A DNA stretch of 49,067 nucleotides from Bacillota bacterium. Its GTDB lineage: Bacteria > Bacillota > UBA4882 > UBA10575. The stretch is from NCBI GenBank assembly GCA_012839115.1, contig DUNX01000037.1, positions 1 through 49,067 of the forward strand. Direction: 5' to 3'. The position numbers were made by a program, and so were the translations under genes. Position 1 is the stretch's first letter; each line of letters opens with the position of its first letter. Under the pieces are notes generated by a model, which was not told the DNA's origin, searched no databases, and saw nothing but the letters and a program-made list of their open reading frames with translations. Shown piece by piece: positions 1 through 49,067 of this stretch.

Positions 1-1249
1 TATTTCTGGTCAAACCGTTACTGAAGACCCCGACCACCCGTCCGTTTTTATCGATGGTAAAACCGTCCAGGTAACCCATGGGGTAACCGTCCTGGGTAAT
101 ATCAACGCTGGAGTCCCCCACATACTGCGTGATCCCGCTGAAATCCGGCTGGATGCTGATGAGAGCGGCCCCCGCAGGGGTAAACGTAATCGGCCCGCCG
201 GTAACACCCGTCAATTGCCCATAATTATTAAAATTGAGCGTACCGCTGCCGACCACCCCGTCGGCGGCGGTGGAAGTCTCCCATTCCCACGCGTTATCGC
301 CGGTCTTTCTAAAGACGGTGGTCAAGAGATGGACGTCCCCCTGCGAGTCGTAGATCTCCACCGTAGAAGTGACGGCCGGCGCCGGGGTGAAGTTGCCGGT
401 GGATAAAGCTGTACCTGTAGTAGTGTGTACAAAAGTGTTGTTGTTGGCGGCCGATGGGAACTCAACATCTACCGGCGTTCCGTCGATGTCAACCTGAAAA
501 TCGGCGCCCGTAGCAATTATATTGCCATCTGCGTCAAGGGTTATGGTGCCACTGTCAGGGCCGGCAATTGTCCCTCCTGTCACGCTGATCGTGTAATTCC
601 ACTCGTTAAAATGACCGGTGGGCACCAGGGTGACAGTCACCTGCGCCTCATTGCCGAGACCATCGTCCACAGTAAACGGGCTCGGTTCGTAGGTCAGTCC
701 ACCGTTATTCGAGGCGTCCAGGTTGGCGGTGACGGTGAGATTCTCAGCGGCAGACGGTTCGATGGTGGCGCCGATCGGTAGCGTGATCCCGGTCAACGGC
801 TGGTTGGTATCGATCCGCCCTTCATCATCAGCCATCCAACCCTGGAGTAGCAGGCCGTTGCTGGGGTAGACCAGGCGGCCGTCGCGTTCCAGGGTGAACA
901 TGCCGGCCCGGGTGTAATACCTCTGGGTGCCTTCGCCCAGGATAAAGAAACCGTCGCCCTCGATGGCCAGGTCCGTCGTTTTCCCGGTCATCTGGAGATT
1001 ACCCTGGGTATGCAACACGTCGACACTGGCGACGGACATGCCCAGGCCGATCTGGAAGGCATTCATCCCGCCCCTTTCCCGTTGCGGGGCTGTGGCAGCC
1101 CTGATGGTCTGGGAAAGGGTATCCTGGAAAGTGACCCGGCTACATTTATAACCAACGGTATTAACATTGGCGATATTATTGCCGATGGCGTCCAGACGGA
1201 TTTGGTGATTCCGCATTCCGGAGACCCCGGCAAACATGGAACGTAACAT
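1..1249 (-). CDS. flgE: Flagellar hook protein FlgE (C-terminus beyond left edge)
   Basis: The frame reads from an ATG at 1249 to the left edge without a stop, giving about 416 residues; the C-terminal D0/D1 part is missing. The N-terminus is typical of the FlgE/FlgG rod-hook family: an MLRSMFAGVSGM start, a NNIANVNTVGYK motif near residue 30 and a GDGFFIL motif near residue 100. The middle, around residues 150-400, is the Thr/Gly/Asp-rich hook surface domain. FlgE polymerises outside the cell into the hook joining rod and filament. It is the last gene of the visible operon and follows flgD, its capping protein. A GAGGGGG motif lies about 10 bases upstream of the start. The long D2-like insertion argues for FlgE over FlgG or FlgF. 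Identification is firm, but the length cannot be given. Confidence 0.93.
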   Translation of the reverse strand, partial: MLRSMFAGVSGMRNHQIRLDAIGNNIANVNTVGYKCSRVTFQDTLSQTIRAATAPQRERGGMNAFQIGLGMSVASVDVLHTQGNLQMTGKTTDLAIEGDGFFILGEGTQRYYTRAGMFTLERDGRLVYPSNGLLLQGWMADDEGRIDTNQPLTGITLPIGATIEPSAAENLTVTANLDASNNGGLTYEPSPFTVDDGLGNEAQVTVTLVPTGHFNEWNYTISVTGGTIAGPDSGTITLDADGNIIATGADFQVDIDGTPVDVEFPSAANNNTFVHTTTGTALSTGNFTPAPAVTSTVEIYDSQGDVHLLTTVFRKTGDNAWEWETSTAADGVVGSGTLNFNNYGQLTGVTGGPITFTPAGAALISIQPDFSGITQYVGDSSVDITQDGYPMGYLDGFTIDKNGRVVGVFSNGLTRN

Positions 1250-1367
1250 CTTTTTTATACCCCCTCATTCATTTTTTTGCGGTTTCGCCGAGTTGACCGC
1301 AGTCGGTTGGTCAACCCCCACGCCCATGTCCACTGGGCGCTACCAGGCTTCCTCGAGGAGGTCCGGC

Positions 1368-1769
1368 CTAGTTTTTGCTGTTACGGACGAAAACCGCACT
1401 GTCGATATTGGTGAAAACATTCTCCCGCATGTTTTGGGCATCGACCGCCGTAACCACGGTCTGGTTCTCAACACTGACGACCAGCGCCGCCCGGTCCAGG
1501 ACGACCAGGGCGTCCCGGCAACCCTTTCCTCTTGCCCTTCGCACCGCTTCCTGCACGCCGTCCAGTTCCGCCTGGCTTAAGGTAATTCCGCGATGTAACA
1601 TCCGCTGTTGCGCATGGGCGGAAAACTTCAGGGCCGGCGCCATTTTCTCCTGGAGTATCTTCTGGAACTCCAGGCCCGTCTCAGGAGCACGGGTGCGCTG
1701 TTTCGGTGCAACCCCGGAAGTCACCCGGCCTGCCGGTGCTACCGGTGGCGGAATAATCCGTTCGCTCAT
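1368..1769 (-). CDS. Flagellar operon protein, TIGR02530-like
   Basis: A 133-residue protein between flgD and flgE. The position, size and C-terminal region match the small family of uncharacterised flagellar operon proteins found there in Bacillus and Clostridia. That region has an LKFSAHAQQRMLHRGI stretch followed by DALVVLDRAALVVSVENQTVVTA split by short variable residues. The frame extends upstream, but the ATG at 1769 is preceded by GGAGG with a 7-base spacer, so this start is preferred. There is no signal peptide or membrane segment. The N-terminal 40 residues are Pro/Arg-rich and look disordered. A role in hook assembly is inferred from context only; no enzymatic motif is visible. Confidence 0.8.
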   Translation of the reverse strand: MSERIIPPPVAPAGRVTSGVAPKQRTRAPETGLEFQKILQEKMAPALKFSAHAQQRMLHRGITLSQAELDGVQEAVRRARGKGCRDALVVLDRAALVVSVENQTVVTAVDAQNMRENVFTNIDSAVFVRNSKN

Positions 1770-1780
1770 GAGAATCCCTC

Positions 1781-2365
1781 CTATCCAACAGCCCAAACGT
1801 CAGCCAATGGAATCCGTTCCTCACCGGAAATGATGTAAGCCACTCCATTAAGAATCTCGTAGGAGTCCACCAGGACCTGACGTAAATCAATGGCTTCTCC
1901 GGCTTCATTGTAAACCCTGACCCAGGCCCGGCTGCCAACCAGTCCCTGCAGGTACTGGGTTAAGCCCTTTTCGTCCATAACGGAAATGACCTCGTCCGTT
2001 TTAACCTCCGTGCCGTTATCCAGCAGCAAAAGCACATTGTCGCCGAAGGTCCGGACACCGGTCACCCGGCCATAGACCTGCTCGGGAAGACCATCCGTCT
2101 CTTTTGCCGCCAAAACCGACCGGCCCAGGAGAGAAGTGGCCTGCTGTACCTGGTTGAGCCGGTAGAGGTTCCGGATCTGTTCCAAGGAGGAGAATTGGGC
2201 CATCTGGGCGATGAACTCTTTATCCTCCATGGGTGACAAGGGATCCTGGTATCTGAGTTGCGTAATGAGCAAACGTAAGAAGTCATCTTTGCCCAAGGTA
2301 TTCGATGCGGCGGAGCTTTCCGTTACTGTTTTCCCGCCTGTCACCGGGCCGACACTAGTAATCAT
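1781..2365 (-). CDS. flgD: Hook assembly cap protein FlgD
   Basis: A 194-residue protein with the FlgD signature near residues 36-64: QLRYQDPLSPMEDKEF followed by QMAQFSSLEQ. FlgD forms the temporary cap on the growing hook and is replaced when the hook is complete. The rest carries the Ig-like/Tudor-like C-terminal part seen in Firmicutes, which is short here. The frame extends six codons upstream, but those codons are the ribosome binding site itself (AAAGGAGGTGAAGTG), so the ATG at 2365 is the start. It lies between fliK and the TIGR02530-like gene in the usual order fliK-flgD-flgE. Confidence 0.93.
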   Translation of the reverse strand: MITSVGPVTGGKTVTESSAASNTLGKDDFLRLLITQLRYQDPLSPMEDKEFIAQMAQFSSLEQIRNLYRLNQVQQATSLLGRSVLAAKETDGLPEQVYGRVTGVRTFGDNVLLLLDNGTEVKTDEVISVMDEKGLTQYLQGLVGSRAWVRVYNEAGEAIDLRQVLVDSYEILNGVAYIISGEERIPLADVWAVG

Positions 2366-2409
2366 CACTTCACCTCCTTTCAATGAACACCGGCTGTGGA
2401 GTTTGCCCG

Positions 2410-3894
2410 TTATACCCGGAGATTAACCCGTCCCGGCCAGAGCGTTTCTTCGCGTATGCCTTCTTCATCCCCGGTTTCGCTGAAAAATGCCATTCCCAAG
2501 CCGTCCATTTCCGGGCCGTCCGGTCCGGACGAAGAATTCTCCGGCATAAATTGCCCAAAAGAGCCGTTCTGCGATCCGGCGTCGGTTTGCACCTCCACCT
2601 GCAACTGATCCACCTGCAGCCCGGCTTCTTGGAGGGCGGAACGGAGTTCCGGCAGGTTGGTCTCGATGAGCGCTTGCACCGTCTGGGATTCAGCGGTGAA
2701 ACGGGCGGTTACCAGTTCCCCTTCAACCACCAGTGCCAACTGGAGTTTCCCCAGTTCCGGTGGTTGCAGCTCCAGATGCATATGGGCCACGCCGTTTTTC
2801 ACCATAAGCCTAGCGCCTTGCAGGATCTGGTTCATTACTTTTTCCGCTACAGAAGCCCTTTCGCCCTGGTTGACCCCGGGTTCCTCCACGACCGGAAGCA
2901 AATCCGCTCTTACCGGGTCTGCCGTTAACCGGCCGGCGGCCAAAATCTCCGGTTCTTCCTTCTCAGCAGTCGTACGCGCGTTAGCCTTTTTCAGTACAGA
3001 AAAGACCGGTCTCTGTTCTTCGTTTTCCACCTTTAGCTGTTCTTCAGATAAGACCGGAATTCTTGTTTCCCCCGCCAGGTGCGGGTTGTTTCCCCGCCGC
3101 CCACGGCCGGCAGCCGGTGGCGTCTTTGCCTCCTCTGCAACTGCAGGTTGGCTAAACGCGGCTGAAGGTTTCGCAGATCCGGACGGGTTTCCCGTTCCGC
3201 CGGGTTCACCGTTCTCAGCTACACCCTGGGCGATACCGGACGCCTTTTCTTTTGCCGCCTCCCCGGTCAACTCCGCCCCGGACGGCAACTGCCCTTCAAA
3301 AACCGGCATGGTAGTACCGGAAACCACCGCCGGGCGGCTGCCTTCTTCCTGTACCGGTTCTGTTCCCGCTGCTGCCGGTGTTGCCTGGGGGATAGTTGAC
3401 ATGGCCGGCTCTGTCTGGAGCCCTGTTTCCGCCGGCGCTTCCGTTTCCACAATTATTTCCGCTAAACCCGGAAAGTCCTCACCGGTGGCCTCTGCTGTCA
3501 CCTGTCCGCTCTGAAAGGGATTTGCAGGCCCATGTTCCCCGTTTTCCAGCCAGCTGCCGTCAACGGGTCCGGTCCCGTCCGGTACCGTTGTTGCCCAATC
3601 CGGGGAGTCGAGAAGAAAAAACCAGGCGGGATCGAAAGCCCTGGTTACATCCCCTTCCTTCCGGATCGCCTGTGCCTCTGCGGTCTCTTCTTCTCCGGCC
3701 CCATGGGACCGGGCCCGGCCGGGAGAGCTTTTTCCTTTTTGGCAAGTCTCCCGGAAGACCGCTAAAAATCCGCCTTCGGCGGGGTGTGCGGGTTCTTCCG
3801 CCCGTAAACCCGGGGCCGCCTGGGCTCTTGCGGCGCCTTTACCCCCGGCGCTGCCGCTGAAGAAGATTCCCGCCTGGACCATTTCATTCATCAT
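2410..3894 (-). CDS. fliK: Flagellar hook-length control protein FliK
   Basis: A 494-residue protein, long and low-complexity (Ala/Glu/Pro/Gly-rich) for its first three quarters, as expected of the FliK molecular ruler. The C-terminal hook-length domain, roughly residues 365-455, contains HLELQPPELGKLQLAL followed by VTARFTAES and LPELRSALQEAG, the classic Flg_hook pattern that switches the export gate from hook to filament substrates. Upstream codons of the open frame read through AAAGGAGG, so the tandem ATG-ATG at 3894 is the likely start. The protein is expected to be exported through the flagellar secretion system during hook growth. It lies between the MotE-like gene and flgD. Confidence 0.92.
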   Translation of the reverse strand: MMNEMVQAGIFFSGSAGGKGAARAQAAPGLRAEEPAHPAEGGFLAVFRETCQKGKSSPGRARSHGAGEEETAEAQAIRKEGDVTRAFDPAWFFLLDSPDWATTVPDGTGPVDGSWLENGEHGPANPFQSGQVTAEATGEDFPGLAEIIVETEAPAETGLQTEPAMSTIPQATPAAAGTEPVQEEGSRPAVVSGTTMPVFEGQLPSGAELTGEAAKEKASGIAQGVAENGEPGGTGNPSGSAKPSAAFSQPAVAEEAKTPPAAGRGRRGNNPHLAGETRIPVLSEEQLKVENEEQRPVFSVLKKANARTTAEKEEPEILAAGRLTADPVRADLLPVVEEPGVNQGERASVAEKVMNQILQGARLMVKNGVAHMHLELQPPELGKLQLALVVEGELVTARFTAESQTVQALIETNLPELRSALQEAGLQVDQLQVEVQTDAGSQNGSFGQFMPENSSSGPDGPEMDGLGMAFFSETGDEEGIREETLWPGRVNLRV

Positions 3895-4003
3895 CCGTTT
3901 CTCACCTCCTTTCACAGGTTTTTATATCCACGCCAGTCTTCCGGAGGCCCTCATTTGCAGCTCTCCGTCGACCGGCGCCGGTGTGCGGATCTTATCGCCA
4001 ACA

Positions 4004-4555
4004 TCAAGGCAGAGTGATTTTATCCAGGTATTTTGCGCTTTTATCCGGCGGAAGCGCATCAAGGATCTTCCCGGCTTTGCGCGGATCCACTGCGGACAGC
4101 ACCGCCACTCCGGTCTCAAAATTCATTTTCAAGAGGGCTTCCCCGGCCGCCTCCGGTGACATCGCCTCCAACAGCCGGGCTGAGATTTGCACGTCCGTTC
4201 CCTGCATCCCGCCGGCTCCCCCTAACTGCAGACGCCTTATTTCCAGTTCGTAGCGTCTTTTCTCCGCCGCCCATTCCTCCTCTTTCTTCGTCATCTCTTG
4301 ACGCAGGTCGGCCAAGGCCTGTTCTTTCTCTGCCAACAGCTGTTCTTTCTCCTCTACTGCCTTGATTTGCAAGCGTCCGATATTATAAGCCTCAAAAACT
4401 TCCTCCCATCCCGAAAACCGGGAAAGACCGGCCAAGACCGCAGGCTTTAACTCAACGACGCCTCCTTGGTCAAATATGTACAAGAGGCCACAGATAGAAG
4501 CCAAGAAGAGAAATGTTGTGATGATACCTAATAAATAGCGGAGCATACCCGTCAC
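4004..4555 (-). CDS. MotE/YlxF-like flagellar membrane protein
   Basis: A 183-residue protein with one N-terminal membrane segment (about residues 5-28, LLGIITTFLFLASICGLLYI), a charged coiled coil at about 65-110 and a C-terminal segment (120-183) resembling the N-terminal domain of MgtE, including MSPEAAGEALLKMN and VDPRKAGKILDALPP. This matches the MotE/YlxF family placed between fliJ and fliK in Firmicutes. In the few studied cases the family is linked to stator or motor function; that role is inferred here. The start overlaps the fliJ stop by four bases, so the two genes are probably translationally coupled. The second ATG, three codons in, is also possible. Confidence 0.85.
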   Translation of the reverse strand: MTGMLRYLLGIITTFLFLASICGLLYIFDQGGVVELKPAVLAGLSRFSGWEEVFEAYNIGRLQIKAVEEKEQLLAEKEQALADLRQEMTKKEEEWAAEKRRYELEIRRLQLGGAGGMQGTDVQISARLLEAMSPEAAGEALLKMNFETGVAVLSAVDPRKAGKILDALPPDKSAKYLDKITLP

Positions 4556-4989
4556 CTCTTTTCCTGGTAAACCCGGTTAATCCCAACCTCGTCCAGTCTT
4601 TTTTGCTCCTTTTGCAGGTATTCCTTGTACGCCCGCTCTGCGAAACGCTCTTTCAGTTTGTCCATAATTTTCCTTTCTTTGCTGGCGTCTACCAATACCT
4701 GCCTGGCTTTTTCCACCTCTTTTTCCTGGCGCAACTCCCTGCCTCGGGCATCCGCTCTTTTCTGCCGTACATAGGTGAGATATGTACTTCCATGCTCCAG
4801 GAGGGTGGGATCAATGCGGCCGGTACCAAACTCCTCCATGATCCTCTCCTGCCGCCTGGTTCTCTCTTCCCAGGCCACCACTTCGTTATGGATCCGGGAT
4901 AACCGTACCTGTTCTGCTCTCAGCCGGATTTGGCAGTTCTCTTCCCGGTGTTTCCGCAGGTTTAAAATGGGCTGAAAGCGAAAGTTCAC
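4552..4989 (-). CDS. fliJ: Flagellar export chaperone FliJ
   Basis: A 145-residue, almost entirely helical and charged protein beginning MNFRFQPILNLRKHREE, the typical FliJ start (F-x-F/L-x-x-L-x-x-R). FliJ is the coiled-coil stalk of the flagellar export ATPase; it sits in the FliI ring and contacts the export gate. The gene lies just downstream of fliI, as usual, and overlaps the MotE-like gene by four bases. No membrane segments are present. The length is normal for Firmicutes. Confidence 0.9.
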   Translation of the reverse strand: MNFRFQPILNLRKHREENCQIRLRAEQVRLSRIHNEVVAWEERTRRQERIMEEFGTGRIDPTLLEHGSTYLTYVRQKRADARGRELRQEKEVEKARQVLVDASKERKIMDKLKERFAERAYKEYLQKEQKRLDEVGINRVYQEKR

Positions 4990-5003
4990 TCCTGGCCGCC
5001 TCC

Positions 5004-6440
5004 TTACCGCAGATTTTCTTCATGCCCTGCCGCCGCTGGAGCCAAGGGTTCCTCGCGCTCGCCCGCACCATAGGCGCGCGCCATCAGCTCAAGAAGGGCT
5101 TCTTTTGTCTCGTCAAAAGTGGTTTTTTCGTCAACCTTCTGGCACAAAAAATCTTTAAAAACCGGATAAACCCGGATTGCCTGGTCTATCCGGGGGTTAC
5201 TCCCCGCAGCATAGGCGCCGATATTAATCAAATCCTCATTGGTCTTATAAACCGCCAAAAGCTCCCGGAAACGCGCTGCCGCTTCCCGGTGTTCCTCGGA
5301 GACCAAGTCAATCATCAAACGGCTGACACTGGCTAAAATATCTATCGCCGGATAATGGTTCTCATGGGCCAGGGCACGGGAGAGGGTAATATGCCCGTCC
5401 AGAATCCCCCGGACGGCGTCGGCCACCGGCTCATTCATGTCGTCGCCCTCTACCAGCACCGTATATAAAGCGGTAATACTGCCTTTCCGCGCGGTCCCGG
5501 AACGTTCCAGCAACCGGGGGAGGAAGGCAAAAACCGAAGGCGTATAGCCGCGGGTGGCCGGCGGTTCACCAATGGCCAACCCCACCTCCCGCTGGGCCAG
5601 GGCGATCCGGGTGACCGAATCCATCATTAACATCACATCCAACCCCTGGTCCCTGAAGTATTCGGCGATGGCTGTTGCGGTCAGGGCCCCTTTGATCCGG
5701 ACCAAAGAAGGCTGGTCCGAGGTGGCGGCCACCACCACCGAACGTTTCAACCCTTCTTCCCCCAGGTCCTTCTCGATAAACTCCCGGACTTCCCGGCCGC
5801 GTTCGCCAATCAGGCCGATAACGTTCACTTCCGCCGAGGTATTCCTGGCGATCATCCCCAGAAGCGTACTCTTCCCGACCCCGCTGCCGGAAAAGATCCC
5901 CAAGCGCTGGCCTTTGCCACAAGTCAACAGGGCGTCTACCGCCCGGATCCCGAGGCTTAAGGGTTCATGGATCCGTGAACGCTCCAGGGCATTTGGGGCG
6001 GAAGCTTCCAGGGGATAATAGGCTTCCCCTTTGACCGGTCCTTTCCCGTCCATTGGGACTCCCAGCCCGTCAACGACCCGGCCTAAAAGGTCCCGGCCGA
6101 CACGGACCTCCAATCTTTTTCCCAGGGCGACGATCTCTGCACCGGGGCCGACCTGTTCCATCTCTCCCAGGGGGAGAAGAAGAACTTTTCCTTCCCGGAA
6201 ACCCACCACTTCCGCGAGGGTTCCCCCGTTGACCGCCGGTTGCAACAGGCAGGCTTCGTTAAGAAAAACCGGCGGCCCGGACGCCTCCACAGTAAGGCCG
6301 ACCACCTTTTGCACGCGGCCAAGCCGGCGCAAGGTTTCAGCCCGTTGCAAGACTCTGCTGTAACGCGCCGCAGAAAACGGTTCCGGCCAGGTCTCCCCGG
6401 TTATTTGCGCCCACGCGCGCTGCCGTGTCCCGGTTGTCAT
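5004..6440 (-). CDS. fliI: Flagellar export ATPase FliI
   Basis: A 478-residue ATPase related to the F1 beta subunit. It energises export of rod, hook and filament proteins. Walker A is GSGVGKST with Lys190; it is followed by the LIGERGREVREFIE block near residues 210-223 and the Walker B strand VMLMMDSVTRIA near 270. The C-terminal region has the ILSRALAHENHYPAID-type motif (HITLSRALAHENHYPAI) typical of FliI. Its start overlaps the end of fliH by four bases (ATGA), so translation is probably coupled. The length is slightly above the usual 440 residues because of an N-terminal extension of about 20 residues. Confidence 0.95.
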   Translation of the reverse strand: MTTGTRQRAWAQITGETWPEPFSAARYSRVLQRAETLRRLGRVQKVVGLTVEASGPPVFLNEACLLQPAVNGGTLAEVVGFREGKVLLLPLGEMEQVGPGAEIVALGKRLEVRVGRDLLGRVVDGLGVPMDGKGPVKGEAYYPLEASAPNALERSRIHEPLSLGIRAVDALLTCGKGQRLGIFSGSGVGKSTLLGMIARNTSAEVNVIGLIGERGREVREFIEKDLGEEGLKRSVVVAATSDQPSLVRIKGALTATAIAEYFRDQGLDVMLMMDSVTRIALAQREVGLAIGEPPATRGYTPSVFAFLPRLLERSGTARKGSITALYTVLVEGDDMNEPVADAVRGILDGHITLSRALAHENHYPAIDILASVSRLMIDLVSEEHREAAARFRELLAVYKTNEDLINIGAYAAGSNPRIDQAIRVYPVFKDFLCQKVDEKTTFDETKEALLELMARAYGAGEREEPLAPAAAGHEENLR

Positions 6441-7369
6441 TGCCCCATCGCCTCTTCCTGTAAAGCCTGGGCTATCCTCTTCAGTTGCTCCTTAATCCTT
6501 CCGTCGATCTGACCCAGATCGGTCTGGAGAACAAAATCTCCCTTTTTCAAGGTAGAATCCGCCAACACCTGTACTGGCGGTGATTCGGATAAAATTTCTC
6601 TAACCGTTCCCAACTGCAGGACCACGAACTCTTCATCTTCCGGGGCAACCCGCACGATTACTTCTTTCGCCCCGGCCACTCTTTCCACGGCATTTTTCAC
6701 CATCTTCATCCAGGCATCCGGGGTCTCTTCAATCCTTTCGGTAATTATTTTTTCGGCAATTTCCACCGCTAACTTAAGTATCTCTCCTTCAGATTCCTGA
6801 ATCCGTGTTCTTCTTTCCGCTTCCGCCTGTTCACGCAGGCGAGCGCCCTCCTCTTCCGCCTCCTTGCGTATCTGCTCGGCGGCGGCCAGCTTTTCGCTGT
6901 ATTCCGCAGCCGCCTCTTCCCTGCCACTGCGGAGCCCCTCCTCAAAACCGGCTGTATACGCCTCCTCCCGGATCCTTTCCCGCTCCTTCTCCGCCTCCTC
7001 CAGGATCTTTTCCCGTTCTTCCCCTGCTTCCCGCCGTAGTTTTTCCGCCTCTTCCCTGGCGGACTCCAGGAGCGCGGCTGCTTCCTCCTGCGCGCGGGTT
7101 TGGAGGTTTTCCGCCTCGTTCCGGGCTTTTTCTATCTCCTCTTCCATCCGGAACCGGAGGGCTTCATGATCTATTTCATGATCGGCTTTATGATCTTCGT
7201 CTTCCGGCGGCGCCGGTTCGACCGGGTCTTGCCGGTCTTGTTTTTCTTCCTCCTTTTCCTTCTCCTCCGCATCCCTGATGATCTCCGTTATGTCCGGAGA
7301 ATCAACCAGCCGGATTTCCCGGCGGATCCGGGGGGATTTGAAGACACGGCCGCTAGACAACGATCTCAT
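6437..7369 (-). CDS. fliH: Flagellar assembly protein FliH
   Basis: A 310-residue protein that holds the FliI ATPase and regulates the export apparatus. Residues about 75-200 form a long Glu/Arg/Ala coiled coil with many EEAEKLRREA-like heptads, followed by a C-terminal FliH/HrpE domain with LKLAVEIAEKIITERIEE and GDFVLQTDLGQIDGRI. The open frame extends 29 codons farther upstream into fliG, but the ATG at 7369 preceded by GGCGGAGAGG is the better start. It still overlaps the fliG stop by 17 bases. A TTG three codons further in is an alternative. The protein is longer than average because of the coiled coil. Confidence 0.9.
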   Translation of the reverse strand: MRSLSSGRVFKSPRIRREIRLVDSPDITEIIRDAEEKEKEEEKQDRQDPVEPAPPEDEDHKADHEIDHEALRFRMEEEIEKARNEAENLQTRAQEEAAALLESAREEAEKLRREAGEEREKILEEAEKERERIREEAYTAGFEEGLRSGREEAAAEYSEKLAAAEQIRKEAEEEGARLREQAEAERRTRIQESEGEILKLAVEIAEKIITERIEETPDAWMKMVKNAVERVAGAKEVIVRVAPEDEEFVVLQLGTVREILSESPPVQVLADSTLKKGDFVLQTDLGQIDGRIKEQLKRIAQALQEEAMGQ

Positions 7370-8360
7370 CCTCTCCGCCACGGGCGATAATAATCTCCCC
7401 GCTCTCATCCAGCTGCCGGATAATATTGACAATCTTCTGTTGTGCTTCTTCCACATCGCGGAGGCGGACCGGACCCATCAAGCTCATGTCTTCCTTCAAC
7501 ATCTCCACGGCACGTTTGGAGATATTCTTAAAGATACGGTTGGTCACATCCTCACTGGCGGTCTTAAGGGCCAGGGCCAGATCCTTCAGATCCACTTCCC
7601 TGAGGACTCTCTGGATCGAACGGTCATCCATGGTAACAATATTCTCGAAGACAAACATCCGTTTTTTGATCTCTTCCGCCAGTTCCGGATCTTCCTCCTC
7701 CAAAGATTCGATGATGGTTTTTTCCGTTCCCCTGTCCACCCGGTTAAGAATGGCGACCGCGGTTTCCACGCCGCCGGCATTGTAATCCTGCAAAACAAAG
7801 GAGGAAAGCCTTTTTTCCAAAACCGTTTCAATCTCCTTCAGCACCTCGGGAGATGTCCGGTCCATGGTGGCAATCCGTTTAGCCACTTCCACCTGTTGTG
7901 CGGCGGGAAGCGCGGAAAGAATAGCCCCTGCCTGCTCCGGATGGAGATACGACATGATTAAAGCAATGGTCTGCGGGTGTTCGTTCTGGATAAAGTTGAA
8001 AAGTTGTGACGGCTCGGTTTTCCGGGCAAAATCAAAGGGCCTGATCTGCAGGGAACTGACGAGTTTCTGAATAATGCCGCCGGCCTTTACCGGCCCCAAG
8101 GCCTTTTCCAGCATCTCTTTGGCATAATCAATGCCGCCGATCGCCAAGTAATTCTGGGCCAGGCATAATTCATAAAACTCCTGCAACACAGTTTCTTTAA
8201 CCTCTGGGTCCACCCGGCGCATATTGGCAATTTCCAGGGTGACATCTTCGATATCATCCTCATCCAGGTGTTTTAAGACCTCCGCTGAAACCTCCGAACC
8301 CAGCGAGATAAGTAAGACGGCGGTTTTTTGTCTTCCTGTCAAGTCACGGATCTGTGCCAT
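7353..8360 (-). CDS. fliG: Flagellar motor switch protein FliG
   Basis: A 335-residue FliG of normal length. It forms the upper C-ring, binds FliF through its N-terminal domain and contacts the stator through its C-terminal domain. Visible family blocks are TGRQKTAVLLISLGSE near residue 10, NEHPQTIALIMSYL and AGAILSALP in the middle (about 125-150), and in the C-terminal domain VTMDDRSIQRVLREVD, LALALKTAS and MLKEDMSLMGPVRLRDVE. The last carries the charged residues that face MotA. The gene follows fliF after a 30-base spacer that contains a CG-alternating tract. Only the start of fliH overlaps it. Confidence 0.96.
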   Translation of the reverse strand: MAQIRDLTGRQKTAVLLISLGSEVSAEVLKHLDEDDIEDVTLEIANMRRVDPEVKETVLQEFYELCLAQNYLAIGGIDYAKEMLEKALGPVKAGGIIQKLVSSLQIRPFDFARKTEPSQLFNFIQNEHPQTIALIMSYLHPEQAGAILSALPAAQQVEVAKRIATMDRTSPEVLKEIETVLEKRLSSFVLQDYNAGGVETAVAILNRVDRGTEKTIIESLEEEDPELAEEIKKRMFVFENIVTMDDRSIQRVLREVDLKDLALALKTASEDVTNRIFKNISKRAVEMLKEDMSLMGPVRLRDVEEAQQKIVNIIRQLDESGEIIIARGGEDEIVV

Positions 8361-8390
8361 ATTTCCACTCCCTAATCCGCGCGTGCGCGC

Positions 8391-9893
8391 CTAATCCTCC
8401 AAAATCCAGGTCTTAAGCAAAGCGGCTACGTCTTCCGGCTTCTCCTTGGCCAATTTCTGCAAAAACTCCTGACGCTGCCGGCGTTTCTTCTCTTCGACAG
8501 AGAGTTCTTCTTCCTCCATGGCAGCTGCCTCCTCTTCTTCATCGCCAACCACCATATCAACGGCAGGCGGCCGGCGGGCCGGAACCAGCATTCTCCAGGC
8601 AAACACCGCGCCCAGCGCTAGAATTAAGACAAGAGCCGCCCAGCTGAGCACTGTCTGCCAGGAAAAGGGCGCCGTTTCGGGATGAAGGACCTCAGGTTCG
8701 GCAAAAGGCATGCTGACCACCGAAATCGTATCGCCCCTGGCCATATCATAGCCGACGGCAGTACCGGTCAGTTCTTCAATCCGGGCTTGTAACGCCGGTG
8801 ACAACTCCTGTCCGATCAGGAGGGCCACACTGATCCTTTCCACCCGTCCCGGCGTTTTTATCAGGTGCTCCTCAATCCGGTCGATTTCATAATTGACAAT
8901 TCTTTCTTCCCGGCTGTAAACGGCCTCCTGGTCATCGCCAAAACGGTATTCAGTGATATTGGAATCCGTTCCGGGGATCCCCAGCGGCCGCACTCCTCCT
9001 TGCCCTTCGTAAGCTTCGCTGATCTCCTGTTCGCTCCGGGGGACCCCCCGGGTACCGAAGGTTTCTTTTTTAATCTCCTGTTGGTCAAAGTTCATCTCCA
9101 CACTCACTCTGGCCGCCACTTGTCTCAGGCCAAAGGCTTTGCCCAACAGTCTTTCTAAACTTTTTTCCAAATCCTTTTCCAAAGCACGCCTGGCGGCGTA
9201 TTGATCCTCAAACCACGAAGTACTGGAGGGAACCTCTTTTTCTTGCATGAGTTCGGTCAGGTCATTTGCATAGTTATCAATGATCGTTATGTTTTCCACC
9301 GACATCCCGACGATCGTCCCGGCCACCAGATTGGCAATGGCCGAGATCTGGCGGGGGGAGAGGATGTCCGGCGCCACCAGTTTCAAAGTAATGGCTGCGG
9401 AAGGCGGTTTCACTTCATCCCAAAAAACCGGTTCTTGATCCGGAAGGTCCAGAATAACATGGGCGTCCAGAATACCGTCGATCTCCCGGAGGGTACGACG
9501 GATTTCGTTTTGCAAAGCCCTTTGGTAATTAACCTGGTTCAAAAAATGGGTTGTCCCCAGGCTTGTCCGGTCAAATATTTCCCAGCCCACGATCCCCCCT
9601 TTGGGGATACCGGCCTTCATCAACTCCGCCCGCACTTCTGAGGCGTTTGGCACATAAAGCGCATCTTTGCCCTTGCGGTAGGGTATATTCATCTCCCGCA
9701 GGCTGCCAATGATCTCATCCTGTTCAATTTGGGAGAGGTTGCCATAAAGTAATTCATAATCAACCCTACTGATCTGGTAAACAAAAATACTAAAAGCGAC
9801 TAAAAACAAGAGCGTCCCGCCGATCAAGAACAGGCGCTTTTGTTTGTCCAACTTTAACCAGATCTGCTTTAACTGTTCCAAAAATTTCGCCAC
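8391..9893 (-). CDS. fliF: Flagellar MS-ring protein FliF
   Basis: A 500-residue protein with two membrane segments, about residues 20-40 and 417-437, flanking the periplasmic ring-building motifs. Typical blocks are VDYELLYGNLSQIEQDEI, GGIVGWEIFDRTSLG and the KETFGTRGVP...SNITEYRFG region. FliF polymerises into the MS ring in the cytoplasmic membrane, around the export gate. The cytoplasmic C-terminus ends with a short helical FliG-binding tail, EDVAALLKTWILED. Residues around 455-475 are Glu-rich. The stop codon abuts an alternating CG tract at 8378-8390. Confidence 0.95.
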   Translation of the reverse strand: MAKFLEQLKQIWLKLDKQKRLFLIGGTLLFLVAFSIFVYQISRVDYELLYGNLSQIEQDEIIGSLREMNIPYRKGKDALYVPNASEVRAELMKAGIPKGGIVGWEIFDRTSLGTTHFLNQVNYQRALQNEIRRTLREIDGILDAHVILDLPDQEPVFWDEVKPPSAAITLKLVAPDILSPRQISAIANLVAGTIVGMSVENITIIDNYANDLTELMQEKEVPSSTSWFEDQYAARRALEKDLEKSLERLLGKAFGLRQVAARVSVEMNFDQQEIKKETFGTRGVPRSEQEISEAYEGQGGVRPLGIPGTDSNITEYRFGDDQEAVYSREERIVNYEIDRIEEHLIKTPGRVERISVALLIGQELSPALQARIEELTGTAVGYDMARGDTISVVSMPFAEPEVLHPETAPFSWQTVLSWAALVLILALGAVFAWRMLVPARRPPAVDMVVGDEEEEAAAMEEEELSVEEKKRRQRQEFLQKLAKEKPEDVAALLKTWILED

Positions 9894-9928
9894 TATCCGT
9901 TTCCCTCCTTAAGAAGGGATATAATCTT

Positions 9929-10237
9929 TTATACTGTCATCCTCATAAATTCTTGATATGCTTCCAACAGCCTGTTTCGGACCTGTGCCGTGAGTTCCAA
10001 AGCCAAAGCGGCTTTTTCTGCGGCAATCGTCACCTCGTGGATGTTCTCTACGGTACCCGCCGCCAGTTGCCGGTCGAGTTTATCCGCTTGCAACTCCAGG
10101 TCGTTAACAACCCGCAGGGCATCGGAGAAAATCTCACGAAAGCTCTTTCCGGCCTCCACAGGCTGGGACTGAGCTTGTTGCGTGGTCGCACGTGTCCCCG
10201 TTGCCCGTAAAAAGGCTGTCCCCGGCTCAATCCTCAT
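9929..10237 (-). CDS. fliE: Flagellar hook-basal body protein FliE
   Basis: A 102-residue protein with the FliE C-terminal signature: GTVENIHEVTIAAEKAALAL followed by RNRLLEAYQEFMRMTV. FliE is the rod protein that connects the MS ring and export gate to the proximal rod. The frame is open 15 codons farther upstream, but GAGGTGAGAGTC directly precedes the ATG at 10237, and the shorter protein has the family's usual length. It is separated from flgC by 244 bases, which is unusual for this operon (see findings). Confidence 0.93.
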   Translation of the reverse strand: MRIEPGTAFLRATGTRATTQQAQSQPVEAGKSFREIFSDALRVVNDLELQADKLDRQLAAGTVENIHEVTIAAEKAALALELTAQVRNRLLEAYQEFMRMTV

Positions 10238-10481
10238 GACTCTCACCTCTTTGTCGCTTCTCGCCACAAAATAATTGCCCACGAAACAAAGAAAAAGGCG
10301 TAAACTGCCAATCCTTTGGCAATTACTCCAGAACGTCCTTTTCCCTCCGTGGGCAGGTATCCCCGTCTGTAATTATTTGTGTTCGCGGACGCGCGCGCGC
10401 GCGTACGGATCTGCCACTCCGCAGGCGGCAGTCTTACAGTAGACGGCACATGCGGCGGCTATGCAAAATGACTTGACCCCG
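10238..10481. other. Spacer between flgC and fliE with CG tract
   Basis: A 244-base gap inside an otherwise tightly packed flagellar operon. It contains a 19-base alternating purine-pyrimidine tract (10389-10407, mostly CG). A 68-codon minus-strand frame (10243-10449) spans most of it but starts with GTG without a ribosome binding site and is translated from the CG tract as Arg-Thr-Arg-Ala-Arg-Ala, so I do not call it a gene. No promoter or terminator is obvious. Confidence 0.6.
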
Positions 10482-10895
10482 TTAACCCCGGCCAATCCCC
10501 AGCGCCGCCCGGTATAACTCTTTCTGCGCGTTAAGAGCCGTTACATTGGCTTCATAAGCCCGTCCGGCCTCCATCAGATTGACCATCTCATTGACAATGT
10601 TGACATTGGGATATAATACGTAACCATCCTGGTCCGCATCGGGATGCCCGGGCTCGTATACTCTACGGAAAGGCGAAGGGTCATTTTGCACAGCAACAAC
10701 CCGTACCCCTCCGGGTGGAGTCCCGCCGGCAGCAGCCAGATTCTCCGCAAATACCGGTACCTTCCGGCGGTAAGGGCCTCCTTCCGGAGTCCGGGTTGTA
10801 TTGGTATTGGCAATGTTAGCGGCGATCAAATCCAACCGGAGCCTTTGGGCGGTTAAAGCTGTTGCATTAATCGTCATGGCTTGGAAAAATTTCAT
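10482..10895 (-). CDS. flgC: Flagellar basal-body rod protein FlgC
   Basis: A 137-residue rod protein. The N-terminus carries the family motif LDLIAANIANTNTTRTPEGG with PYRRKVPVF, and the C-terminus has YPNVNIVNEMVNLMEAGRAY followed by ANVTALNAQKELY. The two ends form the D0 helices shared by axial proteins. FlgC builds the proximal rod together with FlgB, whose gene ends seven bases upstream. The length is normal. Confidence 0.96.
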   Translation of the reverse strand: MKFFQAMTINATALTAQRLRLDLIAANIANTNTTRTPEGGPYRRKVPVFAENLAAAGGTPPGGVRVVAVQNDPSPFRRVYEPGHPDADQDGYVLYPNVNIVNEMVNLMEAGRAYEANVTALNAQKELYRAALGIGRG

Positions 10896-10901
10896 CGCCT
10901 A

Positions 10902-11270
10902 TCATCTCCTCTCAATCGCCTTGCGCAGGGTCTGGAATTTGCCGGTCAACCGCTGGGCCACCCCTTGATAGTAGAGGGTATTCTGCGCCAGCCGGACACT
11001 TTCCACGTCAAGATCCACATCGTTTCTATCCACCCGCGCCGACCACCGCCCGCGCCCGGCGCCGTAGCCGGCGCTCCGGTCTGTGCCGGGAAGATGCATA
11101 GGATGCGTTGTGGTCAGGGCAAGCTTCTCTGCCAATACCTGCGGAAAATCCAGTTCCATCCGCTTGTACCCCGGGGTGTCGACATTAGCTATATTATGAG
11201 TCAGAATTTTCTGTCGCTGGGCTGCCCAATCCAAAGAAGTAGCAAGAAACTCAATGGTTCTGGAAAACAT
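10902..11270 (-). CDS. flgB: Flagellar basal-body rod protein FlgB
   Basis: A 122-residue rod protein and the first gene of the flagellar operon. The motif RQKILTHNIANVDTPGYKRM near residue 20-40 is diagnostic of FlgB, and the C-terminal QNTLYYQGVAQRLTGKFQTL helix matches the family. The ATG at 11270 is preceded by AAGGGGGT. A sigma-28/sigma-D-like element lies about 40 bases upstream (see 11310-11337), and the codY gene ends 140 bases upstream, so flagellar genes may be transcribed both from the upstream codY operon and from their own promoter. Confidence 0.96.
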   Translation of the reverse strand: MFSRTIEFLATSLDWAAQRQKILTHNIANVDTPGYKRMELDFPQVLAEKLALTTTHPMHLPGTDRSAGYGAGRGRWSARVDRNDVDLDVESVRLAQNTLYYQGVAQRLTGKFQTLRKAIERR

Positions 11271-11309
11271 GGATTTTACCCCCTTGCTTGTACCAGTTTC
11301 CTATTTCCT

Positions 11310-11337
11310 TTATCGGTACCCTCTTCCAGGAAGTTTA
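11310..11337 (-). promoter_or_regulatory. Candidate sigma-D (sigma-28) promoter for flgB
   Basis: On the minus strand TAAA (11334-11337) is followed after 16 bases by ACCGATAA (11310-11317). The sigma-D consensus is TAAA, about 15 bases, GCCGATAT, so the elements match well but the spacer is one base longer. The spacer holds the inverted repeat CTTCC-T-GGAAG. It lies about 40 bases upstream of the flgB start. The call is by inspection only. Confidence 0.45.
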
Positions 11338-11410
11338 GGGGGTTTTTCAGCGCCTCTCCGCGTCACCTCCTTTTCCTTCCGTGATTTTTCGTCTTCTCTC
11401 CTATGTATCC

Positions 11411-12151
11411 TTATTTTTCCCGCCGCTTGAGTTCGGCAAGGAAATCACCGTTTTTAACCTTAATATAGGTACCCTTCATCCCCAGGGAACGCGATTCCAC
11501 CACCCCGGCGCTTTCCAATTTCCGCATGGCATTGACAATTACCGAACGCGTAATCCCGATCCTGTCCGCCACCTTGCTGGCAACCAGAAAACCTTCTTCT
11601 CCCCCCAGTTCGTTAAAGATGCCTTTGATCGCCGCCAACTCCGAATAAGAGAGGGAATCCAGGGCAACGCGGACATTGGCAAGTTTCCCGGCTTTTGACG
11701 GTTCTTTTCTGCCCATGAAGACCGCAGCGACCAGCGCCGCTATTTCCAGTAAAGCTATTTCCTCCTCAAGGAACTTGTCCATTCGCGCCAGGATAAGGTT
11801 GCCCGCTTTTTCCCCGTTATAAAGCAGGGGAAAGAGGGAAACCAGAAGCCCTTGGGGAAAACAATCATCTTCCGCAAAGAGACAGATCTCCAAGGGAAGA
11901 TTGACGACAGGCTGGAAGAGGAAGGTCATCCTCTGGGAAAATTGAGGAGTAATTTCCTTCCGGGGCCGGCCTTTAGTGCAATCCATTCCCCGTTCACAAA
12001 AGGAAGCAACCACAGCTCCGTCATTGCCTACCAGGTAAACGTTGCTCTCCAAAACCGCCCCCATCTTCGCAGCGGCAGTCTCCAATTCGATGGTAGCCCC
12101 GTCTTGCGCCAGGATATCCCGAATGCGCCGCATCCGCTCCAGTTTAGACAT
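11411..12151 (-). CDS. codY: Global transcriptional repressor CodY
   Basis: A 246-residue CodY. This Firmicutes regulator senses branched-chain amino acids, and often GTP, and represses nutrient-acquisition genes during rich growth. The N-terminal two thirds form the GAF ligand domain; the C-terminal winged helix (about residues 195-240) contains ASKVADRIGITRSVIVNAMR and VESRSLGMKGTYIKV, the highly conserved DNA-binding block. It follows hslU by 25 bases in the classic codV-clpQ-clpY-codY order and precedes flgB. AAAGGAG upstream supports the ATG. CodY-like boxes in the operon's own promoter region (15420-15605) suggest possible autoregulation. Confidence 0.97.
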   Translation of the reverse strand: MSKLERMRRIRDILAQDGATIELETAAAKMGAVLESNVYLVGNDGAVVASFCERGMDCTKGRPRKEITPQFSQRMTFLFQPVVNLPLEICLFAEDDCFPQGLLVSLFPLLYNGEKAGNLILARMDKFLEEEIALLEIAALVAAVFMGRKEPSKAGKLANVRVALDSLSYSELAAIKGIFNELGGEEGFLVASKVADRIGITRSVIVNAMRKLESAGVVESRSLGMKGTYIKVKNGDFLAELKRREK

Positions 12152-12176
12152 GCAAATCGCACTCCTTTACACATGG

Positions 12177-13565
12177 TCAAAGAATATAGCGCTTTAAATC
12201 CTTATACTGTAGAATCTTTTCCAACCTCTGCCTGACAAAATCCTCGTCAACCTCTACGTCCCGGCCTTGATATTCCGGGGCGTCAAAAGATATCTCCTCC
12301 AACACCTGTTCGAGAATGGTATAAAGGCGCCGGGCGCCGATATTCTCTTGTTCTTTGTTCAATTGGAAAGCGATCTCCGCCATGGCCCTGATCGCCGGCG
12401 GGGAAAAATGCAAATTCACCCCTTCGCTCTTTAACAAAGCCGTCTCCTGTTTTAAAAGGGCATTCTCCGGCTCCACCAGTATTCTTTCGAAATCTTCCGC
12501 GGTCAACGCCTCAAGTTCCACCCGGATGGGAAACCTCCCTTGGAACTCGGGGATTAGATCCGACGGTTTGCTGATATGAAAAGCCCCGGCCGCAATGAAG
12601 AGAATATGGTCTGTTTTCACCGGCCCGTATTTTGTCCAGACCGTACAACCTTCAACAATCGGGAGAATATCCCTTTGCACCCCTTCCCTGGAGACATCGG
12701 GCCCTTTCCCACCGCCCCCGCCGCAGATCTTATCGATCTCATCGAGGAAGACAACTCCCGACTCCTCCACCCTGACCAGGGCTTGACGGGTGCACTCTTC
12801 CCAATCCACCAGCTTCTCCGCTTCCTGCTGGGTAAGGATCTTACGCGCTTCCGCCACCGGTACCCGGCGCCGGCGCATCCTCCTTGGCATCATCGAACTG
12901 AAAAAATCCTGCAACCCCTGGCCGATTTCTTCCAAACCGCTCTGGCCAAGAAAGCCGACCATGGGCGGGGCCGATTCCGCCACCTCAATCTCGACCATCT
13001 CCGTTTCCAGTTCACCCCGGCGGAGCCGCTCCCTGATCTCTGCCAGATCAACCCCGGCAACGGGTTCAGCCTGCGGCGGCCGTCCCTTGTCAGGAGCGAA
13101 CATCTCAAAGATCCCCATTGGCCCGCTGCTGCGCCCGGGTTTTTCGAGACCCGCCAAAATCCGGATTAAGCGGTCTTCGGCATTATTCGCGGCTTTCTCC
13201 TGGACGGCTGCGGTCTTTTCCTCTTTTACCATGTGGACGGCTGTCTCCACCAAATCCTTAATCATCGACTCGACGTCCCTGCCGACATAGCCGACTTCCG
13301 TAAATTTGGTGACCTCTACCTTGATAAAAGGGGCGCTCACCAACCGCGCCAGTCTCCTGGCGATCTCGGTCTTTCCCACGCCCGTAGGGCCGATCATCAA
13401 AATATTCTTCGGCCGGATCTCCGCCCGCAGTTCCGGCGGGAGTTTCCGGCGGCGCTGCCGGTTACGAAGGGCGATCGCCACCGCCCTTTTCGCCCTTTTC
13501 TGGCCGATAATATGCTTGTCAAGCTCTTTGACAATCTGTTGTGGAGTGAGATTAAGCTCAGTCAC
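12177..13565 (-). CDS. hslU: ATP-dependent protease ATPase subunit HslU (ClpY)
   Basis: A 462-residue AAA+ unfoldase that feeds substrates to HslV. The start [20 protein letters not shown] is diagnostic. Walker A is GPTGVGKT (residues 59-66) and Walker [11 protein letters not shown] is near residue 270. The [16 protein letters not shown] pore-loop block is present, and the C-terminus ends in YKDLKRYIL, the tail that inserts between HslV subunits. The intermediate I-domain (about 105-235) is reduced and Glu/Arg-rich, as is common. hslV ends five bases upstream, so the pair is co-translated. Confidence 0.97.
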
Positions 13566-13570
13566 AAGCT

Positions 13571-14110
13571 TTAAGCCTCCAATTCCTCAAGGTGGATTTG
13601 GTCATTGGTGTAAATACAAATCCGGGCAGTAATCGCCATGGCCGCGGCCACAATTTCCCTGGGGGTAAGCCGGGTATATTGCTGCAAAGCCCGCGCGGCG
13701 GCCAGGGCGTAAGGCCCCCCCGAACCGATGGCCGCCACGCCGTCATCCGGTTCAATCACCTCGCCGGAGCCGCTCAAAAGCAACAAGCGCTCTTTATCGG
13801 CAACCAGCAATAATGCTTCCAGCCGCCGGAGCATCCTATCGGTCCGCCATTCTTTCGCCATCTCCACCGCCGCTCTGACCAACTGTCCGTTGTACTCCTC
13901 AAGTTTTCCCTCAAAGAGACTGAAAAGCGTAAAGGCGTCGGCCACCGCACCGGCAAACCCCGCCAAAACCCGGTCATGATAAAGCCGGCGGATTTTTTGG
14001 GCCCCATGTTTAACGATGGTCTGCCCCATGGTAACCTGCCCGTCGCTGGCCATGGCCACCTTCCCGTCTTTATGTACAGCCAGAATGGTTGTGGCGGTAA
14101 ACGTCTCCAT
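13571..14110 (-). CDS. hslV: ATP-dependent protease peptidase subunit HslV (ClpQ)
   Basis: A 179-residue peptidase of the proteasome-beta type that assembles into a double hexamer capped by HslU. The N-terminus [12 protein letters not shown] includes the Thr-Thr pair from which the catalytic N-terminal Thr would be exposed after removal of a short propeptide of about six residues, as in the Bacillus enzyme. Other family blocks are [26 protein letters not shown] and [29 protein letters not shown] precedes the ATG. It is followed closely by hslU. Confidence 0.97.
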
Positions 14111-14312
14111 TCCCTTCCCTCCTGCTGTCTACAATGGCGTATTACTCTTCCCGGTAGCACCCGCCGTTTTCCCAAGAACCCGCTACCGTCTCCCGCAGCC
14201 ACCGGGTCCCATCCGGCAAAGGCAAACCCCGGAGGAGACCCGTAAGCCCCCGGGTACCCTCTGGGTAGCCGGAGGTAACCCTTTGGAGACCTTCCGGGTA
14301 GCCAAAGGGTTA
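14111..14312. repeat. GC-rich hairpin/repeat spacer between xerC and hslV
   Basis: A 202-base spacer inside the xerC-hslVU-codY operon. The part from about 14195 to 14311 is built of related words (CCGGGTA, GGGTAGCC, GGTAACCC, CCCGGGTACC). A 10-bp perfect stem is formed by AACCCTTTGG (14277-14286) and CCAAAGGGTT (14302-14311). There is no U-run, so it is not an ordinary intrinsic terminator; it could act on mRNA stability or processing. Confidence 0.6.
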
Positions 14313-15284
14313 TCAGGCCCGTGGATGAGCCCGGTCATAGACCTTCCGGATTTTTTCGCGGCTGAGATGGGTATAGACCTGGGTAGTGGAAACGCTGGCA
14401 TGCCCCAGCAATTCCTGGACCACCCGGAGATCGGCGCCGCCCTCCAGAAGATGAGTGGCAAAAGAATGCCGCAGAGTATGGGGGGAGACTTTCTTGTTGA
14501 GGGCCGCCTTCTTAACATACCCATCCAAGAGCCGCCGCACACTACGGGTGGAAAGGCGTTCTCCCCACCTGTTCAAAAAGACCGCTTTTTCTCCGGGGCC
14601 TTTGCCCTTTCCCCGGTTGCGCAAAAGGTATGGTCTTCCCCGTACCAGGTACTCCTGGAGGGAGTGGCAGCCCTTTTTGCCCAAGGGTACCAGCCTTTCT
14701 TTACCGCCCTTGCCAAAAACCATGAGATAACCACGGTCCGGATCCAGATCTTCCAAGTCCAAACCGGTCAGTTCACTCACCCGGATCCCGGCCCCGTACA
14801 GCAATTCCATAATCGCCCGGTCCCGCAGGCCAAAAGGGGTGAAAGGCGGTAACGCCAGAAGTTCCTCAATCTCCTTTTGGTAAAGGAAACGGGGAAGCCG
14901 TTTCTCTTTTTTGGGATTATGTAAATTCACCAACGGGCTCTTTTCAATAATCTCCGAGCGGAGCAGATACTTAAAAAATGACCGGAGAGAAGCAAGTTTA
15001 CGGGCGACCGTCGCCCGGGAAGCGCCTCCTATCTTCAGCTGGGCCAGATATTGCCGGAGATGGTGATGTTTCACCTCTTCCCAGTTTTTAAGGGCTTCCT
15101 CCCGGGCGAATTGTAGAAACTGTTTCAGATCAACAGCGTAGTTCTCCAGTGTATGCGCTGAGTAGTTTTTTTGCTTCAAGATCTGCAAAAAACTTTCCAC
15201 ATGTTCCTCCAGCACACCAATCCCCTTCCGGTCCGCGACATGTGCAGAAATAATGGAAGGCGGGGGAATGTTCCGACGAGACAT
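14313..15284 (-). CDS. xerC: Tyrosine recombinase XerC (CodV)
   Basis: A 323-residue site-specific recombinase that resolves chromosome dimers at dif with a partner Xer protein. All six catalytic residues are visible: Arg168 (GAGIRVSEL), Lys192 (FGKGGKERL), His269 and Arg272 (PHTLRHSF), His295 (LLGHAS) and Tyr304 (TQVYTH). The N-terminal SAM-like domain spans about residues 20-110. The frame is open 25 codons upstream, but GGAAGGGGTGGC precedes the ATG at 15284, and that start gives a protein close to the usual 300 residues. It is the first gene of the xerC-hslV-hslU-codY unit, matching codV in Bacillus. Confidence 0.95.
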   Translation of the reverse strand: MSRRNIPPPSIISAHVADRKGIGVLEEHVESFLQILKQKNYSAHTLENYAVDLKQFLQFAREEALKNWEEVKHHHLRQYLAQLKIGGASRATVARKLASLRSFFKYLLRSEIIEKSPLVNLHNPKKEKRLPRFLYQKEIEELLALPPFTPFGLRDRAIMELLYGAGIRVSELTGLDLEDLDPDRGYLMVFGKGGKERLVPLGKKGCHSLQEYLVRGRPYLLRNRGKGKGPGEKAVFLNRWGERLSTRSVRRLLDGYVKKAALNKKVSPHTLRHSFATHLLEGGADLRVVQELLGHASVSTTQVYTHLSREKIRKVYDRAHPRA

Positions 15285-15425
15285 GCCACCCCTTCCGGTC
15301 CCGCGCGTATGTAAGAATAAAGCCTTTATTGGCGTCCGTACCTGGGCGCACAGGGACAAAAGAGTCTCATAGCGTGCCCGTTAATACCCCAGGCAGTTCC
15401 TTTTGTTAACTTTCATGGTATATTT

Positions 15426-15454
15426 ATCATAACATAACATAATAGATTTGACAA
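15426..15454 (-). promoter_or_regulatory. Sigma-A promoter of xerC-hslVU-codY
   Basis: On the minus strand TTGTCA (15449-15454) and TATGAT (15426-15431) are separated by exactly 17 bases. Transcription would begin about 130 bases upstream of the xerC ATG. The surrounding sequence is strikingly AT-rich compared with the genes. Nothing resembling a terminator lies between the trmFO stop and this promoter. Confidence 0.75.
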
Positions 15455-15523
15455 TCAAAAAATTCTGTAATTAATAAAAATTCCCTTTTCCATACCAATT
15501 CTGCTTCCCATGAATAGAAAAAT

Positions 15524-15605
15524 TATATGCATTATTCAGAATTTTTAAGGCCCAAAATAATTTAAGCTATATGCATGATTCAAAATTTTTGAGAGGTCCA
15601 AAATT
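15524..15605. repeat. Two direct repeats upstream of xerC promoter
   Basis: Two imperfect copies of a roughly 36-base unit beginning TATATGCAT, at 15524-15559 and 15568-15605 (period 44 bases). They share TATATGCAT-ATTCA-AATTTTT and end in CCAAAAT. Together they fill the 84 bases between the trmFO stop and the xerC promoter region. The first copy contains a CodY-like 15-mer (15531-15545) with four mismatches to AATTTTCWGAAAATT. A regulatory role is inferred. Confidence 0.6.
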
Positions 15606-15607
15606 GT

Positions 15608-16939
15608 TCAATCTCTAGTTTGTCTCATAAAAACAGCAAGTTCCGCCAGGGCCCTTTCAACCAGTGCCTTTTTTCTCTCTTTTTTTCCCTTTTTCCCCCC
15701 GGCCAACGGCGGCAGGAGTCCAAAATGACAATTCATCGGTTGAAAATGCGCAGGGTCCGCGGTGGTGATGTGGGCAAGAAGCGCGCCGGTCGCCGTCGCC
15801 GCCGGAACAACCCGGGGCGGATGTCCGGACCAGCGGCGAGCCAGATTAATTCCGGCAACAAGGCCGGCGGCGGTGGATTCCACGTAGCCTTCAACCCCTG
15901 TAAGCTGCCCGGCAAAGAAGAGGTCCTCATTGCCGCGGAGTTGGAGGGTGGGCAGGAGAAGTTCCGGGGAGTTAATAAAGGTATTGCGGTGCATCATCCC
16001 GTACCGGGCAAATTCCGCCTCTTCCAGCCCGGGGATGAGCCGGAAGATCCTTCTTTGCTCCGGACGGCGCAAGTTGGTCTGGAAACCCACCATATTGTAG
16101 AGGGTTTTTTCCCGGTTTTCCGGGCGTAATTGGACGACCGCGTAAGGGCGGCGGCCGGTACGGGGATCAACGAGCCCCACCGGTTTCATTGCCCCAAAAC
16201 GCAGGGTATCCTTGCCCCTGGCAGCAAGGACCTCCACCGGCAGGCACCCTTCGAAGAAATGTCTTCTTTCCTCCGGTAAATGGGCTTGGCTTGTCTCGGC
16301 TGTCCGCAGGTTCTCCCAGAAAACCCCGTATTCCTCCTGGGTCAGGGGGCAGTTCAGATAGTCGGCTTCTCCTTTGCCGTAGCGGGAAGCGGCAAAGATC
16401 TTGGAAAAGTCGAGGGACCCGGCGGTCAGTACCGGCGCGGCGGCGTCGTAAAAATATAAATAATCCCGACCCAGGATCTCCCGGAGCCACTGGGAGAAGG
16501 CCGGTGAAGTCAACGGTCCGGTGGCGATCACCGCCGGCTGTCCCGGCGGGATCGACGTAACCTCCTGGCGCACCACCTCAATCCGGGGGTGGCCGGTTAT
16601 GGCCGCTGTCACGCCGTCGGCAAACTCTTCGCGGTCCACCGCCAGGGCCCCTCCTGCCGGTATCCTGGTCTGGTCGGCAATCCTCATAATCAGCGACCCA
16701 AGACGCCGGAGTTCCTCTTTTAACAGCCCGGCCGCACTCTCCAGATAATCTGCTTTCAGCGAATTACTGCAGACCAATTCCGCCAGGTAAGAAGTGTTGT
16801 GCGCCGGAGTCCCGGTATGGGGCCGCATTTCCAATAAACGCACGGGTACGCCGGCTTCCGCCAATTGCCAGGCGGCTTCACTACCGGCCAGCCCGCCGCC
16901 GACGACCCAGACCGGGCTCCGCCTAACGGCGTGCGTCAT
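15608..16939 (-). CDS. trmFO: tRNA uracil-54 methyltransferase TrmFO
   Basis: A 443-residue folate- and FAD-dependent enzyme that makes ribothymidine at position 54 of tRNA. The FAD-binding [14 protein letters not shown] motif follows a short N-terminus, then LLEMRP. Family blocks [31 protein letters not shown] and [12 protein letters not shown] are all visible. The start overlaps the topA stop by four bases (ATGA), as in many Firmicutes, so the two are translationally coupled. The C-terminal tail is Lys/Gly-rich over about 15 residues ([11 protein letters not shown]), an ordinary variation. The length is normal. Confidence 0.96.
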
Positions 16940-19089
16940 CCCTCAGCCCCCTTTTTTGCCGGTTCCTTAAAGCCGCACCCTTGCGAACAGACAATCTCTT
17001 CCCCCCGGCTCTTGGAGGTCTTGAGGACGCAAAAAGCCCCGCACTCCGGGCAGGATTTCTCCACCGGCCGGTACCAACTGACAAAGGTACATTTTGGGTA
17101 ATTGCTGCAGCCGTAGAATTTCCGCCCTTTCTTTGTCCGCCTTTCCACCACCTTGTTTCCGCACTGGGGACAGGCCACGCCGACCTCGACCAGGAGCGGT
17201 TTGATATTCCGGCATTCGGGATAGCCCGGGCAGGCCAGAAACCGTCCGTAACGGCCGGTTTTATAGACCATCTGGCGCCCGCACCGCTCACACTTGACGT
17301 CACTGACCTCGTCTGCCAGTTTAACCCGTTCAATGTTCTCTTCGGCTTCGGCCAAATCCTTGGCAAACGGCTGGTAAAAGCCTTGGATTACCTCGACCCA
17401 GTCGGCACGGCCTGCGGCAATTAAATCCAGTTTCTCTTCCATCCCGGCGGTAAAATCCGGGTCAATGATCTCCGTAAAATACTCTTTTAACAGATCAACT
17501 ACTACCCGTCCCAGTTCGGTGGGGAAAAAACGCTTCTTTTCCAGGAGTACATAATGGCGGCGCAAGATGGTATCAATAATCGGCGCGTAGGTGCTCGGCC
17601 GGCCAATCCCCTTCTCCTCCAGAGCCCGGACGAGCATGGCTTCGGTGTAGCGGGGAGGCGGCTGGGTGAAATGCTGTTCTCCCCTGACGTCCAGTAAGGA
17701 AAGGGCGGCCTCCTTTTTAACTTCCGGAAGCGCCGTCTCTTCCTCATTTTTCTCCTCATCCACCCCCTCCTGGTAGAGGATGAGGAAGCCGGAAAACTCC
17801 ACCCTGCTGCCGGAGGCCCGGAAAAGGAAACGGCCGCCAGTAATCTCTATGGTCATAAGCTCAAGGACGGCCGGACGCATCTGACTGGCCAAAAACCGGT
17901 TCCAGATCAATTCATACAGGCGGAACTGATCTCTGGTTAAATAGGGTTTTACCGACTCCGGCCGCCGCGCGGTACTGGTCGGGCGGATCGCTTCGTGGGC
18001 CTCCTGGGCCCCGGCCACCTTGGTCTTATATACCGGCGGCGCCGCGGGTAAAAATTCACGGCCAAAAAGGGAAGTAATCACTTCCCCGGCTTCTTTCTGT
18101 GCTTCGGTACTGACCCGCAGGGAATCGGTGCGCATATAAGTGATCAGACCAACGCTGCCCTCTTTGCCGATCTCCAACCCTTCATAGAGTTGTTGCGCCA
18201 GGGCCATGGTTTTTTTGGCGCTGAACCCCAGCTTACGGGAGGCTTCCTGCTGTAAAGTGCTGGTAATAAAAGGAGGAGCGGGATGCCGCAATCTTTTCCT
18301 CTTTGTCACCGCCGAAACCGCATAGGACATTCCGGCTTTGATCTCTTTTTCCAGCTTCCGCGCGGTTGTTTCGTCGGGGATCACCGCTTTTTCCCCGTCA
18401 ATCTTGGCCAGTTTGGCCTGGAAAGCCGTTTCCTCTTCCGCCCCGGCTTTCCGCCGCCCATCGCCGCGCTTGGCCCCGGCCTCTTGCCCGCCGGCGAGAA
18501 AGGTACCAGTAATTGTCCAGTACTCTTCCTGTTTGAAATCTTCAATCTCCTTCTCCCGGTCACAGATGAGGCGTACGGCCACCGACTGGACCCGACCGGC
18601 GGAAAGCCCCCGTTTTACCTTGCTCCAGAGTAAAGGGCTGAGTTTGTAACCGACCAAACGGTCTAAAATTCTCCGCGCCTGTTGCGCGTTGACTCTATTG
18701 TAATCGATGCCCCGGGGATGCTTAATGGAGTCCACCACGGCTTTCTTGGTAATCTCATTAAATTCAATCCGGCAAGGCGCCGAAGGATCCAAATTCAAGG
18801 CCTGCGTGAGATGCCAGGAGATTGCTTCTCCCTCCCGGTCCGGGTCGGTGGCGAGGTAAACCCGCTCAACCTTTTTCACCGCATCTTTCAAGTCCTTTAT
18901 GATCTTGCCTTTCCCACGGATCGTTATATATTTGGGGCGAAAATTTTTTTCCACATCAATCCCAATTTGGCTGCGGGGCAGATCAATCACATGACCCATG
19001 GAAGCCTTTACCTGATAAGACCGGCCAAGAAATTTTCCGATGGTTCTGGCCTTGGCTGGTGATTCCACAATAACTAAAGTCCGGGGCAT
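16936..19089 (-). CDS. topA: DNA topoisomerase I TopA
   Basis: A 717-residue type IA topoisomerase that relaxes negative supercoils. The Toprim domain carries Glu9 (VIVESPAKA) and the acidic TDPDREGEA motif (81-89). The catalytic tyrosine is Tyr318 in [10 protein letters not shown]. The C-terminus has three four-cysteine zinc ribbons, beginning near [16 protein letters not shown] and CPECGAFC, separated by about 40 residues. A charged Lys/Arg/Glu-rich insertion at about 200-225 interrupts the core and is probably a surface loop. It lies directly downstream of dprA and is coupled to trmFO, the standard Firmicutes order. Confidence 0.97.
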
Positions 19090-19174
19090 GAAAGCACCTC
19101 CTCGTTACTCGTGCCCGCTATCTATTTTGCTGCTGCGCCCTGATTCGTGCGGTATCCGCCGTATTATCACCATA

Positions 19175-20293
19175 TTATTTATGGGAAAGCCGTTGATAAG
19201 TTTTTGTCGCAACGGCAGAGATCAACCCCTTCATCTCCAACAAAGCTAAAGCCGCCCCGACCTCCGAGGCGGGCAGGCCGCTTTCCCGCACCAGCAGGTC
19301 AACATGGCAGGGGCCGTCCGCCAGCAGTTGCCATACCCTGGCTTCCGCCGCTGTAAGACCCGTTGGTTTCGGTTTACCCGCAATTTCTGAGGCAGCGGCG
19401 GTCTCTTCCCCTGCCGGGAACGGGAGATTCAGGGCGGAGAGGATATCGGCAACCCCTTCCACTAAAGCCGCACCCTGTTTAATTAGGCGGTTCGATCCCT
19501 GATTGGCTTTTCTGGCTACCGGACCGGGAACGGCAAAAACCTCCCGTCCCTGTTCCAAAGCATGCCCGGCGGTGATTAGAGAACCGCTGTCCGCTGCGGC
19601 CTCCACCACGACAACCCCCAGGCTCAAGCCGCTGATAATCCGGTTCCGTACGGGAAAATTCCCGGACAACGGTTCCGTACCCGGGGGAAATTCGGAACAG
19701 ACGGCTCCCCGCCGGCTGATCTCCCGGGCCAACTCCGCATTTTCCCGGGGATAGATCCGGTCAAGGCCGCTGCCTAAAACGGCAATCGTCCGCCCGCCGC
19801 CGGCGGCCAGGGCTCCGTGGTGGGCGGCGGTATCAATCCCCCGCGCCAACCCGCTGACGACCGTAATCCCCTGGGCCGCCAGTCCTGCCGCCAGTTCCCG
19901 GGCGATCTCCAATCCCCCCGGGGTGGCGGACCGTGACCCGACCACAGCCACCGCCCACTGGTCTTCGCTTTGGAAATCACCGGTATAATATAATACCGGT
20001 GGGGGATCCGGGATCTTCTTCAGTAGTCTTGGATATTTCTCCTCCGGGTAAAGCAGGTATTTAATGTTCTTTGCTTTTAGTTTCTCCCGTTCCTCTTTCA
20101 CATCAATAGTGCGCCGGTAAGCAAGAAACTCCCTGGCCAGTTTCTGGCCGATGACACCGGTGAGCAGTGCGGGGGATGCTGTCCAGGCTCCGGCGGCACT
20201 ACCGAAGGCCTCCAACAACCGGAAGAACCGCCTGGGACCAATCCCCGGTACGCGGCTTAACGCCAGCCAGTATAAGGCTTCTTCCTGTAACAT
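19175..20293 (-). CDS. dprA: DNA-processing protein DprA (Smf)
   Basis: A 372-residue protein that loads RecA on incoming single-stranded DNA during transformation and is also common in non-competent species. Order of domains: an N-terminal helix-hairpin-helix/SAM part with ALSRVPGIGPRRFFRLLEAF, the Rossmann core with AVVGSRSATPGGLEIAREL and VSGLARGIDTAAHHGAL (about 115-170), the PVRNRIISGLS motif, and a C-terminal winged helix (about 310-372). GGGAGGGAGAAGG precedes the ATG. The upstream spacer contains a CG tract at 20306-20321. topA starts 85 bases downstream. Confidence 0.95.
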   Translation of the reverse strand: MLQEEALYWLALSRVPGIGPRRFFRLLEAFGSAAGAWTASPALLTGVIGQKLAREFLAYRRTIDVKEEREKLKAKNIKYLLYPEEKYPRLLKKIPDPPPVLYYTGDFQSEDQWAVAVVGSRSATPGGLEIARELAAGLAAQGITVVSGLARGIDTAAHHGALAAGGGRTIAVLGSGLDRIYPRENAELAREISRRGAVCSEFPPGTEPLSGNFPVRNRIISGLSLGVVVVEAAADSGSLITAGHALEQGREVFAVPGPVARKANQGSNRLIKQGAALVEGVADILSALNLPFPAGEETAAASEIAGKPKPTGLTAAEARVWQLLADGPCHVDLLVRESGLPASEVGAALALLEMKGLISAVATKTYQRLSHK

Positions 20294-20487
20294 CCTTCTC
20301 CCTCCCGCGCGCGCGTGCGCGAGTAATCAGGAGCCGGACCGGTTCTCTTGTCTTGTTTTACGGGGGTTATCTGCGCTGTTTTGGCGCGGCTTGTCACTGG
20401 CGTTTGGTTCTTGCGTGGCTTTATCGCGGCGCACGCGCGGCGACAAGCCTAAGCTCCGTCCTGGTGTTTTTCTTGGCGCACACACGC
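20294..20487. other. Spacer between yqeH and dprA rich in alternating tracts
   Basis: A 194-base gap. It holds a 16-base alternating CG tract (20306-20321) next to the dprA ribosome binding site, further CG/CA-alternating stretches near 20425-20440 and 20473-20500, and an inverted pair GGCTTGTC (20386-20393) / GACAAGCC (20443-20450). No promoter could be assigned with confidence, and no terminator U-run is seen. Confidence 0.55.
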
Positions 20488-21666
20488 TCACACGGGTGTA
20501 CGTTCCCCCCCAAGCATGGCAGGGCGGAGTCCGGCCTCTACTTTTTCCGGTACCAACAGGTGGAGGGCGGCGGGCTCCTTTTTCACGCCCAACCACCCTA
20601 AACCGGAGATATAAAATTCTTGCCCGGGCTGTATCTCTACAACCTGTTCCAGGCGTTTCCCATTCCATCCGGGACACTCCGGACAGGCGGCCTGGAGCCA
20701 ATCCGGCGCCTGTGCCAGTAAGGCTTCGGCTTTATTACCGCTGGTGCGGTGGAGGGTTATCCGGTCACCGGCAAAAAAAACCATGGTCCGTGGAGAAAAA
20801 GACAAATTCCTGCAGGCAGCCAGGTTACCGAAGAGAACCGTTCCCCCTGGCGGTAATTCCCAAAGCTTAACGTTTAACCGCCGGTGCGGTAATAATTTGC
20901 CGGCACAGGCGGGACATAAATGATCCGGCATCCTGGTCCCGGGGACCAAGCCCGGGGTGTCAAAAAGTTCGATCCCGTATTTCTCCAAAACCCAACCGGT
21001 CATGCCCTGTGTTGTTCCAGGGTAAACAGAAACCACCGGGGCAACCGGTGCTTTTGCGCGCGTGCGCGCCCCCTGCTTCTTCTGTTTCTCCTGTTTCCCC
21101 TGCTTCGCTGTGCCCGCCGCCTCCAGCAGCCGCCGGAGGAGTGAAGATTTTCCGGTATTGGTTACGCCGGCGAGGACCACCTTTCCACCGGGTGGCAGAG
21201 GAAAAGACCGGAGGTTTATTCCCCCTCCGGGGTTAAACCCTCTCTCAATGGCGCTCACGGTTTTGACCGCCTCAAGACCATGGGAAGGGAAACGCTTCTC
21301 CCATAAGGCTCCAGCCCATGCTGCCACCTCTTTCCGGGAAGTCCGGGGCGGGATCAGATCGCCCTTATTCACCAATAATATTATCCGCCGGCTTAATAGT
21401 GACGGCCAATCCGGAGCGAGGGAACCCTCCAAATCGAAAAAATCCGCTACCAGCAAAGCCAGGCCGGCCTTGCCGGCAACAGTTTTCACCAGCCCCGGAA
21501 GGTTGGCGCCGGCGTCCTTTCCCTCAAAGCTGCCGTAATGAAGGAGCCGGTAACAGCGGCGGCAAAGGAGACCGTTGCCGGCCTTCCCTGCCGGAATAAA
21601 CCCGGGTGCTGTCGAATCCCGGCTCTGCAACGCAACGCCGCATCCGGGACAAACACGGTTTTTCAC
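20488..21666 (-). CDS. yqeH: Ribosome biogenesis GTPase YqeH
   Basis: A 392-residue circularly permuted GTPase acting in 30S subunit assembly. An N-terminal zinc finger (Cys6, Cys9, Cys35, Cys38) is followed by GTPase motifs in the permuted order: G4 NKGD (100-103), then G1 GVTNTGKSS (167-175), G2 PGTT (216-219) and G3 DTPG (236-239). Between G1 and G2 lies a Lys/Gln-rich insertion (about 187-206); the alternating CG tract at 21055-21069 encodes its Gly-Ala-Arg-Thr-Arg-Ala end. The C-terminal domain resembles the YqeH RNA-binding part. The start overlaps the yqeG stop by four bases. Confidence 0.93.
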   Translation of the reverse strand: MKNRVCPGCGVALQSRDSTAPGFIPAGKAGNGLLCRRCYRLLHYGSFEGKDAGANLPGLVKTVAGKAGLALLVADFFDLEGSLAPDWPSLLSRRIILLVNKGDLIPPRTSRKEVAAWAGALWEKRFPSHGLEAVKTVSAIERGFNPGGGINLRSFPLPPGGKVVLAGVTNTGKSSLLRRLLEAAGTAKQGKQEKQKKQGARTRAKAPVAPVVSVYPGTTQGMTGWVLEKYGIELFDTPGLVPGTRMPDHLCPACAGKLLPHRRLNVKLWELPPGGTVLFGNLAACRNLSFSPRTMVFFAGDRITLHRTSGNKAEALLAQAPDWLQAACPECPGWNGKRLEQVVEIQPGQEFYISGLGWLGVKKEPAALHLLVPEKVEAGLRPAMLGGERTPV

Positions 21667-22169
21667 TGGAAAATCCCTTTTTTCCGGAATTTCTTTACCA
21701 CCAACCGTTCGAGCCTCCTCACCGCCTTGGTACTGATAAACTCCTCAGTCGATAAGGGCGTGGTCCAGATGGTATAGAGCCGCATCCGGTTTCCGCCCCA
21801 GATATCGGTAAAAATCTGGTCGCCAATGACCGCAGTTTCTTGAGGGGATGTCCCCAAGATTTTTAAAGCCTGCCGGAAAGGGTGTTTCCGGGGTTTAACC
21901 GCCCGGGAAACCCATGGGATCCCCAGGTTTTCCCCCACCGCCCGCACCCTGTGTTCCAAGGCATTGGAGAGAATGCAGATTTTTAACCCGGCGGCCTGAA
22001 TTTCCCGGACCCATTCCCGCATGCGGCGGCTGATTTTATCTTCTCCCCAGGCCACTAAAGTATTATCCAGGTCGATAATCAACCCGCGAATACCCCGGGT
22101 CAAAAAAAAACCGGGCGCCAGTTCATAAAGGGTGGTTGCAGTGGCACGGGGACATAATCTCTTCCACAA
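21663..22169 (-). CDS. yqeG: YqeG-family HAD-IIIA phosphatase
   Basis: A 168-residue protein of the YqeG family of HAD phosphatases; the substrate is not established. The catalytic motif I is LIIDLDNTLVAWG, motif II is ILSNALEHR, the motif III lysine is in SRAVKPRKHPF, and the acidic motif IV is AVIGDQIFTDIWGGN. I place the start at the TTG at 22169, which follows GAGGGAAGG with an 8-base spacer. The resulting N-terminus (WKRLCPRATATTLYELAP) aligns with the usual start of this family. An in-frame ATG seven codons upstream (22190) lacks a good site but is possible. It is coupled to yqeH by a four-base overlap. Confidence 0.88.
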   Translation of the reverse strand: MWKRLCPRATATTLYELAPGFFLTRGIRGLIIDLDNTLVAWGEDKISRRMREWVREIQAAGLKICILSNALEHRVRAVGENLGIPWVSRAVKPRKHPFRQALKILGTSPQETAVIGDQIFTDIWGGNRMRLYTIWTTPLSTEEFISTKAVRRLERLVVKKFRKKGIFQ

Positions 22170-22287
22170 TTGCCTTCCCTCACTGTTCATCAATGTTTTC
22201 CAGGAGATTCCGGTAAGGACGTTTTCTATTATACCACAGGGCAAAGGAGATTTGTCAATCCTCCCCCCATTTCCTGAGAAATAAAGA

Positions 22288-22322
22288 GCCGTACCTTTGG
22301 CTGGTCCAGACAAAGGTACGGC
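22288..22322 (-). terminator. Intrinsic terminator of the efflux operon
   Basis: A perfect 12-bp stem, GCCGTACCTTTG (22288-22299) and CAAAGGTACGGC (22311-22322), with an 11-base loop. On the minus strand it is followed by TCTTTATTTCT. It lies 212 bases after the RND gene stop and before yqeG, so it separates the efflux operon from yqeG-yqeH. Confidence 0.8.
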
Positions 22323-22533
22323 TTGCTCTTGAATCTACTGGGACGCGACGCCCGCTTTCCAGGCGAGGTCCGGACGAGCCCGGTGACCGGGACGCCCGCT
22401 TACCGGATCACCCGCTTACGGAAGCACTCGCTTACAGGGCCGGACCGCCCGCCGGTTGAGCCGTTTACTGGGCACACCTGGGTTTCAGGCACGCCCAGGC
22501 TCCCGGGCACGCCCGTGTCACGGGCGACACCGC
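22323..22533. repeat. Degenerate GC-rich word repeat in RND 3' region
   Basis: About 200 bases of GC-rich, low-complexity sequence between the RND stop and the terminator. Words of the type GACGCCCGCTT, CACCCGCTTACGG, CACTCGCTTACAGG and GGCACGCCC recur with changes, and GCCCGTG-T-CACGGGC forms a short palindrome. No open frame with a ribosome binding site is visible. It may be transcribed as the 3' untranslated part of the operon. Confidence 0.55.
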
Positions 22534-25500
22534 CTAAACATACTCGCTATTGGCACGGCGCCGGCGGAACCTGGCGCCCAAGGCGTCGAAAACAGCATAG
22601 ATTACCGGTGTGACCACCAGGGTTAAAAAGGTTGAACTGGTCAGGCCGCCGATGACCGTCACCCCCATGGAAGCGCTCAGTTCCGCCCCTTCGCCAATTC
22701 CTAAACTCATGGGGACAAGCCCCAGGATGGTGGTTAGAGAAGTCATTAGAATGGGACGCAACCGGATAGCTCCGGCCTCGATAATGGCCTCATTGATCTT
22801 CATCCCCCGGCGCCGGAGGTTGTTGATATAATCAATCAAAACAATGCCGTTATTTACGGCAATACCAACCAACATAATCAGGCCAATAATCGAAACCACC
22901 GAGAGATGATGGCCGGTCAGGAAAAGGGCCCAGATGGCGCCGATCGCCGCCAACGGCACAGTGGACATAATGGTAAAAGGATGAATAAACGACTCAAACT
23001 GGGCGGCCATGATCATATAAACAAAAAGCGCCGCCAGGAGCAGGGCGAGGAATAACTCGCCAAAAGCCTCATACATCTCCTGGGCCTCCCCGCCAATCTC
23101 CAGACTGTACCTGGGGGGGAGCGGATAGGAGTTGGCAATCCTCTGGAATTCCTGGGTTATGCTGCGCAAGTCGGTGCCGGCAACTCCGGCGGAGATCGTC
23201 ACCACCCGTTGCTGGTCCTCCCGGCTGATGCTCACCGGACCCTGCATGGTGATGAAAGAGGTCACCTCCCGCAAAGGAACTGTCGTCCCGTACGGGGTGG
23301 AAACCATCAGTGCGTACAGGTCGTCAATCCTCGGCAGGTTATCCCGGCGCAGGCGGACAAGGACATCATACTCCTGGCCGTTGATCCGCAATTTGGTAGC
23401 GGTGGTCCCCTCAATGGCTGTCCGGACCTGCGAGGCAATGGTATAGGCGTTAAGTCCCCAGGCGGAAGCCTTCGCCCGGTCAACGGCCAGCCGGAGTTCA
23501 GGCCGGCCAGTCTCCAGGCTGGAGCTGACCTCCCTGGCGCCTTCCACCTCTTTCAAGAGTTCCACCAGGTCGTTGGCGATCTCTTCCAAAGTCGCAAAGT
23601 CATCGCCCTTGATTTTGAGGCTGAGACGTTGGCCGCCCATCCCCCCGAACATAGCGGAAGCAGAATAAGCGCCGATTGTCGCGCCGGTAACCGGCGCCAC
23701 TCCCCTGCGGACCTCTTCCAGGATCTCCTCTACCGGACGGTCCCGATCCTCTCGCAAACGCACGATATAACGGGCCTGGTCCGGTGAATCGCCGCCGAAA
23801 CCCGGGCCGCCCCCGGCGCCAACGCTGACCATAATGGTATCAATCTCCGGGATCTCCGCCAGGACGGCATCGACCTGCTCCACTACGGCAGAGGTCTCCG
23901 TGAGCATGCTCCCTCTGGGCATCTGGATATTGACATAAAACTCCCCCTGGTCCATTGGGGGGATAAATTCCATGCCAATGAACCGGATGAGAAAAAGGGT
24001 CCCGATAAAAACAAGCAAGGTGAGGACGAGGACGGTCTTTTTATGCGCCAACGCCCAGCCCAGAGCCTGCCGGTATTTCCCGAGGAAAACGGAGTAGAAA
24101 CGGCTACTGGCCGCTGCTTGTTCCGGTTCTTTTTCAAGGGCAGTCTCTTTTTTCCGCAGCCCCAAAAATTTTGAACAGAACATCGGGACTAGGGTCAAGG
24201 CCACAAAGAGCGATGCCAGCAGGGAAAAGCTTACGGTCAGGGAGAGTTCACGGAAGATCTGCGCCGCCATTCCCCTGGTGAAGACCACCGGCAAAAAAGC
24301 CACCATGGTGGTGAGGGTGGAAGCGCTGATCGCCATCCCCACTTCAGAAGCGCCGTCGCGGGCTGCGTCAGCCAACGAGGCCCCTTCCTGCCGCAAACGG
24401 TAGGTGTTTTCCAGGACGACAATGGCGTTGTCCACCATCATCCCTACGCCCAGGGCCAAACCGCCCAAGGTCATCATATTAATAGTCAACTTGCCAAAGT
24501 AGATCAAGGCAAAGGTACCAATAATCGAGATCGGAATGGCCAACGCAATAATCAAGGTGCTGGCGAGGTTCTTTAGGAACAGGAGGAGTATAAAAACAGC
24601 CAAGAGACCACCGACAATCGCATTATTCCGGAGTTCCCCGATGGCCTCCTGAATAAATTCGGCTTGGTCCTGAACCACACTGAGGGTAACCCCGTCTTCC
24701 AAACCGGCGCGGATCGCCTCCAGTTCCTTACGAACCCTCCGGGAGACGTCAACCGTATTGGCGCCAGCCTCTTTTTGCAGGTTTAAACTGACGGCCGGTT
24801 CACCGTTTAGTAAAACATAACCGGTTTGTTCACGGAAAGTATCAGTAATCGCCGCAATCTCGCTCAGCTTGACGGCGCCGCCGGCCGGTGTCGCCAAATT
24901 GATCCCCGCAATATCCCTGAGATCAGTAAACTCCCCCAAGGTGCGGACGACCAATTCCAGGGTTCCCGTTTGCGCGAAACCGCCGGGAAGGTTCAAATTC
25001 TCCGCCTGCAAGGTCTGGACCACATTTTGCAGGGACAAACCGTAAGCATTGAGCTTCTCCTGGTCAATATCAACAGTAATCTGCCGGACCAGGCCGCCGG
25101 CCACGCCAACCGAAGCCACGCCGGGGACCCTCTCCAGCCTGGGGCCGATCTCGTCCTCGGCGATCTGTTTTAGTTTGGCCTGACCGGTATCGCCGCTGAC
25201 CGCCAGGTTCATCACAGGCATCATGGACGGATCGAATTTTATGACGATCGGATCCCCGGCCTCATCAGGCAAAAACCCCTTGATCAGATCAATTCTTTCT
25301 CTCACATCCAAGAGGGCAAAATCCATATTCACGCCCCAGTCGAATTCCAGGACCACCAACGACCTTCCGCTGGCGCTCTGCGAATTGATCCCGGTGATAT
25401 TGGCCACCGTGGCCAGGCTTTCCTCCAGCGGCCGGGTGATCATGTTCTCGACTTCATAGGGGCCGGCCCCCTCATAAGTGGTTATTACCGCCGCCACCGG

Positions 25501-25626
25501 TATGGTCATCTTCGGCATCAGGTCCAGCTTCAGACGGCCAAGGGAAACCACGCCCAAAACCACAACCAAAAGAAAGACCATCACTACAGCCACTGGACGT
25601 CGAATGGATAAATCCGGAAGATTCAT
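22534..25626 (-). CDS. RND multidrug efflux permease (HAE-1/AcrB-like)
   Basis: A 1030-residue resistance-nodulation-division pump subunit of full AcrB length with twelve predicted membrane segments and two large periplasmic loops. The start NLPDLSIRRPVAVVMVF is typical. In TM4 the proton-relay region reads GVGMMVDNAIVVLENTYR, with one Asp and an Asn in place of the second Asp of AcrB, a variant common in Gram-positive-type RND proteins; TM10 has GIAVNNGIVLIDYIN. It is the third structural gene of a tetR-tolC-adaptor-RND operon and overlaps the adaptor by four bases. With a TolC partner next door it should form a tripartite pump across two membranes. Substrate unknown. Confidence 0.95.
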   Translation of the reverse strand: MNLPDLSIRRPVAVVMVFLLVVVLGVVSLGRLKLDLMPKMTIPVAAVITTYEGAGPYEVENMITRPLEESLATVANITGINSQSASGRSLVVLEFDWGVNMDFALLDVRERIDLIKGFLPDEAGDPIVIKFDPSMMPVMNLAVSGDTGQAKLKQIAEDEIGPRLERVPGVASVGVAGGLVRQITVDIDQEKLNAYGLSLQNVVQTLQAENLNLPGGFAQTGTLELVVRTLGEFTDLRDIAGINLATPAGGAVKLSEIAAITDTFREQTGYVLLNGEPAVSLNLQKEAGANTVDVSRRVRKELEAIRAGLEDGVTLSVVQDQAEFIQEAIGELRNNAIVGGLLAVFILLLFLKNLASTLIIALAIPISIIGTFALIYFGKLTINMMTLGGLALGVGMMVDNAIVVLENTYRLRQEGASLADAARDGASEVGMAISASTLTTMVAFLPVVFTRGMAAQIFRELSLTVSFSLLASLFVALTLVPMFCSKFLGLRKKETALEKEPEQAAASSRFYSVFLGKYRQALGWALAHKKTVLVLTLLVFIGTLFLIRFIGMEFIPPMDQGEFYVNIQMPRGSMLTETSAVVEQVDAVLAEIPEIDTIMVSVGAGGGPGFGGDSPDQARYIVRLREDRDRPVEEILEEVRRGVAPVTGATIGAYSASAMFGGMGGQRLSLKIKGDDFATLEEIANDLVELLKEVEGAREVSSSLETGRPELRLAVDRAKASAWGLNAYTIASQVRTAIEGTTATKLRINGQEYDVLVRLRRDNLPRIDDLYALMVSTPYGTTVPLREVTSFITMQGPVSISREDQQRVVTISAGVAGTDLRSITQEFQRIANSYPLPPRYSLEIGGEAQEMYEAFGELFLALLLAALFVYMIMAAQFESFIHPFTIMSTVPLAAIGAIWALFLTGHHLSVVSIIGLIMLVGIAVNNGIVLIDYINNLRRRGMKINEAIIEAGAIRLRPILMTSLTTILGLVPMSLGIGEGAELSASMGVTVIGGLTSSTFLTLVVTPVIYAVFDALGARFRRRRANSEYV

Positions 25627-26768
25627 TTTTTCACCTCGACTAACATCCCGTCTTTAACCTGGTGCTGTCCACGGGTGATCACCAAATCCCCTTCTGACAG
25701 GCCGGCCGCGACCGCGGCCTCTTCCCGGCTTTCCAGGCTGATGGTGATTTCCCGCCGGACCGTCCGGTTGTTCTCCACCACATAAGTATAGGTCCGGGCG
25801 CCGTCGTAGAGGACGGCGGCAACAGGAATAAGCAGAGCATCCTTTTCCACAGCCGTCACCAAGGTGACACTGCCAAGCATCCCGGCGCTCAGCTGTCCGC
25901 CGGAGTTGTCAACGATTATTTCTACAGGAAATTGTCGGCTTTGCCGGTCGGCAAGGGGGCTCACTGTTAAAATCCGCCCGGAAAAAACCCTTCCCGGCCA
26001 GGCATTAGCCGTAAGAGAAACCGTATCCCCAGGTTTGATAAGTACCACCTGGGTCTCGGGGACAAAAACCTTGGCCTTCATCTTGCTGTGGTCAATGATC
26101 GTACCGGCAGGAGTCCCCGGCGCGCAGACCCCGCCTTTTTCCACATTGAACTCAGCGACTGTCCCGGAGATCTCCGCGGTCACCCGGGTATATTCCAATT
26201 GGAGTTCCGCCATTTCCAGGGCGATAGCCGCCTGCTTTTCCCCCTCCACCGCCGCCTGGTAGCCGGCTTTGGCCGACTCGTACTGCAACTCAACGGCGTC
26301 CAGTTGCTGCCGGGAGAGCATTTGCCGTTCAAAAAACTCCTTGGCCCGTGAAAATTCCTCTTCCGCGTTGGCCAGCGCAATCTCGGCCTGCCCGGCAGCG
26401 GCTTTCGCCGCCCGGTGCGCCGCCTCCGCCTGCTTTACCCCCAGGCTGTACTGGCGGTCCTCAATTTCAAACAAAAGATCCCCCTTGCGCACCCGGTCGC
26501 CCACCCCCGCATGGACCCGGGCAATTGTCCCGGAGACCTTTGGGATAACCGGTATGCTGCTTTGCGGGAGGAAGGTAACATTAAGGGTGGCGGTACGGAT
26601 CAAGTCTCCCCTGACAACTTCCTCCGTCTCCACCGGGACAGCCCATTCCGCCATTGCCTCCGGCATTATTGCCGGCTTGTTTTCACCGGAACCGCGCCGG
26701 AGAAAAATGACTGTTGCCAAAACCAGCAGCACCAAAACGATAAAGAATATGACCCAACCTTTACGCAT
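25623..26768 (-). CDS. RND periplasmic adaptor (membrane fusion protein)
   Basis: A 381-residue HlyD/AcrA-type adaptor. An N-terminal membrane anchor (about residues 5-24, VIFFIVLVLLVLATVIFL) is followed by a biotinyl-lipoyl-like hairpin with VIPKVSGTIARVHAGVGDRV (about 75-95), an alpha-hairpin coiled coil (about 110-175), the second lipoyl half with VTAEISGTVAEFNVEKGGV and beta-barrel and membrane-proximal domains. It bridges the RND permease and the TolC channel. There is no lipobox cysteine. The start overlaps the tolC stop by eight bases and the end overlaps the RND start by four, so all three are translationally linked. Confidence 0.94.
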   Translation of the reverse strand: MRKGWVIFFIVLVLLVLATVIFLRRGSGENKPAIMPEAMAEWAVPVETEEVVRGDLIRTATLNVTFLPQSSIPVIPKVSGTIARVHAGVGDRVRKGDLLFEIEDRQYSLGVKQAEAAHRAAKAAAGQAEIALANAEEEFSRAKEFFERQMLSRQQLDAVELQYESAKAGYQAAVEGEKQAAIALEMAELQLEYTRVTAEISGTVAEFNVEKGGVCAPGTPAGTIIDHSKMKAKVFVPETQVVLIKPGDTVSLTANAWPGRVFSGRILTVSPLADRQSRQFPVEIIVDNSGGQLSAGMLGSVTLVTAVEKDALLIPVAAVLYDGARTYTYVVENNRTVRREITISLESREEAAVAAGLSEGDLVITRGQHQVKDGMLVEVKK

Positions 26769-28110
26769 CGGGTTTTACCTCCTCAAGAAACTCAAGAAAT
26801 CTCGCCATCTTACCCATGGCTTGATAAAACTCCATTATTGCCAGGAGATAGTCATAGCCGGCTGCCAACTCTTCAAACCGGCACTGGTAAAGGGTGTTTT
26901 GCGCCGTCAAAACCTCCAGATTTTGGGCTGCGCCCAACTCATACCTAGCCCGGGTAAATTCATAATTCTCTTCCGCTTGTTTAAGGGTGAGGACGGCCAG
27001 TTCCAAACTGTCAATTTTTTCAGCAACCGCCAGGTGCTTCTGTTTTATCTCCAGTTTGATCCCTTCCACCGCCTGCCGGTAACTGTATTTCCTCTTTTCT
27101 ACTGCGGCTTCTTTCTCCTTAATCTCCGCCAGTTTACCGCCGCCGCTGAAAAGGGAGGCCTCCAACCCTAAGGTTACGGTGAAGGTGGGATCTGAAAACC
27201 CCGGAGATTTGCTTTGGTCCTCCGCGTACCTCCCCACCAGGGCCACGGTGGGTTGCCAAAACCCCTTGGCCATCTGCAAATTCTCTTCGGCGATGGCCAG
27301 GTAATACCGGAGGCCCGCCAGTTCCTGCCGACACTCCAAAGCGGTCCCGGTGGCCTCTTCCAAAGCGGGAAGGGAGAAATTCTTCTCCACTCCGGGAAGT
27401 TCCGCCAGGATCAATTCGTCCTCCCCTGTCAAGCCCAATAGGTTTTTGAGGTTCATTTCCGCCAAAGCCCGCCCGTGTTCCGTCCGGGCCAACCCTTGTT
27501 CCGCCTGGGAGAGACGGATCCGGGTTTCCAGGAGATCGGTCTTGGTGGCCGCTCCCAATGCCATCTTCAGCTCCACCATCTCCAGGTGTTCCTTGACGAT
27601 CTCCACCTGCCTGCGGCTGATCTCCAGGAGTCCCTTGGCTTTCAACAGATTCACGTAACCATTGACTGCTGAAGAGATTACCTCTTCCCGCCGTTTTTCA
27701 TAATCGGCCCGGGCGGCCGCCAGGCCAAGGCGGGCCATCTTAATCCCGGAACTCACCTTGCCGCCGGTATAAAGTGGCCAGCTCAAGGTAAGCCCGGTGG
27801 AATAGGATGGGTTGGTAATACCGCCACCAATCGGTAACGGTATTGGCGACGGCTCCGGATCGATCCTGGTCCCGCTTGCACTCAAGGAAAGCCCGGGCCA
27901 CCGGGCGGCCTCCGCCTTCTTCAGGTTCGCTTCAGCCTCGGCAACTGCAGCTCCGGCGGCGCCCAGGTTGATCTGATTTTCCAAGGCCATGGTCACCGCC
28001 TCTTCCAGGTTAATCCGCAGTGGGTTACTGCCGCCGGCCGCCGGCGGCGAAAAAAACAAGGCCAGGACAAGCAGGCCAAGGCCGATACCTGCCGCCTCTC
28101 TCTTTCCCAT
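26761..28110 (-). CDS. TolC-family outer membrane efflux channel
   Basis: A 449-residue outer membrane efflux protein. A signal peptide (GIGLGLLVLALFFSPPAAGG, ending near residue 25) is followed by two repeated outer-membrane-efflux domains of about 200 residues. Each is mostly long amphipathic helices; recognisable pieces are INLEEAVTMALENQ, GLTLSWPLYTGGKV and VTLGLEASLFSGGGKL. No lipobox Cys is seen. TolC channels are found only in cells with an outer membrane, so this gene is key evidence for a diderm envelope. The open frame continues to a GTG at 28125, but TGAGGAGATTGCGG precedes the ATG at 28110. It is the second gene of the tetR-led operon. Confidence 0.94.
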   Translation of the reverse strand: MGKREAAGIGLGLLVLALFFSPPAAGGSNPLRINLEEAVTMALENQINLGAAGAAVAEAEANLKKAEAARWPGLSLSASGTRIDPEPSPIPLPIGGGITNPSYSTGLTLSWPLYTGGKVSSGIKMARLGLAAARADYEKRREEVISSAVNGYVNLLKAKGLLEISRRQVEIVKEHLEMVELKMALGAATKTDLLETRIRLSQAEQGLARTEHGRALAEMNLKNLLGLTGEDELILAELPGVEKNFSLPALEEATGTALECRQELAGLRYYLAIAEENLQMAKGFWQPTVALVGRYAEDQSKSPGFSDPTFTVTLGLEASLFSGGGKLAEIKEKEAAVEKRKYSYRQAVEGIKLEIKQKHLAVAEKIDSLELAVLTLKQAEENYEFTRARYELGAAQNLEVLTAQNTLYQCRFEELAAGYDYLLAIMEFYQAMGKMARFLEFLEEVKPDA

Positions 28111-28151
28111 CCGCAATCTCCTCACTCCCTGTCTTCCATTCTTACCTGTAT

Positions 28152-28805
28152 TTACTGATTTCTCCCGGGTTTACAGGCTTTTTCACGGGCTCCTATTCCC
28201 TCAAAAAGAAGGTGGCAAATGAAATCAGCTGTTTCTTCCAGTGGAGAGTAATTCTCTCCAAGCATATGCATTTTCCCAAACTCCATAACTATGCCGGCAA
28301 AAGCGGTTGCAATTTGCCGGCTGTCCCAATCGGACCGCACCAAACCTTCGGTGACGCCTTTTTCAAATAGCACCCGGTTCAAACGGTAAAACTCTTTGCC
28401 CCACTGTTGCAACTTGTAATGAAATTCCGTAGTAAACTCGCGAATGTTATTAAGGATCACTTTCCCCAGGTGCGAGTCGCCAAAGACCCGCAGATACTCC
28501 AGGATAATCCAGTGAAACTTCTCACCGGTCGACAACTGCGGATCATCTTTAATCTTCATCCCGCGTTGCAGCAACGTGGAGAAAACCTCTTCCATCAGGC
28601 CGATAAAAAGCGCTTCTTTGCCTGGAAAATACCAGTACAAAGTACCCTTGGCCACGCCCGCCCGTTTGGTTATCTCGGAAATCGTGGCCGCGTGAAAACT
28701 CTTCTCGGCAAAAACCTCCGCCGCAGCCTGCAAAAGCCGTTCTTTTGTCTCTTCACCCTGCACCGGCTGGCCGTGTTGCGTGCGCGTGCCTTCTTCTTTC
28801 AGCAA
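28152..28805 (-). CDS. TetR/AcrR-family repressor of the efflux operon
   Basis: A 217-residue TetR-type regulator. The N-terminal helix-turn-helix (about residues 18-65) contains RLLQAAAEVFAEKSFHAATI and GVAKGTLYWYFPGKEALF, the family signature; the C-terminal ligand domain is alpha-helical and variable. It is the first gene of the operon and lies 41 bases before tolC, so it probably represses itself and the pump. The start is a TTG at 28805 with GGAGAGGAGGG about eight bases upstream. The first 17 residues are a polar extension partly encoded by an alternating CG tract (28777-28789). A candidate operator overlaps its promoter. Confidence 0.93.
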   Translation of the reverse strand: MLKEEGTRTQHGQPVQGEETKERLLQAAAEVFAEKSFHAATISEITKRAGVAKGTLYWYFPGKEALFIGLMEEVFSTLLQRGMKIKDDPQLSTGEKFHWIILEYLRVFGDSHLGKVILNNIREFTTEFHYKLQQWGKEFYRLNRVLFEKGVTEGLVRSDWDSRQIATAFAGIVMEFGKMHMLGENYSPLEETADFICHLLFEGIGAREKACKPGRNQ

Positions 28806-28894
28806 GCGTTTGCCCTCCTCTCCCGCGCGCGCGACTCGATCGGTTCAGGGCTTAAGCAGCAGTGGCGTAAGCGCTGTCTCTTTCTCGCGCGCGC

Positions 28895-28915
28895 GACTCG
28901 ACCGGGCGGTCAGTC
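28895..28915. promoter_or_regulatory. Candidate TetR operator
   Basis: GACCG-GG-CGGTC (28900-28911) is a perfect inverted repeat inside a longer imperfect palindrome, GACTCGACC to GGTCAGTC. It lies just downstream of the -10 box, at the predicted transcription start, a usual place for TetR-family operators. A second partial copy, GACTCGATCGGTTC, lies 62 bases downstream at 28833-28846. Confidence 0.55.
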
Positions 28916-28922
28916 AAAAAAT

Positions 28923-28951
28923 ATCATAACGGGAATATCTCACCGTGTCAA
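28923..28951 (-). promoter_or_regulatory. Sigma-A promoter of the tetR-tolC-adaptor-RND operon
   Basis: On the minus strand TTGACA (28946-28951), 17-base spacer, TATGAT (28923-28928). This is a near-consensus promoter, so strong expression would be expected without repression. The leader to the TTG start of the tetR gene is about 110 bases. Confidence 0.8.
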
Positions 28952-29051
28952 TATAAATATGGTATTTGTCACAAATTTGTCAAGTTGCAAATCCTCTGGT
29001 ACGCCTCTGCCTCTTTATGACCCCATAAAACCGTTTTATCTGCGATGGAAA

Positions 29052-29099
29052 TAAAAAATCCGCAGCCTGCCGCCGGAAAAAACCGGCAATGGCTGCGGA
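29052..29099 (-). terminator. Intrinsic terminator after the 75-residue gene
   Basis: The stem TCCGCAGCC (29059-29067) / GGCTGCGGA (29091-29099), with an inner GCCGG/CCGGC stem, is followed on the minus strand by TTTTTTATTT. It lies about 30 bases past the stop of the small gene at 29131-29358 and upstream of the efflux promoter region. Confidence 0.8.
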
Positions 29100-29130
29100 C
29101 GATAATCACTGTCCCGTATTGAAAATGGAC

Positions 29131-29358
29131 TTAAAATTCCACCGAAACCCATTCCCTTTGGTGCCATGCGCTCTCCGGAAACTTCTTCTTGAGTTCGCCG
29201 TGGAGTTGCTCCGGGGTTTTGACTTGCTTGATCTGTTCTACCTCTTTTTCAGCATCGGAATACCAGCGAAGGGCGCCGAGGTTTGTCAACGCGACAATTT
29301 TCTTTTCAAAATGATCCCTCCCGAGTAAAATATATATCCTTCCAGTAAAGTTTTCCAT
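29131..29358 (-). CDS. Small conserved-looking protein, possibly leaderless
   Basis: A 75-residue protein I do not recognise. It begins MENFTGRIYILLGRDHFEKK and has an amphipathic Glu/Lys-rich helix around residues 35-60; there is no signal peptide or membrane segment. The gene has its own promoter and a terminator, which supports it being real. The ATG has no Shine-Dalgarno site: the -10 box TATAAT ends eight bases upstream, so the predicted transcript starts about two bases before the ATG. No other in-frame ATG or GTG follows near an SD site. Function unknown. Confidence 0.65.
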   Translation of the reverse strand: MENFTGRIYILLGRDHFEKKIVALTNLGALRWYSDAEKEVEQIKQVKTPEQLHGELKKKFPESAWHQREWVSVEF

Positions 29359-29366
29359 TGTTAATT

Positions 29367-29395
29367 ATTATATCATTAGGGTATCATTGGATCAA
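29367..29395 (-). promoter_or_regulatory. Promoter of the small gene, adjacent to its ATG
   Basis: On the minus strand TTGATC (29390-29395), 17-base spacer, TATAAT (29367-29372). The -35 box overlaps the stop codon of the upstream oxidoreductase gene. The ATG lies eight bases after the -10 box, leaving an expected leader of about two bases. Confidence 0.65.
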
Positions 29396-30513
29396 TATTC
29401 AGCGGGTTGCGCGGTTGCTTTCTCTCCATGAACGCCTTGATAATCAGGGGTGTAGGACGGTTTTTCATCTACAGGAACCGGGACCCCTTCCGCCAGCGAT
29501 TCCAAAATGGCAAAGATGGTTTTGGCGTCGCCGAAAGCCATTTCCGGGGTTACGGCGATGGGCTCCTTACCGGTACAGGCATTGTAAAGGTTAAGCAGTT
29601 CATTGTGGAACCCCCGTTGCGGGCGGTAGGGGATCGCCCTGGCCGAGCCGTCGGCATAGGTCAGGTTGATTACTCCTGAGTTCCTGTCCGCCTGGTAAAT
29701 TTGGCCCTTATCCCCAATGATCCGCAAGCCCACCGGAGGGTCGATCAGTTCGCGCCCGCCGGCATAGAATGTATACTGGCCGGTAAGGCCGCTCAGGAAA
29801 CGCAAATTTACCTGCACTACCGCCAGCTGCCCCAGGGTGGAATCCTGGCGCCGGCCAAAGGCAAAAACCTCATCGATCCCGCCGAAGATGTGGCGGAGGG
29901 CCGCCATATCATGGACACCGCTGTCATAAAAGATCCCACCGGGAAACTCCGGGTGTTGCCGCCATTCTTTGGCGGCAAAAGTATCCTTGCGCATGTCGGC
30001 AGGGAAGTCCTGTATCCGGTGGTAAAAGAAATAGGCGGTTTCCCCGGTATGTCCCTCCCGCACCAGATCCCGGAGGATATTGACATCCTCGTTATAACGG
30101 TAGTTTTCCGCTATCAGGATCGGGACCCCGTATTTTTTGGCCAGTTCCATATGGGCTTTCGCCTGTGCCAAAGTGGGCGCCAACGGTTTTTCCCCAATAA
30201 TCGCCGGCGGTCTGCTTCTCCCGGAAACAACCTCCGCCACCCCGGCGGTTACTTTGTAATTGAGCTCAATCGGGACCATAATATCAATTACCTGCAGGTC
30301 GTCCCTGCCGGCCAGTTCCCGGTAGTCGGTATAGAGATCCTCCTCCAGTAGCCCAAGTGGGCCGGCCAAGGCCCGGGTTTTCTCCGGATCCAGATCGCAA
30401 AGGGCTGTGATCCGGAATTTATCACCCAATTCCTGATAAGCCGGGAGATGTAGGCGTTCAAAAGCCATCCCGGCGCCAATAATCCCTACGTTCAGTATAT
30501 TTGTTTGGGCCAT
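29392..30513 (-). CDS. Gfo/Idh/MocA-family oxidoreductase
   Basis: A 373-residue NAD(P)-dependent dehydrogenase of the glucose-fructose oxidoreductase/inositol dehydrogenase family. The N-terminal Rossmann fold has VGIIGAGMAFERLHLPAY (about 9-26) and the family motif GEKPLAPT with Lys109. The active-site part GGIFYDSGVHDMAALRHIFG supplies the conserved Asp and His, and the C-terminal alpha/beta domain follows. The substrate is probably a sugar, inositol or a related polyol derivative, but it cannot be read from the sequence. It stands alone between small genes, with GGGGGAGAGGAAG before the ATG; no transporter or kinase is adjacent. Confidence 0.9.
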   Translation of the reverse strand: MAQTNILNVGIIGAGMAFERLHLPAYQELGDKFRITALCDLDPEKTRALAGPLGLLEEDLYTDYRELAGRDDLQVIDIMVPIELNYKVTAGVAEVVSGRSRPPAIIGEKPLAPTLAQAKAHMELAKKYGVPILIAENYRYNEDVNILRDLVREGHTGETAYFFYHRIQDFPADMRKDTFAAKEWRQHPEFPGGIFYDSGVHDMAALRHIFGGIDEVFAFGRRQDSTLGQLAVVQVNLRFLSGLTGQYTFYAGGRELIDPPVGLRIIGDKGQIYQADRNSGVINLTYADGSARAIPYRPQRGFHNELLNLYNACTGKEPIAVTPEMAFGDAKTIFAILESLAEGVPVPVDEKPSYTPDYQGVHGEKATAQPAEY

Positions 30514-30530
30514 CTTCCTCTCCCCCTAGT

Positions 30531-30579
30531 ATAAAAGGCCAAACCCGGATAGTTTCAAACCCGAAGGTTCAAAACAGAA
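30531..30579 (-). terminator. Intrinsic terminator after the coiled-coil gene
   Basis: The stem AGGCCAAACC (30536-30545) / GGTTTGGCCT (30570-30579), with a further inner pairing, is followed on the minus strand by TTTATACT. It lies about 185 bases after the stop of the coiled-coil gene and just before the oxidoreductase ribosome binding site. Confidence 0.75.
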
Positions 30580-30596
30580 GGTTTGGCCTCTTGTCG

Positions 30597-30763
30597 TCTC
30601 TGCCCTGCGCAGATCTGCGCCGTGCATACTTGCGCGACATTTGCACGCATCTTGCCACACATAACCGTGCCAGGCAAGTGTACGCTGCGCAGGTAGGCAT
30701 ACGTGCGGGTGGGCGTTACGCATACTTACGTTGTACAGGTATGCACGGCGCCTGCATACAGTT
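30597..30763. repeat. Alternating-word repeat region with GCATAC motifs
   Basis: About 165 bases made of alternating purine-pyrimidine words. GCATAC occurs four times (near 30625, 30698, 30720 and 30752) and once inverted (near 30738). The palindrome GCGCAGATCTGCGC lies near 30606-30619, and TGCGCAGGTA/TGTACAGGTA variants recur. It is probably transcribed on the minus strand as a structured 3' region between the coiled-coil gene and the terminator. No frame with a ribosome binding site was found. Confidence 0.6.
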
Positions 30764-30952
30764 TCAGCTCTGCATGCTCTGTATTAACTGGGATATACTC
30801 CCCTCGATCTGGTTTAATTGCTGCTGGGCCATCTGCTCCGCCTGGGCCAATTGCTGCAGTAGTTGGGCGTTTCTCTGTTCCGCCTCCCGCAACTGGCTGC
30901 AAAGCTGGCTCATCTGCCCCAATGCCGACTGTAATTGTTGGTTGCTTAGCAA
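30764..30952 (-). CDS. Small Gln-rich coiled-coil protein
   Basis: A 62-residue protein that is one continuous amphipathic helix: heptads such as LREAEQRNAQLLQQLAQAEQ carry Leu and Gln at regular spacing. There is no membrane segment or signal peptide. The start is the TTG at 30952, preceded by GAGGGGGGAAGAAA with a 6-base spacer; the open frame begins ten codons earlier at 30982. It lies downstream of rtcB. Nothing in it identifies a function; a self-associating or partner-binding coiled coil is the only safe description. Confidence 0.65.
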   Translation of the reverse strand: MLSNQQLQSALGQMSQLCSQLREAEQRNAQLLQQLAQAEQMAQQQLNQIEGSISQLIQSMQS

Positions 30953-31166
30953 TTTCTTCCCCCCTCGGTCTATTTTCACCAACGATTTACAGTCTTCTCC
31001 GGAAAGGGGGGTTTTATGAAGAAGCGGAGCGAATTTTTTGCGGTAATTTCCGGCAGCCTGCTAAAACGCGTACGTACGCGGGAAAATCTTCTACTACCTT
31101 ATTGCCTGCAAGGGCTGCGTTATACTCTAAAGAGACGCAAGTGCGGGAAAATCTCCCCTACCCGCC

Positions 31167-32579
31167 TCAGCCTTTCAGAACCACCAGGGGCTTTAGGGCG
31201 GCTACCGGGGTTACCAGACCGGCCGTGACCATCGTCCTGATGACCTCATCCGAATCTTTATAGGCGCCCGGCGCTTCGTCACGAAGGTCCGAACCGGTCC
31301 CGCTGGCAACCAGGATCCCCTTTTCTTTGGTGGAGGCGTAAAAATCCTCCCAAGTAATGAGGGCCGCTTCCGTCTTTTTCCCCCGTGCCTTTGTCCTGCT
31401 CATCACCCGGCCTGCCCCATGATTAACTGAGTTTAAGGTCCGGCGGATCTCCGGCGTTGCCGTGATCACCCAGGACCTGGTCCCCATACTGCCGGGGATC
31501 AACGCCGGTTGCCCCGCTTTACGGTATTCCGCCGGCGTCCGCCGGTCGCCGGCAGGCAGCGCCCGGGTTGCCCCTTTCCTGTGGACCACCAGTTCCTGCC
31601 CGTTAATCTTCTCGATCTTGGCGATGTTATGCGCCACATCATAAACGGTCCAACTCGTAAAACCGCCGCCGAAAATCCCTCTCAAGACTTGCCGCGCCTT
31701 TTCCGCCATTGTTTGCCGGTTCGCCCAGGCGTAATTGGCACAGGCCGCCATGGCGCCCCAGTAGCTTTCCGCCTCCGGGGAACGCCAGGGCACACAGGCC
31801 AGGTCCGGGTGGGGCGGGCTGATCCCGTATTTTTTCATGGCCGGACGGCAAACCTTCTTCACGTAGTGCAAGGCGGTGCCGTTTCCCATCCTCCGGGAAC
31901 CGGAATGAACCATCACCACAACCTGGCCGGGAAAAAGGCGAAAAACCTCCGCCGCCTCCCGGGCAAAAACCTCCTCCACCACCTGGAGCTCGACAAAATG
32001 ATTCCCCGAACCCAGGGAGCCCAATTGCTTCCGCCCGTATTCCAGGAGTTCAGCAGGGATCCGGGAAGGTTCCGCCCCCGGCAGCGCCCCTTCTTCTTCT
32101 GTAACCCGGAGATCTCTTGTTACTCCCCAACCCCGTTCCACCAAAACCCCGGGGCCTTCTTGCAAAAGGCGCCGGAAATCCCGTTCCGGCAAGGTCAAAA
32201 CCCCGGCTTTTCCCTCGCCGGCAGGGATCTCCCGCCGGAAGGCCGCCAGCAACCGCTGACGGGTATCCTTTTTTGCCACCGCCGCGGCCTCCAGGTCCGT
32301 GGCCAAAAGCCTGACCCCGCAGTTGATATCTACGCCCACGGCTCCTGGGGAGATGACCCCGTCCTTGGTCCGGGTGGCTAAAACCCCGCCCACCGGCAGG
32401 CCGTACCCGGCATGGACATCCGGAAGGGCCAATACCTTATGAACTCCGGGTAAACCGGAGGCATTGACCAGTTGTTGCACGGCGGTTTCATCCAGTGTCT
32501 GCTCGAGTTCAGGGGTGAGATAGACCTCGATCCCCGGTTCGATCATAAGTAAATAGTCATTCACCCGCTGCCAACGCAT
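31167..32579 (-). CDS. rtcB: RNA-splicing ligase RtcB
   Basis: A 470-residue GTP- and Mn-dependent ligase that joins RNA 3'-phosphate (or 2',3'-cyclic phosphate) ends to 5'-OH ends, used in RNA repair. Metal-site motifs GVDINCGVRLL (Asp84, Cys87), GSGNHFVELQ and VMVHSGSRRMG are present; YDVAHNIAKIE, HRKGATRALPAGD and SVNHGAGRVMSR, the last with the histidine that carries GMP, complete the active site. The GTG at 32588 is part of the ribosome binding site AAAGGGGGTGAAGAAG, so the ATG at 32579 is chosen. No archease or rtcA lies next to it. Confidence 0.95.
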   Translation of the reverse strand: MRWQRVNDYLLMIEPGIEVYLTPELEQTLDETAVQQLVNASGLPGVHKVLALPDVHAGYGLPVGGVLATRTKDGVISPGAVGVDINCGVRLLATDLEAAAVAKKDTRQRLLAAFRREIPAGEGKAGVLTLPERDFRRLLQEGPGVLVERGWGVTRDLRVTEEEGALPGAEPSRIPAELLEYGRKQLGSLGSGNHFVELQVVEEVFAREAAEVFRLFPGQVVVMVHSGSRRMGNGTALHYVKKVCRPAMKKYGISPPHPDLACVPWRSPEAESYWGAMAACANYAWANRQTMAEKARQVLRGIFGGGFTSWTVYDVAHNIAKIEKINGQELVVHRKGATRALPAGDRRTPAEYRKAGQPALIPGSMGTRSWVITATPEIRRTLNSVNHGAGRVMSRTKARGKKTEAALITWEDFYASTKEKGILVASGTGSDLRDEAPGAYKDSDEVIRTMVTAGLVTPVAALKPLVVLKG

Positions 32580-32717
32580 CTTCTTCACCCCCTTTAAAGA
32601 AGAACACGGTTTTTTCCGGCCTTTGCAGGATATTTATATTTTCTACCGAATATATTTATATCATTTTCTTACCGTTCTTTACCAAAATGCAGGCAGACAG
32701 CCCGGCATTGGGGTTCT

Positions 32718-32732
32718 TTTTGTCTGAAAATT
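32718..32732. promoter_or_regulatory. CodY-like box upstream of the SPT-like gene
   Basis: The 15-mer TTTTGTCTGAAAATT matches AATTTTCWGAAAATT at 12 of 15 positions. It lies 40 bases before the ATG at 32772. CodY itself is encoded in the window. Binding is inferred from the match only; this region is AT-rich, which raises the chance of accidental matches. Confidence 0.4.
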
Positions 32733-32756
32733 TTTATTTTTTTAAAAAAATAAAAA
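32731..32756. repeat. Perfect 26-bp A/T palindrome before the SPT-like gene
   Basis: TTTTTATTTTTTT (32731-32743) is followed immediately by its reverse complement (32744-32756). The palindrome ends 15 bases before the ATG at 32772 and adjoins the CodY-like box. It has no spacer, so it would make a tight A-U hairpin just ahead of the ribosome binding site GAGGTG; on either strand it also provides a T-run. Confidence 0.7.
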
Positions 32757-32771
32757 AGTCGAGGTGCAATC

Positions 32772-33956
32772 ATGGATTTATTCGACAAATGCCGTGAATT
32801 TACCACTGCCAGGGAGATGGCAGCCGCCGGGATTTATCCATACTTCCACGAATTGCAAACCGGACAGGATACAGAGGTCACCATGAGTAACCAGGAGAAA
32901 GTCCTGATGTTCGGTTCCAATAACTACATGGGACTGACCGGCGACCCCCGGGTAAAAGCAGCCGCCGTCGCGGCTGTCGAAAAATATGGGACCGGTTGTT
33001 CCGGTTCACCATTTCTCAACGGCACCCTGGATATTCACGTCCAACTCCAAAAGAAACTCGCCGCATTCCTGGGCAAGGAGGACGCCCTGCTTTTCTCCAC
33101 CGGTTTCCTGGCCAACCTGGGCATTATCTCCGCCATCGCCGCCAAAGGCGACTATATCCTTTGTGACCGGGCCAACCACGCCAGTATCTATGACGGCTGC
33201 CGGCTTTCCTTTGCCAGGGTGGTTAAATATGACCACAATGACATGGCGGACCTGGAAGCGCACTTAAAAAGGTTGGGAACGGAAACTGGAAAACTCATTG
33301 TCACCGACGGGGTCTTTAGTATGGAAGGAGACCTGGCCAACCTCCCCGCCATTGTCGAACTCGCCCGGAAATACAATGCCCGGGTTATGGTCGACGATGC
33401 CCACGGTTTGGGGGTCTTGGGAGAAAACGGCCGCGGTACGGCTGAGTATTTCGGGGTGGAAGAAGAAATCGACATGGTAATGGGGACTTTCAGTAAATCA
33501 TTCGCTTCTTTAGGCGGTTTTTTAGCAGCCCCGGAAGAAGTCTGCCATTATATTAAGCATTTTTCCCGGCCTCTGATCTTTACCGCCAGCATGCCGCCGG
33601 CTTCGGTCGGGGCGACCCTCAAGGCCATGGAGATTATTGAGACAGAACCCGAACGCCGCCGCCACTTGCTGAAGATCGCGGCCAGGTTCCGCAACGGTCT
33701 GCTCGAAAAGGGCTTCAAAGTCAGCGAAGGGATCACACCCATCATTCCCGTGCTGGTCGGGGATATGGCCCAAACCTTCTATGCTTGTAAACTCCTTTTT
33801 GATTCCGGGGTATATGTGAATCCGGTGGTGGCCCCGGCCGTACCCCCTGATGCCACCATGATCCGGACCAGCCTCACGGCAACACATACGGAAGAACAGG
33901 TGGACCAGGCTCTGGAGCGTTTCGTCCGGGTTGGCCGGGAGTTGGGAATCATTTAA
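32772..33956 (+). CDS. Alpha-oxoamine synthase, serine palmitoyltransferase-like
   Basis: A 394-residue PLP enzyme of the family that condenses an acyl-CoA with an amino acid. The PLP lysine is Lys242 in MGTFSKSFASLGGF; His136 (NHAS), Asp208 and His211 (VDDAHGLGV) are the usual cofactor contacts. The motifs GIYPYFHELQ near residue 20, LMFGSNNYMGL, GCSGSPFLNGTLDIHVQL and GTFSKSFASLGGF resemble bacterial serine palmitoyltransferase more than glycine C-acetyltransferase (which has GTLGKALGGASGG) or BioF. No biotin or threonine-degradation genes are adjacent, but a short-chain dehydrogenase converges on its 3' end. GAGGTGCAATC precedes the ATG. Alternatives: KBL or BioF with relaxed specificity. 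Confidence 0.8.
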   Translation: MDLFDKCREFTTAREMAAAGIYPYFHELQTGQDTEVTMSNQEKVLMFGSNNYMGLTGDPRVKAAAVAAVEKYGTGCSGSPFLNGTLDIHVQLQKKLAAFLGKEDALLFSTGFLANLGIISAIAAKGDYILCDRANHASIYDGCRLSFARVVKYDHNDMADLEAHLKRLGTETGKLIVTDGVFSMEGDLANLPAIVELARKYNARVMVDDAHGLGVLGENGRGTAEYFGVEEEIDMVMGTFSKSFASLGGFLAAPEEVCHYIKHFSRPLIFTASMPPASVGATLKAMEIIETEPERRRHLLKIAARFRNGLLEKGFKVSEGITPIIPVLVGDMAQTFYACKLLFDSGVYVNPVVAPAVPPDATMIRTSLTATHTEEQVDQALERFVRVGRELGII

Positions 33957-33963
33957 TCCCCGG

Positions 33964-34803
33964 TCAGTCCACCCGGTAGAAACACCTGGTCAATTTCTCC
34001 CGCAGGCGGCGCGGGATAAAGCGGTTAACAAGCGGCAACTGGACGGAGAGGAAATCCCCTGCCGGGTAAGTCGGGCCGGGGTTTTTCTTCTCCGCCAACC
34101 AGGCAACTTTTTTCGCGATTACCCGCGGTGGCGGGGCCTTGGCCATATTCTCCTCAATCGTTTGCCAGCACCTCTCCGCCCATTCCCGGTAAGGCGAGTC
34201 CTCTATCATCTCCCGGTCGGTTACATCATTAAACCTGGTCTTGATATCCCCCGGCGCCACCGCTGTCACTTTGATCCCAAAGGGCCGCAGTTCCTGGCGC
34301 AATCCTTCAGTCAAGGCTTCCAGCGCGTATTTTGTCGCGGAGTAGTGGACCTGGAACGGGATGACAAAGGTCCCGGCCAGGGAAGTGACGTTAATAATCA
34401 AACCGCTGCCCTGTTCCCTCATGACCGGGATCACCTCCTGGAGGACCCGGAGGGCGCCGAAATAATTCACGCCAAAGAGCGCTTCCACTTTTTCCACAGG
34501 GAATTCTTCGATTGGGCCAAAAACCCCGTAACCGGCGTTATTAATCAAAATATCGATCCCGCCGGCCTGGTGGAGAAACTCTGCCACCCCGCGGTGGACC
34601 GAATCCTTATCCGTTACATCCATGGCGAGGAAGGTCACTTTTTCCCGGAGTTCTTCCGGAAAGGAACTGACTTTCGCCAGGTCCCGCGTGGTTCCCCAGA
34701 CCTTGTATCCCCGGTCTGCCAAAAAAAGAGCAACCGCCGCCCCAATCCCTGCTGAAGCGCCGGTGATTAAAACCCTCCGTCCGTTTGTGGTTTTACCTGC
34801 CAC
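33964..34803 (-). CDS. Short-chain dehydrogenase/reductase (SDR)
   Basis: A 279-residue classical SDR. The cofactor motif is TGASAGIGAA (about 14-23), NNAGYG is near residue 90, the catalytic Ser lies in INVTSLAG and the Tyr/Lys pair in HYSATKYALEAL. The C-terminus is extended and basic (FIPRRLREKLTRCF), which could lie at a membrane surface, as in enzymes handling lipid substrates. It starts at a GTG preceded by GGGAGGGATATGA. The stop lies seven bases from the stop of the SPT-like gene on the other strand. A 3-ketosphinganine reductase role is a guess from this neighbour; many other substrates are possible. Confidence 0.88.
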   Translation of the reverse strand: MAGKTTNGRRVLITGASAGIGAAVALFLADRGYKVWGTTRDLAKVSSFPEELREKVTFLAMDVTDKDSVHRGVAEFLHQAGGIDILINNAGYGVFGPIEEFPVEKVEALFGVNYFGALRVLQEVIPVMREQGSGLIINVTSLAGTFVIPFQVHYSATKYALEALTEGLRQELRPFGIKVTAVAPGDIKTRFNDVTDREMIEDSPYREWAERCWQTIEENMAKAPPPRVIAKKVAWLAEKKNPGPTYPAGDFLSVQLPLVNRFIPRRLREKLTRCFYRVD

Positions 34804-34936
34804 TCATATCCCTCCCTGGTTTATCCTTCCCCGACGGCGCCTATCCCTGCCTGCTTGCTGGTGTCTGCCGCTTCGTCCGCCCGGTTCGTCCTGCCGGCGC
34901 CGCCTGTATTCTTCCGCGTAACCCGCGGCGTACATA

Positions 34937-35551
34937 TTACTCTTTCTCCTTCTCCCGCTTTGCCTCTTGCTTTCCCTGCCCTGACTGTGCCTTTTCCTGT
35001 CTCTTCAGTTCCTTATCCCATTCCTTCAAAATATCATCAGTCAGGTCCCGGCCGCCATTTACAACATGCTGCTTCAGAAGTATAGTTTTTACCCGCTTCT
35101 TTTCCACCACTTTTTCAACGACCGCTTGTAACTCATCTCTTGCCGCCTTTTCTCTATCCTCGATCAGCTTCTGGATCTCTTTTTGTTTCCGGTCGAGTTT
35201 CTCCTGGGCTTGACTGGCCAGTTGCTCCGCCCTCCGGGTATACTCCCGGTCTAAAACCGGCTGTTTTGTTCCGTCATTGCCACCGGTTTTCTCTGTGAAC
35301 TCTTTGGCCAGCTCTTTAATTGCCCGGGCATGTTCAGCCAGGACCTGTTCACGAAAGTCTTCGAACTCTTTTTGCAAACGGTCCCGTTCCTCCCTAAAGC
35401 GGGCAAAGCCCTTAGCTTCCGCCTCAATCCGCTGAAGATCAATAACCCCGAATCTAATCGACCCCCAGAAGCATGATTCCGCTATGCCCGGACCGATAAT
35501 AAACAAGGCAATAAGCACCGGGATGACGAAGAAGAGTTTGGATCGTCTCAT
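34937..35551 (-). CDS. OmpH/Skp-family periplasmic chaperone-like protein
   Basis: A 204-residue protein with an N-terminal signal (about residues 6-26, LFFVIPVLIALFIIGPGIA), followed by FGVIDLQRIEAEAKG, the strand-plus-helix start typical of OmpH/Skp. A long charged coiled coil (about 50-150) forms the chaperone arms, and the strand ending in VVEKKRVKTILLKQHVVNGG with DLTDDILK closes the body. Skp-like proteins escort outer membrane proteins through the periplasm, so this supports an outer membrane. The C-terminal 25 residues are Lys/Glu/Gln-rich. It is not next to bamA here. AAGGGTGG precedes the ATG. Confidence 0.85.
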   Translation of the reverse strand: MRRSKLFFVIPVLIALFIIGPGIAESCFWGSIRFGVIDLQRIEAEAKGFARFREERDRLQKEFEDFREQVLAEHARAIKELAKEFTEKTGGNDGTKQPVLDREYTRRAEQLASQAQEKLDRKQKEIQKLIEDREKAARDELQAVVEKVVEKKRVKTILLKQHVVNGGRDLTDDILKEWDKELKRQEKAQSGQGKQEAKREKEKE

Positions 35552-35734
35552 TTTCCACCCACCCTTCTTTATTACTACAGGTTATTCCCTTCTAAACGCC
35601 ATTTTCCTGCCGCAAATATTAATTCCCTCCCGTTTCTTTTTACGGAGCCGGTTTCCTCTTTCCCCTCTTTTTTGCGGGAGTTCTCTTTTATGTAAAAGTT
35701 AAAAACCACTGTCTTCTGGGGAATTATAAACTGC

Positions 35735-36010
35735 TCATCCCAAGCGGTATACCTTGCGAATTCTCTCCTTCACCCGCCAGGTACAACGCAATCCAGCCGG
35801 AAAGGTCACCAAATCCCCGGCCCCCAGTTCCACCGTGCCCTCCGGGGAGCTTACCGTGACTTTACCTTCTTTGATATATGCCGTCTCTTCACAGTCATAT
35901 TCCCAGTCGAAAACGGACGGTTCGCAATCCCACGGGGCCCAATTATCCACCCCCAAAGCCCGGAGCCGTTCCTCCGACGGGCGCTCAACCTTTACTCCAG
36001 GTATTGACAT
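35735..36010 (-). CDS. Single-domain cupin protein
   Basis: A 91-residue cupin of the small EutQ/DUF861-like type. The two cupin motifs are compressed: WEYDCEETAYIKEGKVTV and GAGDLVTFPAGLRCTWRV; the usual metal histidines are mostly replaced (Cys/Glu in motif 1). Such proteins bind small ligands or act as isomerase-like accessory proteins, but no substrate can be named. GGAGGGTAGAAC precedes the ATG. It stands alone between phoU and the OmpH-like gene, with AT-rich spacers on both sides. Confidence 0.85.
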   Translation of the reverse strand: MSIPGVKVERPSEERLRALGVDNWAPWDCEPSVFDWEYDCEETAYIKEGKVTVSSPEGTVELGAGDLVTFPAGLRCTWRVKERIRKVYRLG

Positions 36011-36102
36011 GTTCTACCCTCCTTCTTCCCTTTTCTTTATTTCCCTCTCTTATCCCCTGTGCCTGCCTTTTTATTTTCAGATTTCTCATTTTCAAGTTTT
36101 GC

Positions 36103-36747
36103 CTAATATTTCACTCTTTTTCCCGTGTAGACAAAGATCGTTTCTTCACCGATATTGGTTGCATGATCCGCTATCCGTTCCAAAAATCTGCCGGCTAAAA
36201 GAAAACGGACAGCCTGGCCCGTACGGCGGAGATCCCCCGATTTGGTCAGGATCTGCAATAATTCACCGTATAATTCTTCATAGAAATTGTCGGCCTCCTC
36301 GTCTTTCCGGCAAACCGCTTCAGCCAGGTCGGGGTTGGCGTCATCAAACGCCTTTATTGCCACACCCAGCATCTCGCAGGCCACCTCCGCCAGACGGGAA
36401 ATATGGTGTAATGCTTTAATATACTCCTCATTCTTCAATTCCAAAGTAATTTCGGCAATATTGGAAGCGTAATCGCCAATCCGCTCCAGATCACGCGCAA
36501 GTTTCGCTATGGAAAGACAGGTTCGAAGCTCCCTCCCTTTTGGGTTACGGTCCGCCAAGATCGCAGCGACCTTTTCTTCAATGACGATTAGATCATTGTC
36601 AATTACACTGTCATTGGCAAGCACCTTTAAAGCCTCTTCCGTATCTTTCTCTACCAGTGCCTTTACTGCATTCTTAAGAGCCGCCTCCACCCCCTTGCCC
36701 ATCCGTATAAAATCTGTTCGCAACTGCTCCGGCTGATGCAAATTCAA
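36103..36747 (-). CDS. phoU: Phosphate-signalling protein PhoU
   Basis: A 214-residue PhoU with the two three-helix bundle repeats. The metal-binding motifs are RDLERIGDYASNIAE in the first repeat and GRFLERIADHATNIGEE in the second, both matching E/DxxxD signatures. PhoU links the Pst phosphate transporter to the PhoR/PhoP two-component system. The open frame starts 15 bases upstream, but GGAGGGTGTGG is followed after 6 bases by the TTG at 36747 (NLHQPEQL), chosen here. No pst genes or phoPR are in the window. The gene may have its own promoter in 36760-36850. Confidence 0.93.
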   Translation of the reverse strand: MNLHQPEQLRTDFIRMGKGVEAALKNAVKALVEKDTEEALKVLANDSVIDNDLIVIEEKVAAILADRNPKGRELRTCLSIAKLARDLERIGDYASNIAEITLELKNEEYIKALHHISRLAEVACEMLGVAIKAFDDANPDLAEAVCRKDEEADNFYEELYGELLQILTKSGDLRRTGQAVRFLLAGRFLERIADHATNIGEETIFVYTGKRVKY

Positions 36748-36895
36748 CCACACCCTCCCCAATTATTTTCCCCGGCCTCTTTTGCATAATAATTCAGTAA
36801 AGAATCTGTAATTTCCTGCTCTCATCTGTAATTCTCACAGAATATTCTGCGTTCCGGCTGTTTCCTTCCCAGCCTCTTCCTCTGCTGATGTTTCT

Positions 36896-38602
36896 TCAAT
36901 CACCGGGTTCATCTGCCAGCGGCCCTTCGGTGACAGGCTCTTCTGTTAGCGGTTCCTCCACCAACAGCTCTCCAGCGGCTGGTCCTTCCGTTGATGTTTC
37001 TTCAGTGACCGGTTCTTCTGTTAACGGTCCCTCTACTAACGGCTCTTCAGTGGCCGGTCCTTCCATTGATATTTCTTCAGTAACCGGATCCTCTGCTAGC
37101 GATTCTTCCGTAACCGGCTCTTCTGTTAACGGTTCTTCCGTGGCCGGTTCCTCTGTTAACTGCCCTTCCGTGGCCGGCTCTTCTGTTAACGGTTCCTCCG
37201 TAACCGGCTCTTCTGTTAACGGATCTTCCGTGGCCGGCTCCTCTGTTAACTGCCCTTCCGTGGCCGGATCTTCTGCTAACGGTTCCTCTTGCCGTGGCGG
37301 CCCGGGCGGAACCGTTGCCAAGGCTGCCAGTTCCTCTTCATCCGGGTAATGGGCAGGATTGTAGCGGCTGCCGGCGTTCCAGAACAGCCAGTCGTCCACG
37401 CCAGCCGCGCGGGCTGCCTTGATCTGGGCAAGTACCTCTTCCCGCCCATATTTGGCTTTAATCGAAAAAGCCTGCAACCAGGGGCGTAAACGCACCCCGC
37501 GGACAAGCCATTCTCCCCGGGCCAACCGTTTTTGTGCATCGGTCAAGCTGCGGTATACCGTGGCATAGGGTTGCCGGTCCGGATCGGCCAGCCCGTAAGT
37601 TCCCGGATAATAATGGGAGGGGTATACCATGGGGGAAAGGATATCGGTAGTTCCGGCAACTCCCTCCAAATTCTGGCCAATCCCTATATGTCCGGGATCC
37701 GAACAGACCAGCCCGAAAAGATCCACAGAAACAAGAACCCCTAACGGTTCCAACTGTTCCCGGGCATAACGCAAAAAATCCTCGATAACCTCAGGTTTTG
37801 TTTTTTCCCCGCCATGAGAGTACAGACAATTTTCCAACCGCCCGTCACTGGGGAAACGAACATAATCAAACTGGATCTCCGGAAATCCCATAGCCGCAGC
37901 TTCTTTGGCAATAGCGATATTGTACTCCCAAACCTCCCTGCTGTTCGGGTCCACCCAGGCAAGGCCCTTGTTATCCACCCAAATACCGCCCTTGACATTT
38001 TGCACCGCCAAATCCGGGCGTTTCCGGGCCAAGACCGGATCTTTAAACAGCACCAACCTGGCAATGGGGTATATCCCCCGCTGCTTTAAAGTGGCCAGCA
38101 TCTTTTGGGGATCCCGGAGCTTCTCTTCCCACGCCCCCAGTTTCCGGACCGCCGGTAAACCCGAGTAATAACTCGCCAAACCGGTATCATCCTTGATATC
38201 GATGACCAGTGAATTGATACAGGTCTTCTCTGCCAGCTCAAGCAGGGCGGAAAAACGCGCCGGCGAGCCGGCTGTCCAACCCGTAACATAAACTCCCCTT
38301 ACTTGAGGGGGTAAGGGGACCGGTTCGACCCGCCGGGGCGGGGAAACCGGTTCATAGTCCTGACTTGAGAAAAAGACTTGCCCTGTGGCCGGTGGTAGAG
38401 CCGGCAACTCAAGTTGCTCCTCTTCCCCCCCGGCCTGGTGGGCCATTACTTCCCGGAACGCCGATATCCTTTCCAGCGATATTAAGGGCCCTTCAGATTG
38501 GGATACTGAAACCGGTTCCAAACGGAAAAGGTTCAAATTAAGAATAATCAGGATGATAAGAAGACGAATCATCAGTTTACGGCAGGTATATTGGTTACGC
38601 AT
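36896..38602 (-). CDS. Putative glycoside hydrolase (DUF4015-like) with acidic repeat tail
   Basis: A 568-residue exported or membrane-anchored protein. Residues about 10-28 form a hydrophobic segment (LMIRLLIILIILNLNLF). The central domain, about 95-425, is a predicted TIM barrel of the putative glycosyl hydrolase family DUF4015, with RGVYVTGWTAGS, NSLVIDIKDDTGLASYYS, FPEIQFDYVRFPSDG and ILSPMVYPSHYYPGTYG; the acidic residues in IKDD and QFDYVRFP are likely active-site positions. From about 438 to the end it is a Thr/Glu/Pro repeat with a ten-residue period. GAGGAGTGGCAA precedes the ATG. The substrate is not known; a cell-wall or surface glycan is plausible. Confidence 0.85.
   Translation of the reverse strand: MRNQYTCRKLMIRLLIILIILNLNLFRLEPVSVSQSEGPLISLERISAFREVMAHQAGGEEEQLELPALPPATGQVFFSSQDYEPVSPPRRVEPVPLPPQVRGVYVTGWTAGSPARFSALLELAEKTCINSLVIDIKDDTGLASYYSGLPAVRKLGAWEEKLRDPQKMLATLKQRGIYPIARLVLFKDPVLARKRPDLAVQNVKGGIWVDNKGLAWVDPNSREVWEYNIAIAKEAAAMGFPEIQFDYVRFPSDGRLENCLYSHGGEKTKPEVIEDFLRYAREQLEPLGVLVSVDLFGLVCSDPGHIGIGQNLEGVAGTTDILSPMVYPSHYYPGTYGLADPDRQPYATVYRSLTDAQKRLARGEWLVRGVRLRPWLQAFSIKAKYGREEVLAQIKAARAAGVDDWLFWNAGSRYNPAHYPDEEELAALATVPPGPPRQEEPLAEDPATEGQLTEEPATEDPLTEEPVTEEPLTEEPATEGQLTEEPATEEPLTEEPVTEESLAEDPVTEEISMEGPATEEPLVEGPLTEEPVTEETSTEGPAAGELLVEEPLTEEPVTEGPLADEPGD
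36899..37291. repeat. 30-bp tandem repeat encoding an acidic decapeptide
   Basis: About twelve units of 30 bases at the 3' end of the putative glycoside hydrolase gene. The encoded unit is L-T-E-E-P-(A/V)-T-E-x-x with variants such as LTEEPATEGQ, LTEEPVTEEP and LAEDPVTEEI; two units are shortened to five residues. The middle copies are nearly identical, which suggests recent expansion. Confidence 0.85.
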
Positions 38603-38976
38603 TTGCCACTCCTCATATGTCAGACATTGCCTAAATGTTAATGTAATTCAGGATATCATATATATCCCTTATATATATTATATATTTTCACGTAAAAGTG
38701 GCTTTTGGTACATTTTTCATTTTTCATTTTAAAAAACACAATTTGCCAACATCTTTAATGTTGGCAAATAATTCGCGCTAAAATAAATAAGGTGAAAACA
38801 GGCGTCGCGTGTGCGCGCGAACCTGCCGGGTTATATCATCCCGTTACCACAGATCATTATTTTATATAAAAGATAATATAAGAGAGCAGATAAGGCCAAT
38901 TAAGACCTCCCGTCTTTTGACCTGCGGTCTTTTTGACCTACTGGCCTTTTGACCATCTGTCTCGAGGCGTCCGGGT
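38603..38976. other. AT-rich spacer with terminator, CG tract and short repeats
   Basis: A 374-base gap without a gene. From right to left it holds the 3' trailer of the CBS-ACT gene with three to four copies of a GGTCAAAAG-like word (about 38895-38960, minus strand), a 14-base CG-alternating tract (38806-38819), a terminator (38742-38768), and a very AT-rich segment with several TATA-like words (38650-38700) that probably contains the promoter of the glycoside hydrolase gene. Confidence 0.6.
38742..38768 (-). terminator. Intrinsic terminator of the liv operon
   Basis: The perfect 11-bp stem TTTGCCAACAT (38742-38752) / ATGTTGGCAAA (38758-38768) has a five-base loop and is followed on the minus strand by TTGTGTTTTTT. 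It lies about 210 bases after the stop of the CBS-ACT gene, the last gene of the unit. Confidence 0.8.
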
Positions 38977-39621
38977 TTAGGACCAACCGGTCACATGAAC
39001 CACCCGGTACCCCCGTTTTTCCAACTCCGCCAAGAGGTTTTTGGGATCCTGGGTATCCAGGCGCAGGACAACTTCGCCGGAGGTCTCTTCTTCCTTGCAT
39101 TGACAGGCCAGGCTGATGATATTAACCCCATGGGCCTTGATGACCTCCGTGACCTCTGCCAAGACCCCGAGCCGGTTTTCGACATCAATGACTACCCTGG
39201 TACCGGTCTTGCGCAAGCCCATCAGGTCGATATACGCGTCAAAAATATCGCTTTCGGTTATGATCCCCACCAATTTCCCGTTCTCGACCACAGGGAGAGC
39301 GCCCACATTGTTCTCTCTCATGATCAAAGCCGCTTCTTCGATGGTTGCTTCCGGGCTTATGGTGCGCGGGTTTTTTGTCATGGCCTCTTTCACTTGGAGG
39401 CGGGAGAGGAGATAGTTCAATTCAAACATACTCAATGACGTGGCCGAGGACGGTGAAACCCGGAGCAGATCAATCTCGGTAACGATCCCTACCAGCTTTT
39501 CTCCTTTGACCACCGGCAGCCGGCGGATCTTGTGTTTCCGCATAATTTCTTCGGCTTCTTGAACCGGCATATTCTCCGGAACAGTCAACGGATTCGCCGT
39601 CATATACCTGCCCACGAACAT
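38977..39621 (-). CDS. CBS-CBS-ACT protein (AcuB-like) in the liv operon
   Basis: A 214-residue protein with two CBS domains (about residues 5-60 and 75-130; KIRRLPVVKGEKLVGIVTE and VGALPVVENGKLVGIITE) followed by an ACT domain (about 140-210; VVIDVENRLGVLAEVTEVIK). CBS pairs bind adenosine nucleotides and ACT domains bind amino acids, so it is probably a sensor. The architecture matches AcuB, but here it follows livF by 13 bases and shares the operon with a branched-chain amino acid transporter. This suggests sensing of branched-chain amino acids plus energy state; that is inference. AAGGAGGGTTTTGAG precedes the ATG. Confidence 0.9.
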   Translation of the reverse strand: MFVGRYMTANPLTVPENMPVQEAEEIMRKHKIRRLPVVKGEKLVGIVTEIDLLRVSPSSATSLSMFELNYLLSRLQVKEAMTKNPRTISPEATIEEAALIMRENNVGALPVVENGKLVGIITESDIFDAYIDLMGLRKTGTRVVIDVENRLGVLAEVTEVIKAHGVNIISLACQCKEEETSGEVVLRLDTQDPKNLLAELEKRGYRVVHVTGWS

Positions 39622-39634
39622 CTCAAAACCCTCC

Positions 39635-40336
39635 TTAGAGTCCTAAATAGGCTTTTCTTACTTCTTCGTTCCGGGTGAGTTCTCCTGCCGGGCCGGAGAG
39701 GGCAATTTCACCGGTTTCCAATACATACCCGGTTTGCGCAATGGAAAGCGCCATATTGGCATTTTGTTCCACCAACAAAATTGTGGTTCCGGCCGCATTA
39801 ATCTCCCGGATAATAGAGAAGATCTCCTTCACCAAAAGCGGGGCCAAACCCATGGAAGGCTCATCCAATAACAACAACCGCGGCTTGGCCATCAACCCCC
39901 GGCCAATCGCCAACATCTGTTGTTCACCACCGGAAAGGGTCCCGGCCCGCTGGTTCCTTCTCTCTTTTAGCCGGGGAAAAAGCGTAAAAACCCGCTTCAA
40001 TTCATCCATGTGTTCCTTGCCTTTTCGCTGGTAAGCCCCGAGTTCCAGGTTCTCCATCACTGACAGCTCGGGAAAAACCCTCCGCCCTTCGGGTACCTGT
40101 GAAATACCCCGCGCCACAATCTGGTGGGGAGCCAGGGTCGAAATTTCTTCCCCTTCCAAAATGATCTTGCCTCCGCGGGGGCGAAGGAGCCCGGAAATGG
40201 TCTTCAGGATTGTGCTCTTGCCGGCGCCGTTGGCCCCGATCAAGGTAACAATCTCCCCTTGGCGCACAGAAAAACTGATCCCTTGGATGGCATGGATAGC
40301 ACCGTAATAGACATGTAGGTTCTCAACGGTCAACAT
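39635..40336 (-). CDS. livF: Branched-chain amino acid ABC transporter ATPase LivF
   Basis: A 233-residue ABC ATPase. Walker A is GANGAGKST near residue 35, the signature is TLSGGEQQMLAIGRGL and Walker B is LLLLDEPSMGLAP. The HTH-like start LTVENLHVYYGAIHAIQGIS and the ending NEEVRKAYLGL are typical of LivF. It hydrolyses ATP in the cytoplasm together with LivG to drive import of leucine, isoleucine and valine or related amino acids. Its ATG overlaps the stop of livG by one base. Order in the operon is K-H-M-G-F. Confidence 0.95.
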   Translation of the reverse strand: MLTVENLHVYYGAIHAIQGISFSVRQGEIVTLIGANGAGKSTILKTISGLLRPRGGKIILEGEEISTLAPHQIVARGISQVPEGRRVFPELSVMENLELGAYQRKGKEHMDELKRVFTLFPRLKERRNQRAGTLSGGEQQMLAIGRGLMAKPRLLLLDEPSMGLAPLLVKEIFSIIREINAAGTTILLVEQNANMALSIAQTGYVLETGEIALSGPAGELTRNEEVRKAYLGL

Positions 40337-41112
40337 CAGGAAACCTCCTCTCCCAGATAGGCTTCGATTACCCGGGGATTGTTCCTGATCTTTTCCGGAG
40401 ACCCCTCGGCAATGGTCATTCCGTAATCCAGGACCAGGATGCGCTCACATAACTTCATCACCAGGCTCATATCATGTTCAATCAGGAGGATGGTTAAGGA
40501 AAACTCCTGACGCAGCCAACGGATAAGCTCCAGAAGCTCTACAGTCTCCTGGGGGTTCATCCCTGCCGCCGGTTCGTCCAAAAGCAACAGCCTGGGACGG
40601 CCGGCCAGGGCGCGGGCAATCTCCAACCGCCGCTGCTCGCCATAGGGCAGGTTTTTGGCGATCTCATCGGCCTTACCGGCCAGATTAAAGATGTCCAGCC
40701 GGCTTAAGGCCCAATCGGTGATCTCCTTTTCGTGGCGGTGAAAAACTCTGGTTCTAAAGATCGCATCGCCCCAGGAATACCTCCCGGCATACTGGTATGC
40801 GATCTTCACGTTCTCCAGAACCGTCAGTTCATTAAAGAGCCGGATATTCTGAAAGGTTCTGCCGATCCCAAGCCGGTTAATCTTATGGCAGCCCAGACCG
40901 GTGATTTCCGTGCCGTCAAAAAAGATCCGTCCCTCCTGTGGCTGGTAAAAACCGGTGAGAATATTAAAAACCGTTGTCTTGCCGGCTCCGTTCGGGCCGA
41001 TTAACCCGACCAGTTCACCCGGTTTAAGGTCAAGGTTGAAACCGGAAACCGCCCGCAAACCTCCAAAGGAGATAGACAGGTCCTCAACTTTAAGCAGAGT
41101 CACCGTTACCAC
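40336..41112 (-). CDS. livG: Branched-chain amino acid ABC transporter ATPase LivG
   Basis: A 258-residue ABC ATPase. Walker A is GPNGAGKTT near residue 43, the signature region NLPYGEQRRLEIARAL replaces the usual LSGGQ as in LivG proteins, and Walker B is LLLLDEPAAGMNP. The ending NNPRVIEAYLGEEV is characteristic. It pairs with LivF below the LivH/LivM channel. It starts at a GTG at 41112, inside the end of livM (23-base overlap), with GGGAGAACGG just upstream, so it is probably translationally coupled. Confidence 0.95.
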   Translation of the reverse strand: MVTVTLLKVEDLSISFGGLRAVSGFNLDLKPGELVGLIGPNGAGKTTVFNILTGFYQPQEGRIFFDGTEITGLGCHKINRLGIGRTFQNIRLFNELTVLENVKIAYQYAGRYSWGDAIFRTRVFHRHEKEITDWALSRLDIFNLAGKADEIAKNLPYGEQRRLEIARALAGRPRLLLLDEPAAGMNPQETVELLELIRWLRQEFSLTILLIEHDMSLVMKLCERILVLDYGMTIAEGSPEKIRNNPRVIEAYLGEEVS

Positions 41113-42175
41113 CCCGTTCTCCCGGCTGGGACTTTGTTTTTTCCGCCGCCCGGCTTTTCAAGGCCTGAAAAACCGTTAAATCCACTTCCGCCCGGCCAAA
41201 AAGGCCCTGCGGGCGAAAGATCATTAGTAAAACCAGAGTTCCGGCGTAAATCACCATCCGGTAAGCCTGGAGAAAACGCAGTACCTCCGGAAGGGCCGTT
41301 AGAACCACGGCGGCGATAACCGAACCGGTAATACTGCCCAAACCGCCCAAGACAACCATCAACAGGATCTCAATGGTTTTTAAGACATCAAACGAACGGG
41401 GGGCAATATACGAAAGGTAATGGGCAAAAAGGCCCCCGGCCAGACCGGCAAAGAAGGCGCCAATGGTAAAAGAAAGCACCTTGTAATAGGTGATGTTTAC
41501 GCCCATGGCCTCCGCCGCCATTTCATCTTCGCGAATCGCAGCCATCGCCCGTCCATGGTTGGAACGGACAATATTCCAGATAATCACCACTGTTATTACG
41601 GCAAAAAACTGCGCCCACCAGAAGTTGGTGTGATTAGGGATCCCAGGTATTCCCCGCGCGCCTCTGGTGATACCCAAGTTCAAGGCAACCACCCGGATTA
41701 TCTCGCCAAAACCCAAGGTGGCAATGGCCAGGTAATCCCCGCGCAGGCGCAAGGTGGGCACACCAATCAGCAGGCCGGCAAAGGCCGCCGCCAGTCCCCC
41801 CAGGATCAAAACCAGGGGAAACTCGATGATTGACTGGATTTGCGGGGGGAGAAAGCCCCACTCGCCCATATTAATCGAGAGCAAAGCGGAGACGTAGGCC
41901 CCAACCGCCATAAAACCGGCATGGCCGATGGAAAAAAGCCCGGTTATACCGTTAATCAGGTTCAGGCTGACGGCAAGGATAATATTGATAAAGGTGAGAA
42001 TAAGAATCCCCTTGTAATACCGGTTTACAAAATTAAAGCCGAATTTTTCCATAAAAATGAGGATGTTTAGTAAAAACAGAAGCAATAGTCCCACAGGGAG
42101 AAGGTACTTCCGCCATTTTTCCGCAGTTTGCGCTTGTGTGTGGCTCTCCAGTCCGGTCGTTTTCTCTGTCTCCAT
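41090..42175 (-). CDS. livM: Branched-chain amino acid ABC transporter permease LivM
   Basis: A 361-residue permease with about ten membrane segments. Family blocks include LNLINGITGLFSIGHAGFMA near residue 75, RLRGDYLAIATLGFGEIIR, LSFTIGAFFAGLAGGLFAH and LLMVVLGGLGSITGSVIA. The N-terminal 25 residues are polar and extend beyond the shortest homologues. With LivH it forms the translocation path in the cytoplasmic membrane. It lies 11 bases downstream of livH. The C-terminal 30 residues are charged and cytoplasmic. Confidence 0.95.
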   Translation of the reverse strand: METEKTTGLESHTQAQTAEKWRKYLLPVGLLLLFLLNILIFMEKFGFNFVNRYYKGILILTFINIILAVSLNLINGITGLFSIGHAGFMAVGAYVSALLSINMGEWGFLPPQIQSIIEFPLVLILGGLAAAFAGLLIGVPTLRLRGDYLAIATLGFGEIIRVVALNLGITRGARGIPGIPNHTNFWWAQFFAVITVVIIWNIVRSNHGRAMAAIREDEMAAEAMGVNITYYKVLSFTIGAFFAGLAGGLFAHYLSYIAPRSFDVLKTIEILLMVVLGGLGSITGSVIAAVVLTALPEVLRFLQAYRMVIYAGTLVLLMIFRPQGLFGRAEVDLTVFQALKSRAAEKTKSQPGERGGNGDSA

Positions 42176-42186
42176 CTTATTATCAC

Positions 42187-43065
42187 CTACACTTTGGTCC
42201 GGCTGCTGGTGCCAAAGATACCGGAGGGCTTAATCAAAAGGATCAAAATCAGCAAGCCGAAGGCAATGGCATCCCGCCAAGTAGAAGCAAGAAAACCTGT
42301 AACCAAGGTTTCCGCCAGTCCCATCAAGACACCGCCCAACATGGCGCCGGGAATGATCCCGATACCGCCAATCACCGCAGCCACAAAAGCCTTTAACCCG
42401 TACATAACCCCCATTAACGGTTCAATCCGGGGGATGTAAAGTCCCACCAGTACCCCGGCGGCGCCGGCTAATGCCGACCCGATGACAAAAGTGACGGAAA
42501 TTATCCGGTTAATATTAATTCCCATCAGTTGTGCGGCCTCCCTGTCCTGGGAGACGGCGCGCATCGCTTTGCCGGTTTTGGTATAGTGAACAAAAAGGGT
42601 GAGTAACACCATTAAGGCCAAAGTAATCACGATCATCAAAAATTGGGTCAGGGAAACGTTTACATCGCCATAACTAATAATTGATTTGTCTGGAAGAACC
42701 TGAGGAAACGGCCGGGGGTCCGGGGAGAGAACCAGGATCCCCAAATTCTCCAAGAAAAGAGAGACACCGATTGCCGTGATCAACGCAGCAATCCGTGGCG
42801 CATTCCGCAAAGGCCGGTAGGCAAAAAACTCAATTACCAGCCCAAACAAGGCCGGAATGATCATAGCCAGGAAAAAGGCGAAAGGCAGCGGCAACCCGCC
42901 GCGGAGGGCAAAATACCCGACAAAGGCGCCGACCATATAAATATCCCCGTGGGCGAAGTTGATTAATCTGATTATTCCGTAAACCATGGTATAACCAAGG
43001 GCGATCAACGCATAAATACTCCCTAACGAAAGCCCGTTAACCAATTGTTGCAATAATTGGGACAT
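42187..43065 (-). CDS. livH: Branched-chain amino acid ABC transporter permease LivH
   Basis: A 292-residue permease with about eight membrane segments. The N-terminal motif LVNGLSLGSIYALIALGYTM and YGIIRLINFAHGDIYMVGA are diagnostic of LivH; further on, AMRAVSQDREAAQLMGININ marks the cytoplasmic coupling loop and LKAFVAAVIGGIGIIPGAML a conserved membrane pair. It follows livK after an 84-base spacer that contains a strong hairpin terminator, so expression of the membrane part is probably lower than that of the binding protein. Confidence 0.95.
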   Translation of the reverse strand: MSQLLQQLVNGLSLGSIYALIALGYTMVYGIIRLINFAHGDIYMVGAFVGYFALRGGLPLPFAFFLAMIIPALFGLVIEFFAYRPLRNAPRIAALITAIGVSLFLENLGILVLSPDPRPFPQVLPDKSIISYGDVNVSLTQFLMIVITLALMVLLTLFVHYTKTGKAMRAVSQDREAAQLMGININRIISVTFVIGSALAGAAGVLVGLYIPRIEPLMGVMYGLKAFVAAVIGGIGIIPGAMLGGVLMGLAETLVTGFLASTWRDAIAFGLLILILLIKPSGIFGTSSRTKV

Positions 43066-43102
43066 CGCTTCACTCCCTTAACCACAACACCCATTAAAAA
43101 CA

Positions 43103-43130
43103 GGGTAAAGAGGAATTCTCCTCTTTACCC
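43103..43130 (-). terminator. Intercistronic terminator/attenuator between livK and livH
   Basis: The perfect 12-bp stem GGGTAAAGAGGA (43103-43114) / TCCTCTTTACCC (43119-43130) has a four-base loop; the minus strand continues TGTTTTTAA. It lies 20 bases after the livK stop. A partial terminator here would give more binding protein than permease, as is known for several ABC importers. Confidence 0.8.
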
Positions 43131-43149
43131 CTTCTCCAGATAACAGGAA

Positions 43150-44310
43150 TTACGGTCTCAGCTTTGTGACCAGTTCAAACTGGCCGTTTTTAACCGTGGC
43201 AATCGTAATCTCTTTATACGGGTTTCTGTTCTCATCCAAAGTAATCATTCCGGTAATCCCCGGGAAATCCTTGGTGCTATTGATGGCATCTTTGATCTGT
43301 TCCGGATCCGCACTGCCCGCCCGCTCAATAGCGTCGGCCAGCATTTTGGCGGCGTCATAGCCCAGGGCAGCCAGGACAATCGGGAACTTCCCGTATTTCT
43401 CTTGGTAGTTGGCGAGGAAATTCTGAACGCCTTCCGACGGATCCGTCGGTGTGTAGTGGGTTGTGAAGTAACAACCTTCCGCCAGTTCTCCGGCGCCGTC
43501 AATCAATTCCTGCGCATCCCAACCGTCGGCCCCGGTAAAGGTGGCGGTGATCCCCAGGTTTCTGGCCTGCCGCAGGAAAAGTACGTCGTCGGAGTAATAA
43601 GCCGGCAGATAAATAACATCCGGGTTGGCCGCCTTAATCCTGGTTAACTGGGCGTTGAAGTCCGAATCACCTCCGGTATAGGAGACGATCTCGACTACTT
43701 CGCCGCCGTATTCCGTAAATTTCTCGGCGAAAACATCTTTCAGGCCGATACTGTAATCATTGGCCACATCAAAAATGACCGCCGCTTTTTCCGCTTTCAG
43801 TTCTTCACGGCAGAATTTTGCCATAACACTACCCTGGTAGGAATCGAGGAAGCAGGTGCGTGAGACATATTCTCCTGCCAGCGTAACTTCGATGGCCGTA
43901 CCGGTCGGGGTAATCATCGGGATCCTCTCCCGGACGGCAATAGGCCCGGCCACGTTGGCGGTGGCGCTGATCACCGGCCCAATAATTGCCGCCACTCCGT
44001 CCCTGGTGATCAGCTTGTTCATGACATTACTGGTCTCCGCACCGTCCGCTTTGTTGTCCTCCACGACCGGAACAAGTTTAATTCCGTTGACGCCACCGGC
44101 TTCATTGATCTCATCAATGGCCAAGAGCGCACCGTCACGGACGCCTTCCCCGTAAACGGCAACGGGCCCGGTAAGTGGAACAACAACACCTATTTTAACC
44201 CTTTCTCCCCCACCTTTTGTGAACACCCCGGTCAACGCCAGAACCAAAATAACGGCGATTACCACCAAAACCAGGGCAATCCAAAGGGTGCGGTTTGATT
44301 TCCCGCTCAT
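43150..44310 (-). CDS. livK: Branched-chain amino acid-binding protein LivK/LivJ-like
   Basis: A 386-residue type I periplasmic binding protein. The mature part begins VKIGVVVPLTGPVAVYGEGV and contains AIDEINEAGGVNGIKLVPV, MITPTGTAIEVT and LAALGYDAAKMLADAIERAG, all typical of Leu/Ile/Val receptors. The N-terminus has a hydrophobic segment (about 9-29) but no lipobox cysteine and no clear signal peptidase site, so it may stay membrane-anchored or be released into the periplasm. The TTG at 44313 is inside the ribosome binding region; AAGGAGG sits 8 bases before the ATG at 44310. It is the first gene of the operon, behind a consensus promoter. Confidence 0.93.
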   Translation of the reverse strand: MSGKSNRTLWIALVLVVIAVILVLALTGVFTKGGGERVKIGVVVPLTGPVAVYGEGVRDGALLAIDEINEAGGVNGIKLVPVVEDNKADGAETSNVMNKLITRDGVAAIIGPVISATANVAGPIAVRERIPMITPTGTAIEVTLAGEYVSRTCFLDSYQGSVMAKFCREELKAEKAAVIFDVANDYSIGLKDVFAEKFTEYGGEVVEIVSYTGGDSDFNAQLTRIKAANPDVIYLPAYYSDDVLFLRQARNLGITATFTGADGWDAQELIDGAGELAEGCYFTTHYTPTDPSEGVQNFLANYQEKYGKFPIVLAALGYDAAKMLADAIERAGSADPEQIKDAINSTKDFPGITGMITLDENRNPYKEITIATVKNGQFELVTKLRP

Positions 44311-44366
44311 CAAAAAACCTCCTTATAATTATTTATCTCGGAAATGTCTCAGTATCTATTAGAGAA

Positions 44367-44396
44367 ATTATACATAAAAGTAACGGTTACTGTCAA
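44367..44396 (-). promoter_or_regulatory. Consensus sigma-A promoter of the liv operon
   Basis: On the minus strand TTGACA (44391-44396) and TATAAT (44367-44372) are both perfect, with an 18-base spacer. The leader to the livK ATG is about 50 bases. Confidence 0.85.
44379..44391. promoter_or_regulatory. Palindromic candidate operator inside the liv promoter
   Basis: AGTAAC-G-GTTACT is a perfect 6-1-6 inverted repeat located in the spacer between -35 and -10, touching the -35 box. A protein bound there would block RNA polymerase. It does not resemble a CodY box; the regulator is unknown. Confidence 0.55.
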
Positions 44397-44476
44397 GTAA
44401 AAATGATGGGTGTTACATGCAGGCTGCACATGGATAAAATGTAAGAACACGTCTATGATCAGAAAAGGATTACGTA

Positions 44477-45304
44477 ATGATTTGCCGAAGAGAAGAGACC
44501 ATGGGAAAACAAGAGAACAAGATGGATAAAGCAGCACAGGCAAAACTGGAAAACAGAAACCGTCCTCGCGTCCACACGCGCAGCAATATTGGCACAGAAA
44601 ACGAACGGTCTTTGCATGCGGCGCTAAAGAGGTGGTATGCGCAGCCCGGCGATAGGTTGGAGGTTCATGTCGACGGTTATATTATCGATCTTCTCCGGAC
44701 GCACGCCCACGGTAAACAGGAGCTTATTGAGATCCAGACGAAGAATTTTGCGGCAATCGCCCAAAAGCTTGGCTCGCTTGTAAAGAACTACCGGGTCCGC
44801 CTGGTCTACCCCATTCCTGTGGAAAAATGGATTACCCGGATTACAGCCACAGGCGAGTTTATTAGAAGAAGGAAATCGCCAAAAAGGGGGAAACCCATCG
44901 ACCTGTTCACCGAGTTGATCAGGGCCCCGGATCTTCTTCGCCAAAAAAACCTCGTGATCGAGATCCTCCTCACCAAAGAAGAAGAAATCTGGTGCGAGGA
45001 CGGTAAGGGGAGTTGGCGCAGAAAAGGAGCAAGCCGCAAGGACAGAAAACTCCTGGAGGTTATTGACCGTATAGAACTGAAAGACGGTAAAGATCTCCTG
45101 GGGTTCCTCCCGGAAGAATTGCCCACGCCCTTTTCCAATAAGGACCTGGCTTTGCTGATGGGGGAACCCGTCCGAATCGTCCGGATGCTCACTTACTCCC
45201 TGCGCAAATGTGGAGTCGCTAAAGTAGTGGGGAAAAAAGGGAATGAACTGCTTTTTACCGTCTGTTGCCACGGGGTTAATCATACATCTTCAGGACGCCA
45301 TTAA
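44477..45304 (+). CDS. Uncharacterised nuclease-like protein with C-terminal winged helix
   Basis: A 275-residue protein I cannot name. The first part, about residues 38-120, has the layout of a PD-(D/E)XK nuclease fold: Glu43 in a helix, Asp71 in VDGYIIDLLR and Glu85-Ile-Gln87 in LIEIQTKNF, followed by a helix and the strand YRVRLVYPI. The C-terminal part, about 212-262, looks like a winged helix (PFSNKDLALLMGEPVRIVRML then LRKCGVAKVVGKKG). No signal peptide or membrane segment. The first ATG has AAAAGGA 7 bases upstream; ATGs at codons 9 and 16 are alternatives. It stands alone, divergent from livK. Enzymatic activity is inference. Confidence 0.75.
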   Translation: MICRREETMGKQENKMDKAAQAKLENRNRPRVHTRSNIGTENERSLHAALKRWYAQPGDRLEVHVDGYIIDLLRTHAHGKQELIEIQTKNFAAIAQKLGSLVKNYRVRLVYPIPVEKWITRITATGEFIRRRKSPKRGKPIDLFTELIRAPDLLRQKNLVIEILLTKEEEIWCEDGKGSWRRKGASRKDRKLLEVIDRIELKDGKDLLGFLPEELPTPFSNKDLALLMGEPVRIVRMLTYSLRKCGVAKVVGKKGNELLFTVCCHGVNHTSSGRH

Positions 45305-45631
45305 TGAACTTAATGTCAACGCATGCCATGAAGATATGGCGCCAATACCATATAAAGCGTATTATTCATCTTGTAACACCCCTTATTTATCCATGCCAAG
45401 CTTAACAAAAACTGCCACTTTTATCAACTGCACAGCAATTCCTAACAAGAAGTGATAAACACTGAAAGAGCCTTGGTTTGCCGCCGTGTACACGGAGCAA
45501 TCCCAAGGCTCTTCGCGCGCACGCGCATAATCCCGGGTTCAAGCTGCAACCCCGCGCTCTTCATAGGCTTGTTCGCGCGCGAATAAGAATAATCTTTATC
45601 TTTTCCGGTAATCCCTAAAATCCATCAGGCG
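45305..45631. other. Convergent spacer with hairpin and two CG tracts
   Basis: A 327-base gap between two convergent genes. The left 150 bases are AT-rich without a recognisable signal. Then come a hairpin (45466-45513) and two CG-alternating tracts at 45514-45529 and 45574-45581. No open frame with a ribosome binding site was seen. Confidence 0.55.
45466..45513. terminator. Possible terminator hairpin between convergent genes
   Basis: The outer 11-bp stem AAGAGCCTTGG (45466-45476) / CCAAGGCTCTT (45503-45513) encloses the inner palindrome CCGTGTACACGG (45484-45495). The minus strand continues TCAGTGTTT, a weak U-run; the plus strand continues into the CG tract. It probably terminates the gene at 45632-46216. 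Confidence 0.45.
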
Positions 45632-46216
45632 CTAGAATGGCAATTGAAATACGGAAAACTTCTTATATCCGGCGGGAATCTCAAACAAGTCATCAGGTTG
45701 CTTTCCTGCGACAATATTCTTATACTCAACAGTCGATTCAACCTTCCCCCGGGAATTCTTGGTCTGGGTTTTAACCGCTAAACCCAGTTCATCGGAGATC
45801 CATTGCACCAAAACACCGTACTTCTTATTCTTATAAACATACTCCACTATTTTACAAGGATAACCGTTAACCGTCTCGTTGCCGATGGTCTTCATCTCAT
45901 ACTCAAAATCCGGGTTCGGCTGGTTGGGATCAAAGGGGAAGGCAACCTCCATGTATTGCTTCTCCGGCATCAGGGTCCAAGAGACTTTTTTATCCAACCT
46001 CAGGATGGTGACAGTCACCTCACCATCGGCCTTGACTTCCTGGCGGATTTTATCGGTTCCCTTCATATAGATCTTTCCTGTCGTCACCTTGCCCTTGGCA
46101 TCGGTTACAATCATATCCGCTGAAAACTCCGGAGAAGCAGCAAGCACAAGCCCGCAATAGAAAAGGATCGCCAGAATCAGGATTGCCAGAGATGGAACAA
46201 GCCTTTTCGTCATCAC
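45632..46216 (-). CDS. Secreted DUF4412/LolA-like protein
   Basis: A 194-residue exported protein. A signal peptide (LAILILAILFYCGLVLAA, ending near residue 27) precedes a beta-rich domain with FSADMIVTDAKGKVTTGKIY, KIRQEVKADGEVTVTILRLD and MKTIGNETVNGYPCKIVEY, features of the DUF4412/outer-membrane-lipoprotein-sorting-like fold. Related proteins lie in the envelope and may bind lipids, but a true LolA role cannot be claimed. A GTG at 46216 and an ATG at 46213 compete as starts; both follow AAAGGAG. It stands alone and diverges from the MATE gene. Confidence 0.75.
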   Translation of the reverse strand: MMTKRLVPSLAILILAILFYCGLVLAASPEFSADMIVTDAKGKVTTGKIYMKGTDKIRQEVKADGEVTVTILRLDKKVSWTLMPEKQYMEVAFPFDPNQPNPDFEYEMKTIGNETVNGYPCKIVEYVYKNKKYGVLVQWISDELGLAVKTQTKNSRGKVESTVEYKNIVAGKQPDDLFEIPAGYKKFSVFQLPF

Positions 46217-46297
46217 TCAACAACTCCTTTAAAAATTTTCTTAATATATTATATCAAGCTATTCTCAACAAAAACTAAACATGAGCATTCATCGTTC

Positions 46298-46326
46298 TTG
46301 ACAGGGCGGTAAATAGGCATTAAGAT
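46298..46326 (+). promoter_or_regulatory. Promoter of the MATE gene
   Basis: TTGACA (46298-46303), 17-base spacer, TAAGAT (46321-46326). The transcript would begin near 46333 and carry a leader of about 55 bases containing the hairpin described next. Confidence 0.65.
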
Positions 46327-46335
46327 TAGAATAGT

Positions 46336-46368
46336 GCCCAGTACAGTGGCGAGCTGGGGCTTTTTTTT
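46336..46368 (+). terminator. Leader hairpin with T8 run before the MATE gene
   Basis: GCCCAG (46336-46341) pairs with CTGGGGC (46354-46360, one G bulged), followed by eight T (46361-46368). The hairpin starts almost at the predicted transcription start and ends about 20 bases before the ATG, so it could be an attenuator. The stem is short; no known riboswitch fits in the 30 bases available. Confidence 0.5.
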
Positions 46369-46388
46369 CAATTTTCAGGAGGTCAATT

Positions 46389-47780
46389 ATGCCGGCAATT
46401 AAAACCCTCAAAACGCTGTTTGCTCCCAAGGACATGACCGAGGGAGCGCCTTGGAAAAGAATTGCGGAATTCATGATCCCAATGCTCATCGGGAACGTGG
46501 CCCAACAGCTTTATAATACAGCGGATTCCATTATTGTTGGCAGGTATATCGGTGACAATGCGCTGGCCGCGGTGGGCAGCGCAGGACCAATCCTCCATCT
46601 ACTGCTCGTGCTTTTCATGGGCATTTCCATGGGCGCCGGCATCATGGTCTCCCAATATTTCGGAGCCAAGGACCGGGAAAACCTTTCCCGCGCCATCGGT
46701 AATAGTATTGTCCAAACCGTCATTGCCTCAGTAATAATCATGGTTCTCGGCCCCCTGATAAGCAGGCCATTACTTATTCTTATGAACACCCCGCCTTCTA
46801 TTCTCGATTGGTGCGCAGGCTACCTGAATATTTTCTTCCTGGGTGGCGCCGGCTTTGCTTTTTATAATATGCTTGCCGGAATATTGCGCGGCTTGGGGGA
46901 TTCCCTATCCGCCCTGGTCTTTTTGCTGATCTCCACCGCGCTCAATGTCGGGCTGGACATCTTGTTTGTCGCCAGGTTCAACATGGGAGTCCCCGGCGTG
47001 GCTTTGGCCACGGTTATTGCCCAAGGAATTTCAGCGGTCTTTTGTTTACTAAAGTTACTAAGGATGAAAGAGGCCTTTGACCTTAACTGGTCCATGCTAA
47101 AACTAAGTAAAACCCATTCTCTAACCTTGATTAAACTGGGGTTGCCTTCCGGTCTCACCCATGCCATCTTTTCCATGGCCATGGTTGTTGTCCAGTCGCT
47201 CACCAACAGCTTCGGGGAGATGGTCATTGCCTGCAATGTGATGGTCATGCGCGTAGACGGGTTTGCCATGATGCCCAACTTTTCCTTTAGCGCGGCCATG
47301 ACCGCCTTTACCGGGCAAAACATCGGCGCCAAGAGACTGGACCGCGTGGCTCAAGGAACAAAAGACGGCACAAAAATGGCGACAGGGGTTGCCACCGTAA
47401 TCACCATTATCCTCTTGTTTTTCGGCCGGTACCTGATGAGTGTCTTTACGGACACTACCGAATTGGTTAACTTAAGCATGCGTATGCTGCGGATCCTGGC
47501 AACGGGTTACATCGCGATGGCTATTAGCCAGTCTTTATCAGGGGTGATGCGTGGCGCCGGGGATACTGTTACGCCCATGTGGATCTCCCTGGTCACAGTG
47601 ATCGGGCTCCGGGTCCCTATTGCTTACGGTCTCGCCTACTTCACCAGAAGCGAACTCTATCCAACAGGCAGGCCCGAGTCGATCTTCATTTCTCTTTTGC
47701 TCTCTTGGACCCTTGGGGCCCTTATCAATATAATCGCCTATAAAAAAGGCGCTTGGCGGGAGAAGGCATTACGAAGCTAA
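46389..47780 (+). CDS. MATE-family efflux transporter
   Basis: A 463-residue multidrug and toxin extrusion transporter with about twelve membrane segments in two homologous halves. MATE features seen are IAEFMIPMLIGNVAQQLYNT near residue 25, ALAAVGSAGPILHLL, MGISMGAGIMVSQYFGA and, in the second half, GQNIGAKRLDRVAQGTK. It exports cationic compounds or metabolites using Na+ or H+. AGGAGGTCAATT precedes the ATG. It is monocistronic as far as can be seen. The substrate cannot be predicted from sequence. Confidence 0.94.
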   Translation: MPAIKTLKTLFAPKDMTEGAPWKRIAEFMIPMLIGNVAQQLYNTADSIIVGRYIGDNALAAVGSAGPILHLLLVLFMGISMGAGIMVSQYFGAKDRENLSRAIGNSIVQTVIASVIIMVLGPLISRPLLILMNTPPSILDWCAGYLNIFFLGGAGFAFYNMLAGILRGLGDSLSALVFLLISTALNVGLDILFVARFNMGVPGVALATVIAQGISAVFCLLKLLRMKEAFDLNWSMLKLSKTHSLTLIKLGLPSGLTHAIFSMAMVVVQSLTNSFGEMVIACNVMVMRVDGFAMMPNFSFSAAMTAFTGQNIGAKRLDRVAQGTKDGTKMATGVATVITIILLFFGRYLMSVFTDTTELVNLSMRMLRILATGYIAMAISQSLSGVMRGAGDTVTPMWISLVTVIGLRVPIAYGLAYFTRSELYPTGRPESIFISLLLSWTLGALINIIAYKKGAWREKALRS

Positions 47781-47823
47781 GGGGCACCAACACAGAATAA
47801 CTATACAGGCAGAACGATAAATG

Positions 47824-47852
47824 TTGACTGTGTATTCAGAAAAAGATATAAT
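47824..47852 (+). promoter_or_regulatory. Promoter of the AbrB/PIN toxin-antitoxin pair
   Basis: TTGACT (47824-47829), 17-base spacer, TATAAT (47847-47852). The antitoxin start is about 31 bases downstream of the -10 box. A purine-rich stretch with repeated AAGG words and the ribosome binding site fills the short leader. Confidence 0.75.
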
Positions 47853-47883
47853 GGTAAGGAGTAAGGGGTAAGGAGAGAGGGCA

Positions 47884-48177
47884 GTGGAGTATGAGATAAA
47901 AATGACTTCCAAGGGACAATTGACAATCCCGAAAGAAATCAGAGACAAACTAGGTCTTAAGGCCGGTGATTTTTTACGGGCGCAAGTAGAAAAGGGCCAT
48001 ATTCTTCTTAAACCATTGCCTTACAAGAACGCCGACAGGATATTCAGGGAATATGTAGCCAGGGAAGGGAAAAACGCTCCTGGTTTAGCACAAGTTAGAG
48101 AGAAAACGGAAAAGTTGAAAATAGATACGGCTTCCCTGGTGAGGAGAGTCAGAGATGAAGAAAGCGCCGGTGACTAA
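47884..48177 (+). CDS. AbrB/MazE-family antitoxin
   Basis: A 97-residue protein with an N-terminal swapped-hairpin AbrB domain: MTSKGQLTIPKEIRDKLGLK followed by AGDFLRAQVEKGHILLKP (residues about 7-44). The C-terminal half is charged and helical and would wrap the toxin. It starts at a GTG with AAGGAGAG about 8 bases upstream. It overlaps the PIN-domain gene by 23 bases, the usual antitoxin-first arrangement, and probably represses its own promoter. Confidence 0.9.
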   Translation: MEYEIKMTSKGQLTIPKEIRDKLGLKAGDFLRAQVEKGHILLKPLPYKNADRIFREYVAREGKNAPGLAQVREKTEKLKIDTASLVRRVRDEESAGD

Positions 48178-48607
48178 TTATCTCATCGATACCAGCACGC
48201 TTTTTAAAAGGTATATCAATGAACCAGGAACTAAAAAACTGGATGAGCTTTTTTCCACAGCAGGGACGTTCTTTATCTCCGCGCTTACTATTGTGGAGTT
48301 GATATCAAACCTCAAACGTCTCAACCAAGTGGACGGGGTTATTGATGACAATACCTTTACAGCGCTGAAAAGAACATTCTTTAGTGATATTGACAAAGGT
48401 GCGATAGAAATAGAACCAGTCTCACCATTAATTATACTGACAGCAGTGGAATTTTTAAAAGAAACCTACATTACCCCTATTGATGCTGTGCAATTGGCAA
48501 CCATGGCTATCCTTCAGGAACGACTAGGTAACCTGGTTTTTCTGTCTTCTGATCATAAGTTGCTTCGCTTAGCAGCAGAAAAAGGATATGCGACGGAGTT
48601 AATTTAA
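48155..48607 (+). CDS. PIN-domain toxin (VapC-like)
   Basis: A 150-residue PIN-domain ribonuclease. Acidic active-site positions are visible: Asp12 in NYLIDTSTLFKRY, Glu48 in TIVELISNLKRL, an Asp in TPIDAVQLATMA near residue 115 and an Asp in FLSSDHKLLRLA near 132. VapC toxins cleave tRNA or rRNA when freed from the antitoxin. The start lies inside the antitoxin gene, which makes co-translation likely. The targets of this one are unknown. Confidence 0.9.
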   Translation: MKKAPVTNYLIDTSTLFKRYINEPGTKKLDELFSTAGTFFISALTIVELISNLKRLNQVDGVIDDNTFTALKRTFFSDIDKGAIEIEPVSPLIILTAVEFLKETYITPIDAVQLATMAILQERLGNLVFLSSDHKLLRLAAEKGYATELI

Positions 48608-48685
48608 CCTATCTTTATTTTTTTAATGATAATTTACTAATAAAAGATATTACGTTCAAAGCGAATATTATCGCTCAAACAGATA

Positions 48686-49067
48686 TTACCGTTCAAAGCG
48701 GAACCAGCCAAAATCAAAGTTGGAGCCGGGGAGGAAGACAAAGCTCACCTTCTGCTCGCCGGTTATCCTCTCCAGGGTAAAGAGCCGCTCCTCGTATTCC
48801 TCCGTATGTGGGAACTCAATGATCTGGCGGCTTTCCCCCTCCTCACCTCTGAAGAGGAGGTGGATCGTGTTCTTCTCCAGCGGGGTTCTCCCGTAAACCA
48901 CCAGCCTGCCGGCGCCGCCGGGGCCAAAATTCATCCCGGCAAACTCCAGAGTAACATTATTGCCGATGCCTTCAACCGCCTTGCCCTTGACCTGATAACT
49001 ATCGCCGTAGATCTGGTCGGCGTCACCGGCGGCGATTTGCATGAAGGCCCGCTCCGGTTTGGCAAAA
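48686..49067 (-). CDS. C-terminal end of a probable glycoside hydrolase (CBM6-like tail)
   Basis: Only the last 126 residues are in the window; the frame is open to the right edge (reading FAKPERAFMQIAAG), so the ATG at 49042 is internal. The visible part is a beta-sandwich with YGDSYQVKGKAVEGIGNNVT, LVVYGRTPLEKNTIHLLF and VSFVFLPGSNFDFGWFRFER, which looks like a family-6-type carbohydrate-binding module at the end of a larger glycosidase, possibly a GH2 beta-galactosidase. That parent family is a guess. It converges on the toxin gene with a 78-base spacer. Confidence 0.65.
   Translation of the reverse strand, partial: FAKPERAFMQIAAGDADQIYGDSYQVKGKAVEGIGNNVTLEFAGMNFGPGGAGRLVVYGRTPLEKNTIHLLFRGEEGESRQIIEFPHTEEYEERLFTLERITGEQKVSFVFLPGSNFDFGWFRFER

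Follow-up and report, generated by a model that had tools for sequence, protein, structure and literature searches.

A conserved, unnamed family of PD-(D/E)XK winged-helix proteins in Bacillota with a near-invariant active site

The protein encoded at positions 44477-45304 of the window (the whole 49,067-nucleotide stretch of Bacillota DNA analysed here) belongs to a real, conserved nuclease family that is unnamed and uncatalogued. It combines a PD-(D/E)XK-like core with a C-terminal winged helix (wHTH), an architecture that had been proposed, together with a DNA-binding nuclease activity, from the bare sequence and that is backed by the predicted fold and the near-invariant active site. Judging from the residues that its members retain, the family is very likely capable of catalysis; on balance, we favour a chromosomally inherited family of PD-(D/E)XK phosphodiesterases that are probable nucleases of housekeeping DNA processing or repair, the housekeeping DNA role being our best guess. 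Pfam, NCBIfam, PADLOC and PHROGs contain no family that the window protein matches, its best hit among PDB sequences has E 0.87, and a literature search found no description of its family. When 53 relatives were scanned one by one, Pfam and NCBIfam gave only weak matches, mostly of winged-helix type, and the PADLOC matches were scattered. The features of the gene are as follows:

44477..45304, + strand: gene of the PD-(D/E)XK-wHTH protein, 275 aa; start ATG at 44477, or at 44501 by comparison with locus L002
44603..44842, + strand: nuclease core, residues 43-122 (helix-3 strands-helix-strand, alpha-beta3-alpha-beta), in the AF2 model
44603..44605, + strand: Glu43, motif I, kept in 52/53 relatives
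44660..44662, + strand: Glu62, 53/53
44687..44689, + strand: Asp71, motif II, 53/53
44729..44737, + strand: Glu85-x-Gln87, motif III, 53/53 and 52/53
44765..44767, + strand: Lys97 on helix B, probable migrated catalytic lysine, 53/53; precedents in PMC1913061
44858..45079, + strand: beta-rich extension, residues 128-201, in the AF2 model
45086..45262, + strand: winged helix, residues 204-262, from the AF2 model, structural matches and weak profile matches

Family members were found at 56 loci, of which 53 were aligned, leaving out the duplicates L029 (of L085) and L110 (of L002) and the gene of L025 (genome G035), which at first looked broken and whose break lies in a run of N. At a mean column identity of 35%, H47, K51, E62, D71, E85, K97 and P112 are invariant, E43 is replaced once (by Lys in L087) and Q87 once (by His in L106). 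The layout picked out by the original prediction, Glu43, Asp71, 13 residues, Glu85, any residue and Gln87, is thus present as described, and its residues, whose lack of conservation would have counted against the prediction, are retained beyond chance (E43 and Q87 in 52/53, D71 and E85 in 53/53); H47, K51, E62 and K97 had been overlooked. The gene is under purifying selection, with a dN/dS of 0.19 for the window gene against its congener locus L002 and of 0.23 against L018. Between these two congeners (L002 8016-8783 and L018 4628-5395) DNA identity is 93% in the C-terminal part versus 78% in the N-terminal part, which suggests recombination inside the gene.

The confident AlphaFold2 (AF2) model, built on the 53-row alignment (pLDDT 87.2, pTM 0.79), runs from helix A (45-54) through strands 60-65, 68-75 and 81-86 to a helix at 91-101 and a strand at 106-122; ahead of residue 45, the chain is modelled mainly as coil of low confidence. 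E43 lies just ahead of helix A, D71 in strand 68-75, and E85-x-Q87 where strand 81-86 ends. The strand that had been described as following motif III comes only after the helix at 91-101, so that this detail was slightly inaccurate. The acidic motifs I-III and the basic residue of PD-(D/E)XK enzymes are present (E43, D71, E85 and K97), with motif III reading E-x-Q in place of E-x-K. PMC1913061 reports an E-x-Q motif III in the CoiA-like and YhgA-like families and, in several PD-(D/E)XK families, a basic residue moved to the next helix. Since the helix after motif III carries the invariant K97, this residue is a natural candidate for such a migrated basic residue and, by analogy, probably stands in for the usual motif-III lysine. 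Of these two families, the YhgA-like proteins also share a basic residue in motif IV (PMC1913061), but both carry other additions to the core, and the window family is without a Pfam match.

Structure prediction and fold comparison, both proposed as checks, support the alpha/beta nuclease core. Searched against the PDB with Foldseek, the model had no match below 0.001, the best (E 0.02) being a winged-helix row; near the top stood EndoMS, NucS, YaeQ, SfsA and Bax1, interspersed with ArsR-type winged helices. VIA-align placed SfsA first (Z 8.0, 115 residues, rmsd 3.1), a Z of about 8 that common arrangements also reach, and aligned YaeQ at Z 6.9-7.5 and AF2093 at Z 7.0; TnsA was absent among the matches listed. 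The best structural match is the C-terminal nuclease-like domain of SfsA (PF03749), on whose residues 83-232 the model superposes with residues 44-201. Unlike the window protein, SfsA has no wHTH after its core, and it carries an N-terminal OB fold and an ID-EVK motif (PMC1189080). Conversely, Pfam scans of the window protein and of the 53 members gave no SfsA match, and the AF2 model of the window protein, with its N-terminal coil of low confidence, shows no OB fold there. The repair endonucleases EndoMS (5gke) and NucS (2vld) match the core among the top Foldseek rows, but just 62-95 columns align (E 0.03-0.06) and no sequence relation with the window family was found. A Foldseek search of viral models returned one row below 0.001, at a TM of 0.19, which was judged meaningless. 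The structural neighbours of the model (SfsA, YaeQ, EndoMS/NucS) are weak but of the right kind; the assignment to the PD-(D/E)XK superfamily is firm and draws on fold and motif together, neither of which would suffice alone.

The winged helix that had been suspected in the last residues of the protein is seen at 204-262 in the model, with wHTH matches by structure, mostly to DNA binders of the ArsR/MarR type, and weak ones by profile. In a profile search, the best PDB sequence match of the family's winged helix (window 45086-45262) was the ribosomal protein eS25, at E 5e-4. This match would suit an RNA nuclease or RNA-processing factor with an RNA-binding winged helix, as would the RNA-related genes found in isolation beside two members, L106 (YicC) and L076 (a Toprim/DUF4093 protein). 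These neighbours do not recur, however, and the predominance of DNA binders among the structural matches also makes such a role unlikely. In the preferred reading of a DNA nuclease, the winged helix would hold duplex DNA, the acidic residues would bind one or two Mg2+ ions, and K97 from helix B would, with Q87, do the job of the usual motif-III lysine, so that the enzyme would nick or cut DNA at a site or structure picked by its winged helix together with the beta-rich extension.

The gene is lone, as originally described. On one side it is flanked by a divergent solute-binding-protein gene (Peripla_BP_6), itself beside ABC-transporter genes, and on the other by a convergent DUF4412 gene; the surroundings also include a MatE transporter gene and a MazE/PIN pair. 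Two elements mark its borders:

44367..44396, - strand: promoter of the divergent solute-binding-protein gene, 12/12 consensus
45466..45513, no strand assigned: hairpin separating the gene from the convergent DUF4412 gene, probably a terminator for both directions

A comparable hairpin occupies the equivalent place in the congener loci L002 and L018. In L002, the protein starts with MGKK behind AGGAG and this start aligns with Met9 (MGKQ) of the window protein, so that base 44501 may be the true start of the window gene. The MazE/AbrB-like antitoxin and PIN-domain genes at 47884-48607 (+ strand) overlap and, by Pfam, are likely a toxin-antitoxin pair. An inverted repeat of 27 nt, 78% complementary, brackets the gene (44391-44417 and 45372-45398). 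It was considered as the trace of a mobile element and is read as chance: the surrounding stretches occur once in the genome, apart from the second arm of the hairpin itself and one short match due to chance, and synteny in the flanks of L002 and L018 is ordinary. Pfam found no transposon domain in five window neighbours of the gene.

Gene neighbourhoods of homologues, whose inspection had also been suggested, were read at 54 loci, mostly by eye, with Pfam run on 13 neighbouring proteins of the family and on 2 of DUF2161 (see below). No recognised defence or transposition gene adjoined a family gene in these 54 neighbourhoods, nor was a recurring repair gene seen beside one; the numerous PADLOC matches of one neighbour are generic to ABC ATPases. 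A recurrent partner gene was sought by clustering the neighbours and rejected, as neighbours recur mainly within clades or through big common families (ABC ATPases, MatE). A Hydrolase_3 domain of the HAD type precedes the nuclease in the same open frame at three loci, all of one genus (E 1.6e-37 to 1e-41):

L071, 6869-9214: HAD and nuclease in a single frame
L072, 3-1595: HAD and nuclease in a single frame
L073, 8817-10403: HAD and nuclease in a single frame

The L071 frame has a methyltransferase domain in front as well. In L022, from the window's class, a separate Hydrolase_3 gene lies directly upstream of the family gene (E 2.8e-53), and a phmmer search over all open reading frames of the 56 loci added one further Hydrolase_3 gene, non-adjacent, in L099. 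These links, along with a YfbR-like HD protein, a nucleoside phosphorylase and a 5'-nucleotidase that neighbour the family gene in single clades, could point to a hydrolase of nucleotides or of another phosphodiester that works with phosphatases in nucleotide turnover. We give this little credence, as each link is limited to one clade and none of these genes adjoins the family gene in the window, L002 or L018.

The family is widespread but patchy, with one copy per genome. Among 101 related genomes, 10 carry a member, counting the window's own, and a search of the phylum gave 11 of 398 genomes, a lower bound since a single sequence was used as query. Profile searches recovered it in 8 of 29 genomes of the window's class, in 4 of 5 from the class of genome G081, in 41 of 147 from the order of G353 and in 2 of 46 from the class of G383, and a scan of named genome contigs yielded two relatives, one in a Bacillota MAG (G001, a congener) and one in a Chloroflexi MAG (38% identity). 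In the gene tree, the sequences nearest to the window gene are those of its genus, followed by genus g4 of the same family (support 0.98) and by family f5 of the class (0.93, 0.88); the class of G081 and the Chloroflexi copy join further out. Families are mixed in the order of G353. Within the window's class, the tree follows taxonomy, which indicates inheritance rather than free movement in that part. The same locus is kept, in synteny, in three congeners. No relatives were found in plasmids, phages or viral contigs, where 34 pattern matches included none; these searches used three single proteins and one 16-row alignment, which distant viral relatives could escape. The window gene behaves as an ordinary chromosomally inherited gene, not as a mobile defence gene.

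PD-(D/E)XK nucleases are common in defence, and the original prediction had entertained a stand-alone defence factor, that is, an anti-phage nuclease inactive until infection. Such a role could draw on the patchy distribution (the 10 of 101 related genomes, the 41 of 147 in one order) and on two of the 53 members that touch an 'anti-phage protein' model of NCBIfam (E 0.046), but it is poorly compatible with the conserved synteny, the single copy, the varied chromosomal neighbours and the absence of relatives from the plasmids, phages and viral contigs searched. Moreover, the window gene corresponds to no PADLOC model, no defence gene was recognised next to it, and the scattered PADLOC matches of the 53 members are at best E 0.0075; we regard this explanation as very improbable. 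Equally hard to sustain is the earlier suggestion of a regulator that binds DNA and retains its nuclease fold only as a vestige. The regulator-type winged helix and the sugar-fermentation effects and unspecific DNA binding of SfsA, the closest fold (PMC1189080), might speak for it, but each position expected to bind metal or take part in catalysis is retained by 52-53 of the 53 relatives.

If, as we favour, the enzyme serves housekeeping DNA processing or repair, another family, DUF2161 (COG5482), may fill this role in sister lineages. We take COG5482 to be DUF2161 (PF09929), an identity that the E-CD-ELK motif seen in DUF2161 fits. PMC1189080 describes COG5482 as a family of unknown role whose PD-(D/E)XK domain is similar to the Holliday junction resolvases of archaea and is accompanied by a wHTH at the C-terminus. 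Similar to the window family, DUF2161 proteins have about 220-280 aa, a PD-(D/E)XK core at the N-terminus with a wHTH after it at the C-terminus, and the same order of acidic motifs, and a DUF2161 model (22 rows, pLDDT 92.8) shows the same domain order as the window protein. In contrast to it, they have a motif III with its lysine (E-L-K) and a motif II of the C-D form, and are without the long beta-rich extension. PF09929 was matched neither by the window protein nor, in Pfam, among the families matched by the 53 members, and hhalign of the two families was not significant (E 0.21, probability 0.3%), its lone weak alignment pairing E43/D71/E85/Q87 with E6/D32/E45/K47 of DUF2161. The window protein is laid out like DUF2161 and is not a member of it. 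The Pfam DUF2161 model, described as a PD-(D/E)XK phosphodiesterase, spans residues 98-217 of the protein in L115 (1210-1917, + strand), which leaves the N-terminal catalytic motifs uncovered. An SfsA gene (PF03749) lies directly upstream of the DUF2161 gene in genus g2 (L149 8792-9514, - strand; L155 7340-8137, + strand), thus setting two PD-(D/E)XK proteins at one locus; Pfam confirmed this in 2 cases, and the same cluster is found near DUF2161 in 5 loci.

In the 29 genomes of the window's class, 8 hold the window family, 16 DUF2161, none both and 5 neither. Counted by genome, a Fisher test of this exclusion gives p 0.0003, and counted by genus 0.0048; both are too generous, as each family is a single clade in family f1 and independent switches are therefore few. 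The absence of overlap is uninformative for the phylum (11 and 44 of 398, both counts being taken as referring to the same 398 genomes; p 0.27) as well as for the order of G353 (41 and 2 of 147; p 0.52). PF09929 was found above its cut-off in no genome seen to hold the window family; G436, which holds it, has a PF09929 match below the cut-off (E 7.7e-4) that was left uncounted. That the two families never co-occur in the class suggests, on the strength of few evolutionary switches, that they share one role. A swap of the two at one locus was ruled out: the MatE transporters near the window gene and near some DUF2161 genes are only about 25% identical, and the loci are thus different.

Taken together, the analysis adds an unnamed nuclease family that combines a near-invariant active site with a lysine that has likely migrated; its members were seen in Bacillota and a single Chloroflexi MAG. 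As a tentative proposal, more likely wrong than right, the window family and DUF2161 may be unrelated or very distant enzymes that alternate, one per lineage, in a single undescribed step of housekeeping DNA processing; in one genus, the fusion to a HAD phosphatase within one polypeptide would point to a cut-and-dephosphorylate chemistry at DNA ends. The apparent exclusion between the two families offers a concrete lead, open to testing, to what both of these uncharacterised families do.
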